This document shows positions 1 through 64,000 of a DNA stretch of 64,000 nucleotides, in pieces (within the stretch, counting starts at the first letter, position 1; the number at the start of each line of letters is the position of its first letter). The stretch comes from Flavihumibacter solisilvae (GTDB lineage Bacteria > Bacteroidota > Bacteroidia > Chitinophagales > Chitinophagaceae). The DNA lies in assembly GCF_000814475.1 (NCBI RefSeq), contig NZ_JSVC01000011.1, forward strand, positions 1-64,000, in the 5' to 3' direction. The position numbers and the translations under genes are program-made. Below the pieces are notes generated by a model. That model worked only from the letters and a program-made list of their open reading frames with translations, had not been told where the DNA came from and made no database searches.

Positions 1-185
1 AGGCACATGTTGACCGCTTTCCAAAAGATGGTACAAAAGGAAGACCTGAAAAGGTTATTGAAGACATCATAACACATATCTCGACAGATTTTACTGAAGT
101 GTTCAAAGAATTCTGGAGCCGTGAAAGCATCTATGGTTTCGGTGACAGTCAATTAAAAAGCCTGTATGACAAAGTGATGCAATGA
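1..185 (+). CDS. C-terminal part of an unidentified protein (cut by window edge)
   Basis: An open frame enters from the left edge (first full codon at base 3) and ends at the TGA at 183-185. It encodes about 60 residues, beginning AHVDRFPKDGTKGRPEK and ending LKSLYDKVMQ, with a charged and aromatic middle part. I do not recognise the family and make no functional call. Its stop overlaps the ATG at 182 in an ATGA arrangement, so it was probably translationally coupled to the broken gene that follows. Without the N-terminus the start and full length cannot be judged. Confidence 0.6.
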   Translation, partial: AHVDRFPKDGTKGRPEKVIEDIITHISTDFTEVFKEFWSRESIYGFGDSQLKSLYDKVMQ

Positions 186-480
186 AATACTTAGACCCAC
201 TGGGAGACCCGGAGGCTTCTGTATAACATAATCGTTCTATTCGCCGGTTTTGTCAGCAGGTGAAGATTTTTATGAGCCAATATTGATTCCGGTATTCGCT
301 GTCTTATGCAACATGGGCTATACATTAGGATGGCTGACAGAAATTTTCCTGCCACGGAACGTGGCATACGGATCTAAAATGTTTAAAGCAGGGCTCTATT
401 TTACAATCTTCTGGGTTTTTCTTCCATCAGCGATGTGGGTTGGGATTGCCTGCGTGGATATAATAAAGAAAATATTTTAG
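182..480 (+). pseudogene. Frameshifted small membrane protein
   Basis: Three consecutive reading frames together look like one small membrane protein. ATG at 182 opens MKYLDPLGDPEA and stops at 226. The frame starting at base 201 reads WETRRLLYNIIVLFAGFVS and stops at 261. The third frame continues from about 250 with GEDFYEP, followed by two hydrophobic stretches (the first containing GYTLGWLTEI) to the TAA at 478-480. In my recollection WETRRLLYN and GYTLGW are typical of small Bacteroidota membrane proteins of about 130-150 residues, so the copy is both frameshifted and probably internally shortened. An intact short product from the TTG at 250 (76 residues) is the alternative. Sequencing error could explain one shift, less easily both plus the missing part. 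Confidence 0.55.
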
Positions 481-499
481 AATTGTAAATAGCAAGAAA

Positions 500-1096
500 A
501 TGAAACTAATATTCACCGGTTTGCTAACTGTATTGTTATCATGCGGGGGAAACACACTTGATAATCATTCCTCAAAAAATAACTTAACGGAAATTGAACC
601 AAAAGAAACACACTATAAAAAGATTTTAGAGGGATTAAGTTTAGAATATGTATTATACTATCGAAATATTAAAAATAATACCAATGACCCGAACGGATGG
701 GGAATGCCTGCAACAGAATCTGCATTTAAAGCCGACAGTGCAACCTATTGGAAGAGCAAGAAGGAGTTTTTCAAACAAGATCTCAATTTCGCAAAATGGC
801 TGTTAGGATTTAAAGATGACACGACAAATGGCGGCCTATGGATAATGTATCACAATCCCATCAGTGCATATATGGCGGAGTGCAATCTGCCTAATATAAG
901 TAATTCAAGAGCCGCTATAATACTACTTGAAAATTTCCTGAATGGCAGTGGCTTTGCTTGTTACGAATGCAAGTATGAAAATAGACCGAAGTGTAACTCT
1001 AAAAAATATGCTGAGATCGAAGCATTCCTCGCAATTAATAAAGAAAAAAGCATTGAAAACATCAGGGCCGCCTGGCAAGAAAGAAAGGCAGGCTAA
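500..1096 (+). CDS. Putative lipoprotein of unknown function
   Basis: A 198-residue protein starting MKLIFTGLLTVLLSCGG. The hydrophobic leader ending LLSC is a type II signal with lipobox, so lipidation at Cys15 and an envelope location are expected. The mature part is polar and has a Cys pair motif (FACYECKYENRPKC) near residues 152-165 that might bind metal or form disulfides. I do not recognise the family. After the TAA at 1094-1096 the same frame stays open for 31 more codons to a second TAA at 1190-1192. The tail ends ANIAGLSIIAEDGWKWK and looks protein-like, so the gene may be prematurely truncated. Confidence 0.7.
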   Translation: MKLIFTGLLTVLLSCGGNTLDNHSSKNNLTEIEPKETHYKKILEGLSLEYVLYYRNIKNNTNDPNGWGMPATESAFKADSATYWKSKKEFFKQDLNFAKWLLGFKDDTTNGGLWIMYHNPISAYMAECNLPNISNSRAAIILLENFLNGSGFACYECKYENRPKCNSKKYAEIEAFLAINKEKSIENIRAAWQERKAG

Positions 1097-1195
1097 GCAA
1101 ATGCTAACCAGGATGTAACTTCACTCATTAACAGCCTGGCCAATATAGCAGGATTATCGATTATTGCAGAAGATGGCTGGAAATGGAAATAAAGA

Positions 1196-2308
1196 ATGGA
1201 CAATAACAAAATTGGCTCAAAGCCGCATTTTCAAATATTAGATGGACTTCGGGGTGTAGCAGCTATTGTCGTGGTATTTTTTCATCTTGCCGAACCGCTT
1301 TCCAGCAACCACCTTGACAATATTGTAAATCACGGTTACCTGGCAGTTGATTTTTTCTTTCTCTTATCCGGCTACGTCATTGGCTATGCATACGACGACA
1401 GGTGGGACAAATTCACTTTCGGCGGCTTTCTCCGGCGCCGGTTCGAACGCCTGCAACCACTCGTTGTATTGGGCATGACGCTCGGAGCCATAGGTTTTTA
1501 CTTTACCGATTCAACTATCTGGCCGCTTATTCATACTGTGCCAGTTTGGAAGCTGTTTGTCGTTATGCTGATAGGCTATACAATTTTGCCCATCCCACTT
1601 TCCATGGATATCCGTGGCTGGCAAGAAATGCATCCGCTCAATAGTGTCGGCTGGTCACTATTTTTCGAGTATATAGCCAATATTCTATACGCGGCTGGGT
1701 TAAGGAAACTATCTAACAAGGCCCTGGCTTGCTTTGTAGTATTGGCAGCTGCAGTGCTCCTTCATTTTGCTTTAACTAACCCAAATGGGGACGTTACCGG
1801 GGGCTGGACACTCAATGCCGAACATATGCGTGCCGGGTTAACACGTACGGTATTTCCATTTTTTGCCGGATTGCTGTTGTCACGGGTAACAAGGCCACGC
1901 TATATCAAAAATGCCTTCTTATGGTGCAGCCTGCTGGTTGCTGCAGTCTTGCTTATGCCAAGAATAGGCGGTGCAGAACACCCCTGGATAAATGGCCTGT
2001 ACGAAGCTCTCTGTATCATCATTGTTTTTCCGCTAATTATTTATTTCGGTGCCAGTGGTGTGGTGCACGGTCAAACAGAAGCTAAAATCTGCAAGTTCCT
2101 CGGCGACATCTCCTATCCCCTATACATGACCCATTATGTGCTTGTCTATTTCTACGTGGCTTGGATCAGCAATAATAAGGGTATTACATTATGCCAGGCC
2201 TGGCCCTATGCCCTGCTCACCTTTGGAGGAACTATCGTTCTTGCATATGCCAGCTTAAAGCTGTACGATGAACCCGTAAGAGCCTGGCTGCGAAAAAAGC
2301 TGAAATAA
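1196..2308 (+). CDS. Acyltransferase 3 family membrane protein (OafA/YrhL-like)
   Basis: 370 residues. The N-terminus carries the acyltransferase-3 signature: FQILDGLRGVAAIVVVFFHL, with the conserved His in the first membrane helix, followed by GYLAVDFFFLLSGYVI and an Arg-rich loop (FLRRRFERLQP). About ten hydrophobic segments follow, ending in a basic C-terminus. Proteins of this family transfer acetyl or other acyl groups across the inner membrane onto surface polysaccharides or other extracytoplasmic acceptors. The substrate cannot be read from the sequence. The ATG at 1196 lies four bases after the remnant frame of the preceding lipoprotein gene. It stands alone among small accessory genes rather than in a polysaccharide cluster. 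Confidence 0.9.
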   Translation: MDNNKIGSKPHFQILDGLRGVAAIVVVFFHLAEPLSSNHLDNIVNHGYLAVDFFFLLSGYVIGYAYDDRWDKFTFGGFLRRRFERLQPLVVLGMTLGAIGFYFTDSTIWPLIHTVPVWKLFVVMLIGYTILPIPLSMDIRGWQEMHPLNSVGWSLFFEYIANILYAAGLRKLSNKALACFVVLAAAVLLHFALTNPNGDVTGGWTLNAEHMRAGLTRTVFPFFAGLLLSRVTRPRYIKNAFLWCSLLVAAVLLMPRIGGAEHPWINGLYEALCIIIVFPLIIYFGASGVVHGQTEAKICKFLGDISYPLYMTHYVLVYFYVAWISNNKGITLCQAWPYALLTFGGTIVLAYASLKLYDEPVRAWLRKKLK

Positions 2309-2430
2309 TCCAGCGTCACCTCCTGGCCTGCCGCACCGGCCAGCAATTCATTGGGCACCAATCAACTTTTGTAATAAATTTAAGCTGAGGGAATGCTGTG
2401 CCTGTACATTGGACATAAAAAATAACCCAA

Positions 2431-2865
2431 ATGGCTACCAAATTAAATTTCTTCCTGCTAATCTTCGCCTTTACAGCTTTGACAAGTTGTAAATCCAGCC
2501 AAACGAAAAACTCATCTGCAACAGAGATCGGCATGTTTAAAGTGTCAATACTCTACCCGAACGGAGAAGATAAAACCTTTGACATGGACTACTATGAAAA
2601 AAAGCACATGCCTATGGTCGCTGGATTCCTCGGCAAGAATTTGAAATTTTATGAAATCACGAAAGGCATAGCCGGCAGATCTCCAAATGATAAAGTCCCT
2701 TTTGTGGCTATAGGCTATTTCTATATCAAAGATGTTGCTGAATACAACAAAGCAATAGCTCAAAACAGGGATGCCGTGATCAGTGATTTTAAAAATTATA
2801 CAAACATTCAGCCTGTTGTCCAAATCAGTGAGGTTAAGCAGGTGGGATACCTGGACGTAAAGTAG
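2431..2865 (+). CDS. EthD family lipoprotein
   Basis: 144 residues. A signal peptide ending in a lipobox (ALTSC, Cys20) is followed by a short Ser/Lys/Asn linker and an EthD-like ferredoxin-fold domain from about residue 34. The domain begins FKVSILYPNGEDKTFDMDYY and has the family's Y-x(2)-KH-x-P pattern (DMDYYEKKHMPMV). EthD-like proteins are small dimeric alpha/beta barrels linked to degradative enzymes, but most have no proven activity. A lipid-anchored version is less usual. The gene lies 46 bp before a RibD-C-like gene on the same strand, so cotranscription is possible. Confidence 0.85.
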   Translation: MATKLNFFLLIFAFTALTSCKSSQTKNSSATEIGMFKVSILYPNGEDKTFDMDYYEKKHMPMVAGFLGKNLKFYEITKGIAGRSPNDKVPFVAIGYFYIKDVAEYNKAIAQNRDAVISDFKNYTNIQPVVQISEVKQVGYLDVK

Positions 2866-2911
2866 CCAGCCTGGCAGAAAAGCAAACCTGCGAAACTTTA
2901 AACAAAACAGT

Positions 2912-3466
2912 ATGAGAAAGGTAATCGCCGCAATCAACATGACACTTGATGGGTTCTGCGACCATACGGTAATAACTCCTGATGAAGAAATTCACCAGTA
3001 TTATGCCGACATGTTAAATGAGGCAGGCGTCGTTCTATATGGGAGGACCACATACTTATTAATGGAAGACTATTGGCCGGCTATAGTGGCAAATCCAACA
3101 GGCGATAAATCAACGGACGAATTTGCCGTAGCAATAGATAAGGTTCCAAAAATCGTCTTTTCACACTCGTTGAAAAATGTAAACTGGGCAAGTGCAAAGC
3201 TGGCAAACAAAGACATCGAAGAAACAGTCCTGGAACTGAAACAACAACCAGGCAAAGACATTTACGCTTGCAGTCCAGGTTTGATCGTATCCCTGGCAAA
3301 TCTCAAATTAATAGACGAATACCAACTTTGTATTCACCCGGTTATAGCTGCAGGCGGCCTGGCGCTGTTTAAAAACATTAACGAAAAGACTACCCTTAAC
3401 CTCATCAAGACAAAAACCTTCGGATCCGGAGCAGTAACGCTTTACTACCTATGTTCCAAGCTGTAA
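2912..3466 (+). CDS. Dihydrofolate reductase family protein (RibD C-terminal-like)
   Basis: 184 residues. It starts MRKVIAAINMTLDGFCDH, the typical opening of the RibD-C/DHFR-like superfamily, and has the YGRTTYLLMEDYWP motif near residue 46, KIVFSHSLKNVNW near 88, DIYACSPGLI near 124 and a C-terminal LINEYQL-like region (LIDEYQLCIHPVIAAGG). The family binds NAD(P)H and reduces pteridine- or pyrimidine-like substrates, but most stand-alone members are uncharacterised. A paralogue of nearly identical length lies at 7065-7613. The usual GS(G/A)xL nucleotide-binding motif is here the variant CSPGLI. Confidence 0.88.
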   Translation: MRKVIAAINMTLDGFCDHTVITPDEEIHQYYADMLNEAGVVLYGRTTYLLMEDYWPAIVANPTGDKSTDEFAVAIDKVPKIVFSHSLKNVNWASAKLANKDIEETVLELKQQPGKDIYACSPGLIVSLANLKLIDEYQLCIHPVIAAGGLALFKNINEKTTLNLIKTKTFGSGAVTLYYLCSKL

Positions 3467-3482
3467 AAACCGACACGCAAGA

Positions 3483-4493
3483 ATGAAGTTCAAACTGACA
3501 ATCCTGATTGCTGCAATATTCTTCTCCCGACTGACATTTGGACAATTCTATCCCAAGTATGAAGAATATAAGCACTACTCAATCCATAAAAAGAATGATA
3601 CAATCAACTACCATGTGTATTCAGCAAAAGACTTAAAGGACACTGACGGAATTATCCTGTTCATTCAAGGCTCAGGCGCTCAGCCTCTATTTAAAATTAT
3701 TAAAGAAGACGGCTCGGAAACAATTCAGAGCCAGGTCCCCTTCAATCCCGACAAAATACCTGGAAACTTTGCCTTTGTTGTAGTTTCAAAGAAGTGCCTT
3801 CCCTTCTCGACAGATGTCGAAATGTTTAAAACTCCTGAATGTTATTATGAAAATGAAGGACTGGATTACAGGGTATGGCAATATAATGAGGTGATAAATC
3901 AAATCGTAAAGAAACAAATCCAAAATCCTAAAAAATTAATAGTTATCGGGCATTCTGAAGGAACAGATGTTGTGGCCAAACTGGGAACCCTAAACAAAAA
4001 AATAACGCATATCGGATTTTGGGCGGGAGGAGGACAAACACAATATTATGACTTCGCATTGTTTATCAGGAAGAAACTAAGTGAAGGAAAAATTGATGAA
4101 AAAACAGCAGCGCAAAAAATGGACTCTCTGTTTGCCCAAATCAAACAAATAGAAGCGGACCCTAATTCAACGTCAAAGTCATGGCTTGACAATACATATC
4201 GCCGATGGAGTCAATTTTCAGAACCTGCTGTTGAGAATTTACTAAAAATAGATGTACCGATATTTGTAGCATTCGGAGCAAAAGACATCTCTGTTCCTGT
4301 AGAATCCGCATTAATAATTCCAATTGAATTCAGCAGGCACAATAAAAACAACCTGACCTTCCGGCTTTATCCAGACTATGACCATTCCTTCAACAAAGTG
4401 CCAACGAACGAAACAGAACGCTGGGAATCACATTGGATGGATGTATTTGAAGAATTTATGGGATGGGCGAACAATCCGGAAACAAATCTTTGA
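3483..4493 (+). CDS. Secreted alpha/beta hydrolase
   Basis: 336 residues with an N-terminal signal peptide (MKFKLTILIAAIFFSRLTFG). The nucleophile elbow is GHSEG with Ser158. A likely oxyanion-hole stretch is FIQGSGAQP near residue 60. The acid and base candidates are Asp in FGAKDISVP and His in YPDYDHSFN near residues 264 and 301. This completes a Ser-Asp-His triad of an alpha/beta hydrolase acting in the periplasm or outside. The substrate is unknown; esterase or peptidase activity is possible. The stop at 4491-4493 lies one base before the next start, so the two genes are probably cotranscribed. Confidence 0.85.
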   Translation: MKFKLTILIAAIFFSRLTFGQFYPKYEEYKHYSIHKKNDTINYHVYSAKDLKDTDGIILFIQGSGAQPLFKIIKEDGSETIQSQVPFNPDKIPGNFAFVVVSKKCLPFSTDVEMFKTPECYYENEGLDYRVWQYNEVINQIVKKQIQNPKKLIVIGHSEGTDVVAKLGTLNKKITHIGFWAGGGQTQYYDFALFIRKKLSEGKIDEKTAAQKMDSLFAQIKQIEADPNSTSKSWLDNTYRRWSQFSEPAVENLLKIDVPIFVAFGAKDISVPVESALIIPIEFSRHNKNNLTFRLYPDYDHSFNKVPTNETERWESHWMDVFEEFMGWANNPETNL

Positions 4494-4494
4494 C

Positions 4495-5115
4495 ATGAGA
4501 ACCTTAGCAATACTCGCGTTAATACTATTTACTCCAGGCATTTATGCCCAGGAAGTAAAGAATGAGTTCGATGGCCACAAGTGGGAAGCCCCATACGATT
4601 TACGGATTCCCCAAAACTGGAGTATTGAACGATTTACTATCCCGATCAGTTTCGCCCCTCAAATTCCCCACAAAGGCGTGGAAGATATCCGCTTTTCGCC
4701 GGGCTGGGGAAATAAAACAAGTGATGAATACTGGAGCTACGCATTTCTGTGGTTTCTCGAAGGGAAAATAAAGGTTGACCCGAAAATAATCGGCGACAAC
4801 TTAAAAGCCTATTATACCGGGTTGGTGGGAATAAATGGCCGAAGTATTCCAGCCGAAAAAATAGCACCTGTAGTTACCTCCTTTAAAGAAATATCTACGG
4901 AGCCAGGCGACTTAAATACCTATACCGGAACAATTAAGATGACCGATTACATGACACAAAAGCCGATGGTTTTAAATTCCAAAGTGCATGTAAAAGCCTG
5001 CGAGGGACAGGACAAAACTTTCATTTTCCACGAATTGTCACCCCAACCACTTACTCACAAAACCTGGTCAGACCTTGATAAACTATGGCTTGACTTCAAA
5101 TGCAAGAAAGAATAA
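4495..5115 (+). CDS. Secreted protein of unknown function
   Basis: 206 residues from the ATG at 4495. This start is chosen because it directly precedes a clear signal peptide (MRTLAILALILFTPGIYAQ); the longer open frame from 4378 overlaps the hydrolase gene. The mature part has no motif I recognise. It contains many aromatic residues (WSIERFTIPISFAP, EYWSYAFLWFLEG) and one Cys near residue 175. The gene begins one base after the alpha/beta hydrolase stop, which suggests the two envelope proteins are made together. Confidence 0.75.
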   Translation: MRTLAILALILFTPGIYAQEVKNEFDGHKWEAPYDLRIPQNWSIERFTIPISFAPQIPHKGVEDIRFSPGWGNKTSDEYWSYAFLWFLEGKIKVDPKIIGDNLKAYYTGLVGINGRSIPAEKIAPVVTSFKEISTEPGDLNTYTGTIKMTDYMTQKPMVLNSKVHVKACEGQDKTFIFHELSPQPLTHKTWSDLDKLWLDFKCKKE

Positions 5116-5212
5116 ATCGCCATTAACCGTAGTCCAATTATGATGCCTGCCAGGATTTGGCAGCGCCAATGGATAGATGTACCATTGCATACACCCAAAA
5201 CAGCCAACTGCC

Positions 5213-6637
5213 ATGAACTACAGATTCCTCGTTATATGGATCATTCTAATATTCCCATCATACTCACACGCCCAACAAAACAAATGCAACTGCGAGGAGA
5301 ATTTTAAATGGCTGAAAGACACTTTCGAAAAGAATGATGCTGGTTTTGAGTATGGACTTCAACAAAAATCCAAAGAAGCATATGAAAAACACAATACCAA
5401 TATTCTCCAAAAAACCAGGAAGGCAACCACCAAAGACGAATGCGCACAGGTCATGCAGGACTGGCTTCTCTTTTTCCGAAAAGCGCACTTTTCAATAACG
5501 CCAATAAATAACGGAGCGGAAACCAATAACAAAGGTGAAAGCAGTTGGCATTCCATTTCCGTAACCGAAGAACAAATAAAAAACACCTCACTTAATACTA
5601 CTGATCCCTTTGAAGGGATCTGGCAAACCGGGGCTTATACGATAGGCATTGTCAGGGAGAATAATAAATATTCCGGCGTAATTCTCAAATCGTCTAACCC
5701 CGCATGGAAACCCAACTATGTCAAGTTCACTATCGACAAAAGTGGTTCCGGCGTATACTATATGGGCGATTTCTCACCCTATAAATTCGAAAAATCCGAC
5801 TTTATCGGCAAAAATACTTTGCGACTCGGAAGCTTCTATTTAGCAAGAGTCTATCCCGAGTTAAAAGATGAAGAATCTATTGCTTTCTATGCAAAAGAAA
5901 TAAGGGCAGATAACCCGTTTATTCACAAGCTGTCTGACAAAACCCTGCTACTCCGGATTCCCTCATTTAATGGTCAGCAAAAAAGCCTGATAGATACACT
6001 GCTTGGATCAAACGACAAATTAATCAAGGCCACAGAAAACTTAATTATCGACATCAGGAACAATGGCGGCGGCGATGATGTCAGCTACGAAAAGATCATA
6101 CCCTATCTTTATACGAACCCAATCCGCATCATCAATATGGAACTTCTTTCCACTCCTTTGAATAACAAAAGAATGGAACGGTACTTATCATTACCGGATC
6201 TCTCTGAAAAAAGCAGGAAGGAAGTAAATGAAGTATTGGCAGTACTCAACGCTAACCTGGGCAAATTTGTAAACCTGGGCGGTGATAAAACAGTAGAAAT
6301 TCAAACGCTGGATGCAGTTTTGCCAAATCCTAAAAACATAGCCATAATAATCAATCAAATTAATGGCAGTACCGCGGAACAATTTCTACTTGCAGCAAAA
6401 CAAAGTAAAAAAGTAAAACTTTACGGTGTTACTACAATGGGAGTTCTTGATATTTCCAATATGAATTTTGTCAATTCTCCCAGCAACGAATTTAATTTGG
6501 GTTATTGTATATCAAAGAGCAACAGGATCCCTGACATGGCCATAGACGGTAAAGGAATAATGCCGGATTATTACATTGATAAAACTATTCCGGACCCGCA
6601 ATGGCTGGACTTTGTGCAAAAAATTATAGAGCAATGA
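5213..6637 (+). CDS. Secreted S41 family peptidase
   Basis: 474 residues from the ATG at 5213, chosen because a signal peptide (MNYRFLVIWIILIFPSYSHAQ) follows at once; an upstream in-frame ATG at 5177 would bury it. The C-terminal half carries S41 (tail-specific/C-terminal-processing protease) features: LIIDIRNNGGGDD near residue 275 and the nucleophile region NGSTAEQF with Ser about 386. The N-terminal half (Cys-rich CNCEENFKWL start, helical) is typical of Bacteroidota S41 proteins without an obvious PDZ. It probably acts in the periplasm or at the cell surface. Its stop overlaps the next ATG (ATGA at 6634-6637). Confidence 0.85.
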   Translation: MNYRFLVIWIILIFPSYSHAQQNKCNCEENFKWLKDTFEKNDAGFEYGLQQKSKEAYEKHNTNILQKTRKATTKDECAQVMQDWLLFFRKAHFSITPINNGAETNNKGESSWHSISVTEEQIKNTSLNTTDPFEGIWQTGAYTIGIVRENNKYSGVILKSSNPAWKPNYVKFTIDKSGSGVYYMGDFSPYKFEKSDFIGKNTLRLGSFYLARVYPELKDEESIAFYAKEIRADNPFIHKLSDKTLLLRIPSFNGQQKSLIDTLLGSNDKLIKATENLIIDIRNNGGGDDVSYEKIIPYLYTNPIRIINMELLSTPLNNKRMERYLSLPDLSEKSRKEVNEVLAVLNANLGKFVNLGGDKTVEIQTLDAVLPNPKNIAIIINQINGSTAEQFLLAAKQSKKVKLYGVTTMGVLDISNMNFVNSPSNEFNLGYCISKSNRIPDMAIDGKGIMPDYYIDKTIPDPQWLDFVQKIIEQ

Positions 6638-7068
6638 CGACCTACAAAAATGAATTCTGCATCTCAACTGACAAATCAAAGTTAGACTTAGACGCCATTC
6701 ACGAATTTCTGTCGACCAAAGCATACTGGTGCCTTAATATCCCGAAAGACAAAGTGCAGGTCGCCCTGCAAAACTCACTCTGCTTTGGCGTATATAAGGA
6801 CGAAAAGCAAATAGGTCTTGCAAGAATCATAACTGATTTTTCAACGATCGCCTACCTCGGCGATGTGTATATCCTGGAAGAATACCGGGGCAATGGTCTA
6901 TCGAAATGGTTAATGGAAACCATTATGAGCTACCCCGATCTTCAGGGTTTGAGAAGATGGATCCTGCTTACCGGCGATGCACACGGACTGTACCGCCAGT
7001 TCGGTTGGACGGACATTGCCGACCCGACCAGGTGGATGGAGCTTCACAATAAAAACGTATATCAATGA
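6634..7068 (+). CDS. GNAT family N-acetyltransferase
   Basis: 144 residues from the ATG at 6634, which overlaps the S41 protease stop. The acetyl-CoA binding signature is VYILEEYRGNGLSKWLMETI (GNAT motif A, R-G-N-G) near residues 78-97. FGVYKDEKQIGLARIITD before it and HGLYRQFGW after it are also typical. The acceptor substrate is not predictable. Its own stop overlaps the following ATG (ATGA at 7065-7068), so three genes in a row are translationally coupled. Confidence 0.9.
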   Translation: MTTYKNEFCISTDKSKLDLDAIHEFLSTKAYWCLNIPKDKVQVALQNSLCFGVYKDEKQIGLARIITDFSTIAYLGDVYILEEYRGNGLSKWLMETIMSYPDLQGLRRWILLTGDAHGLYRQFGWTDIADPTRWMELHNKNVYQ

Positions 7069-7613
7069 GAAAACTAATTATGTGGAACGTCATCACGCTT
7101 GATGGCTATTTTGAAGGCGACACAAGCTGGGATTTATCCTTCCACGAAAACATCTGGGGACAAGAAACTGAAAAACTCAGCATTGAACAATTGGTAGCTG
7201 CAGACTTCCTGGTCTTTGGGCGACATACTTACGAAGGAATGGCCGCTTACTGGAAAGCTGAGAAAGGTGAGATTGCAGAGCTCATGAATAAGATTCCAAA
7301 ACTTGTCTTTTCCCGGACATTGAAATCTGTTGATTGGAACAATTCTACTTTGGTCCAGGGGAATGCGGCCGAGGAAATTTCAAACCTGAAGACCCAGGGT
7401 AACGGGGATATGTATGTCTTCGGCAGCGCAAACCTGTCAGAGACCTTTATTAACGAAAACCTGTTTGACGAATACCGGATCGGGATAGCGCCGGTTATCC
7501 TGGGCAGTGGCCGACCGCTGTTCCGGAACAACGGGGTCCGGAAAAACCTTGCACTTATTTCCACGCAACCACTTTCAACGGGCGGTGTTATCCTGAAATA
7601 CAGGGATGCGTAA
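7065..7613 (+). CDS. Dihydrofolate reductase family protein (RibD C-terminal-like), second copy
   Basis: 182 residues starting MRKLIMWNVITLDGYFEGD. Family features are VFGRHTYEGMAAYW near residue 51, KLVFSRTLKSVDWNNS near 85, MYVFGSANLSETFI near 122 and a C-terminal FDEYRIGIAPVILGSGRPLF. Unlike the copy at 2912-3466, it keeps the regular GSANL nucleotide-binding motif. The two are paralogues rather than a recent duplication, because identity by eye is limited to the motifs. The start overlaps the GNAT stop. Substrate unknown. Confidence 0.9.
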   Translation: MRKLIMWNVITLDGYFEGDTSWDLSFHENIWGQETEKLSIEQLVAADFLVFGRHTYEGMAAYWKAEKGEIAELMNKIPKLVFSRTLKSVDWNNSTLVQGNAAEEISNLKTQGNGDMYVFGSANLSETFINENLFDEYRIGIAPVILGSGRPLFRNNGVRKNLALISTQPLSTGGVILKYRDA

Positions 7614-7647
7614 TCGCCCCATTTTGAATTCGACAAGTGGAATAAAT

Positions 7648-7655
7648 TAGCTTTG
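7648..7655 (+). promoter_or_regulatory. Bacteroidota -7 promoter element for the PAS histidine kinase gene
   Basis: TAGCTTTG matches TAnnTTTG exactly. A TTTG at 7623-7626 lies 21 bp upstream, in the expected -33 position. The start codon is 18 bp downstream. Confidence 0.65.
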
Positions 7656-7673
7656 TTGATTATAGACTAATAA

Positions 7674-8765
7674 ATGGGGTTATACAGCGAACACCAACTT
7701 TCACTTGCGTTCAATAGTGCGATAGACCCGATGTGGCTGATCCGCGTGGAGGGGCCGAACAGTTTTCGGTTCGAGACCATCAACACTGCCTTCACGAAAG
7801 TAACCGGCTGGAGCCGGGAACAGGTTGAAGGCCAGCCGATCGAAAAGATCATGCCCGAAGCCTCCCATGACCTGGTGAGAGAAAAATACAATGAAGCTTT
7901 ACAATCAGGGAAAATTATTGATTATGTAGAAGAAGCCCTTCATCCTTCGGGGATCAAATATGGTGAGATCCGGGTAATCCCCATTCCTGCCCAGTCAGGA
8001 GAACCCATGAGAATACTGGGCATAGCAAATGATATCACGGAAAAAGTATCCTTACAAAAGAAGCTGGACAAAGAACGTGAACTCAAAAGCCGCCAGATCA
8101 CTTCTGCAGCCATCCGCGGCCAGGAAAGTGAGCGGGCGAAGGTGAGTCGTGAACTTCACGATAATGTGAACCAGGTACTCACCACCGTTAAACTCTATAT
8201 TGAACTTGTGAAGGATCAAAGGGTGGCTTCCAGCGAAATATTATCAAAATGCGTCTCGCTATTAAGCGGCACTATTGATGAAATCCGCGATCTCTCCAAG
8301 CAGCTGTCAGCGCCTTCATTGGGTAAAATAAATTTCAAAGAGACCCTGAACGATCTCGTGGAATCATTGCGGTCGGCAGGCCAGGTTGATGCAATCGTAT
8401 ACCTGTCCGGGCTTTCCTTTGCGGAAATGGAAAACGAGCTGCACCTGACCCTTTACCGCATTACACAGGAACAGTTTACCAATATTATCAAATATGCCAA
8501 AGCCGATGAAGTGAGGCTTACATTAAGGGAAGAAGGCTCCATCTTATATTTCGTTATCGAGGATAATGGCGTTGGATTTGATCCTTTAGAGAAAAGTTCG
8601 GGCATCGGGATAACTAACATGCAATCGAGGGTGGAAACCTTGAACGGGAAATTCCAGATATTCAGCCGCCCAGGCGAGGGTACAACGCTTGCCATTGAAA
8701 TCCCGGTTATCATAGAGGATACTGTTTGTTACGCCGAGCAGACAATTCTCAATACTGTTACATAG
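7674..8765 (+). CDS. Soluble PAS-domain sensor histidine kinase (orphan)
   Basis: 363 residues with no membrane segment or signal peptide. A PAS domain spans about 10-125 (FETINTAFTKVTGWSREQVEGQ), then a coiled linker, a HisKA_3-type phosphoacceptor (SRELHDNVNQVLTTVKLYIE, His162) and a HATPase domain with N-box (FTNIIKYAKADEVRL), DNGVGF and GIGITNMQSRVETLNG. This is the NarX/DesK-type class that normally phosphorylates LuxR-type response regulators. No response regulator gene is adjacent, so the kinase is an orphan. The PAS domain implies a cytoplasmic signal, identity unknown. A convincing promoter precedes the gene. Confidence 0.9.
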   Translation: MGLYSEHQLSLAFNSAIDPMWLIRVEGPNSFRFETINTAFTKVTGWSREQVEGQPIEKIMPEASHDLVREKYNEALQSGKIIDYVEEALHPSGIKYGEIRVIPIPAQSGEPMRILGIANDITEKVSLQKKLDKERELKSRQITSAAIRGQESERAKVSRELHDNVNQVLTTVKLYIELVKDQRVASSEILSKCVSLLSGTIDEIRDLSKQLSAPSLGKINFKETLNDLVESLRSAGQVDAIVYLSGLSFAEMENELHLTLYRITQEQFTNIIKYAKADEVRLTLREEGSILYFVIEDNGVGFDPLEKSSGIGITNMQSRVETLNGKFQIFSRPGEGTTLAIEIPVIIEDTVCYAEQTILNTVT

Positions 8766-8780
8766 CAAAATGAAACTAAT

Positions 8781-9131
8781 ATGGATAATGCAAGAGTATT
8801 CAGGATAATTTTTGCCAGTGTCTACCCGCTATACATACAAAAAGTGGAGAAAAAAGGACGGACCAAAGAAGAAGTAGATGAAGTTCTCTGTTGGCTGACT
8901 GGTTACGACAAACAATCATTGCAAAAACAAATCGACAATAAAACTGATCTTGAATCGTTCTTCGCCCAGGCACCGGAATTGAATCCCAACGTTTCAAAAA
9001 TTACCGGGGTAATCTGTGGCTATCGAGTGGAAGAGATCGAAGACAAGCTTATGCAGAAGATCCGTTATATGGATAAACTGATTGATGAACTGGCCAAAGG
9101 AAAAGCAATGGAAAAAATCCTGAGAAAGTAA
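8781..9131 (+). CDS. DUF2200 family protein
   Basis: 116 residues with the DUF2200 pattern: [27 protein letters not shown] at the start, [12 protein letters not shown] near residue 38, and a C-terminal region with [13 protein letters not shown] and [19 protein letters not shown]. These cytosolic proteins resemble small helical adaptor or regulator proteins; no activity is established to my knowledge. The gene follows the kinase gene by 15 bp and could be cotranscribed with it. Confidence 0.85.
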
Positions 9132-9148
9132 AAAGTAATCCTCCTCCT

Positions 9149-9967
9149 ATGAAAAAACTCCTGATCCCTGCGATACTATCAATTTTGATCATTTCGTGCC
9201 AGAAAGACAACTCTGAACCCAATCCAATACCTCCTCCCCAGGAACCCCCAAGCGGAAAGGGACCTTTGCAAAGCGGATTGTTAGGCTGGATCACGTATAA
9301 GGATAACCGCGTCGACAGTTTGTCCGGTTACAAATTGTTTTATGACGCAGGAGGAAAATTGACGGGAATGAGAACGGAACGGCCGGGCGGCTACGAGCGG
9401 ATTTCATTCACCTGGGAGGGCGACCACCCGAAATATTTTAAACTGGATACCATCCAGATCTATGAGGACACTGCGAGGAAGATCAAGCCTTTCTTCAGGA
9501 CTAACTACAACCTCGGCATATATATCTATAAAAACAACCGGCTGGACTCCATCTGGAGCAATGATGCTTACGGAAACCACTTTGAGACCAGGAAGTTTGT
9601 GTATGATTCGTCGGGGAATGTTGCCGAGATGAGGTACACCACCAAGCACTACTATGACGACACACACAACAAATGGATGTACGGCGAATATAACTATCAC
9701 TACCAATACGATTCCCACCCCAACCCCCATGCTGAAATTTACCGGATGATCGGAGTGCCTATCGTACGCATCCCGGAAGTAGCATTGTCGGCAAATAACG
9801 CGGTAAAAATAATTGTAGACAACCCCACCAATATAGTTCCCGGGACAGTTAAAACCTACGATTGCGATTACAAGTATAATGAGCGGGGACTTCCGGTTGA
9901 GGTGAAAATTGTTGGTGAACTGGCGCCCATAATGCCGGGATGGTGGCAGATTAAATACTACCCCTGA
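9149..9967 (+). CDS. Putative lipoprotein of unknown function
   Basis: 272 residues. The leader MKKLLIPAILSILIISC ends in a lipobox (Cys17) followed by a Pro-rich linker (NPIPPPQEPPSG), typical of surface or periplasmic lipoproteins of Bacteroidota. The mature part has alternating polar and aromatic strands such as YNLGIYIYKNNRLDSIWSND and FVYDSSGNVAEMRY. The recurring NRLDSIW / GNVAEMR / GLPVEVK pattern resembles YD/RHS-like beta-strand repeats of DUF4595-type proteins. Function unknown. It starts 17 bp after the DUF2200 gene. Confidence 0.75.
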   Translation: MKKLLIPAILSILIISCQKDNSEPNPIPPPQEPPSGKGPLQSGLLGWITYKDNRVDSLSGYKLFYDAGGKLTGMRTERPGGYERISFTWEGDHPKYFKLDTIQIYEDTARKIKPFFRTNYNLGIYIYKNNRLDSIWSNDAYGNHFETRKFVYDSSGNVAEMRYTTKHYYDDTHNKWMYGEYNYHYQYDSHPNPHAEIYRMIGVPIVRIPEVALSANNAVKIIVDNPTNIVPGTVKTYDCDYKYNERGLPVEVKIVGELAPIMPGWWQIKYYP

Positions 9968-9984
9968 CCGGTAATGGCAAAAAA

Positions 9985-10007
9985 AGTCCCGCCTCAAGGG
10001 CAGGACT
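9985..10007 (+). terminator. Weak terminator-like hairpin after the 9149 lipoprotein gene
   Basis: The arms AGTCC and GGACT flank an inner GCC/GGC pairing. An A-rich run precedes the hairpin and AAATTTC follows it. The U-tract is poor, so termination is uncertain. Confidence 0.35.
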
Positions 10008-10270
10008 AAATTTCTTCCGGGACGATCCGATCTCTGATTTCAATGGATATAGACTTCCTCGATCTGCTGAAACTTTGCGCTTTTCATGGATAGGACTCAA
10101 CTTCTAGGATAAAGGCCCGGTTAAGGTTCCGATATTTCGAAGGATGTTGGATAAGCGGGTTTTCAAGGGATTCAGGTTTTTTCTGGACTTAGGATTGGAC
10201 ATTTCCTGTTTGCTGAATCAAAGTTGTAAAATCTATTCCCCACTCAGAAATCTCTTCGATAATAATGACA

Positions 10271-10303
10271 AAACCGTCGATAATCGGGAGATTTCGACGG
10301 TTT
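10271..10303. terminator. Hairpin terminator downstream of leuS, possibly bidirectional
   Basis: Perfect 10-bp arms AAACCGTCGA (10271-10280) and TCGACGGTTT (10294-10303) enclose a 13-base loop. T/A tracts on both sides (TTTTT after the right arm, AAAA before the left) allow function in both directions. It lies 9 bp past the leuS stop. Confidence 0.65.
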
Positions 10304-10311
10304 TTGGGCGT

Positions 10312-13089
10312 TTATACCACCAGGTTAATCATCTTATTCTTCACATAGATCACCTTCTTGGGCGATTTCCCTTCAAGCCACTTTGCAATGGCAACGTCGG
10401 CCAGCACAATTTCTTCCACCTGCTGCTGGGTTGCGTCCAGCGCAATGTTGATCTCAGCCCGCGTTTTGCCGTTTATAGCTACCGGATAGGTCTTGGATGA
10501 CTCTTTCACATACTTCTCTTCGAAGACAGGGAAAGCCGCATCCAGGATACTCCCGGAATTGCCGACCAGCTGCCAGAGCTCCTCGCTGATATGCGGGGCA
10601 TAGGGTGTGATCAGGATCAGCACCTGCTCCAGGATCGCCTTCTTATGGCACTTGAGATCCGTAAGCTCATTTACACAGATCATAAACGAACTCACGCCCG
10701 TATTGAACGAGAACCGCTCGGTATCCTCTTCGATCTTGCGGACGGCGCGGTGAAGTACTTTCAGTTCTTCTGGCGTCGGTGCGTCATTGGTTACAATCGA
10801 TCCCTTCTGCTCATCCACGAACAGGCGCCACATCTTCTTGAGGAAACGGTGCACGCCTTCAATTCCTTTCGTATCCCAGGGCTTGCTGAGCTCTACGGGG
10901 CCGAGGAACATCTCGTACATCCGGAAAGTGTCGGCGCCATACCTGTCGACAATATGGTCGGGGTTCACGGTATTGAACTTCGACTTCGACATCTTTTCCA
11001 CTTCGCTTCCGCAGAGATATTTATCGTCTTCGAGAATGAACTCCGCAGTATTATAATCGGGCCTCCACGCACGGAAGGCTGTGATATCGAGCTCATAGCC
11101 GTCAACGATATTGACGTCCACATGCAGTTTGTCGAGTTTTTGACCTTCGTAGGTTTCATCCGCCTGGGCCAGTCCTTTCGACACAAAAGTGTTGGTGCCG
11201 GTGATCCGGTACACGAACCTGCTGCTGCCCTGGATCATGCCCTGGTTCACCAGCTTACGGTACGGTTCATCGTGACCGATATGGCCGAGATCAAAGAGCA
11301 CTTTGGTCCACATCCGGCTGTAAAGCAAGTGTCCTACCGCGTGTTCGGTTCCACCGATATAAAGGTCTACCTGTCCCCAGTAATCGCTCGCCTTACGGTC
11401 GCAGAAAGCGGTTTCATTATGCGGGTCCATATACCGCAGGAAATACCAGGACGAGCCGGCATAGCCAGGCATCGTGTTCGTTTCCAGTTCGCGGGCAACC
11501 CATTCCGGGATATTTGAAAGCGGTCCCTCCCCTTCCGGACCGGGACGGTAGCTTTCTACAAACGGAAGCTCCAGCGGCAGGTCTCCGTCGGCCAGCGGTT
11601 CAGCAACGCCATCCTGCCATTTTACCGGGATCGGTTCACCCCAGTAACGCTGGCGACTGAACGCCGCATCGCGCATTTTATAGTTGACCTTCCGCTTTCC
11701 AGTTCCGTCAGCTTCGATCTTATCCACAACAACATCCATGGCCTTGCGCATAGGCATGCCGTTCAGGAAGTCGCTGTGTTCCAGGATCGCATCCTTGGTG
11801 GAGTTGGCTTCTGAGCCGTTATAATGGGAGCCGATGATATTGGTAATGGGGATGCCAAAGTGTTCGGCAAACTTATGATCGCGTTCATCGCCGCAGGGAA
11901 CGGCCATGATGGCGCCGGTGCCATAGCCAGCCAGCACATATTCGGAGGTCCAGATCGGGATCTCCCTGCCGCTGAAAGGATTCAACGCGTAAGCCCCGGT
12001 AAACACCCCGCTTATCTTCTTTTCCGCCATCCTTTCGCGTTCGCTCCTGCTCTTCACGTATTCGAGGTAGGCGTCCACCGCCGGACCGTGCTCCGCGCTC
12101 TTCAGGTCTTCCACGATCTCGAGCTCGGGAGCAATTACCATAAAATCCACGCCGAAAATCGTATCCGGCCGGGTGGTATATACGCGGAGGTTCTTTACAA
12201 TTCCCTTCTCACTTTTTACTTTGAAATCCATTTCCGCGCCATGGCTCTTGCCGATCCAGTTGGTCTGCATTTCCTTCATCGAATCGCTGAACTCAACCTT
12301 TTCCAAACCTTCGAGAAGGCGGTCGGCATATTCCGTGATGCGCAGGTACCACTGCCGCAGTTTCTTCTTCACTACCGGGAATCCGCCCCTTTCACTCACG
12401 CCATTCACCACTTCATCGTTGGCGAGTACCGTTCCCAGCGCTTCGCACCAGTTCACTTCGCCGAAACCGCAATAGGTCAGGCGGTAGTCCATCAGGATGT
12501 CTTCTTTTCGCTTCTTGTCGAAAGCTGACCACTCCCCGGCTGAAAACTTCAGGGTGGGGTTGCCGGGACAGATATGCGAACTGTTTCCTTCCTTTTCAAA
12601 GGTTGCAACCAGCCCGGAAATCGGTTCCGCCTTACCGGTATGCCGGTTAAAAAACGAGCGGAACAGCTGGAGGAAGATCCATTGGGTCCATTTATAATAT
12701 TTGGGATCGCTTGTGCGGACTTCGCGGTCCCAGTCGAAGCTGAAACCAATATTGTCGAGCTGCCTGCGGAAAGTGGCAATATTCTGTTCCGTACTAACCG
12801 CGGGATGCACACCATGTTCTATTGCATATTGTTCAGCGGGAAGGCCGAATGCATCATAACCCATCGGGTGCAACACATTGAAACCCTTAAGGCGCCTGAA
12901 CCGGCTGTAGATATCACTGGCTATATAGCCGAGCGGATGGCCTACATGCAGTCCCGCACCACTGGGGTAGGGAAACATGTCGAGCACATAACATTTTGGT
13001 TTGGTTGAGTCGTTCGATACCTTATAGGCATTGGTCTTTTTCCAATGTTCCTGCCATTTCTTTTCGATCTGCCTGAAACTATACTCCAT
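10312..13089 (-). CDS. leuS: Leucine-tRNA ligase
   Basis: 925 residues. This is a class I aminoacyl-tRNA synthetase that charges tRNA-Leu in the cytoplasm. The HIGH-type motif is HVGH at 48-51 (after MFPYPSGAGL) and the KMSKS motif is at about 699-703 (EVEKMSKSKFN). The long insert between them contains the CP1 editing domain (YTTRPDTIFGVDFMVIAPE, GTGAIMAVPCGDERD). The C-terminus holds the anticodon-binding and leucine-specific regions (ITPYAPHISEELW). Length fits Bacteroidota LeuRS. It is transcribed divergently from ftsX, with a TAnnTTTG element upstream, and is followed by a hairpin terminator. Confidence 0.98.
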   Translation of the reverse strand: MEYSFRQIEKKWQEHWKKTNAYKVSNDSTKPKCYVLDMFPYPSGAGLHVGHPLGYIASDIYSRFRRLKGFNVLHPMGYDAFGLPAEQYAIEHGVHPAVSTEQNIATFRRQLDNIGFSFDWDREVRTSDPKYYKWTQWIFLQLFRSFFNRHTGKAEPISGLVATFEKEGNSSHICPGNPTLKFSAGEWSAFDKKRKEDILMDYRLTYCGFGEVNWCEALGTVLANDEVVNGVSERGGFPVVKKKLRQWYLRITEYADRLLEGLEKVEFSDSMKEMQTNWIGKSHGAEMDFKVKSEKGIVKNLRVYTTRPDTIFGVDFMVIAPELEIVEDLKSAEHGPAVDAYLEYVKSRSERERMAEKKISGVFTGAYALNPFSGREIPIWTSEYVLAGYGTGAIMAVPCGDERDHKFAEHFGIPITNIIGSHYNGSEANSTKDAILEHSDFLNGMPMRKAMDVVVDKIEADGTGKRKVNYKMRDAAFSRQRYWGEPIPVKWQDGVAEPLADGDLPLELPFVESYRPGPEGEGPLSNIPEWVARELETNTMPGYAGSSWYFLRYMDPHNETAFCDRKASDYWGQVDLYIGGTEHAVGHLLYSRMWTKVLFDLGHIGHDEPYRKLVNQGMIQGSSRFVYRITGTNTFVSKGLAQADETYEGQKLDKLHVDVNIVDGYELDITAFRAWRPDYNTAEFILEDDKYLCGSEVEKMSKSKFNTVNPDHIVDRYGADTFRMYEMFLGPVELSKPWDTKGIEGVHRFLKKMWRLFVDEQKGSIVTNDAPTPEELKVLHRAVRKIEEDTERFSFNTGVSSFMICVNELTDLKCHKKAILEQVLILITPYAPHISEELWQLVGNSGSILDAAFPVFEEKYVKESSKTYPVAINGKTRAEINIALDATQQQVEEIVLADVAIAKWLEGKSPKKVIYVKNKMINLVV

Positions 13090-13166
13090 TGGGTGTTTTA
13101 ATTATATTGTAACCTTTTGCTATACATGAAATGTGAAACAGCTGATAACAATCGTTTTATGGGGGA

Positions 13167-13174
13167 CAAAAATA
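13167..13174 (-). promoter_or_regulatory. -7 element for leuS
   Basis: On the minus strand this reads TATTTTTG, a match to TAnnTTTG, 77 bp before the leuS ATG. No clear -33 TTTG is seen at the usual distance. Confidence 0.45.
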
Positions 13175-13196
13175 CAAACTGAAAGGCTAAAACTGC

Positions 13197-13204
13197 TATT
13201 TTTG
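13197..13204 (+). promoter_or_regulatory. -7 element for ftsX
   Basis: TATTTTTG matches TAnnTTTG and lies 40 bp before the ftsX ATG. Together with the leuS element it makes a compact divergent promoter region. Confidence 0.45.
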
Positions 13205-13244
13205 TCCGTATTGCCACAGTACTAACCCACTGAAAATCGATATA

Positions 13245-14117
13245 ATGACGCAAATCGGAAAATCATCCGCCAAACGTTCACAGCCTTCTTATTTCATGTC
13301 CATCCTGGGCGTTTCCCTCGTGCTCTTCATCCTGGGACTGCTGGGCTGGATCGTGATCAACGCCAACAAACTGGGCCAGTATTTCAAGGAAAATGTGGAA
13401 GTAAGGGTTTATCTCAGGGAGAATATCAGTCCGAAAGACAGTGTTTTTCTCGTTCAATATATCGCCAACAAGCCGTACGTTCGGGAGTATGAATATGTGA
13501 CCAAGGATCAGGCAAAGGAGAAATTCATGGCTGACGGCAACGATGACTGGAAGAATATCCTGGATGCGAACCCGCTGCCGGCGAGTATCGATTTCAAATT
13601 AAGGAACCAGTATGTGCATGTCGACAGCCTGGCCACCATAGAAAAGGACCTGGAAGCGAACATCGCGGTTAACGATGTGCAGTATCCGCGGTCGCTCGTA
13701 ACCAACCTGAATGAGAACGTGCAGCAGATCAGCCTGATATTGCTGATCATCGCCATTGTGCTTTGCGTGGTTGTGATCGTGCTCATCGACAATACCATCA
13801 GGCTGGCCATGTTCAGCAACCGCTTCCTCATTAAAACGATGCAGATGGTGGGTGCGACGCGTGGCTTTATCGCCAGGCCAATGGATGTGAGGGCAGTCGC
13901 TAATGGTCTGTTCAGCGGGCTCATTGCCCTTGCCGGAATAGTGGCACTGGTATTTTTTGCCGAAAAGCAATTGCCGGAACTTAAAGCGATCCGTGACAAT
14001 ACCTGGATGATACTGCTAGCCAGCGGAATCATCGTACTGGGAATCCTGATCTCGCTGCTGAGCACGCATCGCAGCGTAGTGAAATACCTTAAAATGAAAC
14101 TCGACGACCTGTACTAG
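13245..14117 (+). CDS. ftsX: Cell division protein FtsX (permease-like)
   Basis: 290 residues with four membrane segments: one after a short cytoplasmic N-terminus (ILGVSLVLFILGLLGWIVI) and three in the C-terminal half. A periplasmic domain lies between the first two (VEVRVYLRENISPKDSV). The C-terminal FtsX/MacB fold includes NTIRLAMFSNRFLIKTMQMVGATRGFI, the cytoplasmic loop that contacts FtsE. With FtsE, FtsX transmits ATP hydrolysis to periplasmic murein hydrolases at the septum. ftsE is not next to it. The neighbours DUF3098 and uppP form the order usual for Bacteroidota. Confidence 0.95.
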   Translation: MTQIGKSSAKRSQPSYFMSILGVSLVLFILGLLGWIVINANKLGQYFKENVEVRVYLRENISPKDSVFLVQYIANKPYVREYEYVTKDQAKEKFMADGNDDWKNILDANPLPASIDFKLRNQYVHVDSLATIEKDLEANIAVNDVQYPRSLVTNLNENVQQISLILLIIAIVLCVVVIVLIDNTIRLAMFSNRFLIKTMQMVGATRGFIARPMDVRAVANGLFSGLIALAGIVALVFFAEKQLPELKAIRDNTWMILLASGIIVLGILISLLSTHRSVVKYLKMKLDDLY

Positions 14118-14174
14118 GAGCGGATGTTTCGCCTGGAATTTTGACTTAATAATTTTGACTTTTGACTTTTTACC

Positions 14175-14435
14175 ATGACTAAAAAAGAGACCAAACCCGT
14201 ATTAGCGCATACCTCAGAAAAGCTGTTCGGAAAAGAGAATTTCATCTGGATGATCGCGGGCATAATTGTAATTGTGCTGGGTATGCTGGTATTGAGCGGC
14301 GGAAAAGGCAGTGACCCGAATGTGTTTGACCAGAAAGAAGTATACAGTACATCACGCATCACCATCGCTCCGATCCTGATCATTGCCGGACTGGCAATCG
14401 AGGTTGTGGCTATCTTCAAAAAGCCGAAATCCTGA
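14175..14435 (+). CDS. DUF3098 domain protein
   Basis: 86 residues with two hydrophobic segments ([19 protein letters not shown] and [17 protein letters not shown]) separated by a short polar loop with [12 protein letters not shown]. This is the DUF3098 pattern, a small Bacteroidota inner-membrane protein of unknown role encoded between ftsX and uppP. The conserved position suggests a link to division or envelope lipid carrier recycling, but this is inference. The upstream 58 bp contain three TTTTGACTT repeats. Confidence 0.85.
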
Positions 14436-14445
14436 TCGCCAGCAC

Positions 14446-15273
14446 ATGAGCATTATTGACGCCATTATCGTGGCAATTGTGGAAGGATTGACGGAATTCC
14501 TGCCCGTATCCTCGACCGGACATATGATCATTGCAAGCACTTTGCTCGGTATTCATAAGGAAGAATTCACCAAGCTGTTTGAAGTTGCGATCCAGCTCGG
14601 CGCCATCATGGCCGTTGTGGTACTTTACTGGAAAAAGTTTACCGACTTCAAAAGCTGGATGTTCTATGTGAAGCTGGCTGCTGCCGTTTTACCGGCACTT
14701 GTTCTGGGATACTTATTTTCCGACCAGGTGGACGCAATGCTGGAAAGTCCGCTTACCGTTGCCATTTCGCTGCTTGTGGGCGGGTTCGTGCTGGTATTTA
14801 TCGACCGCGCTTTCAAGCGCCCGGAAATAAACAGGGAAGAAGAGATCAGTTTCCCTAAGGCGATCGTGATCGGCATCTGGCAGTGCCTGGCCATGATTCC
14901 CGGCGTGAGCCGCAGTGCGTCCTCGATCATTGGTGGAATGCAGCAGAAGCTTACGAGAAACCTGGCGGCCGAGTTTTCTTTCTTCCTCGCTGTGCCGACC
15001 ATGGCTGCAGCAACTGGTTATTCGCTCGTGCTGAAAGACTGGGAATCCACACCCGGGGTGGCGCAAAAAGGCTATGAGCTGTTGCTGAGTTCCTCTGAAA
15101 ACATGACCGCATTTATCGTTGGCAATATTGTGGCTTTTGTGGTTGCGTTGCTCGCCATTAAATTCTTTATCGGCTTCCTGCAGAAACATGGATTCAAGTG
15201 GTTTGGGTATTACAGGATAATTGCGGGCGTACTTTTATTAGTATTGTTTCTGACTGGGATAGTGAAGTCATAG
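14446..15273 (+). CDS. uppP: Undecaprenyl-diphosphatase
   Basis: 275 residues from the ATG at 14446; the frame is open further upstream but overlaps DUF3098. The family motifs are [16 protein letters not shown] near residues 14-29 and [15 protein letters not shown] near 150-164, which hold the catalytic Glu, Ser, His and Arg. The rest is hydrophobic, with about eight membrane helices. The enzyme removes a phosphate from undecaprenyl diphosphate, recycling the lipid carrier for peptidoglycan and O-antigen synthesis, and confers bacitracin tolerance. The usual next gene in many relatives, truB, is absent here. Confidence 0.96.
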
Positions 15274-15348
15274 GGATGTTTTTTCGTGCCCTCTCGTCGA
15301 AGTGCGATCGCACTCCTGGGTTTTTACTTTTTATTTTAATCTGAAAAC

Positions 15349-16680
15349 ATGAAGTCTTCTTCTAAGAAGGTCATCAATGGTTGGGCAATGTACGACTGGG
15401 CAAACAGTGCATATAACCTGGTCATCACTTCAACTATCTTCCCCGCGTATTATGTAGGAGTAACGAGTGCCGCATCGGCAGACCACCAGGTTGATTTTTT
15501 TGGCAGGAAGTTCGTCAACACCGCATTGATGGATTATGCATTGTCAGTGGTGTTCCTGATCGTAGCCCTCACCTCCCCGATCCTGTCGTCCATTGCCGAT
15601 TATAAGAGAAACAAAAAAGTATACCTGAAGTGGTTTTGCTTCATGGGTTCGGCAGCGTGCCTGGGGCTCTTCTTCTTCACACCTGAAAAAATTGAGCTCG
15701 GTATTATCCTGTTTTCCATTGCAGCCCTGGGTTACTGGGCGAGCATTGTGTTTTATAATTCTTACCTGCCCGACATAGCAGCACCGGAAGACCAGGACCG
15801 CGTGAGTGCGAAAGGCTTTGCGCTGGGTTATATCGGCAGCGTGTTACTGCAGATCATTTGCTTTGTGCTGATCCTGAACCCCGAGTGGCTGTCATGGGCC
15901 GCGGCAGGAGAAGATTTCAAGACCATCGGTCCACGGTTTTCATTCCTGCTGGTCGGACTCTGGTGGTTTGGTTTCGCCCAACTTACGCTGCGGGTATTGC
16001 CCCTGAGCAGCAAGGCAGAAAGGAAATCAAAGAAGCATGTGCTGGTGAACGGGTTCCATGAATTGAAGCTGGTATGGAACCAGGTAAAGCAGATGCCGGC
16101 GCTGAAAAGATTCCTGCTCTCCTTCTTTCTTTACAGTATGGGCGTGCAGACCGTAATGCTGGTGGCAGCGGGATTTGCGAAGAAAGAGATCTTCCAGAAG
16201 CCCGAGGATGAACCAAAGTTGCTGATCACCATTATCCTCATCCAGATCGTGGCAGTAGTCGGCGCCATTGCCCTGAGTCGGCTATCGAAGGTGATTGGCA
16301 ACCTGTGGGTACTCATGCTTTCCGTGATCATCTGGATCGGGATCTGCATTGCAGGTTATTACGTGCAGACACAAACGCAGTTTTACCTGCTGGCCTGCGC
16401 GGTGGGACTGGTTATGGGCGGAATCCAGAGCATGAGCCGCAGTACCTATTCGAAGCTGCTGCCGGAAACCCAGGACACCACTTCCTTCTTCAGCTTTTAT
16501 GATGTTACGGAAAAGATCGCAATTGTGATCGGCATCTTTACCTTTGGGTACCTGGAAGAGCTGACAGGCAGCATGCGCAACTCGATCATTGCACTGGGCA
16601 CATTCTTTGTACTCGGATTGCTTGCCCTCTTATATACCAGGAAAGTATACGAACAACACCATGCAACTGTACACAATTAA
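15349..16680 (+). CDS. MFS transporter, UMF1 (Atg22/BtlA-like) family
   Basis: 443 residues with about twelve hydrophobic segments. The N-terminal motif GWAMYDWANSAYNLVITSTIFPAYY is diagnostic for the UMF1 family. Further support comes from LTSPILSSIADYKRNKK (the MFS loop 2-3 region), SFFLYSMGVQTV and GGIQSMSRSTYSKLLPE. The substrate is unknown; relatives of the family are implicated in amino acid efflux in yeast. Its 3' end overlaps the next gene by 20 bp, which suggests coupled expression. Confidence 0.9.
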   Translation: MKSSSKKVINGWAMYDWANSAYNLVITSTIFPAYYVGVTSAASADHQVDFFGRKFVNTALMDYALSVVFLIVALTSPILSSIADYKRNKKVYLKWFCFMGSAACLGLFFFTPEKIELGIILFSIAALGYWASIVFYNSYLPDIAAPEDQDRVSAKGFALGYIGSVLLQIICFVLILNPEWLSWAAAGEDFKTIGPRFSFLLVGLWWFGFAQLTLRVLPLSSKAERKSKKHVLVNGFHELKLVWNQVKQMPALKRFLLSFFLYSMGVQTVMLVAAGFAKKEIFQKPEDEPKLLITIILIQIVAVVGAIALSRLSKVIGNLWVLMLSVIIWIGICIAGYYVQTQTQFYLLACAVGLVMGGIQSMSRSTYSKLLPETQDTTSFFSFYDVTEKIAIVIGIFTFGYLEELTGSMRNSIIALGTFFVLGLLALLYTRKVYEQHHATVHN

Positions 16681-17554
16681 TACCGGGTATTTCAAGCTTG
16701 ACGGTGGCGCCATGTTTGGCGTAGTGCCCAAAAGCATCTGGAATAAACTGAACCCGGCAGACAGCAATAATCTTTGCAGCTGGGCAATGCGCAGCCTGCT
16801 GATCGAAGACGGGAAACGCCTGATTTTGATCGATAACGGAATCGGTGATAAGCAGGATGCTAAGTTCATGGGGCATTACCATCTTCACGGCGACGATACA
16901 CTGGATAAATCCCTCGCCGCACATGGTTTTCATCGTGATGACATAACTGATATACTGTTAACGCATCTTCATTTCGACCATTGCGGCGGAAGCATAATCC
17001 GCGAGGGCAACAAGCTGGTTCCGGCATTCAAGAATGCCACTTACTGGAGCAATGAAGGTCACTGGAACTGGGCCGTGCATCCGAACGACCGCGAGAAAGC
17101 GTCGTTCCTGAAAGAGAATATTCTTCCTATTAAAGAGAGCGGGCAGTTGAAATTTATTGATTCGCCGGCACCACATACAGGTAGCGATGCCGAGAGCCTG
17201 ATGCTGCACAAACCGCTTGCGCTGGTCAATTTCTCCGACAATATTGACCTTAGATTTGTCAATGGCCATACACACAGCATGATGCTGCCGCAGATCCGCC
17301 ACAACGGTCGTACGATCGTTTACATGGCTGACCTGCTTCCCTCTGCAGCGCATATCCCGTTGCCATATGTAATGGCCTATGATATGTTCCCGCTTACCAC
17401 GCTTCATGAAAAGAAGTCATTCCTTACGGAAGCGCACGAAAAAAACTACACCCTTTATTTTGAGCACGATCCATCTATAGAGTGCTGCGAACTGGAACTG
17501 ACGGAAAAGGGTATCCGGAACAAACCGGGTTTTGCCCTCAGTGAAATTCTGTAG
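16661..17554 (+). CDS. MBL-fold metallo-hydrolase
   Basis: 297 residues from the ATG at 16661, chosen because MQLYTINTGYFKLDGGAMFG is a typical N-terminus; an earlier in-frame start lies inside the transporter gene. The zinc-binding motif is HLHFDH (in LLTHLHFDHCGGS), with later metal ligands likely in NGHTHSMMLP and YFEHDP near the C-terminus. The N-terminal WAMRSLLIEDGKRLILIDNGIGD is the usual beta-strand pair of lactonase-like members. Substrate unknown. A second MBL-fold gene lies at 57693-58427. Confidence 0.88.
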   Translation: MQLYTINTGYFKLDGGAMFGVVPKSIWNKLNPADSNNLCSWAMRSLLIEDGKRLILIDNGIGDKQDAKFMGHYHLHGDDTLDKSLAAHGFHRDDITDILLTHLHFDHCGGSIIREGNKLVPAFKNATYWSNEGHWNWAVHPNDREKASFLKENILPIKESGQLKFIDSPAPHTGSDAESLMLHKPLALVNFSDNIDLRFVNGHTHSMMLPQIRHNGRTIVYMADLLPSAAHIPLPYVMAYDMFPLTTLHEKKSFLTEAHEKNYTLYFEHDPSIECCELELTEKGIRNKPGFALSEIL

Positions 17555-17619
17555 TGCAGGCAGGTTGTTGCAAACATCCCGGGGAACCGTTATTTTGTCT
17601 TCCTTAACTGTTAGCAACC

Positions 17620-18471
17620 ATGAAGCTCATTGCCTGTTTAGCCACCATCGTGCTATTAGGACATTCATCCTTTGCCCAAAAGCAGGATAAAATTTTTGAT
17701 GTCCACCTGCATGGCGACCCGAAGCAGCAGGAACAGCTCGATGCGCTCAAAGCCAATGGTGTCCGAACCATTGCGGTCAGCACTTCATGGTCGATGCAGC
17801 AAACCTATAAGAGCGACAAATCACTGAAAGTATTACAGGGACTGATGCTTCCCTGCCCGAATGGGAAAGTGCCCTACAGCTTGCAGCCATGTTTCGAAGA
17901 TGGCAGGGAATGGCCGGATCCAAAGTGGGTGGAAGAACAGGTAAAGCAGAAACGGGTCCACTTCATTGGCGAAGTACTAAGCCAGTACTATGGAATTTCA
18001 AGTTCCGACAGTGCGATGTATCCTTATTACTCAATTGCAGAGAAATACAGGCTGCCTGTGGGCATTCATACCGGAAGTGCGGGTCCTGATCACGGGTGCC
18101 CGGATTTCAAGGAGGAAATGGGCAACCCGCTGCTGTTGAAGCAAACGCTTGCAAAATTTCCCAACCTCCGTGTGTGGTTGATGCATGCCGGTGTACCATT
18201 TCTCAATGAATGCATTGAGATCATGAAAGCTCACCCCAATGTATATGCGGATATCTCAGTCCTGAATAATCCCCGGATCATTCCTGCAGGAGAGTTTTCG
18301 ACTATTATGAAAAAGTTCATCGACGCCGGCCTCGAAGACAGGCTCATGTTCGGCTCCGACAATGGCCCGATATACCTGGCGGTCAAATCAGTAGAGCAAC
18401 TCTCCTTCCTTACTTCCGCCCAAAAAGAGAAGATCTTTTACCTGAATGCAGAAAGGCTGTTTGGAAAATGA
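17620..18471 (+). CDS. Secreted amidohydrolase-2 family protein
   Basis: 283 residues with a signal peptide (MKLIACLATIVLLGHSSFAQ). The TIM-barrel metal site is visible: HLH in IFDVHLHGDP, His in PVGIHTGSAG, His in VWLMHAGVPF and Asp in LMFGSDNGP. This pattern fits amidohydrolase family 2 (ACMSD-like, metal-dependent hydrolases or decarboxylases). A periplasmic version is less common than cytosolic ones; the substrate is unknown. It is followed by a convergent gene after 18 bp. Confidence 0.88.
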   Translation: MKLIACLATIVLLGHSSFAQKQDKIFDVHLHGDPKQQEQLDALKANGVRTIAVSTSWSMQQTYKSDKSLKVLQGLMLPCPNGKVPYSLQPCFEDGREWPDPKWVEEQVKQKRVHFIGEVLSQYYGISSSDSAMYPYYSIAEKYRLPVGIHTGSAGPDHGCPDFKEEMGNPLLLKQTLAKFPNLRVWLMHAGVPFLNECIEIMKAHPNVYADISVLNNPRIIPAGEFSTIMKKFIDAGLEDRLMFGSDNGPIYLAVKSVEQLSFLTSAQKEKIFYLNAERLFGK

Positions 18472-18489
18472 GAACGCACCAGCTTTGAC

Positions 18490-19284
18490 CTATCGCACGT
18501 CGACCAACGAAGTCAACGGGTACCTCAAATTGCGATAGCTCATCATGTCCACCTTCACACTGCCCACACTGATGGGACTTTCGACGCGGAGCGGGATCTT
18601 GTTGGCATCGTCGCTGACCCACACGACCATTTTCTCACCGCCTTCGAAGATGGTACCCTTTACGAGCAGCGGCTTGAATTTGATGGCGCGGAACTTACCA
18701 TACTTCGTTTTGATGGTCTCCTTACCCAGGTACCGGATATAGAGGTTATAAGTTTCGTTATCGAGGAACATATTGAAGTAGATCTTATCCCCTGGCTTGT
18801 ACCTGTTGAAATCGATGTTGCGGGCATAATACATGGAACTTACCACATCCTGCACACAGTTTGGAACATTGAAGACGCCATCGTTGGTATGTGCCTGGTT
18901 GGTGGCATGATTGAAATTGACGGTCTGGTACTTCGTGTAGCCGCCTTCATAAACGTTCCTGATGAATCGGTAAGGTTGAAGGGATGCAGTGTCAATGAAG
19001 GATTCATAACGGTCGCGGACCTTGAAGAAGCTGTCGTAGAAGCTGTAAGTTTTGCCATCACCAATCACATGGTAAACGGTCTTGTTGTCGAGTTTCTTAA
19101 GTGAGACGAGAAAATTTGCTTCGCCCGCACCGATATACATGCCGGCAAGCGTGTAAAACACTTTCATGGTAATGGATTCCCCATTCTGGAAGGCGATGTT
19201 CCGGAGGCCGCAGAATTCACTTCCGGCATCGAGACGTTTAGACAGCAGCAATGTACATATGACAGCCAAAAAAAATCTTCTCAT
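18490..19284 (-). CDS. DUF3108 domain secreted protein
   Basis: 264 residues with a signal peptide (MRRFFLAVICTLLLSKRLDAG) and the DUF3108 pattern: GESITMKVFYTLAGMYIGAGEANF, FYDSFFKVRDRYESFID, and the C-terminal MVVWVSDDANKIPLRVESPISVGSV. Members are periplasmic beta-rich proteins of unknown role; some look lipocalin- or LolA-like. It lies 4 bp downstream of the flippase-like gene on the same strand and is probably cotranscribed with it. Confidence 0.88.
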   Translation of the reverse strand: MRRFFLAVICTLLLSKRLDAGSEFCGLRNIAFQNGESITMKVFYTLAGMYIGAGEANFLVSLKKLDNKTVYHVIGDGKTYSFYDSFFKVRDRYESFIDTASLQPYRFIRNVYEGGYTKYQTVNFNHATNQAHTNDGVFNVPNCVQDVVSSMYYARNIDFNRYKPGDKIYFNMFLDNETYNLYIRYLGKETIKTKYGKFRAIKFKPLLVKGTIFEGGEKMVVWVSDDANKIPLRVESPISVGSVKVDMMSYRNLRYPLTSLVDVR

Positions 19285-19288
19285 TTCG

Positions 19289-20302
19289 TCATTTTTCTTG
19301 TGGTACGCGGTCAGTAAAGATCTTAATCCGCATAATCAGCAGACTTCCAATAAGTGCCGGCACTACAAGGTTTACCAGCCACAGGGATACAGCTGCAGAG
19401 ATAATTCCGACCTGGTTGGCACTGATCCAGCCGAACAACTCTAATGCCAGCTTTCCCCTGATTCCCACCTCGGCAAGCGCGATGGTTGGAATGATTGCCA
19501 GGACTACAAACTGGATACTTATAAGCCATGAAGCGGTCCAGCTGTCATTCGTTACACCAAAGCATTGCAACAGTAATATATACTGAAACAAAAAAACAAC
19601 ATACCTGAGAAGAGACCATCCCAACACTCTTAACAAAATTGTAACCGGCAGATGATCGATCACAATAAGAGCTTTCCCCCATTTTTCCACTCCCGGCAGC
19701 CGTTCGATGAGTCTCACCATCCAGCTGATGCGAAGGTATACTAACAGCAACAATAACGTGATGGTTGTAAGGAGTATACATAAGATCCGCATCCATAACA
19801 CAAAAGATCCCCAGGTTTCGGGTACATGAACAGCCAGGCTTCCCGAATACAGGAGCCACATACCGGTTGTTCCGGCCAGCATCGTGATCATCAGCTGGCT
19901 GTAACTGCCAATGATGGTGAGCGAAACGGATTGCAGCCTTTTCCCTTCGGGCAGGTACAAGACCCTTCCCCCGTATTCCCCGATCCGGTTGGGTGTGTTG
20001 ATGGCGAATGCCACACCGGCAAGCACGGCCTTAAGCGCTCGTAACCTTGACATATGATGAAAAGATTCATGCAATACTTTCCATTTGATGCTTTCCAGTC
20101 CCCAGTTCACGAACATAAGGGCAATGACGGTCCAGAATTTCCAGGCAGCGGATCCGCTCAATGCCGAAAGTATTGATTCTGCTGAAGAAGCGAGGTCGGG
20201 CTGATTCCTGACCTGGTTATAGATCGACCATATTAACCAGATGAATATAACGGGACCCAACCAGTAGTTGAGAAAGATTTTGATATTTTTGTGACGCAGC
20301 AT
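19289..20302 (-). CDS. Flippase-like integral membrane protein (LPG synthase TM domain, UPF0104)
   Basis: 337 residues from the ATG at 20302; another ATG at 20308 is equally possible, and a longer open frame reaches into ruvC antisense and is rejected. Eight or so membrane helices are visible. The features GVAFAINTPNRIGEYGGRVLYL near residue 95 and IALAEVGIRGKLALELFG near 285 match the lysylphosphatidylglycerol synthetase TM-region family, often annotated as a flippase for lipid or polyprenol intermediates. The MprF-type catalytic C-terminal domain is absent. It is divergent from ruvC, with only about 20 bp between starts. Confidence 0.85.
   Translation of the reverse strand: MLRHKNIKIFLNYWLGPVIFIWLIWSIYNQVRNQPDLASSAESILSALSGSAAWKFWTVIALMFVNWGLESIKWKVLHESFHHMSRLRALKAVLAGVAFAINTPNRIGEYGGRVLYLPEGKRLQSVSLTIIGSYSQLMITMLAGTTGMWLLYSGSLAVHVPETWGSFVLWMRILCILLTTITLLLLLVYLRISWMVRLIERLPGVEKWGKALIVIDHLPVTILLRVLGWSLLRYVVFLFQYILLLQCFGVTNDSWTASWLISIQFVVLAIIPTIALAEVGIRGKLALELFGWISANQVGIISAAVSLWLVNLVVPALIGSLLIMRIKIFTDRVPQEK
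20284..20291 (+). promoter_or_regulatory. -7 element for ruvC
   Basis: TATTTTTG matches TAnnTTTG and lies 30 bp before the TTG start. It is inside the 5' end of the divergent flippase-like gene. It supports a transcript beginning near 20297 and therefore the short TTG-initiated RuvC. Confidence 0.5.
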
Positions 20303-20321
20303 CCCCATTAAAAATAACCTC

Positions 20322-20891
20322 TTGTCGCAAAAGGCCCCCAAAATAATTTTAGGAATAGATCCGGGTACCATCGTGATGGGCTATGGAATTGTAGCAGTAA
20401 ACGGACAGCAGATCAGCTTATTGCACATGAACGTACTCAAGCTGAATGCCAAAAAAGACCAGCACATCAGGCTTGAACTGATTCACCGGCGGGTGTGCGA
20501 ACTCATCCGCGAATTCCAGCCTACTTCATTTGCCATTGAAGCACCTTTCTTTGGAAAGAACGTGCAGAGTATGCTGAAGCTCGGCAGGGCGCAGGGTGTT
20601 GCCATTGCCGCAGCCATCCAGGCCGGTCTTGAAGTAAGCGAATACTCACCCAAGAAAGTTAAGCAATCCATCACCGGCAATGGAAATGCAGATAAAGAAC
20701 AGGTGTGGCAGATGCTGCAACGGATTGTAACCATTACAGAAATCCCCGACTACCTTGATGCCTCGGATGCATTGGCAGTAGCCATTTGCCATCACTACCA
20801 GACAAGCTCCGCATTGCCGGTCGCCAATACCAAACTGAAAGGCTGGGAAGGCTTTATCAAGCAAAATGCCTCACGCGTGCGAGGACTATAA
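20322..20891 (+). CDS. ruvC: Holliday junction endodeoxyribonuclease RuvC
   Basis: 189 residues starting at a TTG codon. No ATG or GTG lies in frame between the likely promoter and the first conserved motif, so TTG is well supported. The four catalytic acids are visible: Asp13 (LGIDPGT), Glu73 (AIEAPFFG), Asp146 and Asp149 (DASDALAVAICHH). The DNA-binding stretch YSPKKVKQSITGNGNADKEQV is typical. RuvC resolves Holliday junctions as a dimer with RuvAB. The 3' end overlaps the convergent HIT gene by 6 bp. Confidence 0.96.
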   Translation: MSQKAPKIILGIDPGTIVMGYGIVAVNGQQISLLHMNVLKLNAKKDQHIRLELIHRRVCELIREFQPTSFAIEAPFFGKNVQSMLKLGRAQGVAIAAAIQAGLEVSEYSPKKVKQSITGNGNADKEQVWQMLQRIVTITEIPDYLDASDALAVAICHHYQTSSALPVANTKLKGWEGFIKQNASRVRGL

Positions 20892-21275
20892 GTAGGAAAG
20901 GATCTTTTCCTGTGCTGTTTTCAATTCTTCTGGACTTTGTTTCATTTTCCCGCGGGTAAAGTTCAGGTCATCGGTCTGCTGAAGTGGTACCAGGTGCAGG
21001 TGGGCATGAGGCACTTCGAGCCCGATTACGGCTGAGCCTACCCGTTTGCAGGGAAACGCCTGTTCGATAGCTTTTGCGATAGGTTTTGCAAACACCAGGA
21101 TCTCGGAGAGATAAGTGTCCGGAACATCGTAGAACTTGTCCACTTCCATTTTGGGAACAACCAGTACATGGCCGGGTACAATCGGAAAAACGTCGAGGAA
21201 AGCGTAGAACTTGTCGTTTTCGGCGATCCGGTAAGAGGGGATTTCGCCGTTGATAATCTTGGTAAATATGGTCAT
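20886..21275 (-). CDS. HIT family hydrolase
   Basis: 129 residues. It has the HIT motif HAHLHL in GLEVPHAHLHLVPL near residue 97-102, where the middle His is the nucleophile, and the N-terminal TIFTKIINGEIPSYRIAEND typical of Hint-like proteins. HIT proteins hydrolyse nucleoside phosphoramidates or dinucleotides in the cytoplasm. The start overlaps the upstream gene by 4 bp (ATGA), so both are read from one transcript. That transcript probably starts at the Pho-box-like promoter near 22.0 kb, which would place this gene in the same regulon. Confidence 0.93.
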   Translation of the reverse strand: MTIFTKIINGEIPSYRIAENDKFYAFLDVFPIVPGHVLVVPKMEVDKFYDVPDTYLSEILVFAKPIAKAIEQAFPCKRVGSAVIGLEVPHAHLHLVPLQQTDDLNFTRGKMKQSPEELKTAQEKILSYL

Positions 21276-21979
21276 CGTGCAGTAATTGAGCTCAGGTCTG
21301 CCCCCAATGACATCGTAAGTTTTATTTCTTTTGTTTGCCAGGTATCAAAAAATGGCTGCCAGCGCCCCATGCTGTAGATCATCCCGAACAACTCCCTTTC
21401 CATGTTTGCCGTCCACAGCTCATCCTTTTCTCCCCATTCCACATTGGTCACCTTGCCCGATGCATTGATGGTGATCACAAAGTTATGATTCATGTTGGGA
21501 ATGGTACTGGATTTATAGTACGCCGCGCTGAAGTATTCAATGAGCGGCTGCGTCGCGAACATGTAAACCGGGTCGATCTTTACGGCGTACCAGTTTTTCA
21601 GCTCACGCAGATCCTCATCCGTAAAACCGGCAGGGATGTGATCCACTTCGATCCTGAAATTATCTCCCTGTTGAACGAATACGCCGTTAACAGGCTGGTT
21701 TTTGTAATAGTAAATGAAATGTTCGAGGCTGTCTACGGGCTGGAAACGCACGAGCACAGTATCACCCCCGTTGTAGAATACGCGCGGACCTTCGACCTTA
21801 TCGGCCTGGAAACGGCACTGCATCTGCACATTTCCCTGTTTGTCGAAGAACAGCCATTCGCCCTGTTTGCGCCCATGCTTATCGAGCGCATTTACCTGCA
21901 TTCCGTTCCAGGTAATGGTGCGCTGGGCATTCACCAGTGCCGGAATGGCCAGTAATATGAATAGCAGTGCGCGTAACAT
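21272..21979 (-). CDS. Secreted protein of unknown function under a candidate Pho promoter
   Basis: 235 residues with a signal peptide (MLRALLFILLAIPALVNAQ). Residues about 30-70 (KHGRKQGEWLFFDKQGNVQM) resemble MORN/YwqK-type beta-hairpin repeats. The C-terminal part (NFVITINASGKVTNVEW, then NMERELFGMIYSMGRWQPF) resembles a TonB C-terminal-like fold. This reading is tentative and I cannot name the family. It overlaps the HIT gene by 4 bp. The promoter is unusual: four 11-bp repeats followed by TAGCTTTG only five bases before the ATG, so the mRNA should be leaderless or nearly so. Confidence 0.75.
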   Translation of the reverse strand: MLRALLFILLAIPALVNAQRTITWNGMQVNALDKHGRKQGEWLFFDKQGNVQMQCRFQADKVEGPRVFYNGGDTVLVRFQPVDSLEHFIYYYKNQPVNGVFVQQGDNFRIEVDHIPAGFTDEDLRELKNWYAVKIDPVYMFATQPLIEYFSAAYYKSSTIPNMNHNFVITINASGKVTNVEWGEKDELWTANMERELFGMIYSMGRWQPFFDTWQTKEIKLTMSLGADLSSITAR

Positions 21980-21984
21980 GGGTG

Positions 21985-21992
21985 CAAAGCTA
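21985..21992 (-). promoter_or_regulatory. -7 element for the 21272-21979 gene
   Basis: On the minus strand this reads TAGCTTTG, an exact TAnnTTTG match. It ends five bases before the ATG and begins nine bases after the last 7-mer of the repeat array at 22002-22041. Confidence 0.6.
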
Positions 21993-22001
21993 CCAGCCTG
22001 A

Positions 22002-22041
22002 TATTACCTTAATGTAAACTCAATGTTACCGGAATGTTACC
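22002..22041 (-). promoter_or_regulatory. Candidate Pho box: four 7-mers at 11-bp period
   Basis: Read on the minus strand from distal to proximal, the units are GGTAACA, GGTAACA, GTTTACA and GGTAATA, starting at plus positions 22035, 22024, 22013 and 22002. The 11-bp spacing is exact. The 18-mer ATGTTACCGGAATGTTAC at 22023-22040 recurs exactly at 49404-49421 in the promoter of the TonB receptor gene. The period and TTAACA-like core match PhoB/PhoP-type operators. Confidence 0.6.
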
Positions 22042-22048
22042 GATCGGG

Positions 22049-22723
22049 TTAAATGAGGTCGAACACCTGTGCGAAGCGAACCAGGTCGTAATTAGTTTCA
22101 ACCTTAAGCTTGGCGCGGATATTACGGCGATGGGTATTCGCTGTTTTTTCGGAAATGAACACTTTGCCTGAGATCTCCGATGAGCTGAGACCTAGTGCCA
22201 TCAGCCGCAGGATCTCGACCTCCCTCCTGGTCAGGCTGTTGAAAAGATGATGATTCCGGCGAAGCAGGTTGTTCTCCTCGATCAGCCTTTCCACTTTATG
22301 GGAAATATGATGTTCTGTATTAATGGGAACAGCGGTGGTGAGGATATATGTGGGCTCCCCTGCCTCGTTATGGTGAATGATCTTCGTGGTGCTGAGGTAA
22401 ATGGACCAGTCGTGTTGTGCAGAGGGGCGTACCTGCTGGAAATAGGTCACTTCGTAATCCGGCCTGTTCTGCCGGATCATTTCCATGATCTGCGGTATGG
22501 AATCGGCGACGAAATCCGGGTGAAAGAACTCATGGTGGTAATCTTCACCTATTGCCCGCAGCTCATCGAGTGAAAGGCCGAGGATCCGCTGGCCGTTTAT
22601 ACTCATATATGCTACATGCATACTGGGTAACTCGTGAATAATCAACACTGCGGGGATCAGGCATTCGATCTTCCTGATACTTTGGATCTTGTCTTCTATA
22701 CGGGTTCCGGACTGGCCTTTCAT
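22049..22723 (-). CDS. LuxR-type transcriptional regulator with PAS-like N-terminus
   Basis: 224 residues. The C-terminal LuxR HTH is clear: SLTRREVEILRLMALGLSSSEISGKVF, then ISEKTANTHRRNIRAKLKVET at about 160-210. The N-terminal 130 residues resemble a PAS domain (YMSINGQRILGLSLDELRAIGEDYHHEFFHPD) followed by strands with a possible ligand pocket. There is no receiver-domain Asp site, so it probably senses a small molecule or works with an unknown partner. The stop lies next to the candidate Pho box at 22.0 kb, which serves the downstream gene. Confidence 0.88.
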   Translation of the reverse strand: MKGQSGTRIEDKIQSIRKIECLIPAVLIIHELPSMHVAYMSINGQRILGLSLDELRAIGEDYHHEFFHPDFVADSIPQIMEMIRQNRPDYEVTYFQQVRPSAQHDWSIYLSTTKIIHHNEAGEPTYILTTAVPINTEHHISHKVERLIEENNLLRRNHHLFNSLTRREVEILRLMALGLSSSEISGKVFISEKTANTHRRNIRAKLKVETNYDLVRFAQVFDLI

Positions 22724-22775
22724 CAGATATTATGGATTAAAGTGCTGTGGATGCAATATATAGACTGACATAAAC

Positions 22776-22804
22776 AAAAAAGCCGCCAAATTAGGCGGCC
22801 TTTT
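22776..22804 (-). terminator. Rho-independent terminator of greA
   Basis: On the minus strand GCCGCC, a TAATTT loop and GGCGGC are followed by a run of T. It lies about 20 bp past the greA stop. Confidence 0.8.
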
Positions 22805-22825
22805 GCTATATTTTACCTTTCCGGG

Positions 22826-23299
22826 TCAGGCTGAGATATTATCAATTTTAAATTTAATAAGTCCTGCCGGAGCTTTTACCTCCGCAATTTCACCCTTCAC
22901 TTTGCCCAGCAGGCCCTGCCCGATGGGTGAAGTAACTGAGATCTTGCCCGATTTCAGGTCTGCTTCCTTCTCGGAAACGATCTGGTAAGTAACTGATTTT
23001 TTGGTCGCTATATTGGTAACGGTAACCCTTGTCAGAATGGATACCTTACTGGTATCGATCTCGTCTGCTTCAAGGATCCTGGCGTTGGCAAGATCACCTT
23101 CCATTTTCTTGATCCTGGCCTCCAGGATGCCCTGGGACTCTTTGGCTGCATCGTATTCGGCATTCTCACGTAAATCTCCTTTCTCCCTCGCTTCGGCGAT
23201 TGCCCGCGAAGCTGCCGGACGCTCAATCGACTTCATCCGGTGGAGTTCATCCTTCATTTGTTCCAGCGTCTCTTTTGATACATAAATGACCTCTGTCAT
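22826..23299 (-). CDS. greA: Transcription elongation factor GreA
   Basis: 157 residues. The N-terminal coiled coil carries the tip acids (GDLRENAEYDAAKE near 41-54) and the C-terminal FKBP-like domain has ISVTSPIGQGLLGKVKGE. GreA inserts into the RNA polymerase secondary channel and stimulates cleavage of backtracked transcripts. The upstream region is unusual for Bacteroidota: a near-perfect Shine-Dalgarno sequence and a terminator-like hairpin between promoter and start codon, both listed separately. It has its own promoter and terminator, so it is a single-gene unit. Confidence 0.97.
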   Translation of the reverse strand: MTEVIYVSKETLEQMKDELHRMKSIERPAASRAIAEAREKGDLRENAEYDAAKESQGILEARIKKMEGDLANARILEADEIDTSKVSILTRVTVTNIATKKSVTYQIVSEKEADLKSGKISVTSPIGQGLLGKVKGEIAEVKAPAGLIKFKIDNISA

Positions 23300-23303
23300 A
23301 TTA

Positions 23304-23312
23304 ACCTCCTTT
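23304..23312 (-). promoter_or_regulatory. Strong Shine-Dalgarno sequence of greA
   Basis: On the minus strand AAAGGAGGT is followed by TAAT and then the ATG. This pairs over nine bases with the conserved 3' end of 16S rRNA. Bacteroidota genes generally lack such sites, and no other gene in this window has one of this quality. Confidence 0.75.
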
Positions 23313-23316
23313 GGTT

Positions 23317-23365
23317 AAAAAGTAAAAAAAAAGAACAACGCCTTCAGCAGTTTGTGAAAGCGTTG
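23317..23365 (-). promoter_or_regulatory. Terminator-like hairpin in the greA 5' leader (candidate attenuator)
   Basis: On the minus strand the arms are CAACGCTTTC (23356-23365) and GAAGGCGTTG (23336-23345). They form ten pairs including one G-U and enclose a ten-base loop. A U-rich tract (TTCTTTTTTTTT-A-CTTTTT) follows at 23317-23335. It lies between the promoter element and the Shine-Dalgarno sequence, so it could end transcription early and release an RNA of about 50 bases. Confidence 0.6.
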
Positions 23366-23376
23366 AACTTGTAACT

Positions 23377-23384
23377 CAAAGATA
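23377..23384 (-). promoter_or_regulatory. -7 element for greA
   Basis: On the minus strand TATCTTTG matches TAnnTTTG. It predicts a start near 23370 and a leader of about 70 bases that begins with the hairpin. Confidence 0.55.
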
Positions 23385-23423
23385 ATAAATCTTTTTTGAA
23401 CTAAATACCAGCAAAAAAACCCC

Positions 23424-24347
23424 CTAAATCCCGAGTTTTTCGAGCACTACCCGGGCCATTTTCAGGTAGGCTTCATGGCTGTAACCGGCAATATGGGGAG
23501 TAACCAGCACATTGGCCTGGGCGACCAGCCAGCTAAGCTGCTCCGACTGGGTTGCCGAATAGGTTTCCAGCTTTTCATTTTCGAGCACATCAAGGCCGGC
23601 AGCCGAGATCTTCCCGGTCTCCAGGGCGCGGATCACGGCAGCGGTATCATGAACTTTACCGCGACTGGTATTCAGGAAAACGGGTTTCTGTTCCAGTTTG
23701 TTGAAAAAATCGTCATTGGCCATGTGGAAGGTCTCGTCGGTTAGCGGCACATGGAAACTCACCACGTCTGCATACCTGGCTATCTGTTCAGGTTGGGCTT
23801 CGCGCACATAGCCGCTTCCAAACCCGTAGCGGTATTTATCATAGGCCAGCACGGTAACATCAAACGGCTGCAGCAGGCGGGCAAATGCAGCCCCGGTATT
23901 GCCATAGCCGATTATCCCTACAGTGCGGCCGGTGAGCTCAGTCCCCCGGTTCGCATCCCTGATCCACTGTCCTTCCCTGACCTGCAGGTAGCTTACAGTG
24001 AGCCGGTTGAGCAGGGAAAGCAACATGCCCAGTTCGTGCTCGGCAACGGCGTTCCGGTTACCTTCAGGACTGCTTACGCAACTGATGCCCTTCGATTCTG
24101 CGTAAGGCACATCGATCAGCTCCATCCCGCTTCCGAGGCGACCGATCCATTTCAGCCTGGCTGCCTGGTCCAGGATCCCACGGTCAATTTTTAAGCGGGT
24201 GGTAACTACCAGTCCATCTGCATCAGCTATTTCCGTTTTCAGTTCATCATAAGTTATGGCAGGAAGGTAGCTGACATCGTACCCTTTCTGCCCGAGATAT
24301 TCCGTCATCCAGGGATGTACCCGGGCGGTAACCAGCACTTTAGGCAT
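23424..24347 (-). CDS. D-2-hydroxyacid dehydrogenase family protein
   Basis: 307 residues. The NAD-binding fold shows [17 protein letters not shown] near residue 142. Catalytic-domain motifs follow: [11 protein letters not shown] near 190, NTSRGKVHD near 217, GLDVLENE near 243 and TPHIAGYS near 282, with the catalytic His in the last motif. The Arg and Glu of the R-E-H triad are expected in NTSRGK and GLDVLENE. The ACT domain of SerA is absent, so it may be a phosphoglycerate, glyoxylate or other 2-ketoacid reductase. The start codon overlaps the rsmA stop by one base. Confidence 0.9.
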
Positions 24348-25102
24348 TATCCGTTCATTTTGAAAGTTAAGGCGGCAAAATCGGCAACACTCAGTTGTTC
24401 AGCGCGCTGGTTGAAGAAGGGATCTTCAAGCACTGCGGGGGGAAATAATCCGCGCACCGCATTCCTGAGTGTCTTACGGCGCTGGTTAAACGCTGTCTTC
24501 ACCAGCAGGGTGAAAGCTTTTCGGCTGCGCATCGATGGCACTTCCTTTGCCGGCACCAGCCTAATCACACCACTCATGACTTTTGGCGGTGGATTGAAGC
24601 AGCCGGGAGGCACATCAAACAGGTACTCGACTTTATAGAATGCCTGTACCAGTACACTCATCACGCCATAGATCTTATTGCCTGGTACGGCTGCTACGCG
24701 CTGGGCCACTTCCTTCTGGAACATGCCCACCACCATTTCGACCTGGCCACCCCATTCGAGGATATGAAACAGGATCTGGGTCGAAATGTTATATGGGAAA
24801 TTGCCTGCGACCGTAAAGCTTTTGTCGAAAGGCGGATCGATATCGAGAAAACTTTTATGGATCAGTTTATTCTGAATGGCGGGGAAAGTCTTTTCGAGGT
24901 AAGCGACTTTTTCCGCGTCGAGCTCCACCGCTTTAAAATCAATATCCTTCAGTTCCAGCAGGTGTTTGGTGAGCGCACCGCCTCCGGGACCAACTTCCAG
25001 CAAACGCTCAAAAGGATGTTCGAGCAATGCCGAAACGATCTTGCGGCAGATATTTTCATCACGCAGAAAATGCTGACCAAGGGACTTCTTTAGTGTATAC
25101 AT
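24347..25102 (-). CDS. rsmA: 16S rRNA dimethyladenosine transferase
   Basis: 251 residues from the ATG at 25102 ([18 protein letters not shown], the usual family N-terminus). A slightly longer frame from 25114 would overlap the -7 element and is rejected. The SAM site is [17 protein letters not shown], followed by the acidic [14 protein letters not shown] and the catalytic NFPYNIS motif (a variant of NLPYNIS). The enzyme dimethylates the two adenines in the 3' helix of 16S rRNA during late small-subunit assembly. It is divergent from pdxA, as in many bacteria. Confidence 0.97.
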
Positions 25103-25111
25103 ACCAGGCAT

Positions 25112-25119
25112 CAAAAATA
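25112..25119 (-). promoter_or_regulatory. -7 element for rsmA
   Basis: On the minus strand TATTTTTG matches TAnnTTTG, nine bases before the rsmA ATG at 25102, so the leader is very short. Confidence 0.45.
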
Positions 25120-25176
25120 CAGTATTGCGGGCGCCCTCCGAATAATGTATTTTTACAGCTTATAATTAACGCAGAT

Positions 25177-26286
25177 ATGTCAAATCCCTCTGAATACAGC
25201 CGGCCCATTATCGGAATAACCTGTGGTGACCTGAATGGCATCGGGCTTGAGCTGGTGATCAAGACGGTTTCCAATACGCGCCTGCTGGAGCTGTGCACGC
25301 CAATCGTATTTGCTTCCAATAAGGCCATCAATTTCTATCGTAAATCTGTAACCGAAAGCAATTTCAATTTCCAGAACATAAAGGATTTCTCCCGCATCAA
25401 TGCCAAGCAGGTAAACATTTTTAACTGCTGGGAAGATGAAGTGCCCATTAACCCGGGGCAACTCAGTGATGTTGCAGGAAAGTTTGCCGTATTGTCGCTC
25501 ACGACCGCAGTGCAGGCGCTTAAGGAAGGCCATATTCACGGACTGGTTACTGCCCCCATTCATAAAAAGAACACCCAGGGCGATGCCTTTCCATTTACGG
25601 GTCATACGCCTTACCTGAAGAGCGCTTTCGATTCCGGTGAAGTGCTGATGCTGATGGTAGCATCAAACATGCGCGTTGCCGTGCTTACGGAACATGTACC
25701 GGTGTCAGCCATTGCGCCGCTGGTTACAAAACAACATATCCTGACCAAGCTGAAGCTGCTGGAAGAAAGCATGCGCAGGGATTTCGGTATTGATAAGCCG
25801 AAACTGGCGGTACTTGGACTTAATCCACATGCCGGTGACGATGGACTGATCGGGAATGAAGAAGAAACCATCATCAAACCTGCCATAAAAGAATTCAAGC
25901 AGCAGGGCAACAGTATTGTACAGGGACCCTTTTCAGCTGATGCGTTCTTCGCGCGGGGCTACCATGAAAGATATGATGCAGTTCTCGCTATGTACCACGA
26001 CCAGGGACTGATTCCTTTCAAATCGCTAGCGCATGGCGAAGGAGTGAATTTTACCGCGGGTCTTCCGGCCGTAAGAACTTCACCCGACCATGGTACTGCT
26101 TTCGACATAGCAGGGAAGAATAAAGCAGATGAGAGTTCCATGTTCAGTGCAATATTCACCTGTATCGATATTATCCGCCAGCGTGGTGAATATGCGGAGA
26201 ACAGGCGTAACCCGATGAAGAAAATCACCAACAGGCTTCTCGCGAATGCAGTAGATGAGAAAATTGACCTGGAGCCGGAAGGGTAG
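25177..26286 (+). CDS. pdxA: 4-hydroxythreonine-4-phosphate dehydrogenase
   Basis: 369 residues from the ATG at 25177 (MSNPSEYSRPIIGITCGDLNG). PdxA features are GDLNGIGLELVIKT near the start, GLVTAPIHKKNTQGDAFPFTGHTPYL near 125-150, AVLGLNPHAGDDGLIGNEE near 210 and MYHDQGLIPFKSLAHGEGVNFTAGLPAVRTSPDHGTAFDIAGK near 275-315. These include the metal-binding His and Asp residues and the substrate Lys. The enzyme acts in pyridoxal 5'-phosphate synthesis through the DXP-dependent route. Confidence 0.96.
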   Translation: MSNPSEYSRPIIGITCGDLNGIGLELVIKTVSNTRLLELCTPIVFASNKAINFYRKSVTESNFNFQNIKDFSRINAKQVNIFNCWEDEVPINPGQLSDVAGKFAVLSLTTAVQALKEGHIHGLVTAPIHKKNTQGDAFPFTGHTPYLKSAFDSGEVLMLMVASNMRVAVLTEHVPVSAIAPLVTKQHILTKLKLLEESMRRDFGIDKPKLAVLGLNPHAGDDGLIGNEEETIIKPAIKEFKQQGNSIVQGPFSADAFFARGYHERYDAVLAMYHDQGLIPFKSLAHGEGVNFTAGLPAVRTSPDHGTAFDIAGKNKADESSMFSAIFTCIDIIRQRGEYAENRRNPMKKITNRLLANAVDEKIDLEPEG

Positions 26287-26299
26287 GTGCGTGATGTCC

Positions 26300-27001
26300 T
26301 TATTTGAATATTGAATCAGGCACTCCCTTATTGATCTCATAGCGTTCATAGCGGATGGAGATTTTCCCCTGTCCGTTTGAAGCTGTTTTACGGTCGGCAG
26401 GTTTCTTACTGCCTTCATATTCCATCGTAATTCCTTTCGGTAATTTATATGCACTGGTATTGAACAGGAACACTACTTCATCAGGTAATCCCTGGTCTGC
26501 ATATTTGCCATAACTGAGCTGGGTTTCAAATGTGCCATTGTCGCGGGTAGTAGCCACCGTCCTGTAAACCAGGGCCGAAGCTGCATCGATATATAAAGTG
26601 GCCAGCACAATTTCACTGTTCTCTTTTATCGGCAATAATTTGACAACGGAAAGTGAGCGGCCGGCTGCATTCGTGGTTCCACCGGAAACGGCCACAAATT
26701 CTTTGCCCGATAACAATGCATTCAGGCTGATGCTTAGTCCGCCTTTTGGCAGGAGGCTGATCCCGTTTTCCTTTATGACCCTGAACTGGTCCGGCTGACG
26801 GAAATACACTTTAACCTTAGCATCAGGGATGCGGATGAAATCAACATCCATTTTCATATTGCCATCGGCTGCATAATCCTTTACCTTTTCAAGCCTGGAT
26901 TTTACTTTTTTCAGCAGGTCATCGGCAGATTGTGCTGAGGTATGATTTGATACCATGTAACTGATGAATAAAAGGAATATGGGTAAACAACGGTGTAACA
27001 T
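26300..27001 (-). CDS. LolA-like periplasmic protein, last gene of the TonB-receptor/ABC operon
   Basis: 233 residues from the ATG at 27001, chosen because MLHRCLPIFLLFISYMVSNHTSAQ is a signal peptide. The mature part starts SADDLLKKVKSRLEKVKDYAADGNMKMDV, followed by strands with KVYFRQPDQFRVIKENGISLLPKG. This resembles the LolA/LolB lipoprotein-carrier fold (outer membrane lipoprotein-sorting protein family). It may handle a lipid or lipoprotein exported by the ABC transporter encoded just upstream. The start lies one base past the permease stop (TGATATG). Confidence 0.75.
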   Translation of the reverse strand: MLHRCLPIFLLFISYMVSNHTSAQSADDLLKKVKSRLEKVKDYAADGNMKMDVDFIRIPDAKVKVYFRQPDQFRVIKENGISLLPKGGLSISLNALLSGKEFVAVSGGTTNAAGRSLSVVKLLPIKENSEIVLATLYIDAASALVYRTVATTRDNGTFETQLSYGKYADQGLPDEVVFLFNTSAYKLPKGITMEYEGSKKPADRKTASNGQGKISIRYERYEINKGVPDSIFK

Positions 27002-27002
27002 A

Positions 27003-27842
27003 TCAGGAAAGAATATCTTTTTTATTGAACACAAAAACTGATGCCAGCAGGAACACGATGATGTGCACCAGCAGGATCACTGCAGACTTACAAACAGGTA
27101 CCCAGGCGACGGGATCATCGAATAACCCTTTCCAACCTATAATATGGGTAGTAAAGAGATACGGCTTTAGGGCATTAAAAACAGGGATATCGAGCGACGA
27201 CAGTATCGTGAACACGATGATCACGCTCATGGTGGATACTATGGGTCCGATCGAGTTCTCTGCAAAGATGGAAAGAAAAAAAGCGAGGGCTGCGACGGTA
27301 GACATGGCGATAGCAGCGAAGGCAAATGCGCCGGCATATCTCCACAACACATCATTCCCGGAGAGCACCACCACTTCTTCACTTTTTAGGATGAGCAGAT
27401 CACCGGTCCCGAAGACCAGGATTGACACCGCGAGCGAAAGAAAAGCCATCCAGACCAGGAGAGCCAACGTGTACACTATGGTGGCAAGGAACTTGGCGAG
27501 AAGCAGGCGGCTCCGGCTTACAGGTTTTGTAAGTAATAACCGCAGTGTTCCCATGTTTGCTTCTCCTGCAACCTGGTCGCCAGCGATCAGCGTGATCAGC
27601 AATGGCACGTGGATGAGCAGGGTTTGCAGGATTACGAAACAGATAAGATAACCGTTCAGCAATGATCCCTGTACGTCGAAGGTTTGGGTGAGTGCCTGCA
27701 TTCCGAAGGCCATATAGTTTTCACCATCAGCATAAAAGGCAAGCAGGATGAGTACAACAATGGCACCTATAGCCACGAAACTGATATAGGTCCGGGGTCG
27801 CCGGAAGATTTTGTACAGTTCAATACTTATAAGCTTCCACAT
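27003..27842 (-). CDS. ABC-2 type transporter permease
   Basis: 279 residues with six or so hydrophobic segments, starting MWKLISIELYKIFRRPRTYISFV. The intracellular loop ANMGTLRLLLTKPVSRSRLLLAKFLATIVY is a typical ABC-2 (NatB/drug exporter-like) coupling region. It pairs with the ATPase encoded upstream, whose 3' end overlaps this gene by 23 bp. The substrate is unknown. Confidence 0.9.
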   Translation of the reverse strand: MWKLISIELYKIFRRPRTYISFVAIGAIVVLILLAFYADGENYMAFGMQALTQTFDVQGSLLNGYLICFVILQTLLIHVPLLITLIAGDQVAGEANMGTLRLLLTKPVSRSRLLLAKFLATIVYTLALLVWMAFLSLAVSILVFGTGDLLILKSEEVVVLSGNDVLWRYAGAFAFAAIAMSTVAALAFFLSIFAENSIGPIVSTMSVIIVFTILSSLDIPVFNALKPYLFTTHIIGWKGLFDDPVAWVPVCKSAVILLVHIIVFLLASVFVFNKKDILS

Positions 27843-28758
27843 GTTGTTTTCCTGCGGTTAGGGATAAGAAATATTCTTCCAGTGAATTAGCCGGCCTGAT
27901 TGAAATGACATCGATGTCGTTCTGCACCAGGAGACGGTTGACAACCGGCACTTCTTCTTCCCGGATTCCCAGCACAAGGCGGGAATGATTGCCGGGTGCC
28001 GTTTCGATATCATAGCCTGCTTTTGTTAGGATCTCTTTCGCACGGACCGGGTCGGCCAGGTCAATTTCCACCCGTTTAAGGGCAGGACGGCAAAGCGCTT
28101 CAACGCTGCCTTCCACCATCTTTCTTCCTTTATCGATGATGAGCATCCGGGTGGCAACCTGTTCAATTTCACTGAGGAGGTGAGATGATACGAGCACGGT
28201 TTTTCCCATTTCCCGGCTCAGGTGGAGAATGAGGTTGCGCATATCGGCGATACCCTGCGGATCAAGACCGTTTGTGGGTTCATCGAGGATGACCAGCCTC
28301 GGGTCGTGGATGAGAGCAACAGCGATGCCTAAACGTTGTTTCATGCCCTGGGAAAATGTTCTCACTTTACCCTCGGCACGGTCTGTGAGTCCAACCAGTT
28401 CAAGTTGCGACATGATGCGCTTCCTGTCTGCACGAATTCCACTCATGGTAGAAAAAACAGAGAGGGTCTCATAAGCCGTGAGGTACTTATACAAATCGGG
28501 TCGCTCAATTACGGCCCCGGTCTGCTGCAGGATCTCGCGCCGGTTGTGCTTAAGATCCATCCCAAAAATATGCATGTCACCATGATCGGGAAAGATGAGG
28601 CTCAGCAGCATCCGGAGGGTGGTTGACTTACCCGCACCATTCTGGCCGAGAAATCCATACACATCCGCTGCATTTACCGTGAAGGACAGTTCATCAACGG
28701 CGACAATGTCGTCAAACTTCTTAGTGAGATTGCGGACTTCAATAACGGGCATGTTCAT
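27820..28758 (-). CDS. ABC transporter ATP-binding protein
   Basis: 312 residues. Walker A is GQNGAGKST near residue 38, the signature is FSQGMKQRLG, Walker B is LVILDEPTNGLDPQG and the switch His lies in VSSHLLSEIEQ. A C-terminal extension of about 80 residues after the ATPase core is common in ABC-2 exporters. The ATG at 28758 overlaps the regulator stop (ATGA). An alternative ATG two codons later is possible. It energises the permease encoded next. Confidence 0.95.
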   Translation of the reverse strand: MNMPVIEVRNLTKKFDDIVAVDELSFTVNAADVYGFLGQNGAGKSTTLRMLLSLIFPDHGDMHIFGMDLKHNRREILQQTGAVIERPDLYKYLTAYETLSVFSTMSGIRADRKRIMSQLELVGLTDRAEGKVRTFSQGMKQRLGIAVALIHDPRLVILDEPTNGLDPQGIADMRNLILHLSREMGKTVLVSSHLLSEIEQVATRMLIIDKGRKMVEGSVEALCRPALKRVEIDLADPVRAKEILTKAGYDIETAPGNHSRLVLGIREEEVPVVNRLLVQNDIDVISIRPANSLEEYFLSLTAGKQHVEAYKY

Positions 28759-29045
28759 TTCTTAACACGCAAATAGGTCTGAAGGTTGGCGACATACTCC
28801 TCAAAAGCTTTAATTCCCACATGAGTTATGGAACAGATGGTTTGTGGATAGTTATTCTTGAATTGCTTGCTGATTTCGATATAACCGGCATCCTTGAGTT
28901 TGTTCAGCTGCACGCTGAGATTGCCTGCAGTTGCATTTGTTTTTTCTTTAATAAAGGTAAACTCCGCTTCCTTTACGCTGATCAGCAGGGAAACGATAGC
29001 CAGTCTTAATGGCGTATGTAATATGGGATCCAGGTCTTTGAACAT
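28755..29045 (-). CDS. Small winged-helix transcriptional regulator
   Basis: 96 residues, MarR/ArsR-like (HTH_27 or DUF-type winged helix). It opens LDPILHTPLRLAIVSLLISVKEAEFTFIKEKTNAT, continues NLSVQLNKLKDAGYIEISKQF (recognition helix and wing) and ends with a basic tail. It probably binds DNA as a dimer. Its place inside the operon, two bases after a membrane protein gene and overlapping the ATPase gene, suggests it controls the operon or the transporter genes. Confidence 0.85.
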   Translation of the reverse strand: MFKDLDPILHTPLRLAIVSLLISVKEAEFTFIKEKTNATAGNLSVQLNKLKDAGYIEISKQFKNNYPQTICSITHVGIKAFEEYVANLQTYLRVKK

Positions 29046-29047
29046 TA

Positions 29048-29686
29048 TTATTTTTTCTGCCGCTTAGACTGAAAATACAGGAGGTAGCCTGGAACCAGGT
29101 ACCCGAGCAATACGGCGACTGCCCCGATCAGCATTTTGTATTTCATTTCCGGCACCCCGAACATGGCGATGCCTGCTATCCAGTTAAGAATGGCACCATA
29201 AACAAGCGGCCGGAATTTAAGTGCGCTGCCATGGATATACATCCAGAATCCGTACAGGATGTAAAAGAAGCCCCAAAAATCTATGCCGCCTTCACTGGTA
29301 GAGAAGATGAAGAAAACGTTGACGCCGACTACCATGGCCAGCAGGCTGGCAAAAAATCCCAGCCCGATCCTGTCGAGCAGTTCCTGCGCATAGGTGAGGT
29401 TCTTCCTTATTTTTTTCCTTCGGAGGCCTGCCAGTACCATGAAAAAGATGCCAACGGGCAATGCAAGGTTCCAAAGAAAATAGCTGCCTTTCACTTCATA
29501 TTCCAGCATCAGGAAAGTGCCGGCGGAAGCAATGAACAGGATCCAACCCCAGGTGCGCCAGCCCCTTCCGTTTTCGTGATGTTCGTCGCGGGCAGACTGG
29601 ATCATCTGGCTGATGAGGGCGAGGCTTTCGGCCTCAGTCATTTTCTCACCGGATCCGCCTTCGCGGTATAACAATTCGTCAGGCAT
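29048..29686 (-). CDS. Integral membrane protein of unknown function
   Basis: 212 residues with about five hydrophobic segments after a polar N-terminus (MTEAESLALISQMIQSARDE). The HENGRGWRTWGWILFIASAGTF stretch is similar to that of small Bacteroidota membrane proteins encoded with winged-helix regulators. It ends two bases before the regulator start. The acidic N-terminus may contact the regulator; this is speculation from the gene order. Confidence 0.75.
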   Translation of the reverse strand: MPDELLYREGGSGEKMTEAESLALISQMIQSARDEHHENGRGWRTWGWILFIASAGTFLMLEYEVKGSYFLWNLALPVGIFFMVLAGLRRKKIRKNLTYAQELLDRIGLGFFASLLAMVVGVNVFFIFSTSEGGIDFWGFFYILYGFWMYIHGSALKFRPLVYGAILNWIAGIAMFGVPEMKYKMLIGAVAVLLGYLVPGYLLYFQSKRQKK

Positions 29687-29714
29687 TTGCTTGATTTTTA
29701 AACCGGATTATATC

Positions 29715-30353
29715 TTACTTACACTGTGACAAAAAGTACTGGGTGCTCGATTTGCCCCAAACCGGGTGCAGGTCTGATGCCGGCTTGAACCCGTCGAACA
29801 TGGCCAGTGCTTTTTCGAGTACAGGTGCTGCAACTGCTTTACCGCCACCGAATTGTTCAGGTGTAAAGAATTTGGCCTGGCCCTCAAGATAAACAGGGCG
29901 TGGATTGGTTGAATCCTGCGACTTCGCCTTCTCAATGTAACCTGCTGATGCCTGTCCATATTGCATCCATCTTTGCTGGGGATCTACCATCATATGTGCA
30001 GAAGCGATCATGCTGCGGATCACGTTTGTTTCACTGTTTGCACCTGCAATTGTCTCTGCCTTTGTGATCAGGCTGTCTGCTTTGTCTGCTATCGGGTCAA
30101 CCCTGGATTTATCCTGTTCAAGAAGGGCTGTCATCACCTGGCAATATGCGGCGTAGTAATAAGGGAGCCACTGGCTCTTTTCCGCGTTACCGATGCGTTC
30201 GAAATTATTGGCGAGCTCCGGGAAATTACCTGCCTGGAAAGCTCCGTCCAGCTTCCCGATCTGGTCTTTCATTGCTGAATTATATTTCGGCGATTGCGCT
30301 TTTAGCAGTGTAACGGAAAAGCCCAGGCAGATGAGCAGGAATAATTTTTTCAT
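29715..30353 (-). CDS. Secreted protein of unknown function (TPR-like)
   Basis: 212 residues with a signal peptide (MKKLFLLICLGFSVTLLKAQ). The mature part is helical, with repeats such as LANNFERIGNAEKSQWLPYYYAAYCQV and ADSLITKAETIAGANSET that look like tetratricopeptide helices. C-terminal GGGKAVAAPVLEKALAMFDGFKPASDLHPVWG is typical of Bacteroidota proteins that follow TonB receptors. It lies 24 bp after the receptor stop and 28 bp before the next gene. Confidence 0.75.
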   Translation of the reverse strand: MKKLFLLICLGFSVTLLKAQSPKYNSAMKDQIGKLDGAFQAGNFPELANNFERIGNAEKSQWLPYYYAAYCQVMTALLEQDKSRVDPIADKADSLITKAETIAGANSETNVIRSMIASAHMMVDPQQRWMQYGQASAGYIEKAKSQDSTNPRPVYLEGQAKFFTPEQFGGGKAVAAPVLEKALAMFDGFKPASDLHPVWGKSSTQYFLSQCK

Positions 30354-30377
30354 GTTTGATTGATTATGGTTGATGAA

Positions 30378-32606
30378 TTATAGGTTGCTGTTGATAATGT
30401 CTTCGGTTCTGTCTGTTCCGAAACTGATGAAACAGCCAAGGAAAAAGAACTGGTTGGCAGGTGGCCGTACCGGTTGTTTTATCGCCCCGTTATAAGAATA
30501 GTTATAATTATAGATCTGTGTCTGGTTCAGCACGTTGGTGACAGACAGTACCCACACCGTGAAGATCCTTGCATTCGGTTTCCCGATAGATGGCAGGTAG
30601 TTCAGGCTGACACCAAGGTTGTTGTAGGAGATGGTCTCGCCTTCATCGTAAAGCTGGTATTTACTTTCATTCCCATTGTAACGGATATTATAGTATGGCC
30701 TGCCGGTAGCAAACGAGTAAGAGCCGTTGACCTGGGTCTTCCATTTCTGGATGAACTTCTTAACTACCAGTGAAGCGGTATGATTAGCGGCAAAATTTGG
30801 TTGCAGGGAGTGCGGGTAGTTAAGATAATCTCGCTTTGTATCCAGGAATGAATATGACAACCAGTAATCAACACCTTTAAATGTTTTCTTATCGCGCCAG
30901 AAGAATTCCACTCCTTTCGCGTAGCCGTTTCCGTTGTTGTTGATCCCCGGGGACAATTTTACGAGGTCATCATACTTTTTATAAAACGCTTCCACGCGGA
31001 AAGTAGTAGTCGGCTGCAGTCGCTGGAAATTGAGGATATAGTGCGTCGCCTTCGTATAATCAAGATTGTTATTGATGATCAGCTGGTTCCGTTCAGGCTT
31101 CTGGTAAAAAATTCCATAGGCGAATGAAGCCTGGGACTTGTCCCCCAGCTTATAGGCCAGTGAAACACGCGGAACGATATTTGCCCGGTTGAGCAATGAG
31201 GAGTGTTCCAGTCTTGTACCCAGTTTTGCCGCCAGGTTGTTGGACAGGTAAATATCAGCTTCAGCAAAGGCCGCTTTAAAGTGGTCGTCTACGATCGTAT
31301 TTTTAGCGATCGTGTCATTAAAGCGGAGATCATCCCGAAAATAGAGGTATTCGCCCCCGGCACGAATGGCACTTAAAGCGCCAAGCTTTCTCTCCAGCAC
31401 AGATTTCACCTGCGCCAGGCTTCCCCTGATATCCCCGTTGTATGATTTAATGATATAAGGCATTGAAGGGATGGTAACCTTTTCACCGTTTTCGTCCTGC
31501 AGCATGTTTTCGATGAGGTCCTTGTTGGTGCTGAACGAGCTGCCGATATACAATCGCCAGTCGTTGCCAAGTTTTTCCCGCCAGCTCAGATTGCCATAGA
31601 TGTTATAATTGGATAGCGAGAATGCATTCTGCAATGATGCAGAATCGATGTCGGGCGTCTTTAGCCCAAGGCGGTTTGTCTGTACCGTACCATAAAATTT
31701 CAGCATCCCGGTTTTTGACGTCTTTAACCTGAAGTTGGCATCGGCATAGTGAAAGTCGGGCACTTTGAAATAATCAACCCTTTGCTTAAACAGTTCAAAA
31801 TACGGGACCAGGTTTGTATAGGCATAGTTTCCGCCCCAGCTGAAGGTTTTTGCTGCATTCAGGTGCTGGTAGCCACCGCTTAGTCCAACCGAAGAAATCC
31901 CCAGGTTGGCGGCGCTCCTGTCGGGCATATCAATAGATTCGAGGATCAGGGCACCGGAGAGTGCCTGTCCATATAACGCAGAATAACCACCGGAACTGAA
32001 GATCGTTCCCTTGAATAGAAATGGCGAGAACCGGCCACGCTGCGCAATATCAGGAACCGAAGAATAAAAGAAATTGTTGACGAGGGTACCATCGATGAAT
32101 ACCCGCGCTTCCTCACCCGAGCCGCCCCTGACAAAGAGGCCTTCCTTCTCCCCGATCTGTTGTGTTCCCGGCAATGTGCGGATGGCACCGGTAACATCAC
32201 CGTTGGCACTTGCGGTTGTCACAATATCAATCGAGTTGAGTACGGTGGTCCGTTTTGAATCAGCTGCCTCAAAGCTTCCGGCTGTTACTATAACTGCCTT
32301 CAATTCGTCGGGCGCCTCGCGCAGGTGAAGGTCAAGATGCAATGCCTGGCCTTCGATGTTTATGGTGCGTTCCAGGGCCTGGTACCCAATTGAGGTCACC
32401 TGCAGTGTTTGAGTACCTTTTTCCGAAGTCTGGAACCGGTAGTTACCCAGGGAATCGCTGGTTGCGCCATCGTAGCTGTCCTTAATGGAAATACTTGCAC
32501 CACGCACTGCCCGGCCCCGGTTATCCACGAGCCTACCTGAAATGCTGGTCTGCCCGAAAATCGCTCCTGTAATGACAATAGCAATAAGTAGAAGAAACGC
32601 CCTCAC
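30378..32606 (-). CDS. TonB-dependent receptor with carboxypeptidase-regulatory-like domain
   Basis: 742 residues starting at GTG. The order is signal peptide (MRAFLLLIAIVITGAIFGQ), a carboxypeptidase-regulatory-like domain (SGRLVDNRGRAVRGASISIKD, about 22-105), plug domain (VTGAIRTLPGTQQIGEKEGLFVRGG, about 125-230) and a 22-strand-type barrel. It is shorter than SusC proteins and no susD gene is adjacent. It leads a seven-gene operon ending in a LolA-like protein, so the cargo may be linked to the ABC exporter rather than to polysaccharide use. Confidence 0.92.
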   Translation of the reverse strand: MRAFLLLIAIVITGAIFGQTSISGRLVDNRGRAVRGASISIKDSYDGATSDSLGNYRFQTSEKGTQTLQVTSIGYQALERTINIEGQALHLDLHLREAPDELKAVIVTAGSFEAADSKRTTVLNSIDIVTTASANGDVTGAIRTLPGTQQIGEKEGLFVRGGSGEEARVFIDGTLVNNFFYSSVPDIAQRGRFSPFLFKGTIFSSGGYSALYGQALSGALILESIDMPDRSAANLGISSVGLSGGYQHLNAAKTFSWGGNYAYTNLVPYFELFKQRVDYFKVPDFHYADANFRLKTSKTGMLKFYGTVQTNRLGLKTPDIDSASLQNAFSLSNYNIYGNLSWREKLGNDWRLYIGSSFSTNKDLIENMLQDENGEKVTIPSMPYIIKSYNGDIRGSLAQVKSVLERKLGALSAIRAGGEYLYFRDDLRFNDTIAKNTIVDDHFKAAFAEADIYLSNNLAAKLGTRLEHSSLLNRANIVPRVSLAYKLGDKSQASFAYGIFYQKPERNQLIINNNLDYTKATHYILNFQRLQPTTTFRVEAFYKKYDDLVKLSPGINNNGNGYAKGVEFFWRDKKTFKGVDYWLSYSFLDTKRDYLNYPHSLQPNFAANHTASLVVKKFIQKWKTQVNGSYSFATGRPYYNIRYNGNESKYQLYDEGETISYNNLGVSLNYLPSIGKPNARIFTVWVLSVTNVLNQTQIYNYNYSYNGAIKQPVRPPANQFFFLGCFISFGTDRTEDIINSNL

Positions 32607-32622
32607 AACAGTAAATTTGTCT

Positions 32623-32630
32623 CAAATGTA
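32623..32630 (-). promoter_or_regulatory. -7 element for the TonB-receptor/ABC operon
   Basis: On the minus strand TACATTTG matches TAnnTTTG, 16 bases before the GTG start. Confidence 0.5.
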
Positions 32631-32671
32631 AACTAGTTTATGATATAAACCTAAAACATATTAAAAAAAAT

Positions 32672-32694
32672 GCCCGGCTAAGACTAGCCAGGCC
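32672..32694 (-). terminator. Rho-independent terminator after the 32940-33335 gene
   Basis: On the minus strand GCCTGGCTA, GTCT loop and TAGCCGGGC form a stem with one bulged base, followed by A and eight T. It lies about 245 bp past the stop. Confidence 0.65.
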
Positions 32695-32939
32695 ATTGTT
32701 GATCGTACCCTTTAAAAACCTTTCGAATAATATATTGATACCAGCGTGCATAAACACCGCTGACAGGACTCTGCTAAAACAAAACTGTAAGGATAAATTT
32801 TGGATTCCGTGCATTGCTGCTGCCGGAGGGGTACGGTAAATCTGAAGAATTGGACTCGTGTAGGAAGTATTGCAAAGATTGTATGTGAATTTCAGATTTG
32901 CAAGCTTCCTGAAGAATAAATTATTCCACTTGACTAAGA

Positions 32940-33335
32940 TCAACTTTGACCTGCGACTATAGTCAATTGTGAGTTTGTCTCTTTGCCGCAACTGGTGCGC
33001 AATTCATAGGCACCGAGTGGAATTCCTTCGAGTGAAACGATGATAAATGGTGAAGCTTTTTTTTCCGTGATACACCGGATGAGTTTTCCTTTTTCATTGA
33101 AAATCTCAACTTTTACCTGCCGGCTTGCCCATTTCGGCGGAAGCGACATCACGATGTTTGTGCCGGTGACGCTGCTGGTGTTTATCGCTGGTGAAAAGCC
33201 GGCCGGTGAACCATTGTGATTGGCCTGGATACGACTGGAACCTACCGGTGCGGGGTAGTTGCTGCCGGGTACGTCCTGTGCATATATTGCCGAACAGGCA
33301 ATGAGTGCCGGAATAAGGATAAATACTGAACGCAT
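32940..33335 (-). CDS. Small secreted protein resembling a Por (type IX) sorting domain
   Basis: 131 residues from the ATG at 33335, chosen because MRSVFILIPALIACSAIYAQ is a signal peptide. After a Pro/Ser-rich linker, residues about 60-131 look like a type IX secretion C-terminal domain: VKVEIFNEKGKLI, PFIIVSLEGIPLGAYELRTS, and a terminal strand (SQLTIVAGQS). The usual C-terminal K-V-V-K ending is absent and the protein lacks a cargo domain, so it may be a free sorting-domain-like protein or a decayed remnant. It occupies the place downstream of atpA where atpG would be expected. Confidence 0.65.
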   Translation of the reverse strand: MRSVFILIPALIACSAIYAQDVPGSNYPAPVGSSRIQANHNGSPAGFSPAINTSSVTGTNIVMSLPPKWASRQVKVEIFNEKGKLIRCITEKKASPFIIVSLEGIPLGAYELRTSCGKETNSQLTIVAGQS

Positions 33336-33447
33336 GAATTGGAAAGACAATGAACATGAACAATGTTCACAGGCATTGGAGGTCCGGGATCATGTTTTCA
33401 GAGGTATCAGTGAAAGAAGAGGCGGAAAGATAGTAAACAGTCCGATA

Positions 33448-33487
33448 TAAAAAAACAGGTGAACGGGATTAAACCACATTCACCTGT
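33448..33487 (-). terminator. Rho-independent terminator of the atp operon
   Basis: On the minus strand ACAGGTGAA and TTCACCTGT form a perfect nine-base stem, followed by eight T. It lies 22 bp after the atpA stop and shows that the operon ends at atpA. Confidence 0.8.
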
Positions 33488-33509
33488 CAATATATTACGG
33501 AGGTCCGTA

Positions 33510-35090
33510 TTAGTTCTTGTATTGTGCCATCAGGCCTTTAGCCAGCTCAACCATTTTGTTCACACCGTCATCAGGCAGGTTACCCTTTTTGAATTCAGCG
33601 AGTACGTTAGGCAGCTTGTTTTCCAGCTCAACAAGGAAATGCTCTTCAAATTCCTTCACGCGGCGAACAGGAACTTCACGAAGCAATCCCTGAGTACCCA
33701 GGTAAATGATCGCTACCTGCTTTTCAACAGCAAAAGGCGAATACTGCGGCTGCTTCAGGATCTCCACGTTACGTGCACCTTTATCAATTACCATTTTTGT
33801 TGCGGCATCGAGGTCACCACCGAACTTAGAGAACGCTTCCATCTCACGGTAAAGAGCCTGGTCGAGCTTCAGGGTACCGGCAACTTTTTTCATTGACTTG
33901 ATCTGGGCGTTACCACCAACACGGCTAACCGAGATACCTACGTTAATGGCAGGACGGATACCAGCGTTGAACAGGTTACCTTCCAGGAAGATCTGACCGT
34001 CGGTGATCGAGATCACGTTTGTCGGGATATATGCGGAAACGTCACCAGCCTGGGTTTCGATGATCGGCAATGCAGTAAGCGATCCACCACCTTTTACCAG
34101 GTGTTTGATGCTGTCAGGCAGGTCGTTCATGTTACGGGCAACTTCATCCTTACCGATGATCTTCGCAGCACGCTCGAGGAGACGGCTATGGAGGTAGAAT
34201 ACGTCACCAGGGTAAGCTTCACGACCGGGTGGACGGCGAAGCAGGAGGGAAACCTCACGGTAAGCAACAGCCTGCTTACTGAGATCATCATAAATGATCA
34301 GGGCAGGACGACCGGTATCGCGGAAAAACTCTCCAATCGCTGCACCTGCAAACGGCGCATAGAATTGCTGGGGAGCAGGATCAGACGCAGATGCACAAAC
34401 GATGGTTGTGTATTCCATCGCTCCATTTTCTTCCAGGGTCTTCATTACACCTGCGATGGTTGAAGCTTTCTGACCGATCGCTACATATATACAATAAACA
34501 GGTTTACCTGCCTTGAAAAATTCTTTCTGGTTAATGATGGTATCAATCGCGATCGCGGTTTTACCAGTCTGGCGGTCACCAATGATCAGCTCACGCTGCC
34601 CACGACCGATGGGAATCATTGCGTCAATAGCCTTGACACCGGTTTGAAGCGGTTCCTTAACCGGCTCACGGAAGATTACACCAGGGGCTTTACGCTCCAA
34701 AGGCATCTCGTACAGTTCACCTGCAATGGCACCTTTACCGTCGATTGGTTCGCCGAGGGTATTGATTACACGACCGGAAAGTCCTTCTCCCACTTTAATG
34801 GAAGCGATCTTAGCCGTTCTGCGTACTTTGTCACCTTCTTTGATCCCAGATGATTCACCCATCAATACCACACCGACATTGTCCTCTTCAAGGTTGAGGG
34901 CAATAGCTTTTACTCCGTTGGCAAATTCAACCAGCTCACCTGCACGCACATTGCTCAGGCCGTAAACACGGGCAATACCATCACCCACCTGCAAAACGGT
35001 ACCAACTTCTTCCAGGTCGGCAGAAGTTTTGAAGTTGCTCAGCTGCTGGCGCAGTATCGCTGATATTTCATCTGGTTTAATGTCTACCAT
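33510..35090 (-). CDS. atpA: ATP synthase F1 subunit alpha
   Basis: 526 residues. The Walker A motif is GDRQTGKTA near residue 172. [19 protein letters not shown] and the [31 protein letters not shown] stretch with the alpha-subunit signature ([17 protein letters not shown]) follow. It forms the catalytic hexamer with beta and supplies non-catalytic nucleotide sites. It is the last gene of atpBEFHA and is followed by a terminator instead of atpG. Confidence 0.98.
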
Positions 35091-35122
35091 TTTTTACTAT
35101 TTAGACGTTTTCAATTTTTTAA

Positions 35123-35683
35123 TTATCGTAATTTCTGGACATAGAGGTTTTCAACAAACTGCTTCTGGATCAGGTGCAGGTTGTAGCGGATACTTGCATC
35201 ATACAAGGTGTCGCCCGACTGGGCAATAAAGCCACCCACGATACTTTCATCCACTATGCTATTCACCTCCAGGGTCTTGCCCTTAAAGCGTTCCAGATTC
35301 TGGAATATCTGCTTAATTTCATTGCGGAGTTCATCAGAAACCGGAACTGCTGTAGTCAGTTCAATGATCTCAATTCCTTTCAGTTTCTTGTACTGCTCTT
35401 CAAAAGCATCCAGGATATCTGGTAATACCCACTCCCGGCCCTTGAAAAATACGAGGTTGAAAAAGGAAGTTGTCAGCGGGGATATTTTATTGAATACCGC
35501 TTTGAAGATCTCAACCTTCTTCTCGTGGTTGATGATGGGGGATAACATTACCTGCCTGAGCTCCCGGTTGTCGATCTTCCTGATGGCATCGATCTCCTTC
35601 TTTACCTGCTCGAGCTGGTTGGTTTCAAGCGCCATATCAATCAGCGCCTTCGAATATCTGTGTGCAACACGTGTATTACGCAT
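35123..35683 (-). CDS. atpH: ATP synthase F1 subunit delta
   Basis: 186 residues. It begins MRNTRVAHRYSKALIDMALE, typical of delta/OSCP, and has FFNLVFFKGREWVLPDILDAFEEQYKKLKG and the C-terminal IVGGFIAQSGDTLYDASIRYNL motif. It forms the peripheral stalk contact between subunit b and the top of the alpha3beta3 head. It lies 25 bp after atpF and 32 bp before atpA. Confidence 0.96.
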   Translation of the reverse strand: MRNTRVAHRYSKALIDMALETNQLEQVKKEIDAIRKIDNRELRQVMLSPIINHEKKVEIFKAVFNKISPLTTSFFNLVFFKGREWVLPDILDAFEEQYKKLKGIEIIELTTAVPVSDELRNEIKQIFQNLERFKGKTLEVNSIVDESIVGGFIAQSGDTLYDASIRYNLHLIQKQFVENLYVQKLR

Positions 35684-35708
35684 GTAGATCTGATTCTGAT
35701 TGATTCAT

Positions 35709-36209
35709 TTAGTTCCTGCCGGCTGATAATTCCCTGGCAATATCGCGGATGTACGCTTCCTGTTCTGCTTTTCCTGCGAGCTCGCGACGGATAACCTTCT
35801 CCGTTACTTCGATCACCATGCTTCCGATACTGTTCTTCACTTCGGTAATGGCAGCATTTTTCTTCTGCTCAATAGTAGCCTGTGCGTCCACCATGATCTT
35901 GCTTGCTTCTTCTTTCGCCTGCTCCTTAGCTTCACTGATGATCCTGTCTTTAATTTCCTTAGCTTCTTTCAGCATTTGTGCACGCTCTTCACGGGCCTTG
36001 ACCATCAATGCTTCATTCTCACTCTTCATCTGTGCCATTTCCACTTTAATCTTTTCCGCAGTCGCTATGGAGTCGGCAATATTTTTTTCGCGATCGCTTA
36101 GGGCAGTCAGGATGGGCTTCCATGCGAATTTTTTCAGGATGAAAAACACGATCAGGAAGGCAACGAGAGTCCAGACAAAATAACCCAGTGCAGGCATTAA
36201 CAATTGCAT
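35709..36209 (-). CDS. atpF: ATP synthase F0 subunit b
   Basis: 166 residues with one N-terminal membrane helix (LGYFVWTLVAFLIVFFILKKFAWKPI) and a long charged coiled coil (ALSDREKNIADSIATAEKI and onward). It forms the dimeric peripheral stalk. The C-terminus (RELAGKAEQEAYIRDIARELSA) contacts delta. It is separated from atpE by 112 bp that include a strong hairpin. Confidence 0.96.
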   Translation of the reverse strand: MQLLMPALGYFVWTLVAFLIVFFILKKFAWKPILTALSDREKNIADSIATAEKIKVEMAQMKSENEALMVKAREERAQMLKEAKEIKDRIISEAKEQAKEEASKIMVDAQATIEQKKNAAITEVKNSIGSMVIEVTEKVIRRELAGKAEQEAYIRDIARELSAGRN

Positions 36210-36273
36210 ATGCTATATCTTAAATAGTTAAGTAAATTGGTACAACATCAAAACTTTCAAACACTGTAAAGTA

Positions 36274-36306
36274 GCTGCATCCTCCGCCCTTTGCTTTGGA
36301 TGCAGC
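36274..36306 (-). promoter_or_regulatory. Strong hairpin between atpE and atpF
   Basis: The arms GCTGCATCC and GGATGCAGC pair perfectly over nine bases with a 15-base loop. On the mRNA it starts 15 bases after the atpE stop and lacks a U-tract. It is more likely an RNA stability or processing element than a terminator. Confidence 0.5.
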
Positions 36307-36321
36307 ACTGTTTTAAGTGGA

Positions 36322-36606
<285 letters not shown>

Positions 36607-37719
36607 TTAATGTGCTTTTGATGTTTCGTGACCATGTGCTTCATCGTGATGGTGTTCACCTTCGAATGCCTGGCCGATAAAAACAGCTGTCAGGTTGGTG
36701 AAGATGAAAGCCTGGATGAAGGCTACCAGTATCTCAATCAGGAAAATGAAAACAGAGAAGGCAATGGATACCGGAGAAAAACCCCAGCCGGCAACAGTGC
36801 TCATCTGTCCGAATATGAATATAAGCGACACAAAACTCAGGATCACGATGTGACCTGCAGTCATGTTCGCGAAAAGACGTATCATGAGTGCCGCAGGTTT
36901 GATAAAGATACTCAGCAATTCTACCGGGATCAGGATCAGCTTAACCGGCAGGGGAACTCCCGGAGGCCAGAAAATGTGACCCCAGAAATGACCATTCGTA
37001 CTGAAGAGGATCACGATGAACGAGATAATTGCAAGCAGTGCGGTAAACGCAATGTTGCCCGTCACGTTCGCTGATCCGGGGATCAGGCCGAGAAGGTTAT
37101 TCAGCAGTATGAAGAAAAATACGGTAAGCAGGTAGGGCAGGTATTTCTTATACTTATGTCCGAGGTTTGGCCTGGCCACATCATCGCGTACAAACGTGAT
37201 TACAGGTTCGATGGCATTCTGGAAACCGGTTGGCGCTTTATGAGCACCGGTCTGAATGTACTTTTTAGCAACCGAAGTCATAACGAGGATCAGGATTACA
37301 ACAGCCAGCAGCATCTGAACCACGTTCTTGGTCATTGAAAAGTCGAAAACCTTCACAGCTTCGTCTACTGATCCGTCTTCTTTAACCGGAACAATATGAT
37401 CATGATCAAGCTTGTATCCATTATGAATTTCTTCTCCATGATGAAAATGGGAAGAAGAGAAAATGTCGAGACCGCGTTGAGGAGAATAAAGGATTACGGG
37501 CAGTGGAAGTGTAACGTGTGTTTCACCAACTGAAAAGAAATGCCATTCGTGAGAATCGGCAATGTGATGGAGGATCGCTTTACCCGCATCAAACTTTTCA
37601 TGCCCCGCTTCGCCATGATCACCTTCCCCGCCGTCTTTGGCAAATGCCGAAGTGCCGAGGAACATTAAAACAGCGCTGAAAGCCGCTACCAGTAAAGATT
37701 TGACGCTTATCCGTGCCAT
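36607..37719 (-). CDS. atpB: ATP synthase F0 subunit a
   Basis: 370 residues from the ATG at 37719. A longer frame begins at TTG 37740 but overlaps the -7 element, so it is rejected. A signal-peptide-like leader is followed by a His/Asp/Glu-rich periplasmic part of about 100 residues. The membrane domain has the essential Arg in LMIRLFANMTAGH and the proton-channel helix FLIEILVAFIQAFIFTNLTAVFI. The C-terminus is again His-rich (GEHHHDEAHGHETSKAH). Long leaders of this type are usual in Bacteroidota. Confidence 0.95.
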   Translation of the reverse strand: MARISVKSLLVAAFSAVLMFLGTSAFAKDGGEGDHGEAGHEKFDAGKAILHHIADSHEWHFFSVGETHVTLPLPVILYSPQRGLDIFSSSHFHHGEEIHNGYKLDHDHIVPVKEDGSVDEAVKVFDFSMTKNVVQMLLAVVILILVMTSVAKKYIQTGAHKAPTGFQNAIEPVITFVRDDVARPNLGHKYKKYLPYLLTVFFFILLNNLLGLIPGSANVTGNIAFTALLAIISFIVILFSTNGHFWGHIFWPPGVPLPVKLILIPVELLSIFIKPAALMIRLFANMTAGHIVILSFVSLIFIFGQMSTVAGWGFSPVSIAFSVFIFLIEILVAFIQAFIFTNLTAVFIGQAFEGEHHHDEAHGHETSKAH

Positions 37720-37737
37720 GCCGTCTAAAATTTTGCG

Positions 37738-37745
37738 CAAAGATA
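37738..37745 (-). promoter_or_regulatory. -7 element of the atp operon
   Basis: On the minus strand TATCTTTG matches TAnnTTTG, 18 bases before the atpB ATG. This places the transcript start downstream of the alternative TTG codon. Confidence 0.55.
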
Positions 37746-37770
37746 AGAGAACATGTGGTCTTTTTACCTT

Positions 37771-39555
37771 TTAAGACTGAGTTTTTAATTCCCGGACCTG
37801 GCTTTGGTGCAGGGCGTAGTAAAACCCGCCTTTTTCCATAAGTTCCTCGTGGTTTCCGATCTCCCTGACCTCTCCTTTTTCGAGGACAATTATCTTATCC
37901 GCCTTCCTGATAGTGCTCAGCCGGTGTGCGATTACGATGGCCGTCCGGCCGGAAATCAGGGTATCAATCGCATGCTGGATCATTTTTTCGCTCTCCGTAT
38001 CCACGCTGGAGGTAGCTTCGTCGAGAATCAGGATCGAAGGGTCGTATAACAGTGCCCGGATAAACGATAACAGCTGGCGCTGGCCCAGTGACAGGGTCGC
38101 TCCCCGTTCCATCACATTATAATTATATCCACCGGGAAGCTGTTCGATGAAATCGTGCATGCCGATCAGCCTGGCGGCATTCTGCACCTGTTCGAGGGTG
38201 ATAGCAGGGTTCCGGAGGGTGATATTATCGAGAACCGAACCGCTGAACAGGAAAACGTCCTGCAGCACCACGCCCGTCTGCCGCCGCAGGGAATCGAGCC
38301 GGTACGATTCAATCGGAACGCCGTCGATCCGGATCTCTCCCTGCTGGATATGGTATAAGCGGTTGATCAGGCTGATTATAGACGTTTTACCGCTACCGGT
38401 ATGTCCTACCAGTGCGACCGTTTCCCCCGGCTCAACAGTGAAATTGATGTCCTTCAGCACATATTTGTCGTCAGAGTAGCCGAAGGACACATGATCGAAT
38501 TCTATGCTGCCTGCCACTTTGTCCGGGGCATAGATTCCTTCCTTTTTAATATAATCGTCGTTGTCAAGCACCTTGAATACCCGCTCACTTGCCACCATGC
38601 CCATCTGCAACACATTGAATTTATCCGCGATTACCCGAAGCGGGCGGAACAGGAGGTTGAGGTAAATGAAAAAGGAAATGATCTTGCCGGCCATTTCCGA
38701 AGCTTCAGCTTCACTCATGTGAACGGCATTTCCCGCACCCCACCAAACCAGCAGGCCGGTGGAGATGGCCACAATGATCTCTACAACGGGGAAGAACACC
38801 GAATAAGCGAAAATGGCATTGATGTTTGCATTTCGGTGTTCGCGGTTGATCTTCCGGAACTTCGCATACTCCCTTTTTTCGGCGGCGAATGCCTGCACCA
38901 CCTGCATCCCGGTTATATGTTCCTGTACGAACGCGTTGAGGGCGGCCACAGCGTTCCGCACCTTGATAAAGGAACGGTTCACGCTTTCCTTGAAGATAAA
39001 AGTCGCGAGAATAAGTACGGGGAATGGCGCCAGGCTGATGAGCGCGAGCTGCCAGTCGACCACGAACATGACCACCAGGATCGAAATGATTGAAAGCAGG
39101 TCAGCGATGATCGGGATCAGTCCATCGGCAAAGATGTCGTTGATAGATTCGATATCGTTTATGGTCCGCGTAGTGAGGGTACCAATTGGCGTGCGGTCGA
39201 ACTGCGACAGGTTGAGGTTGATCACTTTATTGAACACCTTTATCCGCAGGTCTTTTACAACGGTCTGTCCAAGCCAGGCTGTGGTGAAGGAAAACAAAAA
39301 CCGGAAGGCGGTTTCAATAAGCAGGAAAACCACCTGGATGATGGTAATGCGGATCACCCAGTCGAGCAACCCGCTTTTTATATAATTATTTACCGTTATC
39401 TGGATCAGGTAGGGCCTGATGGGGGAAACCAGTGCAAGCAGGACCGCCAGGGAAAACGACAGGAACACCTTTTTTTTGTACGGCGCTGCCATTTGAAAAA
39501 CGCGTTTCAGCAGGGCCGTATCAAATATTTTCTTGTTCGCGGGAGTGGAAGACAT
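37771..39555 (-). CDS. ABC transporter, fused membrane and ATPase domains (MsbA-like)
   Basis: 594 residues. Six membrane helices lie in residues about 20-320, with the IRPYLIQITVNNYI opening and coupling-helix regions. The ATPase domain has Walker A GHTGSGKTS near 378, signature LSLGQRQ, Walker B ILILDEATSSVD and switch His in IAHRLSTIRKA. Homodimeric exporters of this type move lipid A, other lipids or drugs. The gene has no other transport gene next to it, so the substrate is open; a lipid A flippase is one possibility. Confidence 0.93.
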   Translation of the reverse strand: MSSTPANKKIFDTALLKRVFQMAAPYKKKVFLSFSLAVLLALVSPIRPYLIQITVNNYIKSGLLDWVIRITIIQVVFLLIETAFRFLFSFTTAWLGQTVVKDLRIKVFNKVINLNLSQFDRTPIGTLTTRTINDIESINDIFADGLIPIIADLLSIISILVVMFVVDWQLALISLAPFPVLILATFIFKESVNRSFIKVRNAVAALNAFVQEHITGMQVVQAFAAEKREYAKFRKINREHRNANINAIFAYSVFFPVVEIIVAISTGLLVWWGAGNAVHMSEAEASEMAGKIISFFIYLNLLFRPLRVIADKFNVLQMGMVASERVFKVLDNDDYIKKEGIYAPDKVAGSIEFDHVSFGYSDDKYVLKDINFTVEPGETVALVGHTGSGKTSIISLINRLYHIQQGEIRIDGVPIESYRLDSLRRQTGVVLQDVFLFSGSVLDNITLRNPAITLEQVQNAARLIGMHDFIEQLPGGYNYNVMERGATLSLGQRQLLSFIRALLYDPSILILDEATSSVDTESEKMIQHAIDTLISGRTAIVIAHRLSTIRKADKIIVLEKGEVREIGNHEELMEKGGFYYALHQSQVRELKTQS

Positions 39556-39574
39556 TCCGCAAAGATAGGCCTCC

Positions 39575-41776
39575 TTATTCCTCCGCCTCTACCCCACGGT
39601 AAGCTTTGATAAAAATGGCACCAAGGTTCTTATACGGCGGCACATAGTCATCGAACAGTTCCTTGCTTTCACCTTTGAACAGTTTGCCGAGCTCGGTCCA
39701 CATAGGCAGCCATTCGATATTGCGGCCATTCCGCAGGCTGGTGTTGATTGCACTCAATATCGGCTCATTAACAGTACGGGTACCGATCTGCTTGGATGAA
39801 ATGATATGCGCATCGGAACTGATCGTCAACACCTCGTTCAGGTTGTTATAGCCACCGCAGGAGCCGAGAATCACGATCCGGGCAGAAGGCGTTATCTGGC
39901 CGAGTGATGATTTCACATGGTAGCTGTGCCCCCTGTGAATATAGATCGTTGGTTCCAGCCCGTTCTTGTCGAGATATTCCTTCAGCTTAGCCTGGGCTTT
40001 TGCATCAGGGTCATCTTCACCGTACAATGGCTTGTTCGCAAAGATCCAGACAGATTTGCCTTTGGTCGATTTGATCATTACATAATCCGGGTTATCTGTT
40101 ATGGCCCAGTCTGATTTCCCCCTGAACAGGGTCATGAAGTTGGCGTATGAGTTCTGACCGTCTTTGTCGTCATCGCCATAGAAGAAGACCTGTTGTATGA
40201 CTTTACCGCTTGTATCCGTCAGCCGGTCGTAAGGCACCTGGTAAACAGGCGGAATTCCCAGTATTTTAGTCAGGTCAATATTCTTTGTCGTGTCTGCGGA
40301 CTCGAAAAGGGTCTTTTCAATATTATAGATCTTCTGTCCGTTCAGATCGCCGTTCCGCGTACACCTTTCATAGTTTTCGATGGCTTCCTGCAGCATATTG
40401 GCAGCAAGCTGTTTGTTCTTCTCGAAGATGCTGCTATAAGCGTCGGCCACATCCACCGCATCTTCCACATTCTGCAGGGTGGTAGTGCGTTCCAGGCCAA
40501 ACATGAACGACTTCATCAATATATTCGCATTGCTCTCGGGCATAAGCTTGAGGAGGGTGTCCAGTTCATTGTATGCCGCAGCCATTTTGATGAACTTCCG
40601 GAAATAATCGAAGTTCATGGAGAGGAAGAGGCTGTCTGTGGGCGTTCCTTTCAGGCGCTGGATGATGCGTTTGAACACGCCGCGGTAGCTCGATGTATAG
40701 ATTTCATCTTCACTGAGTACGCACAGGTAAAACAATTCCTGTGGGTTCAGCGGTTCCACGATCTTGAACCTTACGGGATCCGGGGAATTGTGCAGTCCAT
40801 TGATCTGGGTGACAAAGTACTGCCGCGCCTTGCTTTCCATCCGGTCAACAAGCGCCTTCCGTTCCATCGGCGTATCTTTCTGGATCATCATCGCGGTGTG
40901 GGCCAACCGCGTTTTTACCATCAGTTTATAATATTCCAGATCATTGTCTTTAACCTTGTCGATCTCTTCGAATGTCATTTTCCCCCTGTAGATCTCATCA
41001 ATGAAGGGGAAATAGAGCTGCCCGCTTCTGCTGGATGACATTTCCGCGATCACTTTAACAACAGGGTCCGGGTGAATGCGGATATACCTGGCCAGCGCAT
41101 CGTTGGATGCCGCATAATCGTAGACCTTGCGGGGGTCACGCCTGGCTTCCGCTGCGATCAGGCTATCCCGTTTGGGATAGGAAAAGTTGATTTTCAGGAA
41201 TGGCATGGTACGCTCAGGATACAGTTGCAGGAACTTGATCTGGAGAATATCCTTACAAAGCGGGATACCGATGTTGGGGGGATAGGAAAAGCAATCCACC
41301 AGGGTCTTTGCCACCCAGTATGGGCTTGCGCCGACAACCTTGTCGATGCTCTTATTGTTGCGGTCGAGATCGAGGCAGGTTTCAAAGTTCTTGACAAGCG
41401 TCGGGGCCAGTGCCGGGGAAAATGTACGGGTGCGGGCGCCTTTTCCAAAATCTCGCACCAGGATCTCAAGTCCCTTCAGGTATTTGATCTTCTCATTGTC
41501 GCGGAGCAAACTGTCCTGCTCAACCGACTGCTGCATTTCGTCCACCCTGTCAATCAGGGAATGCCTCACCTGGCTGTTAAATGCCTCGTCAGCGGTTAAA
41601 GGAATATATCCCCGGACGTAGGACCCGGGTTGCTGGTAGAGCTTCAGTTGCTCTTTATCGATATTTTCGTGAAAAAGGAGCCTGCTGCGCTCAACAGCAT
41701 AAGATGGCGCGGCTGTTTGCGATCTTCCCACGGCAGCAGCAAACACAAATAAACTCAGGGTAAACAGTCTTTTCAT
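39575..41776 (-). CDS. Secreted protein with possible clan-CD (caspase-like) peptidase domain
   Basis: 733 residues with a signal peptide (MKRLFTLSLFVFAAAVGRSQ). Residues about 20-520 are helical and give no recognised domain. The C-terminal 200 residues have an alternating strand pattern. One strand ends PTIYIHRGHS with His614 and His617, and the next ends ARIVILGSCGG with Cys640. Hydrophobic strand plus His-Gly, then strand plus S-C-G, is the arrangement of clan-CD Cys peptidases (caspase, CHAT, gingipain, C11). The gene is divergent from the phoB/phoR-like pair. Family assignment is inference; catalysis is not proven. Confidence 0.65.
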   Translation of the reverse strand: MKRLFTLSLFVFAAAVGRSQTAAPSYAVERSRLLFHENIDKEQLKLYQQPGSYVRGYIPLTADEAFNSQVRHSLIDRVDEMQQSVEQDSLLRDNEKIKYLKGLEILVRDFGKGARTRTFSPALAPTLVKNFETCLDLDRNNKSIDKVVGASPYWVAKTLVDCFSYPPNIGIPLCKDILQIKFLQLYPERTMPFLKINFSYPKRDSLIAAEARRDPRKVYDYAASNDALARYIRIHPDPVVKVIAEMSSSRSGQLYFPFIDEIYRGKMTFEEIDKVKDNDLEYYKLMVKTRLAHTAMMIQKDTPMERKALVDRMESKARQYFVTQINGLHNSPDPVRFKIVEPLNPQELFYLCVLSEDEIYTSSYRGVFKRIIQRLKGTPTDSLFLSMNFDYFRKFIKMAAAYNELDTLLKLMPESNANILMKSFMFGLERTTTLQNVEDAVDVADAYSSIFEKNKQLAANMLQEAIENYERCTRNGDLNGQKIYNIEKTLFESADTTKNIDLTKILGIPPVYQVPYDRLTDTSGKVIQQVFFYGDDDKDGQNSYANFMTLFRGKSDWAITDNPDYVMIKSTKGKSVWIFANKPLYGEDDPDAKAQAKLKEYLDKNGLEPTIYIHRGHSYHVKSSLGQITPSARIVILGSCGGYNNLNEVLTISSDAHIISSKQIGTRTVNEPILSAINTSLRNGRNIEWLPMWTELGKLFKGESKELFDDYVPPYKNLGAIFIKAYRGVEAEE

Positions 41777-41793
41777 AGCTATCGGCCTTAATC

Positions 41794-41801
41794 CAAATAT
41801 A
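41794..41801 (-). promoter_or_regulatory. -7 element of the caspase-like gene
   Basis: On the minus strand TATATTTG matches TAnnTTTG, 17 bases before the ATG. Confidence 0.4.
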
Positions 41802-41850
41802 CACAGATTTGAAACAAACGATTAACACAGGGTTAATGTTGCATCATCCG

Positions 41851-41890
41851 CTTAACAATTTCATAATCGGTTGAGAATTGACCGCTTACG
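41851..41890 (+). promoter_or_regulatory. Weak candidate Pho box upstream of the response regulator gene
   Basis: CTTAACA (41851), CATAATC (41862), GAGAATT (41873) and GCTTACG (41884) are spaced 11 bp apart. The last ends exactly 9 bp before the -7 element at 41900. Only the first unit is close to consensus. A second pair, ATTAACA and GTTAATG at 41821 and 41832, lies upstream in a different phase. Confidence 0.4.
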
Positions 41891-41899
41891 TAGCAGCAT

Positions 41900-41907
41900 T
41901 AACTTTG
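41900..41907 (+). promoter_or_regulatory. -7 element for the response regulator gene
   Basis: TAACTTTG matches TAnnTTTG, 16 bases before the ATG at 41924. Confidence 0.5.
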
Positions 41908-41923
41908 CGTAAACAAATTGTTA

Positions 41924-42610
41924 ATGGACACGAAAGGAAAGAAGATCCTGATTGCAGACGATGAACCGGACATCCTGGAGATAATTCAGTACAATCTCCA
42001 GAATGAAGGGTACGAGGTATATACAGCAAAAGACGGAGATGACGCATTGATGAAGGCAAAACAGGTGAAACCGGAACTGATCATCCTCGACATCATGATG
42101 CCGAAGAAGACAGGGGTGGAAGTATGTGAGATCCTGCGCGCCCAGCCGGCATTCAAAGAAACCCTGATCATATTTCTTACCGCCCTGAACGACGAGTCCT
42201 CCCAAATGAAGGGATTGGATACCGGGGCCGACGATTATGTGAATAAACCCATCAGCCCGAAGTTGCTGATCAGCCGGGTCAACGCCCTTTTCAGGCGCGT
42301 AACCAAGGCCGAGCCGACCAGTAACGGAGTGCTGACGATTGACAACCTGGTTATCGACCCGGTAAAATTTGTAGTGGAGGTCGACGAAAAGGAAGTAACC
42401 CTGGCCAAGAAGGAGTTTGAACTGCTTTACCTGCTCGCTTCCCGCCCCGGACGCGTTTTCCTGCGCAATGAGATCCTGAACCAGGTTTGGGGCAACGACG
42501 TGATCGTCGGCGACCGCACCATCGATGTACATATCCGCAAGATCCGCCAGAAACTGGGACTTGACTGTATCACCACCGTAAAGGGTGTGGGATATAAATT
42601 TGACCTATGA
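41924..42610 (+). CDS. Response regulator, OmpR/PhoB family
   Basis: 228 residues from the ATG at 41924 (MDTKGKKILIADDEPD). The receiver has acidic DDE (12-14), phosphoacceptor Asp56 (LIILDIMMP), Thr in FLTALND and Lys in DDYVNKPI. The C-terminal winged helix (Trans_reg_C) has EFELLYLLASRPGRVFLRNEILNQVWG and RTIDVHIRKIRQKLG. It forms a pair with the overlapping kinase gene. The nearby porin, DUF47-PiT genes and 11-bp repeats suggest a PhoB role; that is inference from context. The PhoB-type regulators bind 11-bp direct repeats. Confidence 0.93.
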   Translation: MDTKGKKILIADDEPDILEIIQYNLQNEGYEVYTAKDGDDALMKAKQVKPELIILDIMMPKKTGVEVCEILRAQPAFKETLIIFLTALNDESSQMKGLDTGADDYVNKPISPKLLISRVNALFRRVTKAEPTSNGVLTIDNLVIDPVKFVVEVDEKEVTLAKKEFELLYLLASRPGRVFLRNEILNQVWGNDVIVGDRTIDVHIRKIRQKLGLDCITTVKGVGYKFDL

Positions 42611-43659
42611 AAAATCTCTCTCCCCGGCAGATCGCAGCTTTACTGGCTTTCGTGATCTCAGCGCTGGTCGGCATCGCCAACCAGGTGCTCGTGAAATCCT
42701 GGATGGTTTCGCTGAGCTCCTTTACTGTGCTGTTCCTCGTTTCCTACCTGCTGATCTTTTATTTCCTGCAGCAATTCATTTACAGGCGGATCAAACTGAT
42801 TTACAAATTCATTTACCAGACCAAGGCGAGCAAGCGCGAAGAATTTTATAATAAATACATCATTCCACAGAAGAGTATTGACGAAGTAAAAGAAGATGTG
42901 GAGAAGTGGGCGGAACAACGCCAGGGGGAAATAGAGATGCTGAAAAAGAATGAAGCATTCCGGAAAGAGTTTCTGCAGAACCTCGCACATGAATTCAAGA
43001 CGCCCATCTTCGCCATCCAGGGATATGTGGACACACTTTTGAGCGGTGCGATGGATAATGTGGATGTGAGGAAGCGATTCCTGGAAAGCACCAGCAGGAA
43101 TGTAGACCGCCTTGTTAATCTCATGAATGACCTCGATGAGATCTCCCGCCTGGAGACAGGTGAACAGGTACTGTATAAACAGTATTTCGTTATCCAGGAC
43201 TTGATCAAAGAAGTGATCGATTCATTATCGCTCAAGCTCAACCAGAAACAAATTACCGCCTATCTTAAAAAAGGTACCGAATCGCCGGTATATGTGTTTG
43301 CAGACAAGGAGAAGATCCGCCAGGTGATCATTAACCTGATTGAGAACGGAGCTAAGTATGGTAAACCCGGGGGGACAATCGTTGCCAGTGTGTACAACAC
43401 TGATGAATTTAAAGTTTTGGTGGAGATCAGTGATGATGGGATCGGGATTGACGAGGAACACCTGCCGCGGATCTTTGAAAGGTTTTACCGGACTGACAAA
43501 GCAAGGAGCCGTGATAAGGGTGGTACCGGCCTTGGACTTGCGATCTGCAAGCACATCATAGAAGCACATGGGGAATCGATGCACGTGCGGAGTAAGCCGG
43601 ATGTGGGAACGACGATCGGGTTTACGCTGGGGTCAAGCAAGGAAAAAATCGGGGAATAA
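42607..43659 (+). CDS. Sensor histidine kinase, PhoR-like
   Basis: 350 residues with two N-terminal membrane helices (about 8-29 and 34-58) with no large periplasmic domain between them, like PhoR. A short linker is followed by HisKA (FLQNLAHEFKTPIFAIQGYVDTLLSG, His128) and HATPase with NLIENGAKYGKPGG, DDGIGIDEEHL and GGTGLGLAICKHII. It overlaps the regulator gene (ATGA). Lack of a periplasmic sensor fits kinases that sense through the phosphate transporter and PhoU. No PAS domain is apparent, unlike E. coli PhoR. Confidence 0.92.
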   Translation: MKNLSPRQIAALLAFVISALVGIANQVLVKSWMVSLSSFTVLFLVSYLLIFYFLQQFIYRRIKLIYKFIYQTKASKREEFYNKYIIPQKSIDEVKEDVEKWAEQRQGEIEMLKKNEAFRKEFLQNLAHEFKTPIFAIQGYVDTLLSGAMDNVDVRKRFLESTSRNVDRLVNLMNDLDEISRLETGEQVLYKQYFVIQDLIKEVIDSLSLKLNQKQITAYLKKGTESPVYVFADKEKIRQVIINLIENGAKYGKPGGTIVASVYNTDEFKVLVEISDDGIGIDEEHLPRIFERFYRTDKARSRDKGGTGLGLAICKHIIEAHGESMHVRSKPDVGTTIGFTLGSSKEKIGE

Positions 43660-43661
43660 TT

Positions 43662-44969
43662 TTATCTGGATTTTCTTTTAAAGTAGACCAGCGAGATAAG
43701 CGTGGCAACTACCCCGATCGCACCGGTGATCATCACGAGTGTAGTATAGAAATTCAACCAGGACAATTCAAGCCTGAATACAGTTTTACTTAACAGCACT
43801 CCGACACTTCCGAGATAGCCGAAGGCATCAGCCAGGTAGATGAGAAAGCCTACATTGCCTGCAATTCCAAACGCAGCTATGAATCTTTCGAAAAGAATGC
43901 TGTTGAATGGAATGTAAACCATGTACAAACCGAGCCCGATGCTTAACATCCACCACCAGGTGTCAACAAGCCCCTGCTTATAGGCAACTGTTATTGCGAG
44001 GCTGAGTACAAAGCCCGCGAACATGATCAGGTGAGTGATGGAGAATGCGCGGAAATTATTCCTGACAGTAACCATAGAGGCGATCACAATCAACATTACC
44101 AGGGAAATGATGGTTTCTGTCTGCGCAAACACTGAACTGTCGAAAGATTCACCTGCCTCCCGCCACATGTCGGCCATGAAACTGTCGCGTACCTCTCGCA
44201 GGATCGTCACCAGCATATAAATTATCACCAGCAGGAATAAGCCCGGACCATATTCCCGTAAAAGATTACGTCGTGCATCAACGGGCATGGGCAAACGAAC
44301 AGTTCGGTGAGCTATATCATCTTCTGTTGGAGCTGGAATTTTTTCAACCAGGTAAATAAATAGCAGGAGTGGAAGAAAAAAAACGGCGCCGGTTACAAAT
44401 GGCATCCAATATTCACTCACCGACCAGCTGTTCATGGTATACAATGCAACAGATTTGGAAACACCGGAGCCGAAAATAAAGCTTACGGCAAGGGCTGCAC
44501 TGATTAAATCTGTCATCCTTCTGCCTTCGATATAGGAAAAGACAATTCCCCATAGCATCCCAAGCGGGAACCCATTGAACAGCAGGCACCAGAAATTATA
44601 TGGTGCCGGCAGGAGCGCGAATACAAGCCAGGAAAACCATGCGATGCCGGTCAGTAAAAGTATGAGCCGGCCCCGCCCCATCCGCCCCAGTTCAGCAATG
44701 AACCGGATGCCGTAGAACTTACTTGCCATATACCCGAATACCTGGGTGATGACGAGAATGATCTTGTAGTCAAGTCCCCATAAGGTGTACCCATCGAACG
44801 CCGCAACATTGAAAGCTTTACGGAAAGAGAACAGGCATGTATACAGGCAGAAGACCACCAGTGCACTATACAAAGCTTGTGGCCATTGAGCCTTACGAAT
44901 GGTGAGCGTTGTTTCCAGGAGACAGTGTATTAATTCACCAATATAATAAATAAGCCGTTGTATAGACAT
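43662..44969 (-). CDS. DUF5690 family MFS-like membrane protein
   Basis: 435 residues with about twelve hydrophobic segments. The N-terminal LYSALVVFCLYTCLFSFRKAFNVAAFDGYTLWGLDYK is the DUF5690 pattern, related to MFS transporters. The mid-region GFPLGMLWGIVFSYIEGRR and C-terminal VGFLIYLADAFGYLGSVGVLL also fit. It begins about 20 residues before the usual family start. The ATG lies within a perfect inverted repeat, listed separately. Substrate unknown. It is convergent with the kinase gene, 2 bp apart. Confidence 0.85.
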   Translation of the reverse strand: MSIQRLIYYIGELIHCLLETTLTIRKAQWPQALYSALVVFCLYTCLFSFRKAFNVAAFDGYTLWGLDYKIILVITQVFGYMASKFYGIRFIAELGRMGRGRLILLLTGIAWFSWLVFALLPAPYNFWCLLFNGFPLGMLWGIVFSYIEGRRMTDLISAALAVSFIFGSGVSKSVALYTMNSWSVSEYWMPFVTGAVFFLPLLLFIYLVEKIPAPTEDDIAHRTVRLPMPVDARRNLLREYGPGLFLLVIIYMLVTILREVRDSFMADMWREAGESFDSSVFAQTETIISLVMLIVIASMVTVRNNFRAFSITHLIMFAGFVLSLAITVAYKQGLVDTWWWMLSIGLGLYMVYIPFNSILFERFIAAFGIAGNVGFLIYLADAFGYLGSVGVLLSKTVFRLELSWLNFYTTLVMITGAIGVVATLISLVYFKRKSR

Positions 44970-44978
44970 ACAACGGCT
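44953..44978 (-). promoter_or_regulatory. Perfect hairpin covering the start codon of the DUF5690 gene
   Basis: On the minus strand AGCCGTTGTAT, GTCT loop and ATACAACGGCT form eleven perfect pairs. The ATG (44967-44969) lies at the top of the stem and loop. A U-rich stretch follows. It could hide the start codon or act as an attenuator. Confidence 0.55.
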
Positions 44979-45064
44979 AAAACTGCATGAGAAATCTTCT
45001 ATGGCCGCAAAGCTACCGTGGCTGTATTACCGCAATGTGTTGTATCCGTTAAGGTAATCTGAAT

Positions 45065-45096
45065 AAAAAAGCCGCCTTATCATAGATAAAGCGGCT
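45065..45096 (-). terminator. Rho-independent terminator of the beta-helix lipoprotein operon
   Basis: On the minus strand AGCCGC and GCGGCT arms with inner TTATC/GATAA pairing are followed by TTTTTT. It lies about 25 bp after the lipoprotein stop. Confidence 0.7.
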
Positions 45097-45119
45097 GTTG
45101 AAATTGGTCGTAACTATTA

Positions 45120-46487
45120 TTAGTATGCGTTGGTCTTCGGGTTGAAGCTTGTCCAGCCGGTAGCCCAGTTGGTTGTACCGAATGCACCTACATAAGTTGT
45201 CGGTGTGAAGTATGAATCCATTCCTGTAAAGCTTGCACCAGTCAGGGCAGGTGAACCAGCTTTGGGAAGGAAGTTGGGTGAATTGAGGTTGAACGGATCA
45301 GTCAGTTGAACATCATCGCGTGAAGCCAGTGTGCGGTTACCTTCTGATTCAGCTTTTGTTTTCAGCTGTGCTGCTGTGAATACTGTTGAAGCAGGATCAG
45401 CTTTATCTTCTGCAGTATAATAAGGCTTAGCGTAAACAGCCACGATATTATTCTTGAATTCAGAGAGACCGTCTTTATAGGCTTGCGCAGTAGCAGAAGA
45501 TTCCATAGAGAACCCTGCTTTGCGGTGACCGATCAGCAATGAGTTGTTCAGTACAAAACGTGTAGCTCTTCTCCACCTGTTGCTGTAACCATGGTTACTG
45601 CTGGAACCTGTGGTATCATAAGGTCCGATCAGTGTCAGGTTAGAAAGAACAGGGCGGGTAAAGGGTTCAGTGAGGTCACCGCTACCGTTGTTGTCGCACT
45701 CAATACCGTTTGCCTGGTCTGTATCAGCCGGCTTGTCGCGAAGTGAAACAGCGAATTGGATCTTTCCCACATAGCCGAAATCGAAATCGTAGTCGTCATC
45801 CATTGTAGCGAAAGCAACGAGGTTTTTACAGTTAACCGTACCGCCGAAGAATTCGAAGGCATCGTCACCGCCGTAAGAAACCTGTACGTTTTCAATTACA
45901 GTACCTGCACCAACGCCGCCTAGGGTCAGGCCGTTGATCTCTGAACCAGGTTCAGCAGCGATACCGGAAAACTCGATACGCACATAGCGCAGGATTCCGC
46001 TGTTGTCGTTTACATCTGTTCCACCATAAGGCCTGTTTACACCGCCTTCGATAATTGGTGCAGGAGATGTGGGCCTGTTGGTGGGTGCCTTACCCAGCAG
46101 GATGATACCACCCCAGTCGCCGGGAGCACGTTCGCCTGAAGGCTTACCTGAAGTGAATACAATGGGTGCAGATGCAGTACCATCAGCAATAAGTTTAGAC
46201 CCACGCTCAACGATGAGGGCGCCTTTTTCGGCTACATCACTTTTGATCACGGTTCCGGGCTCAATAGTAAGAACGGCTCCATTGTTCACGTATACATATC
46301 CTTTCAGTGTCCATGTTCCTTTCGTAAGCGTCATGCTCTTATCAATGGTGCCGTTAAGTACTTTGGAAGTGGAATCAGTACCGTTTCCTCCGCCGTTAAC
46401 GATCTCGTCACCGGTATTTACTTTTATACAGGAGGTAATGGTTAATGCGCTGAGAGCCACTACCGCAATTTGTTTAACCAATTTCAT
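45120..46487 (-). CDS. Lipoprotein with parallel beta-helix-like repeats
   Basis: 455 residues. The leader MKLVKQIAVVALSALTITSC ends in a lipobox (Cys20). After a Gly/Asn/Ser linker, residues about 50-430 show short strands ending in turns (TLTKGTWTLKGYVYVNNGAVLTIEPGTVIKSD), as in right-handed beta-helix proteins. TVNCKNLVAFATMDDDYDFDFGYVG is unusually Asp-rich and might bind cations. It follows the TonB receptor gene by 43 bp and is probably its surface partner. In similar pairs in other Bacteroidota the lipoprotein is thought to bind the cargo. Confidence 0.8.
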   Translation of the reverse strand: MKLVKQIAVVALSALTITSCIKVNTGDEIVNGGGNGTDSTSKVLNGTIDKSMTLTKGTWTLKGYVYVNNGAVLTIEPGTVIKSDVAEKGALIVERGSKLIADGTASAPIVFTSGKPSGERAPGDWGGIILLGKAPTNRPTSPAPIIEGGVNRPYGGTDVNDNSGILRYVRIEFSGIAAEPGSEINGLTLGGVGAGTVIENVQVSYGGDDAFEFFGGTVNCKNLVAFATMDDDYDFDFGYVGKIQFAVSLRDKPADTDQANGIECDNNGSGDLTEPFTRPVLSNLTLIGPYDTTGSSSNHGYSNRWRRATRFVLNNSLLIGHRKAGFSMESSATAQAYKDGLSEFKNNIVAVYAKPYYTAEDKADPASTVFTAAQLKTKAESEGNRTLASRDDVQLTDPFNLNSPNFLPKAGSPALTGASFTGMDSYFTPTTYVGAFGTTNWATGWTSFNPKTNAY

Positions 46488-46530
46488 ATTTGATTTTATT
46501 TAAGCTTTGTTTATTTGTTTGGGGTTTAGA

Positions 46531-49320
46531 TTATTTTTTATCGAAAGAGAAATCATAAGTGAATCCAATACTGATCGTTGTTCCGGGCTTATAGCTGCTG
46601 AACATTTTGTCGCTGCTGGAATATTCTTTGCCACCTGAAGTATTCTCATAGAGGTAGATTTTATTGTTCAGGATGTCAGAGAAGGTCAGTTTCAGTTCTC
46701 CCTGTTTTTTCAGGATGCGTTTAGCAACCTGGAAGTCGAGCAGGTTCCTGGGGCGCTCGTAGATATCTGCGATTTCGCCATTACCTACCAGCGCGAGACG
46801 CGGACCGATACGGTTGTACATCAGCGTCATATTGAACAATTTGTCGCTGGTATATTGAAGACCGGCATTTACCATATAAGGCGACTGACCCTGGATCGGC
46901 CGGTTGGCATTGATGGACTGACCTGAAGAAGATGCGTCGGTGAAGTTCACATCTGAAATCAGGTAGGTAACGTTACCAAATCCAACCATGTTATTCATGA
47001 AGTCGCTACTCTTGCTGATAAAACCAAGGTTCTTCCTGAATTCCAATTCAGCTCCATAAGTATCTGCTTTGTCTGCATTGGAATAGGTGTACAACCTGCG
47101 CTCAGGAACTGAACCTGAATTGAGGCGGAACTCGATCGGGTTGTCAAAGCGCTTGTAAAATCCACCGAGACTGAACACCTCACCTGCAGCAGGATAAATT
47201 TCATAACGAAGGTCAAGGTTCAGGATCTTGGTTCTTTTCAGGTCCTGGTTACCAGCAATACTATAGCTGGATTCGTAATCATAGAACTGGAAAGGTGCAA
47301 TTTCCCTGAATTCAGGACGGGCCACTGTCTGTGAAGCCGCAACGCGTATGTTGCTTTTTGAAGTCGGTGAATAAGTCAGGTTCAGTGAAGGAAGGACATC
47401 CCATTTCTCTGTATCAATTGTCACCTTCTTCGCAGAAAGGTCCTTTGAGTCAAGGAACTGCTCAAAGTATTCTACACGTGCCCCCCAGATCAGTCTCAAC
47501 TTTTCTGACAACTTGTTATCGAACATGGCAAAACCAGAATTAATTGCTGATACGCCGAAGTATTTGTCAGAGTTGTTGGTGAATTCGTCGTATACAAATC
47601 CCGTCTGGCTGAAATTATTCTTATTGAAGATCTGGTCGAAGGGAAGCATGGACAGGCTCTGGTCAAACTGCGAGGTTGCTTCTTCCACGCGGAAGATCCG
47701 TGCCTTGAAATCCCTGAAACGGATAACCGTTCCACCGCCGAATTTGAAATTCTGTTTTTGACCAAACATATCGAACGGCAGCGTGAAAGCACCGGAAGCC
47801 GTTACGGTATGGTCATACAGGTCTGACCAGAAGCGGCGTGAGTCATCGTAGTCGAGGATCACCTGGTCGCTGCCCGATGCCTGTGTATACTGTTGCGTAC
47901 GAAGGTCGGGCTGGGTCCGTGTTACCAAAGCATAACCGGCGTTCCAACGGAATTTAGCTTTTGCAATATTAAACTGGTGCTCACCTTCCAGCTGGCTGCT
48001 GAAGAAGTTACGCTGGTTCAGCACCGAAGAATAAAAAGTAATATCCTGGTTACGGCTGTTGTTGAATCCACTCCTTGTATAATAGTTGTCTTCGTAAAAC
48101 CGGTTGTAAATATTCTTCCAGGATACTTTATGATTGCGCTCTGAGTAAGTGAGGTTAACGAGTGCACCAAGGTTTACCTGGTATTTGTTCTGCAGGTCGG
48201 TATAATCAAAAACAGAACCTTCCCTTTCAGCCATTGAGCGATCAACGGAATATTTCAACATGGCATTCCTGTAAGTAACTGCTGCGATAAGGCCCAGTTT
48301 GGCATTATTCTTCAGTGTCTTTACAGAGCCATAAGAAAGATTGTATTGCTGTACAGGAAGCGCTGTCGCATTCACCTGGCGGAATACATCATCCTGGAAG
48401 AGCTGTGATTTTTCGATCTGGCCACTTGTCGGCATCTGGCCATACTCCTGCCTTGTTGCAGGGAAGCCCGCAGGAAACTTTCTTGTTCCATTATCCCATC
48501 CCAGCCAATCCGTGTTGGTGCGTGGGTTGCTGGTGAAATCCTTAAATGTTGAGTTTGTATTGTAACCCCACTGAACTCCTACAGACAGGAACTTCTTCGA
48601 AGGAATATCTTTCGTCTGTACCTGGATCAATCCACCTGCGAACTCACCGGTGAGCTCCGGGGTCGCAGTTTTATTGATCACAATATTGTCGATCATGTTT
48701 GAAGGGATCACATCAAAGGAGAACGCCTTGCGGTCAGGCTCTGATGAAGGGAGCTGGGCATTGTTGATGAATGCCGCGTTGTAACGATCACTGAGACCGC
48801 GGACAATCACGAACTTGTTATCCTGGATGCTAGTACCGCTGACACGCTTCAGTACTTCACCGGTCGTCCTGTCCGGGGTACGGCGGATAAGGTCTGCCGC
48901 GATACCACTTGATACAGCTATATTGTTACGCTGAAGGTTGATCAGTGCGCTGGTTGTTTCCTTTTTAACTGAAGTCCGCACAACCACTTCACCCAATTCA
49001 GATTTATTCTCCAGGACAACAGAAATGCTGTTGGCTATTTCATCTGTTGTTACCTGTACATCTTCAACAGACTTTGTACTATAACCGGCACTGGAGACTA
49101 CCAGTACATATTTCTTCCCTGTTTCAAGCTGGATGGTGAAGCGGCCTTCCACATCAGCAGCTGTTTTCTTTGTTGTACCTTCTATGGTTACCGTTGCGCC
49201 GGGTACGGGTTCATTCCGGGTGTTGATTACTTTTCCACTAAGTTTAACTGTCGACTGGGCGAGGCCTTGCAGGTAGGCTGCCATCACCATCATCAACAGT
49301 AAGAGGATCTTTTTGCTCAC
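46531..49320 (-). CDS. TonB-dependent receptor with candidate Pho-controlled promoter
   Basis: 929 residues starting at GTG (no earlier ATG in frame downstream of the promoter). The order is signal peptide (MSKKILLLLMMVMAAYLQGLAQ), carboxypeptidase-regulatory-like domain (VKLSGKVINTRNEPVPGATVTIEG, about 24-110), plug domain (RRTPDRTTGEVLKRVSGTSIQDNKFVIVRGLSDRYNAAFINNAQLPSSEPD, about 145-205) and a barrel ending FDFSFDKK. It resembles Bacteroidota receptors without SusD. The six-unit 11-bp repeat upstream and neighbouring phosphate genes suggest import of a phosphate-containing compound, or another phosphorus source. The substrate is not shown by the sequence. Confidence 0.92.
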   Translation of the reverse strand: MSKKILLLLMMVMAAYLQGLAQSTVKLSGKVINTRNEPVPGATVTIEGTTKKTAADVEGRFTIQLETGKKYVLVVSSAGYSTKSVEDVQVTTDEIANSISVVLENKSELGEVVVRTSVKKETTSALINLQRNNIAVSSGIAADLIRRTPDRTTGEVLKRVSGTSIQDNKFVIVRGLSDRYNAAFINNAQLPSSEPDRKAFSFDVIPSNMIDNIVINKTATPELTGEFAGGLIQVQTKDIPSKKFLSVGVQWGYNTNSTFKDFTSNPRTNTDWLGWDNGTRKFPAGFPATRQEYGQMPTSGQIEKSQLFQDDVFRQVNATALPVQQYNLSYGSVKTLKNNAKLGLIAAVTYRNAMLKYSVDRSMAEREGSVFDYTDLQNKYQVNLGALVNLTYSERNHKVSWKNIYNRFYEDNYYTRSGFNNSRNQDITFYSSVLNQRNFFSSQLEGEHQFNIAKAKFRWNAGYALVTRTQPDLRTQQYTQASGSDQVILDYDDSRRFWSDLYDHTVTASGAFTLPFDMFGQKQNFKFGGGTVIRFRDFKARIFRVEEATSQFDQSLSMLPFDQIFNKNNFSQTGFVYDEFTNNSDKYFGVSAINSGFAMFDNKLSEKLRLIWGARVEYFEQFLDSKDLSAKKVTIDTEKWDVLPSLNLTYSPTSKSNIRVAASQTVARPEFREIAPFQFYDYESSYSIAGNQDLKRTKILNLDLRYEIYPAAGEVFSLGGFYKRFDNPIEFRLNSGSVPERRLYTYSNADKADTYGAELEFRKNLGFISKSSDFMNNMVGFGNVTYLISDVNFTDASSSGQSINANRPIQGQSPYMVNAGLQYTSDKLFNMTLMYNRIGPRLALVGNGEIADIYERPRNLLDFQVAKRILKKQGELKLTFSDILNNKIYLYENTSGGKEYSSSDKMFSSYKPGTTISIGFTYDFSFDKK

Positions 49321-49343
49321 AAATTAGAGTGTTTATTTGCGGG

Positions 49344-49351
49344 CAAAAGTA
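49344..49351 (-). promoter_or_regulatory. -7 element for the 46.5-49.3 kb TonB receptor
   Basis: On the minus strand TACTTTTG matches TAnnTTTG, 23 bases before the GTG start and nine bases after the proximal repeat unit. Confidence 0.6.
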
Positions 49352-49360
49352 GAAGTCCAA

Positions 49361-49422
49361 TGTTAAGACGTTGTTATTCGCAGGTTAACGAATTGTGAAC
49401 GGGATGTTACCGGAATGTTACG
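49361..49422 (-). promoter_or_regulatory. Candidate Pho box array: six 7-mers at 11-bp period
   Basis: Read on the minus strand from distal to proximal: CGTAACA, GGTAACA, GTTCACA, GTTAACC, AATAACA and CTTAACA, beginning at plus positions 49416, 49405, 49394, 49383, 49372 and 49361. The spacing is 11 bp every time. The array fills the space between the porin stop (49430) and the promoter. Six units would hold three dimers of a PhoB-type regulator. Confidence 0.7.
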
Positions 49423-49429
49423 TACCGCA

Positions 49430-50725
49430 TCAGAAGCGGAACTGGAGACGGAAAGTCAACACATTATCCTTGATATCTTCGGTGTAACCTTCCAGTTGCG
49501 TTTTTTCGTTCATCACAAAGTCGTACCACAACACCAACTTGAGGTTCTCATTAATATAATTCAGGTACCCGACACCAAGCGTGTTGTACCTGATGTCTGC
49601 GGGATTCATGTTGTCATGCGATTTGCTGATATCGTCGCCCTTGACTTTCGTATTGGGATCATACCAGTCGAACTTAACTCCTACCTGGTTTTTTCCGAAT
49701 GCATGCAACAGGTAAAAGAATGCGCCATTGAATTTTCTTACATAATAAGGTTGGTTTTCAATTACGCCGGGTGTTTCGGTTGTTTCATCGGTACCGGTTT
49801 GCGTACCCCACCAGTATTCAGCCCGTAGAGTTGTTACGCTGTTATGGTGGCGGAGTTCCCACTGCGCATCCGCACCATAATAAATACGGGGAGCTTTTTC
49901 GCCGAGGTTGGATTCCGAAGAATCGACTATGAAACCTGGTGCTCCATTGGGCTTACCCATTTCATATACGTACTTCGTGTTCTGGATAAAACCACCATTC
50001 AGGTATGATAGTCCCCCAGACATGCGCAGGCTGTTGTTGATGGCTACCGGCTTAAAAGAAGCCCGCGTAATAAAATCTTTATACGAATCATATTCCGCAG
50101 TGCCAGTAAGCCCCTGGCCGTTAAACACTCCGGCGTCCACTTTCAACCATTTCAGTTTGTGCGATTTGCCACGGGGTTCAAAGCTGGCCATTGCCCCCAG
50201 GTCACGTTCCGTACGCATCAGGATCTGTGACATCCGGCCACGCTCAGGTGATTCGCGGTCCTGTGACGAAAGGTTCACTTCATAGCCGAAGGGGCGGGCA
50301 AACATTCCCATTGTGAAACCAAGGACCTCAAACTTGTTCTCGAAAACGCGGCCCCAGAAATCCCTGATATTTACACCTCGTTCCGTACCGTCGAACTGGA
50401 ATACAAACTGGGCTGAAAGCTTGTCATTTTTATTGAATCGGGCATAATCGAAACGGACCCGTCCCCGCCTGAGTATGAAACGGTTGTTTGAGTTCGGCTG
50501 GAAGTTCGGGCCGGCATATGTGGCTGCACCTTTAGTTTGGATGTATTGAAACTGTGGTTGGATATATCCACTAATGCGGAGGTAGTTATACTTATAATAC
50601 ATGGCCAGCATGCTCTTCCCCATTTCATGGGAAGTGTCTACCATATCCATCAGGAACTGAGCTTTTGCAGCAGAAGAAAGAATGAGGAAGAAAGCTACTA
50701 TAATATAAGAAGTCAGTCGCCGCAT
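49430..50725 (-). CDS. Phosphate-selective porin O/P family protein
   Basis: 431 residues from the ATG at 50725, chosen because a signal peptide follows (MRRLTSYIIVAFFLILSSAAKAQ). The barrel has the OprO/P pattern: YLRISGYIQPQFQYI, NRFILRRGRVRFDYARFNK, FQFDGTERGVNIRDFWGRV and GMFARPFGYEVNLSSQDRE. It ends with FRF (LTFRLQFRF), an aromatic C-terminus for outer-membrane insertion. The family takes up phosphate or polyphosphate under starvation. The gene is divergent from the DUF47-PiT genes, with two similar repeat boxes between them. Confidence 0.9.
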   Translation of the reverse strand: MRRLTSYIIVAFFLILSSAAKAQFLMDMVDTSHEMGKSMLAMYYKYNYLRISGYIQPQFQYIQTKGAATYAGPNFQPNSNNRFILRRGRVRFDYARFNKNDKLSAQFVFQFDGTERGVNIRDFWGRVFENKFEVLGFTMGMFARPFGYEVNLSSQDRESPERGRMSQILMRTERDLGAMASFEPRGKSHKLKWLKVDAGVFNGQGLTGTAEYDSYKDFITRASFKPVAINNSLRMSGGLSYLNGGFIQNTKYVYEMGKPNGAPGFIVDSSESNLGEKAPRIYYGADAQWELRHHNSVTTLRAEYWWGTQTGTDETTETPGVIENQPYYVRKFNGAFFYLLHAFGKNQVGVKFDWYDPNTKVKGDDISKSHDNMNPADIRYNTLGVGYLNYINENLKLVLWYDFVMNEKTQLEGYTEDIKDNVLTFRLQFRF

Positions 50726-50791
50726 GATACCATGATTAAATGGCTGCGAGGAGCCAAAGTTAATTTTATATGATCGAATTGTTAACGGTCG

Positions 50792-50799
50792 CAAAGGTA
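50792..50799 (-). promoter_or_regulatory. -7 element for the porin gene
   Basis: On the minus strand TACCTTTG matches TAnnTTTG, 66 bases before the porin ATG. Confidence 0.45.
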
Positions 50800-50830
50800 A
50801 CAGCCGCTATAAAGGCCCTAACAGGTCCAG

Positions 50831-50848
50831 TGTTAAGGAATTATTACC
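50831..50848 (-). promoter_or_regulatory. Candidate Pho box 1 in the porin/DUF47 intergenic region
   Basis: On the minus strand GGTAATA and CTTAACA are 11 bp apart. Two weaker units (ACCTGTT, CCTTTAT) continue the phase down to 50809, ending nine bases before the porin -7 element. Confidence 0.45.
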
Positions 50849-50916
50849 AAATAACTACCGCTGCAATCACGATGCTTGGCCGATCCGGGCAGGCTTTTAC
50901 CCCTTTTTGAGCCCTG

Positions 50917-50934
50917 TGTTAAGAAATTATTATC
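50917..50934 (-). promoter_or_regulatory. Candidate Pho box 2 in the porin/DUF47 intergenic region
   Basis: On the minus strand GATAATA and CTTAACA are 11 bp apart. This is a near-copy of box 1, 86 bp away and in the same orientation. It could serve the porin or the DUF47-PiT genes. Confidence 0.45.
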
Positions 50935-50969
50935 AAATCGGAGAACTCTTCAGGGGCAAAGAAACAATC

Positions 50970-50977
50970 TATTTTTG
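50970..50977 (+). promoter_or_regulatory. -7 element for the DUF47-PiT genes
   Basis: TATTTTTG matches TAnnTTTG and lies 14 bases before the DUF47 ATG. Confidence 0.45.
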
Positions 50978-50991
50978 CGCAAAATTGAAGT

Positions 50992-51639
50992 ATGTCGCTT
51001 TCCTCAGTCCTCAAACTATTCACACCGAAGGATAAAGTATTTTATTCCCTTTTTGAAGAAGTCGCCAATACTGTTGCCAAAATGGGAAAACTGATGAAGG
51101 ATGTTGTCAGTGAGCCGGATTTTGACAAGAGAAGCGCACTCATTTCGAGGATGGAAGACCTGGAGCACGTCAATGATGACCTGACCCACAAAATCTTTAC
51201 TGAACTTGGAAGGAACTTCATTACTCCATTTGACCGAGAAGACATTCACTACCTGGCTTCGGCCCTGGATGATATCTGCGACTATATTTTCGCTTCTGCC
51301 AAAAAAATCAATTTCTACAAGGTGAATCCCAACGATCCGGGTATCCAGAAGATGGCGGACCTGATCGAACAGGGAGCAGACCATATCAGGAGTGCAGTGA
51401 TTGAATTGCGTAACATGAAGAATATGCGGAAGATCACGGATGCACTTGTGAAAGTGAACAGCATCGAAAACCAGGCAGACGATATCTTTGATCTAAGCAT
51501 TGACAGGCTGTTTGAAACAGAACCCGATGCCAAAGAGGTGATCAAGAAAAGGGAAATCTACCAGGTAATGGAAATTGTTACAGACAAATGCGAAGATGCA
51601 GCAAATGTGATTGAATCCATTATAATTAAATACGCCTAA
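50992..51639 (+). CDS. DUF47 family protein (PhoU-like partner of PiT)
   Basis: 215 residues, mostly long helices with PhoU-like acidic motifs (EDLEHVNDDLTHKIF near 57-72 and KVNSIENQADDIFDLSIDRLF near 150). The start MSLSSVLKLFTPKDKVFYSLFEEVA is typical of the DUF47/YkaA family, which is encoded next to low-affinity phosphate permeases and is thought to regulate them. The PiT gene follows after 30 bp, so the two form an operon. Confidence 0.93.
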   Translation: MSLSSVLKLFTPKDKVFYSLFEEVANTVAKMGKLMKDVVSEPDFDKRSALISRMEDLEHVNDDLTHKIFTELGRNFITPFDREDIHYLASALDDICDYIFASAKKINFYKVNPNDPGIQKMADLIEQGADHIRSAVIELRNMKNMRKITDALVKVNSIENQADDIFDLSIDRLFETEPDAKEVIKKREIYQVMEIVTDKCEDAANVIESIIIKYA

Positions 51640-51669
51640 GGCCAATTCACATTTACCAATTCTTCAGTT

Positions 51670-52731
51670 ATGACATTCCTGGTCATTATTATAATCCTGG
51701 CTCTTGTTTTTGATTATATCAACGGATTTCACGATTCGGCAAACTCCATTGCCACGATAGTTTCCACAAAAGTCCTTACCCCATTCCAGGCAGTACTCTG
51801 GGCCGCTGTGTTCAACTTCGCGGCCTTCTTTATTTCCAAATACCTGATTGGAGAGTTCAAGATCGGCAACACGATTGCCAAGTCGGTGCACGAGAACTTT
51901 ATTACGCTCGAAGTGATCTTTGCCGGACTGATAGCCGCGATTGGCTGGAACCTGCTGACCTGGTGGTTTGGCATTCCATCAAGTTCTTCCCACACTTTGC
52001 TGGGCGGTTTCATGGGTGCTGCAATGGCGCATGCCGGCGGAATAGCAAAAGGTGGCGTTTCTGTGATCAACTATGCCAAAGTGATCCCTACTTTCCTGTT
52101 CATCTTCCTGGCTCCTGTAATAGGAATGCTTATAGCATATATAATAACTGTTATCATCCTGAATATTTGCCGCAAGGCGGTTCCCTATAAAGCGGAGAAA
52201 TGGTTCCGGCGGCTCCAGTTGGTGTCTTCGGCGCTGTTCAGCCTTGGCCATGGTGGTAATGATGCCCAGAAAGTAATGGGTATTATCGGAGCTGCGGTTA
52301 TTTTTTATGAGGTACAGAATGGCAACCCTGGGTACACTACCCTCGATTCGGCACACAGGTTCAGCCATTTTGTGGAGGATTACTGGTGGGTTCCCGTTTC
52401 AAGTTTTACCGCGATCGCGTTAGGTACGCTCAGTGGCGGATGGAAGATCGTTAAGACAATGGGAACCCGGATCACCAAGGTAACTCCCCTGGAAGGTGTT
52501 AGCGCAGAAACCGCTGGTGCTGCCACTTTATACCTGGCGGAAGCAGCGGGGATCCCGGTAAGTACAACGCATACCATTACTGGTGCGATCATCGGGGTAG
52601 GTGCTACAAAGCGCCTGTCGGCTGTACGGTGGGGTGTTACCATTAACCTGCTTTGGGCCTGGATCCTGACCATTCCGGTCAGCGCCCTGTTTGCCGCACT
52701 GGTCTATTATCTCCTGAAACTTGTCTTCTAA
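51670..52731 (+). CDS. Inorganic phosphate transporter, PiT family
   Basis: 353 residues with about ten membrane helices. The two PiT signatures are visible: GFHDSANSIATIVSTKVLTP near residues 18-37 and GHGGNDAQKVMGIIG near 197-211, each with the conserved Asn-Asp or Asp-Ser element. The IGWNLLTWWFGIPSSSSHTLLGGFMGA and AGIPVSTTHTITGAIIGVGAT repeats show the internal duplication. It imports phosphate with a cation. It follows the DUF47 gene and ends in a strong terminator. Confidence 0.96.
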   Translation: MTFLVIIIILALVFDYINGFHDSANSIATIVSTKVLTPFQAVLWAAVFNFAAFFISKYLIGEFKIGNTIAKSVHENFITLEVIFAGLIAAIGWNLLTWWFGIPSSSSHTLLGGFMGAAMAHAGGIAKGGVSVINYAKVIPTFLFIFLAPVIGMLIAYIITVIILNICRKAVPYKAEKWFRRLQLVSSALFSLGHGGNDAQKVMGIIGAAVIFYEVQNGNPGYTTLDSAHRFSHFVEDYWWVPVSSFTAIALGTLSGGWKIVKTMGTRITKVTPLEGVSAETAGAATLYLAEAAGIPVSTTHTITGAIIGVGATKRLSAVRWGVTINLLWAWILTIPVSALFAALVYYLLKLVF

Positions 52732-52738
52732 TTTCCAG

Positions 52739-52764
52739 CCCCGTCAGTAGTGACGGGGTTTTTT
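52739..52764 (+). terminator. Rho-independent terminator after the PiT gene
   Basis: CCCCGTCA, GTAG loop and TGACGGGG form eight perfect pairs followed by six T. Confidence 0.9.
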
Positions 52765-52800
52765 ATTTATCTTGGGCACTCATTTTCTTAAAAATCCGGA

Positions 52801-53676
52801 ATGAAAGGAATTATTCTCGCTGGTGGTTCAGGTACTCGGTTACATCCAATTACATATGCGATCAGCAAGCAGATTATGCCGGTTTACGACAAACCGATGA
52901 TTTACTACCCGCTTTCCACCCTGATGATGGCGGGAATAAAGGATATTCTCATTATTTCGACGCCCCACGATCTTCCATTGTTCAAAAAGCTGTTTGGAAA
53001 TGGCAACCAGTTTGGACTGGACATTTCCTATGCGGAACAGGCCGTACCGAATGGTCTTGCGCAGGCATTCGTAATAGGCAAAGAGTTCATAGGCAACGAT
53101 AATGTTGCCCTGGTGCTTGGAGACAACATTTTTTACGGGAGCGGACTGGGTGAGCAGCTTGCGAAAAACACCGATCCCGAGGGAGGAATTGTGTATGCAT
53201 ACCATGTGAGTGACCCTGAAAGGTATGGTGTGGTGGAATTTGACAGCGACAACAACGTGCTGTCGATCGAGGAAAAGCCGCTCAAACCTAAAAGCAATTT
53301 CGCGGTGCCCGGACTTTATTTTTACGACAACACCGTAGTTGAGATAGCTGAAAACCTGCAGCCGAGTCCACGGGGCGAATATGAAATAACCGACGTTAAC
53401 AAAGAATACCTGAGGTTGGGAAAACTAAAAGTTTCCATCCTTGACCGCGGTACGGCCTGGCTCGACACAGGCACATTTGACTCCCTCATGCAGGCATCGC
53501 AGTTTGTACAGGTAATTGAACAAAGACAGGGCATCAAGATCGCCTGTATTGAAGAAATTGCCTGGAGAAAAGGATTCATTACTGACGACCAGCTGGAGCA
53601 GATTGCCGCGCCATTGCTGAAAAGCGGCTATGGTCAGTACCTGGTGGGCCTGCTGAAGGAGAATGTTCACGCATAA
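52801..53676 (+). CDS. rfbA: Glucose-1-phosphate thymidylyltransferase
   Basis: 291 residues. The N-terminal nucleotide site is [22 protein letters not shown], then [29 protein letters not shown] near 110, [20 protein letters not shown] near 161 and [17 protein letters not shown] near 220 complete the RmlA/RfbA pattern. It makes dTDP-glucose from glucose-1-phosphate and dTTP, the first step of dTDP-rhamnose synthesis. rfbB, rfbC and rfbD are not adjacent. galE follows by 19 bp. Confidence 0.96.
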
Positions 53677-53695
53677 ACGAAACAACCAAGACATA

Positions 53696-54751
53696 ATGAG
53701 TAAAATACTGGTAACAGGAGGATGTGGATACATCGGGTCGCATACGCTGGTTGACCTGGTAGAAAACGGGTTTGAAGTCATATCTGTTGATAACAACTCC
53801 CGCTCTACTCCACGAATTCTCGAAGGAGTTGAAAAAATAACCGGGCAAAAGATCAAGAACTATAAGGTTGACCTGTGTAACTATGACGACACTTTTGCCA
53901 TTTTCCAGGAGAACACCGACATCACAGGGATCATCCATTTCGCTGCCTTCAAAGCAGTTGGGGAATCGGTGGCGCACCCCGTAATGTATTTCGAAAACAA
54001 CCTCATGAGCCTGCTGAACCTTTTGAAGTGCGTGCAGGAGTTCAAGGTGCCCTACTTTGTATTTTCTTCTTCCTGCACGGTATATGGAAACCCGGATGTC
54101 ATTCCCGTTACCGAGAGTACGCCACCCAAACCCGCGGAATCTCCATATGGTTATACCAAGCAAATGGGAGAACAGATCATAAATGAGTTTGCAAAAGTGA
54201 GTGATTCGCAGTGTGTATTGTTGCGTTATTTCAATCCGGTTGGGGCGCATCCCAGTATCCAGATCGGGGAATTGCCGATAGGCAGGCCTGCGAACCTGGT
54301 TCCTGCCATTACGCAGACCGCAATTGGCAAGTTGCCGCAGATGACCGTTTTTGGTAACGACTATGATACCCGCGATGGCAGCTGCCTGCGTGATTTCATT
54401 CACGTTTCTGATATCGCCCACGCACATACGCTTTCCCTGCAGTACCTGATAGATGGAAAGAGCGACAAAGCATGTGAGGTCTTTAACCTCGGCTCCGGGA
54501 ATGGGGTAACGGTACTGGAAGCGATCCGCGCTTTCGAGAAAGTGAGTGGCCAGGCACTGAACTATACGATCGGTCCGCGTCGCCCGGGTGATGTGATAGC
54601 AATCTATGCGAACAATGAACACGCTGTGAAAGAGCTTGGCTGGGAAATCAAATACTCCCTCGAAGACATGCTCGATACAGCGTGGAAATGGGAAACACGC
54701 ATCAGGGAAGACGAGAGCTTCTACCTGGTACAGAATGCCAACCTGAATTAA
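53696..54751 (+). CDS. galE: UDP-glucose 4-epimerase
   Basis: 351 residues from the ATG at 53696 (MSKILVTGGCGYIGSHTLVD). The Rossmann motif is GGCGYIGSH. The catalytic SSS and YxxxK elements are FSSSCTVYG near 123 and SPYGYTKQMGEQI near 150. RDFIHVSDIAHAHTLS and GSGNGVTVLEAIRAFEK follow. The enzyme interconverts UDP-glucose and UDP-galactose. It is probably cotranscribed with rfbA, supplying nucleotide sugars for surface polysaccharide. Confidence 0.95.
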   Translation: MSKILVTGGCGYIGSHTLVDLVENGFEVISVDNNSRSTPRILEGVEKITGQKIKNYKVDLCNYDDTFAIFQENTDITGIIHFAAFKAVGESVAHPVMYFENNLMSLLNLLKCVQEFKVPYFVFSSSCTVYGNPDVIPVTESTPPKPAESPYGYTKQMGEQIINEFAKVSDSQCVLLRYFNPVGAHPSIQIGELPIGRPANLVPAITQTAIGKLPQMTVFGNDYDTRDGSCLRDFIHVSDIAHAHTLSLQYLIDGKSDKACEVFNLGSGNGVTVLEAIRAFEKVSGQALNYTIGPRRPGDVIAIYANNEHAVKELGWEIKYSLEDMLDTAWKWETRIREDESFYLVQNANLN

Positions 54752-54755
54752 ACCT

Positions 54756-54763
54756 TACATTTG
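54756..54763 (+). promoter_or_regulatory. -7 element for the transketolase subunit gene
   Basis: TACATTTG matches TAnnTTTG, five bases after the galE stop and 29 bases before the ATG, so the gene may be transcribed separately from galE. Confidence 0.5.
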
Positions 54764-54792
54764 CAACGCCCTTCACAAAAAACGTCTTAAAC

Positions 54793-55752
54793 ATGTTAAA
54801 AGATATACAGGTAACCGGAAAAAAAGATACAAGAAGCGGGTTTGGCGATGGCATTACGGAGCTGGGCCGCTCCAACCCGAATGTTGTGGCACTTACGGCT
54901 GATCTTGCAGGATCACTCAAACTGAACCAGTTCATCAAAGAAAACCCGGACCGGTTCTTCCAGGTAGGAATTGCGGAAGCAAACATGATCGGTATAGCGG
55001 CAGGTCTCACTATCGGTGGCAAGATCCCGTTCACGACTACCTTCGCGAACTTTTCGACGGGGCGTGTTTATGACCAGATCAGGCAGTCAGTTGCCTATTC
55101 AGGAAAGAATGTAAAGATCTGTGCTTCGCATGCTGGACTTACCCTGGGCGAAGATGGTGCTACCCACCAGATCCTCGAAGATATCGGCATGATGAAAATG
55201 CTGCCGGGAATGACGGTAATAGTTCCCTGTGATTATGCCCAGACAAAAGCGGCGACACTTGCTGTTGCGGAAATGCAGGGACCGGTTTACCTGCGCTTTG
55301 GACGCCCGGTATGGCCCATTTTTACCGAAGGCATGCCATTCGAAATTGGTAAGGCGCAGGTATTCAGTGAAGGAACGGATGTCAGCATTTTTGCGTGCGG
55401 ACACATGGTATGGAATGCAATTGAAGCAGGAAGGATCCTGGAAGAAAAAGGTGTGAGCGTGGAAGTGATCAATATTCATACGATCAAGCCGCTGGATGAG
55501 AAAGCCATACTCGCCTCCATAAGGAAAACCGGCTGTGCCGTAACTGTTGAAGAGCATAATGTGCTGGGCGGACTCGGCGATTCGGTAGCACAGGTTGCAG
55601 CCAGGAATCACCCCACCCCGATTGAATTTATCGGCACTAATGATACTTTCGGTGAAAGCGGAACACCCATGCAATTGCTGGAAAAGTACGGCCTCAGCAC
55701 AAACAACATTGTGGCCGCAGCGGAAAAAGCAATGAAGAGAGGCAAGAAATAA
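54793..55752 (+). CDS. Transketolase C-terminal subunit
   Basis: 319 residues from the ATG at 54793. It covers only the pyrimidine-binding and C-terminal domains of a transketolase. The features are GFGDGITELGRSNPNVVALTADLAGS, FFQVGIAEANMIGIAAGL with the catalytic Glu, THQILEDIGMMKMLPG and the C-terminal VTVEEHNVLGGLGDSVAQV. Split transketolases need an N-terminal subunit of about 280 residues that binds thiamine diphosphate. That gene usually lies directly upstream, but here galE does. The enzyme links pentose phosphates to glycolysis. Confidence 0.93.
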   Translation: MLKDIQVTGKKDTRSGFGDGITELGRSNPNVVALTADLAGSLKLNQFIKENPDRFFQVGIAEANMIGIAAGLTIGGKIPFTTTFANFSTGRVYDQIRQSVAYSGKNVKICASHAGLTLGEDGATHQILEDIGMMKMLPGMTVIVPCDYAQTKAATLAVAEMQGPVYLRFGRPVWPIFTEGMPFEIGKAQVFSEGTDVSIFACGHMVWNAIEAGRILEEKGVSVEVINIHTIKPLDEKAILASIRKTGCAVTVEEHNVLGGLGDSVAQVAARNHPTPIEFIGTNDTFGESGTPMQLLEKYGLSTNNIVAAAEKAMKRGKK

Positions 55753-55783
55753 TATTGGATTCTTACTGCGATTTGGGAATGCA

Positions 55784-55815
55784 GTCAATAGGTGAATAGG
55801 TCAATAAGTGAATTC
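55784..55815 (+). repeat. Four tandem 8-bp repeats
   Basis: GTCAATAG, GTGAATAG, GTCAATAA and GTGAATTC follow each other without spacers. Flanking copies of ACTGCGAT occur at about 55765 and 55828. It lies in a noncoding gap. Similar short tandem strings are common in intergenic DNA of some Bacteroidota. Confidence 0.6.
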
Positions 55816-55944
55816 TTTTCGTTCTCACTGCGATCTGCTCACCTTTTTATTTTTAACATCTCCGCAATTCGCCAGGTCCTTCACGCTTTCAGTTAAACCT
55901 TTCTATCTTTCCTCTGTCTTATATTTAATTACAAAGATCACGCT

Positions 55945-56496
55945 ATGCCGATGGCTAACGATGACAGCGAGTTGCTCATCATGTTCCGGGAGCCTTCCTC
56001 CCGGGAGAAGGCATATACATCCATAATCCGGAAATACCAGGAAAGATTATACTGGCATATCCGACGAATGGTTGTTTCCCATGACGATGCCAATGATGTG
56101 CTGCAGAATGTTTTTATCAGGGTTTGGAATGGACTGGAGAATTTCAGGGAGGACGCGCGCCTTTATACGTGGTTGTACCGCATTGCGACGAACGAGTGCC
56201 TGACCTTCCTGGAACAACAGAAAAGAAGGAATGTGCTTCCGCTATCGGATGTTGAGGAGGGATTGAGCAACCAGGTGAGGGCAGATAAGGATTTTGACGC
56301 GTCGCGGGCGGAATGGAAATTACAATTGGCTATCCAGCGGCTGCCGGAAAAACAGCGATTGGTTTTCAACCTGAGGTATTACGACGAGATGCCATATGAA
56401 GAGATGAGCAGGGTGCTTGAAACGTCTGAAGGTGCGTTGAAAGCCTCTTACCACCATGCAGTTAAAAAAATTGAGGATTACGTTCTGAATCATTAA
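55945..56496 (+). CDS. ECF-type RNA polymerase sigma factor
   Basis: 183 residues. Region 2 holds YTSIIRKYQERLYWHIRRMV, DDANDVLQNVFIRVWNGLENF and LYTWLYRIATNECLTFLEQQKRR. Region 4 holds AIQRLPEKQRLVFNLRYYDEMPYEEMSRVLETSEGALKASYHHAVKKIEDYV. This is the sigma-70 family ECF architecture for promoter recognition. The next gene encodes a membrane protein that may be its anti-sigma partner, 32 bp downstream. Confidence 0.94.
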   Translation: MPMANDDSELLIMFREPSSREKAYTSIIRKYQERLYWHIRRMVVSHDDANDVLQNVFIRVWNGLENFREDARLYTWLYRIATNECLTFLEQQKRRNVLPLSDVEEGLSNQVRADKDFDASRAEWKLQLAIQRLPEKQRLVFNLRYYDEMPYEEMSRVLETSEGALKASYHHAVKKIEDYVLNH

Positions 56497-56528
56497 ACCT
56501 TCCAGCGTAAAAATGGTCTAAATGCCGG

Positions 56529-57287
56529 ATGAAGCGCGATAATACGATATTAAAAGAGTTGGGCGAAATCAGCAGACAGGTTGCCGACCTGCCGCATTCG
56601 CTGCCATACCGGGTTCCCGACGGGTATTTCGATACGCTGCCGGGGCAAATCCTGGCACGCATACAGGCACTGAATGCTACAGATCCCGGCACGGAGCTGC
56701 AGGCATTGTCGCCTTTGCTGGCAGGGCTATCGAAAAAGTCGCCTTTCAGTGTTCCTGATGGATATTTTGACAAGGTGCCTGACGAAGCCAATGCAGGCCT
56801 GTCAGGGATCCTGCAGGCAAATGACATTCTTGAAGACATGCCGGGGCCTTTACTGGAATCGCTGAGAAGCGCGAACCCATATACCGTTCCGGAAAACTAT
56901 TTTGAAGCGTTTCCGCACCAGATGCTGAATAAAGTGAAAGGGACCGGCAGGGTAGTCAGGCTTTCCGGAAGGTGGTTGCGATATGCTGCAGCAGCGGCCG
57001 TAGTCGGTTTGATCGCACTGGCCGGATGGTTTGTATTCAATCCAAAAAATGTGAACCCCGGGGAAAATAGCATCGTAAAGCAGACTCAACGTGACATCGA
57101 TAAACTGAGCGATGAAGCCATACTTGAGTTTGCAGATCCTACCACGATGCTGTATTATGGTTCAACCGCATCGACAGGTGATGACCTTAATGATGAAAAT
57201 ATGCACTATCTTTTTGATAATGTCAGCGACGAAGCTTTGCAGCAATACCTGGCAGATCAACCGGATAAAGCACTACTGAACAATTAG
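56529..57287 (+). CDS. Membrane protein with three VPxxYF repeats, possible anti-sigma factor
   Basis: 252 residues with one membrane helix at about 151-170 (WLRYAAAAAVVGLIALAGW). The N-terminal part has three copies of a short motif: LPYRVPDGYFDTLP (25-38), SPFSVPDGYFDKVP (71-84) and NPYTVPENYFEAFP (116-129), spaced about 45 residues. Single N-terminal copies are common in proteins encoded next to ECF sigma factors in Bacteroidota; three copies are unusual. The C-terminus is acidic and periplasmic. It is probably the sigma-factor partner; function otherwise unknown. Confidence 0.75.
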   Translation: MKRDNTILKELGEISRQVADLPHSLPYRVPDGYFDTLPGQILARIQALNATDPGTELQALSPLLAGLSKKSPFSVPDGYFDKVPDEANAGLSGILQANDILEDMPGPLLESLRSANPYTVPENYFEAFPHQMLNKVKGTGRVVRLSGRWLRYAAAAAVVGLIALAGWFVFNPKNVNPGENSIVKQTQRDIDKLSDEAILEFADPTTMLYYGSTASTGDDLNDENMHYLFDNVSDEALQQYLADQPDKALLNN

Positions 57288-57294
57288 CGCATTT

Positions 57295-57696
57295 ATGAAA
57301 CGGATTTTTATACTGTTTGGAATTTTCCTGCTTACCGCACTTACCGCTCCTGCTCAACAGGGTAAGGGCGGCGAGCAGCTTGAAACGCTCAAGATTGCCT
57401 ATCTAACCAAGAAACTGAATCTCACATCAGACGAAGCGCAAAGATTCTGGCCGGTGTACAACCAATATAACAACGAGCTGAAAAGTGTACGCCGGGAAAG
57501 TCGTGGCGGAGATGAACTGGACCGCGAGGAAAAGTTGCTGGCGGTGCGGAAAAAGTACCAGTCTGAATTCTCAAAAGCCCTTTCACCTGAAAAAGCAAAC
57601 GAGTTCTTCAGGGCAGAAAAGGAATTCTATGGCTATGTCCAGAAAGAATTAATGGAAAGGCGCCAGCAGCGTAACGGCAACCGGAAAAACGATTAA
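57295..57696 (+). CDS. Secreted Spy/CpxP-like helical protein
   Basis: 133 residues with a signal peptide (MKRIFILFGIFLLTALTAPAQ). The mature part is helical and charged, with LNLTSDEAQRFWPVYNQYNNELKSVRRE near residue 41, the pattern of CpxP/Spy-like periplasmic proteins, and LSPEKANEFFRAEKEFYGYV further on. Such proteins are periplasmic chaperones or stress sensors in proteobacteria. It starts 7 bp after the sigma-partner gene, and its stop overlaps the convergent MBL-fold gene by 4 bp. Confidence 0.8.
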   Translation: MKRIFILFGIFLLTALTAPAQQGKGGEQLETLKIAYLTKKLNLTSDEAQRFWPVYNQYNNELKSVRRESRGGDELDREEKLLAVRKKYQSEFSKALSPEKANEFFRAEKEFYGYVQKELMERRQQRNGNRKND

Positions 57697-58427
57697 TAGA
57701 CGGGTGTTTTGATATCGTGATAGAACAGGAATTTCCAACCTTCCTCCTGCCCCTGTTTCCACCATTTCTGACGCAGTTCCATTGCCAGTTTCCCGTCGTA
57801 GTCATATTTCGCCACGAACTTACTTTTCATCTGCTGTAGTTGTGGTGCATTGTCGCCACCAAAGAAAACTGTTTCTCCCCCATCAACTATTGTAAACACC
57901 TGGTGATAAGGGCTGTGACCACCTACCAATTCGTATTTAATATAACCGTCTATAACACCGTTCCCGTCGAGGCGGACCACATTTGACGCATCCTTCAGGC
58001 ATTCGAGCTCAGCCGGAATATAGCTGGGTAGCCCTTTTTCAAATGCAAACTCCAGCTCTTTCTGCTGGATATAATATTTTGCATTGGGAAAGGCTTCGCA
58101 GTACCCACTATCGCCATTTGCTTTCTTACTGACTCCACCGGCATGATCCTTATGTAAGTGAGACATCAGCACTTTGGTGATCTCCCCGGGATTTATGCCT
58201 GCATTCATAAGGTTGGCATGTAGCTGCATCACACCGTCTTTCATAAATCCCAAACCTGTATCGAGCAACAATACATCCTCGCTCGTAACCACAACAAAGG
58301 GCTGTACTTCGACCAGGAGGCTTCCGGAGTTGCGCGATTGAAGGTCATCAGATGATGTATCGAAAGGAACGAACATCTTGGTCTTGTCAATCGTAAATGA
58401 ACCTTCGGACAGCGGTATAATCTTCAT
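57693..58427 (-). CDS. MBL-fold metallo-hydrolase
   Basis: 244 residues. The zinc motif is HLHKDH in VLMSHLHKDHAGGV near residue 90, with later ligands in LVGGHSPYHQVFTI and VFFGGDNAPQ. N-terminal DVLLLDTGLGFM is the usual strand pair. The family includes lactonases and other hydrolases; the substrate is unknown. It lies 29 bp downstream of rodA and may be cotranscribed with the rod-shape genes by chance of position. Confidence 0.88.
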   Translation of the reverse strand: MKIIPLSEGSFTIDKTKMFVPFDTSSDDLQSRNSGSLLVEVQPFVVVTSEDVLLLDTGLGFMKDGVMQLHANLMNAGINPGEITKVLMSHLHKDHAGGVSKKANGDSGYCEAFPNAKYYIQQKELEFAFEKGLPSYIPAELECLKDASNVVRLDGNGVIDGYIKYELVGGHSPYHQVFTIVDGGETVFFGGDNAPQLQQMKSKFVAKYDYDGKLAMELRQKWWKQGQEEGWKFLFYHDIKTPVY

Positions 58428-58456
58428 GTAACGGCGAGTTGAATTTGATGAAATAA

Positions 58457-59800
58457 TCAGCGGAGAACCATCTGCCTGTCTGCATCAAGTCGCACCAGGA
58501 TGAACAACAGCATGGTGAATGTCAGCAATGAAGTTCCCCCGTAACTGATAAAGGGCAATGGGATCCCGATAACCGGTGCAAGACCAATGGTCATGCACAG
58601 GTTAATCGCAATATGGAAGAAGAGCACAGATGCCACCCCGTAGGCATAACACCTGCTGAACACACTTCGTTGTCGTTCGGCGATACTGACGATCCGCATC
58701 AGCAGGAGAAAATAAATACCCAGCAGCACCATGCTGCCGATGAAACCAAAACCTTCCCCGATGGTACAGAAAATAAAGTCTGTTCGCTGTTCCGGTACGA
58801 AGTCATAACGGGTCTGGGTGCCCTTCAGCAGGCCCTTTCCTAACAGGCCGCCACTTCCGATAGCGATCTTGCTTTGTTTTACGTTGTAATCTCCGTCATC
58901 TTTTTTCTTCGTAGTCGTATTGGCTTCGATATCGAGTGCCGCATTTGCATCAGTAGGCACATAATCTTTTCCGATCGTATCATAAATGCGTTTAACCTGG
59001 TAGGGTTGCAGCACATTTTCGAAGATATAGGGCACAACAAAACGCTGGATACCTACACAAACAAACCAGATTCCCATGATGAGGAAAAGGATCCGCCGTT
59101 TCCGCTTGATCTGCCGTCGCAGGAAATAAATGGCCCCTGCTGCTATACAGGTGAGTACGATCGCAAGTGTATTAGGGTCAACCAGCAGGGTTGCCACCAC
59201 TAACACGGCAAGGGAAAATCCTATGATGAGCACTGCAGCCGGCAGACCTTCCCTGAACATTACCAGGAAGAAAGAAAAATAAACCAGCGCAAGACCTGTT
59301 TCCTGCTGCATTATCGTGATCATGGCCGGGAGTATAGCGATGGCGGCAGCGATGATCTGCGAACGAAGCCTGGAAAAATCCGTTTCCACGCGTGACAGGT
59401 ATTTAGCCAGTGCCAGGTTTACGAACACCTTACATAACTCAGCAGGCTGCAACTGGAATCCACCAAACCTGATAATTGATTTTGTTCCCTTTACTTCTGT
59501 ATGGAACGGGAACACGAGGAGCAATAATACAATCCCGAATACATACCAGAGGTTTGCAGTCGCTGTAAAGAATTTGCTGTCTGTCAGCAAAATAAAAATG
59601 GCCAGTACCCCACCGATCCCAAAATACAGGAGCTGGCGGCTGTAATCTGTCTTTAATGAAAGGAATGACTGGATGATAGAATCGCCTTCCTTATATGTGG
59701 TTGCAAAAATGCTGAGGATTCCGACGCTGACCAGTATGATGTACAACCATACGAGCAACCAGTCGATGCCTTTTGATATTTCAGGTTTGCGTTGGCTCAT
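58457..59800 (-). CDS. rodA: Rod shape-determining protein RodA
   Basis: 447 residues with ten or more membrane helices. SEDS-family features are QLQPAELCKVFVNLALAKYLSR near 115, GSGGLLGKGLLKGTQTRYDFVPEQRTDFIFCTIGEGFGFIGS near 320 and IGIPLPFISYGGTSLLTFTM near 415. RodA polymerises glycan strands with PBP2 during elongation. The start overlaps the mrdA stop by 4 bp (ATGA). A cytoplasmic loop of about 60 residues (DIEANTTTKKKDDGDYNV) is longer than in E. coli. Confidence 0.95.
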   Translation of the reverse strand: MSQRKPEISKGIDWLLVWLYIILVSVGILSIFATTYKEGDSIIQSFLSLKTDYSRQLLYFGIGGVLAIFILLTDSKFFTATANLWYVFGIVLLLLVFPFHTEVKGTKSIIRFGGFQLQPAELCKVFVNLALAKYLSRVETDFSRLRSQIIAAAIAILPAMITIMQQETGLALVYFSFFLVMFREGLPAAVLIIGFSLAVLVVATLLVDPNTLAIVLTCIAAGAIYFLRRQIKRKRRILFLIMGIWFVCVGIQRFVVPYIFENVLQPYQVKRIYDTIGKDYVPTDANAALDIEANTTTKKKDDGDYNVKQSKIAIGSGGLLGKGLLKGTQTRYDFVPEQRTDFIFCTIGEGFGFIGSMVLLGIYFLLLMRIVSIAERQRSVFSRCYAYGVASVLFFHIAINLCMTIGLAPVIGIPLPFISYGGTSLLTFTMLLFILVRLDADRQMVLR

Positions 59801-61896
59801 GATATCGGATGGGTGCGTTGAGTTTTATTTTTCTTTTCTGCCGGCAGGATCGCTTCGTTCATCATTTTTACTGTTCTTCTCTCCGGTGCCGGAGGAGTTT
59901 CTTCCGGTTGTTCTTTTGGAAATGTTGCTCCACGCTCAAGGAACCGGCGGATCACGCTGGTATCATTGGTCATTTTAAACCATTTGAACGCGCGGATCGA
60001 ATCCTGTTTGTATTGTTCGCGGATCACCCATCCCGGCATCAGGTCTGCTGCGGCGATTCGTTCCACTTCTTTAATGCGCTCCGGACGAAGGGTGTCGTTA
60101 AGATACTTTTCCATCATCAGGGCGGCGATAGGACCAGCCCAGGTGCCACCATAGCCTGCGTTTTCGACAACCACAGCGATAGCGATTTTTGGATCTTCAC
60201 GAGGGGCGAAGCAAACGAAAACCGAGTTGTCCTTCAGCTTTGTCCTTTTCCCGTCTATCACGCGGTAGTTTTCAGCCGTACCGGTTTTAGCACAAACATT
60301 AATACCAGGAAGCTGTGCCATTTTTGCTGTACCAATTTCCACCACATCCTGCATGCCCGACATTACGGCTTCAAATGCTTCATCAGAAATTTTGGTAAGC
60401 GGCTCATGCTTTTGCCTGAATTTGTTCATTAAGGTATCTTCAGCTGTTTCAAGGTCGAATTTGTCCACGAAGTGAGGAGTATAATAATATCCCTTGTTGG
60501 CAATGATGCACATCGAGTTGGCGAGCTGGAGCGGTGTGGCAAGCATCATATCCTGCCCGATCCCGAGCGTAAGGTTTGTACATGAATTCCACGAATTGCG
60601 GTAAACCTTGTTATACACGGAACTGTCGGGGATATTGCCTTTGTCTTCACTTGGCAGGTCAACGCCTACCCGTACCCCAAGGTCAAATGCGTTCATATAA
60701 TATTTCCACTCCTGGTAACCGTTCTTGACATTTCCGAACTTGTTTGCGTCTACAGCCAACCGGTAGATGTGTGTAAAATAGGAGTTACAGGAATTGGCGA
60801 TTGCCAGCCGAAGGTTCGCAGCATGCCCGGGGTTGCTGTGAAGGCATTTAACCGGTCTTGCGCACCCGTAGTAGGCACCGTTGCACCCTATTCCGAACGA
60901 TGGTGAAATTACGCCCTCATCAAGCGCTACCAGCGCACCGAGCGGTTTGAATGTTGACCCTGGCGGATATTGTCCTTTGATGGCCCGGTTCAGGAGCGGG
61001 CTGCTTACATCAAGAAACAGCTTGTTGAAATTCTTCTGTTTATCGGGCCCTGTCAGCATGTTGGGATCATAGTTTGGTCCGGAGGCCATTGCTATAATGC
61101 CACCCGTTTTGGGCTCGATGGCAACAAGGCCACCGACCTTGCCCTTCATAAGTTTTTCTGCGAGTTGCTGAACTTCAATATCGAGGTAAGTGCGCAGGTT
61201 CCTACCGGCTACAGCAGCTGTGTCGAAAGCTCCATTTTCGTATTTACCGACAAGCCTGTTCTTATTATCCTTGATCATGTATTCAACACCCCGCTTCCCC
61301 ATCAACACATTCTCGTAGTACTGTTCGAGCCCGCTTCTTCCAACGAAGTCACCGAGACGGTAAAAATTATCTGAACGCTTGATGATATTGGAATCTGCTT
61401 CGCCGATATAACCCAGGATATGAGCCGCTGCCCTGAAAGGATAAGTGCGCACCGGGCGCTCCACGAGGCTGAATCCCGGAAACTTGTAAATGTTCTCTTC
61501 CAGGCGTGCGTGTACTACGGGCGGAAGCAGGTCTTCAAATATACTGGGGCGATAACGGCCGTTCTTTATGATGGAAGTAATGATCCGCTTCCGGAATTCC
61601 GCGGTATCGATGCCCAGTAACTGGCAGAGGTAATTAGTGTCCACACCTTTAATCTGTGTGGGCGTTACCTCCAGGTCATACATGATCGTATTGTTGAGAA
61701 TGGCCTTGCCCTTGCGGTCGTAAATGATCCCGCGGTCGGGATATTTTACTTTCGGGTATACGGCATTATTCAGCGCAAGTGTTTTGTATTTACCGGAAAA
61801 CAGCTGAAGGTTCACCAGCTGCACCAGAATAACGATGAATATGCCTGCAAAGATCAGCCGGATTACTGTGGAACGTGATTGGTTGAATACAGACAT
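59797..61896 (-). CDS. mrdA: Penicillin-binding protein 2
   Basis: 699 residues from the ATG at 61896 (MSVFNQSRSTVIR); a longer frame upstream adds no conserved residues. One N-terminal membrane anchor is followed by the dimerisation domain and the transpeptidase domain. Active-site motifs are STFK (GQYPPGSTFKPLGALV), SCN (ANSCNSYF) and KTG (CAKTGTAEN). It cross-links peptidoglycan in the elongation complex with RodA and MreBCD. A Pro/Glu-rich C-terminal tail (PEETPPAPERR) follows. Confidence 0.96.
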   Translation of the reverse strand: MSVFNQSRSTVIRLIFAGIFIVILVQLVNLQLFSGKYKTLALNNAVYPKVKYPDRGIIYDRKGKAILNNTIMYDLEVTPTQIKGVDTNYLCQLLGIDTAEFRKRIITSIIKNGRYRPSIFEDLLPPVVHARLEENIYKFPGFSLVERPVRTYPFRAAAHILGYIGEADSNIIKRSDNFYRLGDFVGRSGLEQYYENVLMGKRGVEYMIKDNKNRLVGKYENGAFDTAAVAGRNLRTYLDIEVQQLAEKLMKGKVGGLVAIEPKTGGIIAMASGPNYDPNMLTGPDKQKNFNKLFLDVSSPLLNRAIKGQYPPGSTFKPLGALVALDEGVISPSFGIGCNGAYYGCARPVKCLHSNPGHAANLRLAIANSCNSYFTHIYRLAVDANKFGNVKNGYQEWKYYMNAFDLGVRVGVDLPSEDKGNIPDSSVYNKVYRNSWNSCTNLTLGIGQDMMLATPLQLANSMCIIANKGYYYTPHFVDKFDLETAEDTLMNKFRQKHEPLTKISDEAFEAVMSGMQDVVEIGTAKMAQLPGINVCAKTGTAENYRVIDGKRTKLKDNSVFVCFAPREDPKIAIAVVVENAGYGGTWAGPIAALMMEKYLNDTLRPERIKEVERIAAADLMPGWVIREQYKQDSIRAFKWFKMTNDTSVIRRFLERGATFPKEQPEETPPAPERRTVKMMNEAILPAEKKNKTQRTHPIS

Positions 61897-61973
61897 AGAT
61901 ATATTGAAAATTGCAGATTGCGAAATTACATAACTCCCCAATCCAAAATCTACAACTTTCGGCCGGAATTCTG

Positions 61974-62507
61974 TTATGCAGTGTTTGTCCGGTACCTTTC
62001 CTTGCGGTAAAACAGTAATTCAGTGATCAGGATCAACAACAGGCTGACCGCAGTGGTGGCCCCGACTTTACCAAGGAAATACCAGAAGTTGCCAAACTCC
62101 ATCCATTCCAGGAAGACAAGGTAGCCGTGATGTAATAAGGTCAGTACCAGTACAAAGAGTGAATAGGGCGCCAATCCCATACTATGAATGGAGGGTGCGC
62201 CATAGCTCTGTTCGGCACCTTCCTGCCTGATCAGGATATTGACGAGGAACGGGCGGACATATGCTATCAGCACGCAGGCAGCAGCATGTAAGCCGGGTGT
62301 TAACAAAAAGTAGTCGAGTGACAGTCCATAAACAAATGCCACTATCATCAGCCAGGTGCGACCCAGGCTGAAAGGCAACCAGAGCACATACAGAAAATAA
62401 AGATATGGTACGATGAACCGGTGCAATGGCGGAATCTTATGAAGGATATACACCTGCACCAGGATGAATGCAAAAAAGCGGAAGATATTTTTTAAAAGGT
62501 CATTCAT
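61974..62507 (-). CDS. mreD: Rod shape-determining protein MreD
   Basis: 177 residues with five or so hydrophobic segments, starting MNDLLKNIFRFFAFILVQVYILHKI. MreD family resemblance comes from LPFSLGRTWLMIVAFVYGLSLDYFLLTPGLHAAACVLIAYVRP and the conserved position between mreC and mrdA. It is a membrane part of the elongation complex. The start overlaps the mreC stop by 8 bp. Confidence 0.9.
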   Translation of the reverse strand: MNDLLKNIFRFFAFILVQVYILHKIPPLHRFIVPYLYFLYVLWLPFSLGRTWLMIVAFVYGLSLDYFLLTPGLHAAACVLIAYVRPFLVNILIRQEGAEQSYGAPSIHSMGLAPYSLFVLVLTLLHHGYLVFLEWMEFGNFWYFLGKVGATTAVSLLLILITELLFYRKERYRTNTA

Positions 62508-63354
62508 TTGTCTTGCGGGTATTAGCTTCCAGCATTCTCTGTTCCTCCAGTTGCTTGTTCTGAACTATATATACATGTTGTACCGTGGAAAAATTAGTAG
62601 CGGAACGAAGCCTGAGGGTAAGGAAATTGGTACTCGGATCATTCACTACAGTATCAACGGTACCAACAAGGATATTCGCCGGGAAAATGGAAGAGAGTTC
62701 ACTCGTAATAACTGAATCGCCTTTGTTGATTTTGACGTTTTTCGGGATATTTCTCATTTGTACAAACTGTGGACTGATTCCGTCCCAGCTTATGGTTCCC
62801 CTGTCGCCTGAGGTCTTCAGTTTCGCATCCACCTTGAATTGCCGGCTCAGCATTGTCATAACCGTAGAGAAGTTAGAACTCACATTCACTATTCTGCCTA
62901 CAACTCCCCTCGGACCAATAACACCCATATCTACATTCACCCCCTGGTTCAATCCGCGATGAAGGGTGAAAAAATTGGTTTGCGTCGTAACGAAGCTGCC
63001 CACTACTTTGGCATCCCGGTAAAAATATTTCTGGTCCAGCACGAGTGAATCAACCCTGATGGAATCGACCACCAGCTGACGGGTGGTATCGGCGCCCTGG
63101 TAGTTGCTTCTCAGCAGCTCGCGCAGGTGCACATTTTCCTGAACCAGCGACTCATTTGCCTTCTTTAGCTTGAAATAATATTCGACTGTGTTGTACCTGG
63201 TATTGACGCTTCCGGTGATTTCGCTGGCTACACTCATAAAGGCAGCTTCATGATACCGGTTGTACCGGAACAGGAATGAAAGGGCCAGCACCTGCAGCGC
63301 AAGAAAAAACAGGAAGTTGAAATACCTGCGAATGAAGAGAAATATATTACGCAT
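62500..63354 (-). CDS. mreC: Rod shape-determining protein MreC
   Basis: 284 residues. A basic N-terminus and one membrane helix (FNFLFFLALQVLALSFLF) are followed by a coiled coil (LKKANESLVQENVHLRELL) and two beta domains with QTNFFTLHRGLNQGVNVDMGVIGPRGVVGRI. MreC is the periplasmic scaffold joining MreB, MreD and PBP2. It lies 17 bp after mreB. Confidence 0.95.
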   Translation of the reverse strand: MRNIFLFIRRYFNFLFFLALQVLALSFLFRYNRYHEAAFMSVASEITGSVNTRYNTVEYYFKLKKANESLVQENVHLRELLRSNYQGADTTRQLVVDSIRVDSLVLDQKYFYRDAKVVGSFVTTQTNFFTLHRGLNQGVNVDMGVIGPRGVVGRIVNVSSNFSTVMTMLSRQFKVDAKLKTSGDRGTISWDGISPQFVQMRNIPKNVKINKGDSVITSELSSIFPANILVGTVDTVVNDPSTNFLTLRLRSATNFSTVQHVYIVQNKQLEEQRMLEANTRKTNE

Positions 63355-63371
63355 ACTGCCGCTTCAGCTTA

Positions 63372-64000
63372 TCAGCGCATTACAAAAGGATACCTGTCGT
63401 AGTTCTTCAACGCGATACCTGTACCGCGAACAACGCTTTTCAGCGGATCATCGGCAACGTGCACCGGCAGCTTGATCTTTTGACTCAGGCGTTTATCCAG
63501 TCCGCGCAACAAAGCACCACCCCCGGTTATATACAGCCCACGGCGGTAAATATCCGCTGCGAGTTCGGGTGGTGTAGTCTCGAGCGCTTTGAGGATGGCT
63601 TCTTCAATTTTGAAGATGCTCTTATCCAGAGCTTCCGCGATTTCCTGGAAGCTGACCATGATTTGTTTGGGGATACCAGTTACCAGGTCACGGCCGTTAA
63701 CGGGAATATCATCCGGCGGATTTTCCAGGTCTTTCATGGCAGCACCGATCTGGATCTTGATCTGCTCAGCAGTTCTCTCTCCAATCAGCAGGCTGTGGTA
63801 GCGGCGAAGCGCTTCCATAATGTCTGCGGTAAATTCATCACCGGCAATACGGATGGACTGGTCGCACACGATTCCCGCAAGGGCAATTACCGTGATGCCG
63901 GTAGTACCACCACCGATGTCAATGATCATGTTACCAACCGGCTCTTCTACATCGATACCAATACCGAGTGCAGCAGCCATGGGTTCATGAATGAGGTATA
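63372..64000 (-). CDS. mreB: Rod shape-determining protein MreB (N-terminus outside window)
   Basis: The last 209 codons of an actin-like ATPase are visible. Reading in from the edge gives YLIHEPMAAALGIG, then VGNMIIDIGGGTTGITVIALAGIV (the phosphate-2 loop) and YITGGGALLRGLDKRLSQKI near the C-terminus, ending YPFVMR. MreB forms filaments that guide lateral wall synthesis. It is the first gene of mreB-mreC-mreD-mrdA-rodA on the minus strand. The N-terminal part and promoter lie beyond the window. Confidence 0.96.
   Translation of the reverse strand, partial: YLIHEPMAAALGIGIDVEEPVGNMIIDIGGGTTGITVIALAGIVCDQSIRIAGDEFTADIMEALRRYHSLLIGERTAEQIKIQIGAAMKDLENPPDDIPVNGRDLVTGIPKQIMVSFQEIAEALDKSIFKIEEAILKALETTPPELAADIYRRGLYITGGGALLRGLDKRLSQKIKLPVHVADDPLKSVVRGTGIALKNYDRYPFVMR

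Follow-up and report, generated by a model that had tools for sequence, protein, structure and literature searches.

Bacteroidota are major players in phosphorus turnover. In Bacillus subtilis, the PhoP box consists of TTHACA-type repeats. According to the available portions of the open-access literature, the phosphate response of Bacteroidota is known mostly from expression studies. A review of PHO boxes describes 11-nt direct repeats that come in pairs and are bound in head-to-tail orientation (PMC4415409). For E. coli, a PhoB dimer has been modelled over the -35 region jointly with sigma (PMC3348028).

Within the Bacteroidota, the PhoBR cluster of Flavobacterium johnsoniae is described as holding Fjoh_0542 (OprP), Fjoh_0543 (PhoR), Fjoh_0544 (PhoB), Fjoh_0545 (TonB receptor) and Fjoh_0546 (FII lipoprotein), and Pi depletion induces the last two strongly, the FC column of the transcriptome giving 8.02 for Fjoh_0545 and 9.91 for Fjoh_0546 (PMC8115612). 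No operator is described there, the main text containing neither 'Pho box' nor 'motif' (PMC8115612). In B. fragilis, PhoB of the PhoRB system is needed for pst expression and binds a pstC promoter fragment; the accessible part of that report defines no site and uses 'consensus', 'repeat' and 'motif' 0 times (PMC3547664). DAP-seq of PhoP from Riemerella anatipestifer yielded the motif TTTAACA, read by its authors as ArcA-like, and EMSA shifted the promoters of a TonB receptor, an outer-membrane protein and dnaG (PMC9603813). The open-access literature, as far as its text was available, contained no definition of a Bacteroidota Pho box by its repeats and promoter distance that we could find, and such absence is unproven.

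A six-unit array upstream of a TonB-dependent receptor

The window analysed here is a 64,000-nucleotide stretch of the Flavihumibacter solisilvae genome, taken whole. An earlier note had reported in it six 7-mers at exact 11-bp spacing, and these were confirmed letter for letter, in position and in spacing, on the minus strand at 49422-49361. From the distal unit (U6) to the proximal one (U1) they read CGTAACA (49422-49416), GGTAACA (49411-49405), GTTCACA (U4, 49400-49394), GTTAACC (U3, 49389-49383), AATAACA (U2, 49378-49372) and CTTAACA (49367-49361). The array lies, as also noted then, between the stop codon of a porin-like gene (49430..50794, minus strand) and a -7 promoter element, TACTTTTG (TAnnTTTG; 49344-49351, minus strand), with the distal unit beginning 7 nt past the stop codon and the last unit ending 9 nt before the box. 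The GTG start of the TonB-dependent receptor gene is at 49320 (46531..49320, minus strand; Pfam CarbopepD_reg_2, Plug and OMP_b-brl_3). Neither a sigma-70-type promoter nor a terminator was detected in 49250-49500.

When each unit is scored by the letters that match TTAACA (maximum 6), the six units reach 5, 5, 5, 5, 5 and 6, or 31/36. Random 64-kb sequences from a first-order Markov model gave best six-unit scores of 24 (n=30) and 25 (n=300), and chance was rejected on that comparison. Within the window, the score of 31 occurs at period 11 only, and periods of 7-10 and 12-16 reach 21-23. A simple tandem repeat was likewise rejected, as a generic repeat finder reported no repeat at 49361-49422, the units being degenerate.

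The gene after the receptor (45120..46487, minus strand) is lipoprotein-like, and a homologue stands just downstream of the receptor in 88 of the 92 ortholog loci with room for it. Searches of Pfam, NCBIfam and PDB gave nothing noteworthy for its product, the only Pfam match being HphA_C at E 0.81, and the structure model has a pLDDT of 43, leaving the formerly suggested beta-helix fold unconfirmed. The porin-like protein has no Pfam match of its own, even at E 5, and a homologue occurs in 23 of 99 receptor loci, counted with short flanks. Further genes of the locus, by Pfam, encode a DUF47/PhoU_div protein (50992..51639, plus strand) and a PHO4-family phosphate transporter of the PiT type (51670..52731, plus strand).

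Conservation and recurrence of the arrays

Receptor homologues at E <=1e-120 occur in 117 of 195 family genomes; a single contig scan with the receptor gave 4 loci. We compiled 95 ortholog upstream regions (30 from loci opened automatically, the other 65 fetched), a set that includes second copies in G051, G084 and G149 and excludes the G043 and G139 matches, the G081 and G122 fragments and all other matches scoring less than about 545 bits. The best four-unit score across these regions was 20.45 at period 11, compared with 14.34-14.64 at nine other periods; it was at least 18 in 91 of the 95 and never below 16, and the array is kept before orthologs with protein identity down to 37%. When the spacing to the -7 box was left free between 3 and 19, 9 nt was best in 75 of 95 orthologs. 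Fifteen paralogous receptors, with upstream regions counted from the outermost in-frame ATG, scored 14.67 at period 11 against 13.93-14.87 at other periods.

Genome-wide, the repeats by themselves lack specificity. A bare pattern of three units with up to three mismatches and without promoter box matched 14 places, four of them this array in shifted registers, compared with 10 in the reversed control. A unit scan of the window revealed a second array that shares the 9-nt geometry, and the bare-pattern scan, unspecific alone, led to a third on contig C10. From these three sites, the window's two and that on C10, a box pattern was derived (three units, 9 nt, TAnnTTTR), which with up to three mismatches matched five places in the genome, three of them by construction, versus one in the reversed control. 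A period-12 pattern recovered 0/3 founding sites and gave 57 matches versus 81 in the control. The expectation that a motif scan of the genome would point to phosphate genes was thus largely borne out with the promoter box included, but the bare repeats barely exceeded their control.

A 58-position sequence model, R1, was built from 45 receptor-ortholog promoters, the 49361-49422 site included. Genome searches with R1 scored 150 of the 1069-1811 first-look candidates per genome, so that weaker sites may be missed; with 150 of 1753 scored in the own genome, at least 21 matches were found at E <=10. Among those scored, the top matches were the array itself (49343-49399, 42.5 bits, for a site used in building the model), the site before a gene for a 235-aa protein (39.7 bits) and that before a TonB receptor gene on C75 (37.6 bits), followed by a 486-aa protein on C10 (31.2 bits), a receptor on C3 (23.1 bits) and dnaB on C20 (22.2 bits). 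By eye, the C75 receptor appears SusC-like. Weaker matches precede genes for a 129-aa protein, a DUF5690 protein, a DUF218 protein and a metallophosphoesterase, the last of these followed by a glycosyltransferase.

The 235-aa match is the second array of the window (21984..22040, minus strand), with four units, 9 nt and TAGCTTTG, placed before the gene at 21272-21979 (minus strand). This protein has no Pfam match, and an array also precedes its homologues in the congeners G008 and G179. Similarly, a weaker array with TAGCTTTG in register (45007..45054, minus strand, 19.8 bits) adjoins the DUF5690 gene (43662-44969, minus strand), and the homologue in G179 is preceded by an array of 25.5 bits; the DUF5690 protein is a candidate new phosphate-regulated gene product. 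Three weak partial matches of 10.8-12.5 bits lie upstream of the porin-like gene (50755-50785, 50827-50847 and 50897-50933, minus strand), and the R1 model found no strong array at the DUF47 and PiT genes of the window. The 486-aa protein, tentatively PhoX-type, alone gave no Pfam (PF05787 included), NCBIfam or convincing PDB match, PDB PhoX reaching E 0.036. Among 12 proteins of its family, six match the PhoX Pfam PF05787 at E <=0.5, the strongest at 5.6e-11, and upstream of those 12 genes the four-unit score was 18.83 at period 11 versus 13.92-15.08 at other periods.

Across the family, the box pattern with at most one mismatch gave 41 matches in 37 of 195 genomes, versus 2 for the reversed pattern, and 158 genomes had no match at this stringency; the array at 49361-49422 has two mismatches and is therefore absent from the 41. 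Downstream, 26 of the 41 proteins carry CarboxypepD_reg and 18 carry Plug; two resemble PHA-synthase subunits, and some are without any match. In the phylum, 42 matches were obtained in 34 of 395 genomes, versus 2 reversed. Four of these fall within the family; among the remaining 38, 28 sites (27 automatically opened loci) were read and 10 unread, and one of the 28 has no open frame downstream, which gives 27 proteins: 11 with CarbopepD_reg_2, seven with Porin_O_P, two with PBP_like_2 (PstS-type), two with Metallophos and one with DUF47. In addition, an R1 search of six relatives returned at least 24 matches at E <=0.01, in which arrays precede homologues of the receptor, the 235-aa, DUF5690, metallophosphoesterase, PhoX-type and porin-like proteins and dnaB; 5 of the 24 precede proteins that resemble no target of the own genome. 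Arrays recur before phosphate-acquisition genes (PstS-type, DUF47, Porin_O_P, PhoX-type and receptor genes), with a minority before other genes. From their annotation, the downstream genes, mainly TonB receptors with phosphate-selective porins, PstS-type and DUF47 proteins, form a predicted Pho regulon.

Because the pattern uses units 1-3 only, unit 4 offers an unbiased test. In register it scored 4.27 at the 41 family sites and 4.71 at the 28 phylum sites, against off-register values of 1.77 and 1.73. Units 5 and 6 were slightly raised in the family (2.59 and 2.68 vs 1.90 and 1.78) and near background in the phylum (2.21 and 2.11 vs 2.04 and 1.96), so that four units form the general core. 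In the 22 receptor orthologs with identity of at least 50%, units 5 and 6 reached 4.41 and 4.32 vs 1.58 and 1.46, and the 73 below that identity gave 3.15 and 3.19 vs 1.84 and 1.71; the six units are therefore an extension kept by the receptor promoter. The statement that six in line is unusually long stands in so far as four is the phylum-wide core, but six are common to close receptor orthologs, and multiple PHO boxes are described elsewhere (PMC4415409).

A further feature is the tetramer AATT, found here at 49391-49394, at the end of unit GTTCACA. Among the 95 orthologs it follows unit 4 in 44, unit 2 in 11 and unit 6 in 4, and units 1, 3 and 5 in none. The pattern-derived sets have it after unit 4 in 10 of 41 family and 9 of 28 phylum sites and after unit 2 in 10 and 2; the family and phylum counts are 1 and 0 after unit 6, 1 and 1 after unit 1, 1 and 0 after unit 5, and none after unit 3. 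This even-odd bias suggests that units may be used two at a time, as expected if each PhoB dimer occupied a 22-bp site, and it is suggestive only, because related sequences are not independent. A linker of this kind after even-numbered units seems new.

Arrays upstream of dnaB

The dnaB array of the own genome (L208, G000:C20; minus strand) has its model match at 110295-110324. The dnaB loci considered are L208, L262, L264 and L318-L347. We analysed 31 dnaB loci, namely L264 and the top 30 by score among the 91 genomes with a match, out of 98 searched, a set that leans to closer relatives because the best-scoring genomes were taken. Their upstream regions have a four-unit score of 18.13 at period 11, versus 13.84-14.35 at other periods, and scores of at least 17 occur in 21 of 31 loci versus 23 of 1550 shuffled sequences. 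In 11 of the 21 array-bearing loci there is a TATATTCGCC-type -7-like box, sought with an expression written after the sequences were seen; it is always upstream of the array and ends 12-18 nt before the first unit (11/11).

In contrast to the receptor promoters, the dnaB arrays with such a box thus appear to sit in a repressor-like position, and arrays downstream of the dnaB promoter seem new. No link between PhoB and dnaB was found in the accessible text of the open-access literature, its absence being unproven. If the dnaB part is true, chromosome replication would be tied to phosphate supply via the replicative helicase gene, and nutrient sensing would be connected with DNA replication. 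Taken jointly, a phylum-wide Pho code of Bacteroidota (four units, AATT after the fourth, 9 nt and TAnnTTTG, with two more units at the receptor) and a block of dnaB by the same regulator under phosphate lack make up a tentative proposal, rather doubtful as a whole.

A putative Pho operator and its relation to described systems

The proposed binder is an OmpR-family response regulator encoded at 41918..42610 (plus strand; ATG at 41924), with a receiver and a winged-helix effector domain (Pfam Response_reg and Trans_reg_C). It is the genome's top match to the PhoB model (228.9 bits vs 173.6 for the next of 81 matches), with a lead of 55 bits. As it falls below both curated equivalog cut-offs of NCBIfam (TIGR02154, 229.5 vs 296.2; NF053854, 224.1 vs 270), we term it PhoB-like and do not file it as PhoB. 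Alignment to 3t72 and 1qqi indicates that VWG..V.V.DRT.DVHIR of the effector loop and recognition helix of E. coli PhoB is kept. For the effector domain, another OmpR-family regulator scores higher than PhoB (76.7 vs 68.8 bits), and over its full length MtrA and RegX3 are the top PDB matches. Homologues at E <=1e-75 occur in 180 of 195 family genomes. The adjoining gene (42607..43659, plus strand) encodes a sensor histidine kinase that is PhoR/PnpS-like by Pfam and NCBIfam and under the NCBIfam cut-offs.

A weak partial array of 11.2 bits lies upstream of the regulator gene (41822..41867, plus strand), and arrays in this position are weak across 30 ortholog loci (three-unit score of 13.17 at period 11 vs 11.17-12.10). 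An ATTAACTTTGCGTAAA-like stretch at 41899-41925 overlaps both the start codon of the regulator gene and its likely -7 box, and it recurs in several relatives. Divergent from the regulator gene is that of a 733-aa protein without clear family (39575-41776, minus strand), with weak units in the intergenic stretch.

We consider it very probable that the array is an operator through which a PhoB-like regulator would switch on the receptor and the lipoprotein under phosphate scarcity. Its period, its usual 9-nt distance from the promoter box, its conservation and the content of the predicted regulon support a PHO-box-like operator, in a Bacteroidota variant with a predicted PhoB-like binder, and thereby the PhoB-type reading of the earlier note. 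Weighing against it are the regulator's scores under the NCBIfam cut-offs and its closer resemblance to other OmpR-family chains, the weak arrays at its own gene, the missing strong array at DUF47 and PiT, the 158 family genomes with no match at one mismatch, the targets of no apparent phosphate function and the ArcA-like reading of the Riemerella PhoP (PMC9603813). When phosphate is scarce, the linked kinase would phosphorylate the regulator encoded at 41918-42610, whose dimers would bind the direct repeats, the six units then representing three head-to-tail 22-bp sites. Given the 9 nt between the proximal unit and the -7 element, activation by a contact of the E. coli PhoB type would be the natural reading: the most proximal dimer may recruit RNA polymerase to TAnnTTTG instead of a -33 element. 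The receptor and lipoprotein, once switched on, would probably carry phosphorus compounds across the outer membrane. We infer phosphate control of the receptor from the matching F. johnsoniae genes Fjoh_0545 and Fjoh_0546 (PMC8115612).

A different OmpR-family regulator, responding to another signal (ArcA-like, redox or envelope), might instead bind an operator set of which phosphate genes are a part. Nine whole-model PhoB matches of at least 140 bits in the genome would allow this, as would array targets without obvious phosphate role (dnaB and the DUF218 and 129-aa proteins) and the Riemerella PhoP with its core TTTAACA, which is compared with ArcA and linked to aerotolerance (PMC9603813). 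However, beside the receptors the phylum-wide targets are phosphate-centred, the locus carries the PhoB/PhoR-like pair together with DUF47 and PiT, and P-responsive loci of F. johnsoniae, including the lipoprotein Fjoh_0546, are described as tightly repressed under N and Fe limitation (PMC8115612), which makes this alternative improbable.

We give still less credence to repression by the array, whether by blocking transcription that reads through from the porin-like gene or by silencing the receptor. The missing terminator between the two genes and the repressor-like positions that arrays can take, as at dnaB, would fit such a role; the array is nevertheless upstream of the -7 box, usually by 9 nt, which is activator geometry, and Pi depletion raises expression of the counterpart genes in F. 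johnsoniae (PMC8115612). A chance resemblance, or a decayed and functionless tandem repeat, would agree with the degeneracy of the units, five of which match 5/6 letters, but it is contradicted by conservation before such distant orthologs and by a score unmatched in the random sequences, and its probability is close to nil.

With the array read as a PhoB-like operator, a rule readable from sequence would allow the Pho regulon to be predicted from genomes. It would also place the 235-aa protein and DUF5690, along with uncharacterised receptors and lipoproteins, among the phosphate-scavenging functions.

The B. subtilis PhoP box shares with this array a near-identical unit core and the 11-nt period, and differs in phylum and in promoter type. 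The R. anatipestifer PhoP motif comes from the same phylum and has the same core heptamer, whereas 11-nt arrays or promoter spacing are not described in the available text of that study (PMC9603813). The F. johnsoniae cluster, matched by domains and gene order, has a similar gene set, and its receptor has the same three Pfam families (pf07715, pf13715 and pf14905) as the one here (PMC8115612). Like the PHO box of E. coli, the array consists of 11-nt direct repeats with seven conserved and four less conserved positions, serves phosphate-acquisition genes by its predicted regulon (PMC4415409) and lies close to the promoter (PMC3348028). Unlike that box, with its CTGTCAT unit, it has a KTAACATT-like unit, a Bacteroidota TAnnTTTG promoter, a four-unit core plus two and AATT after even units.
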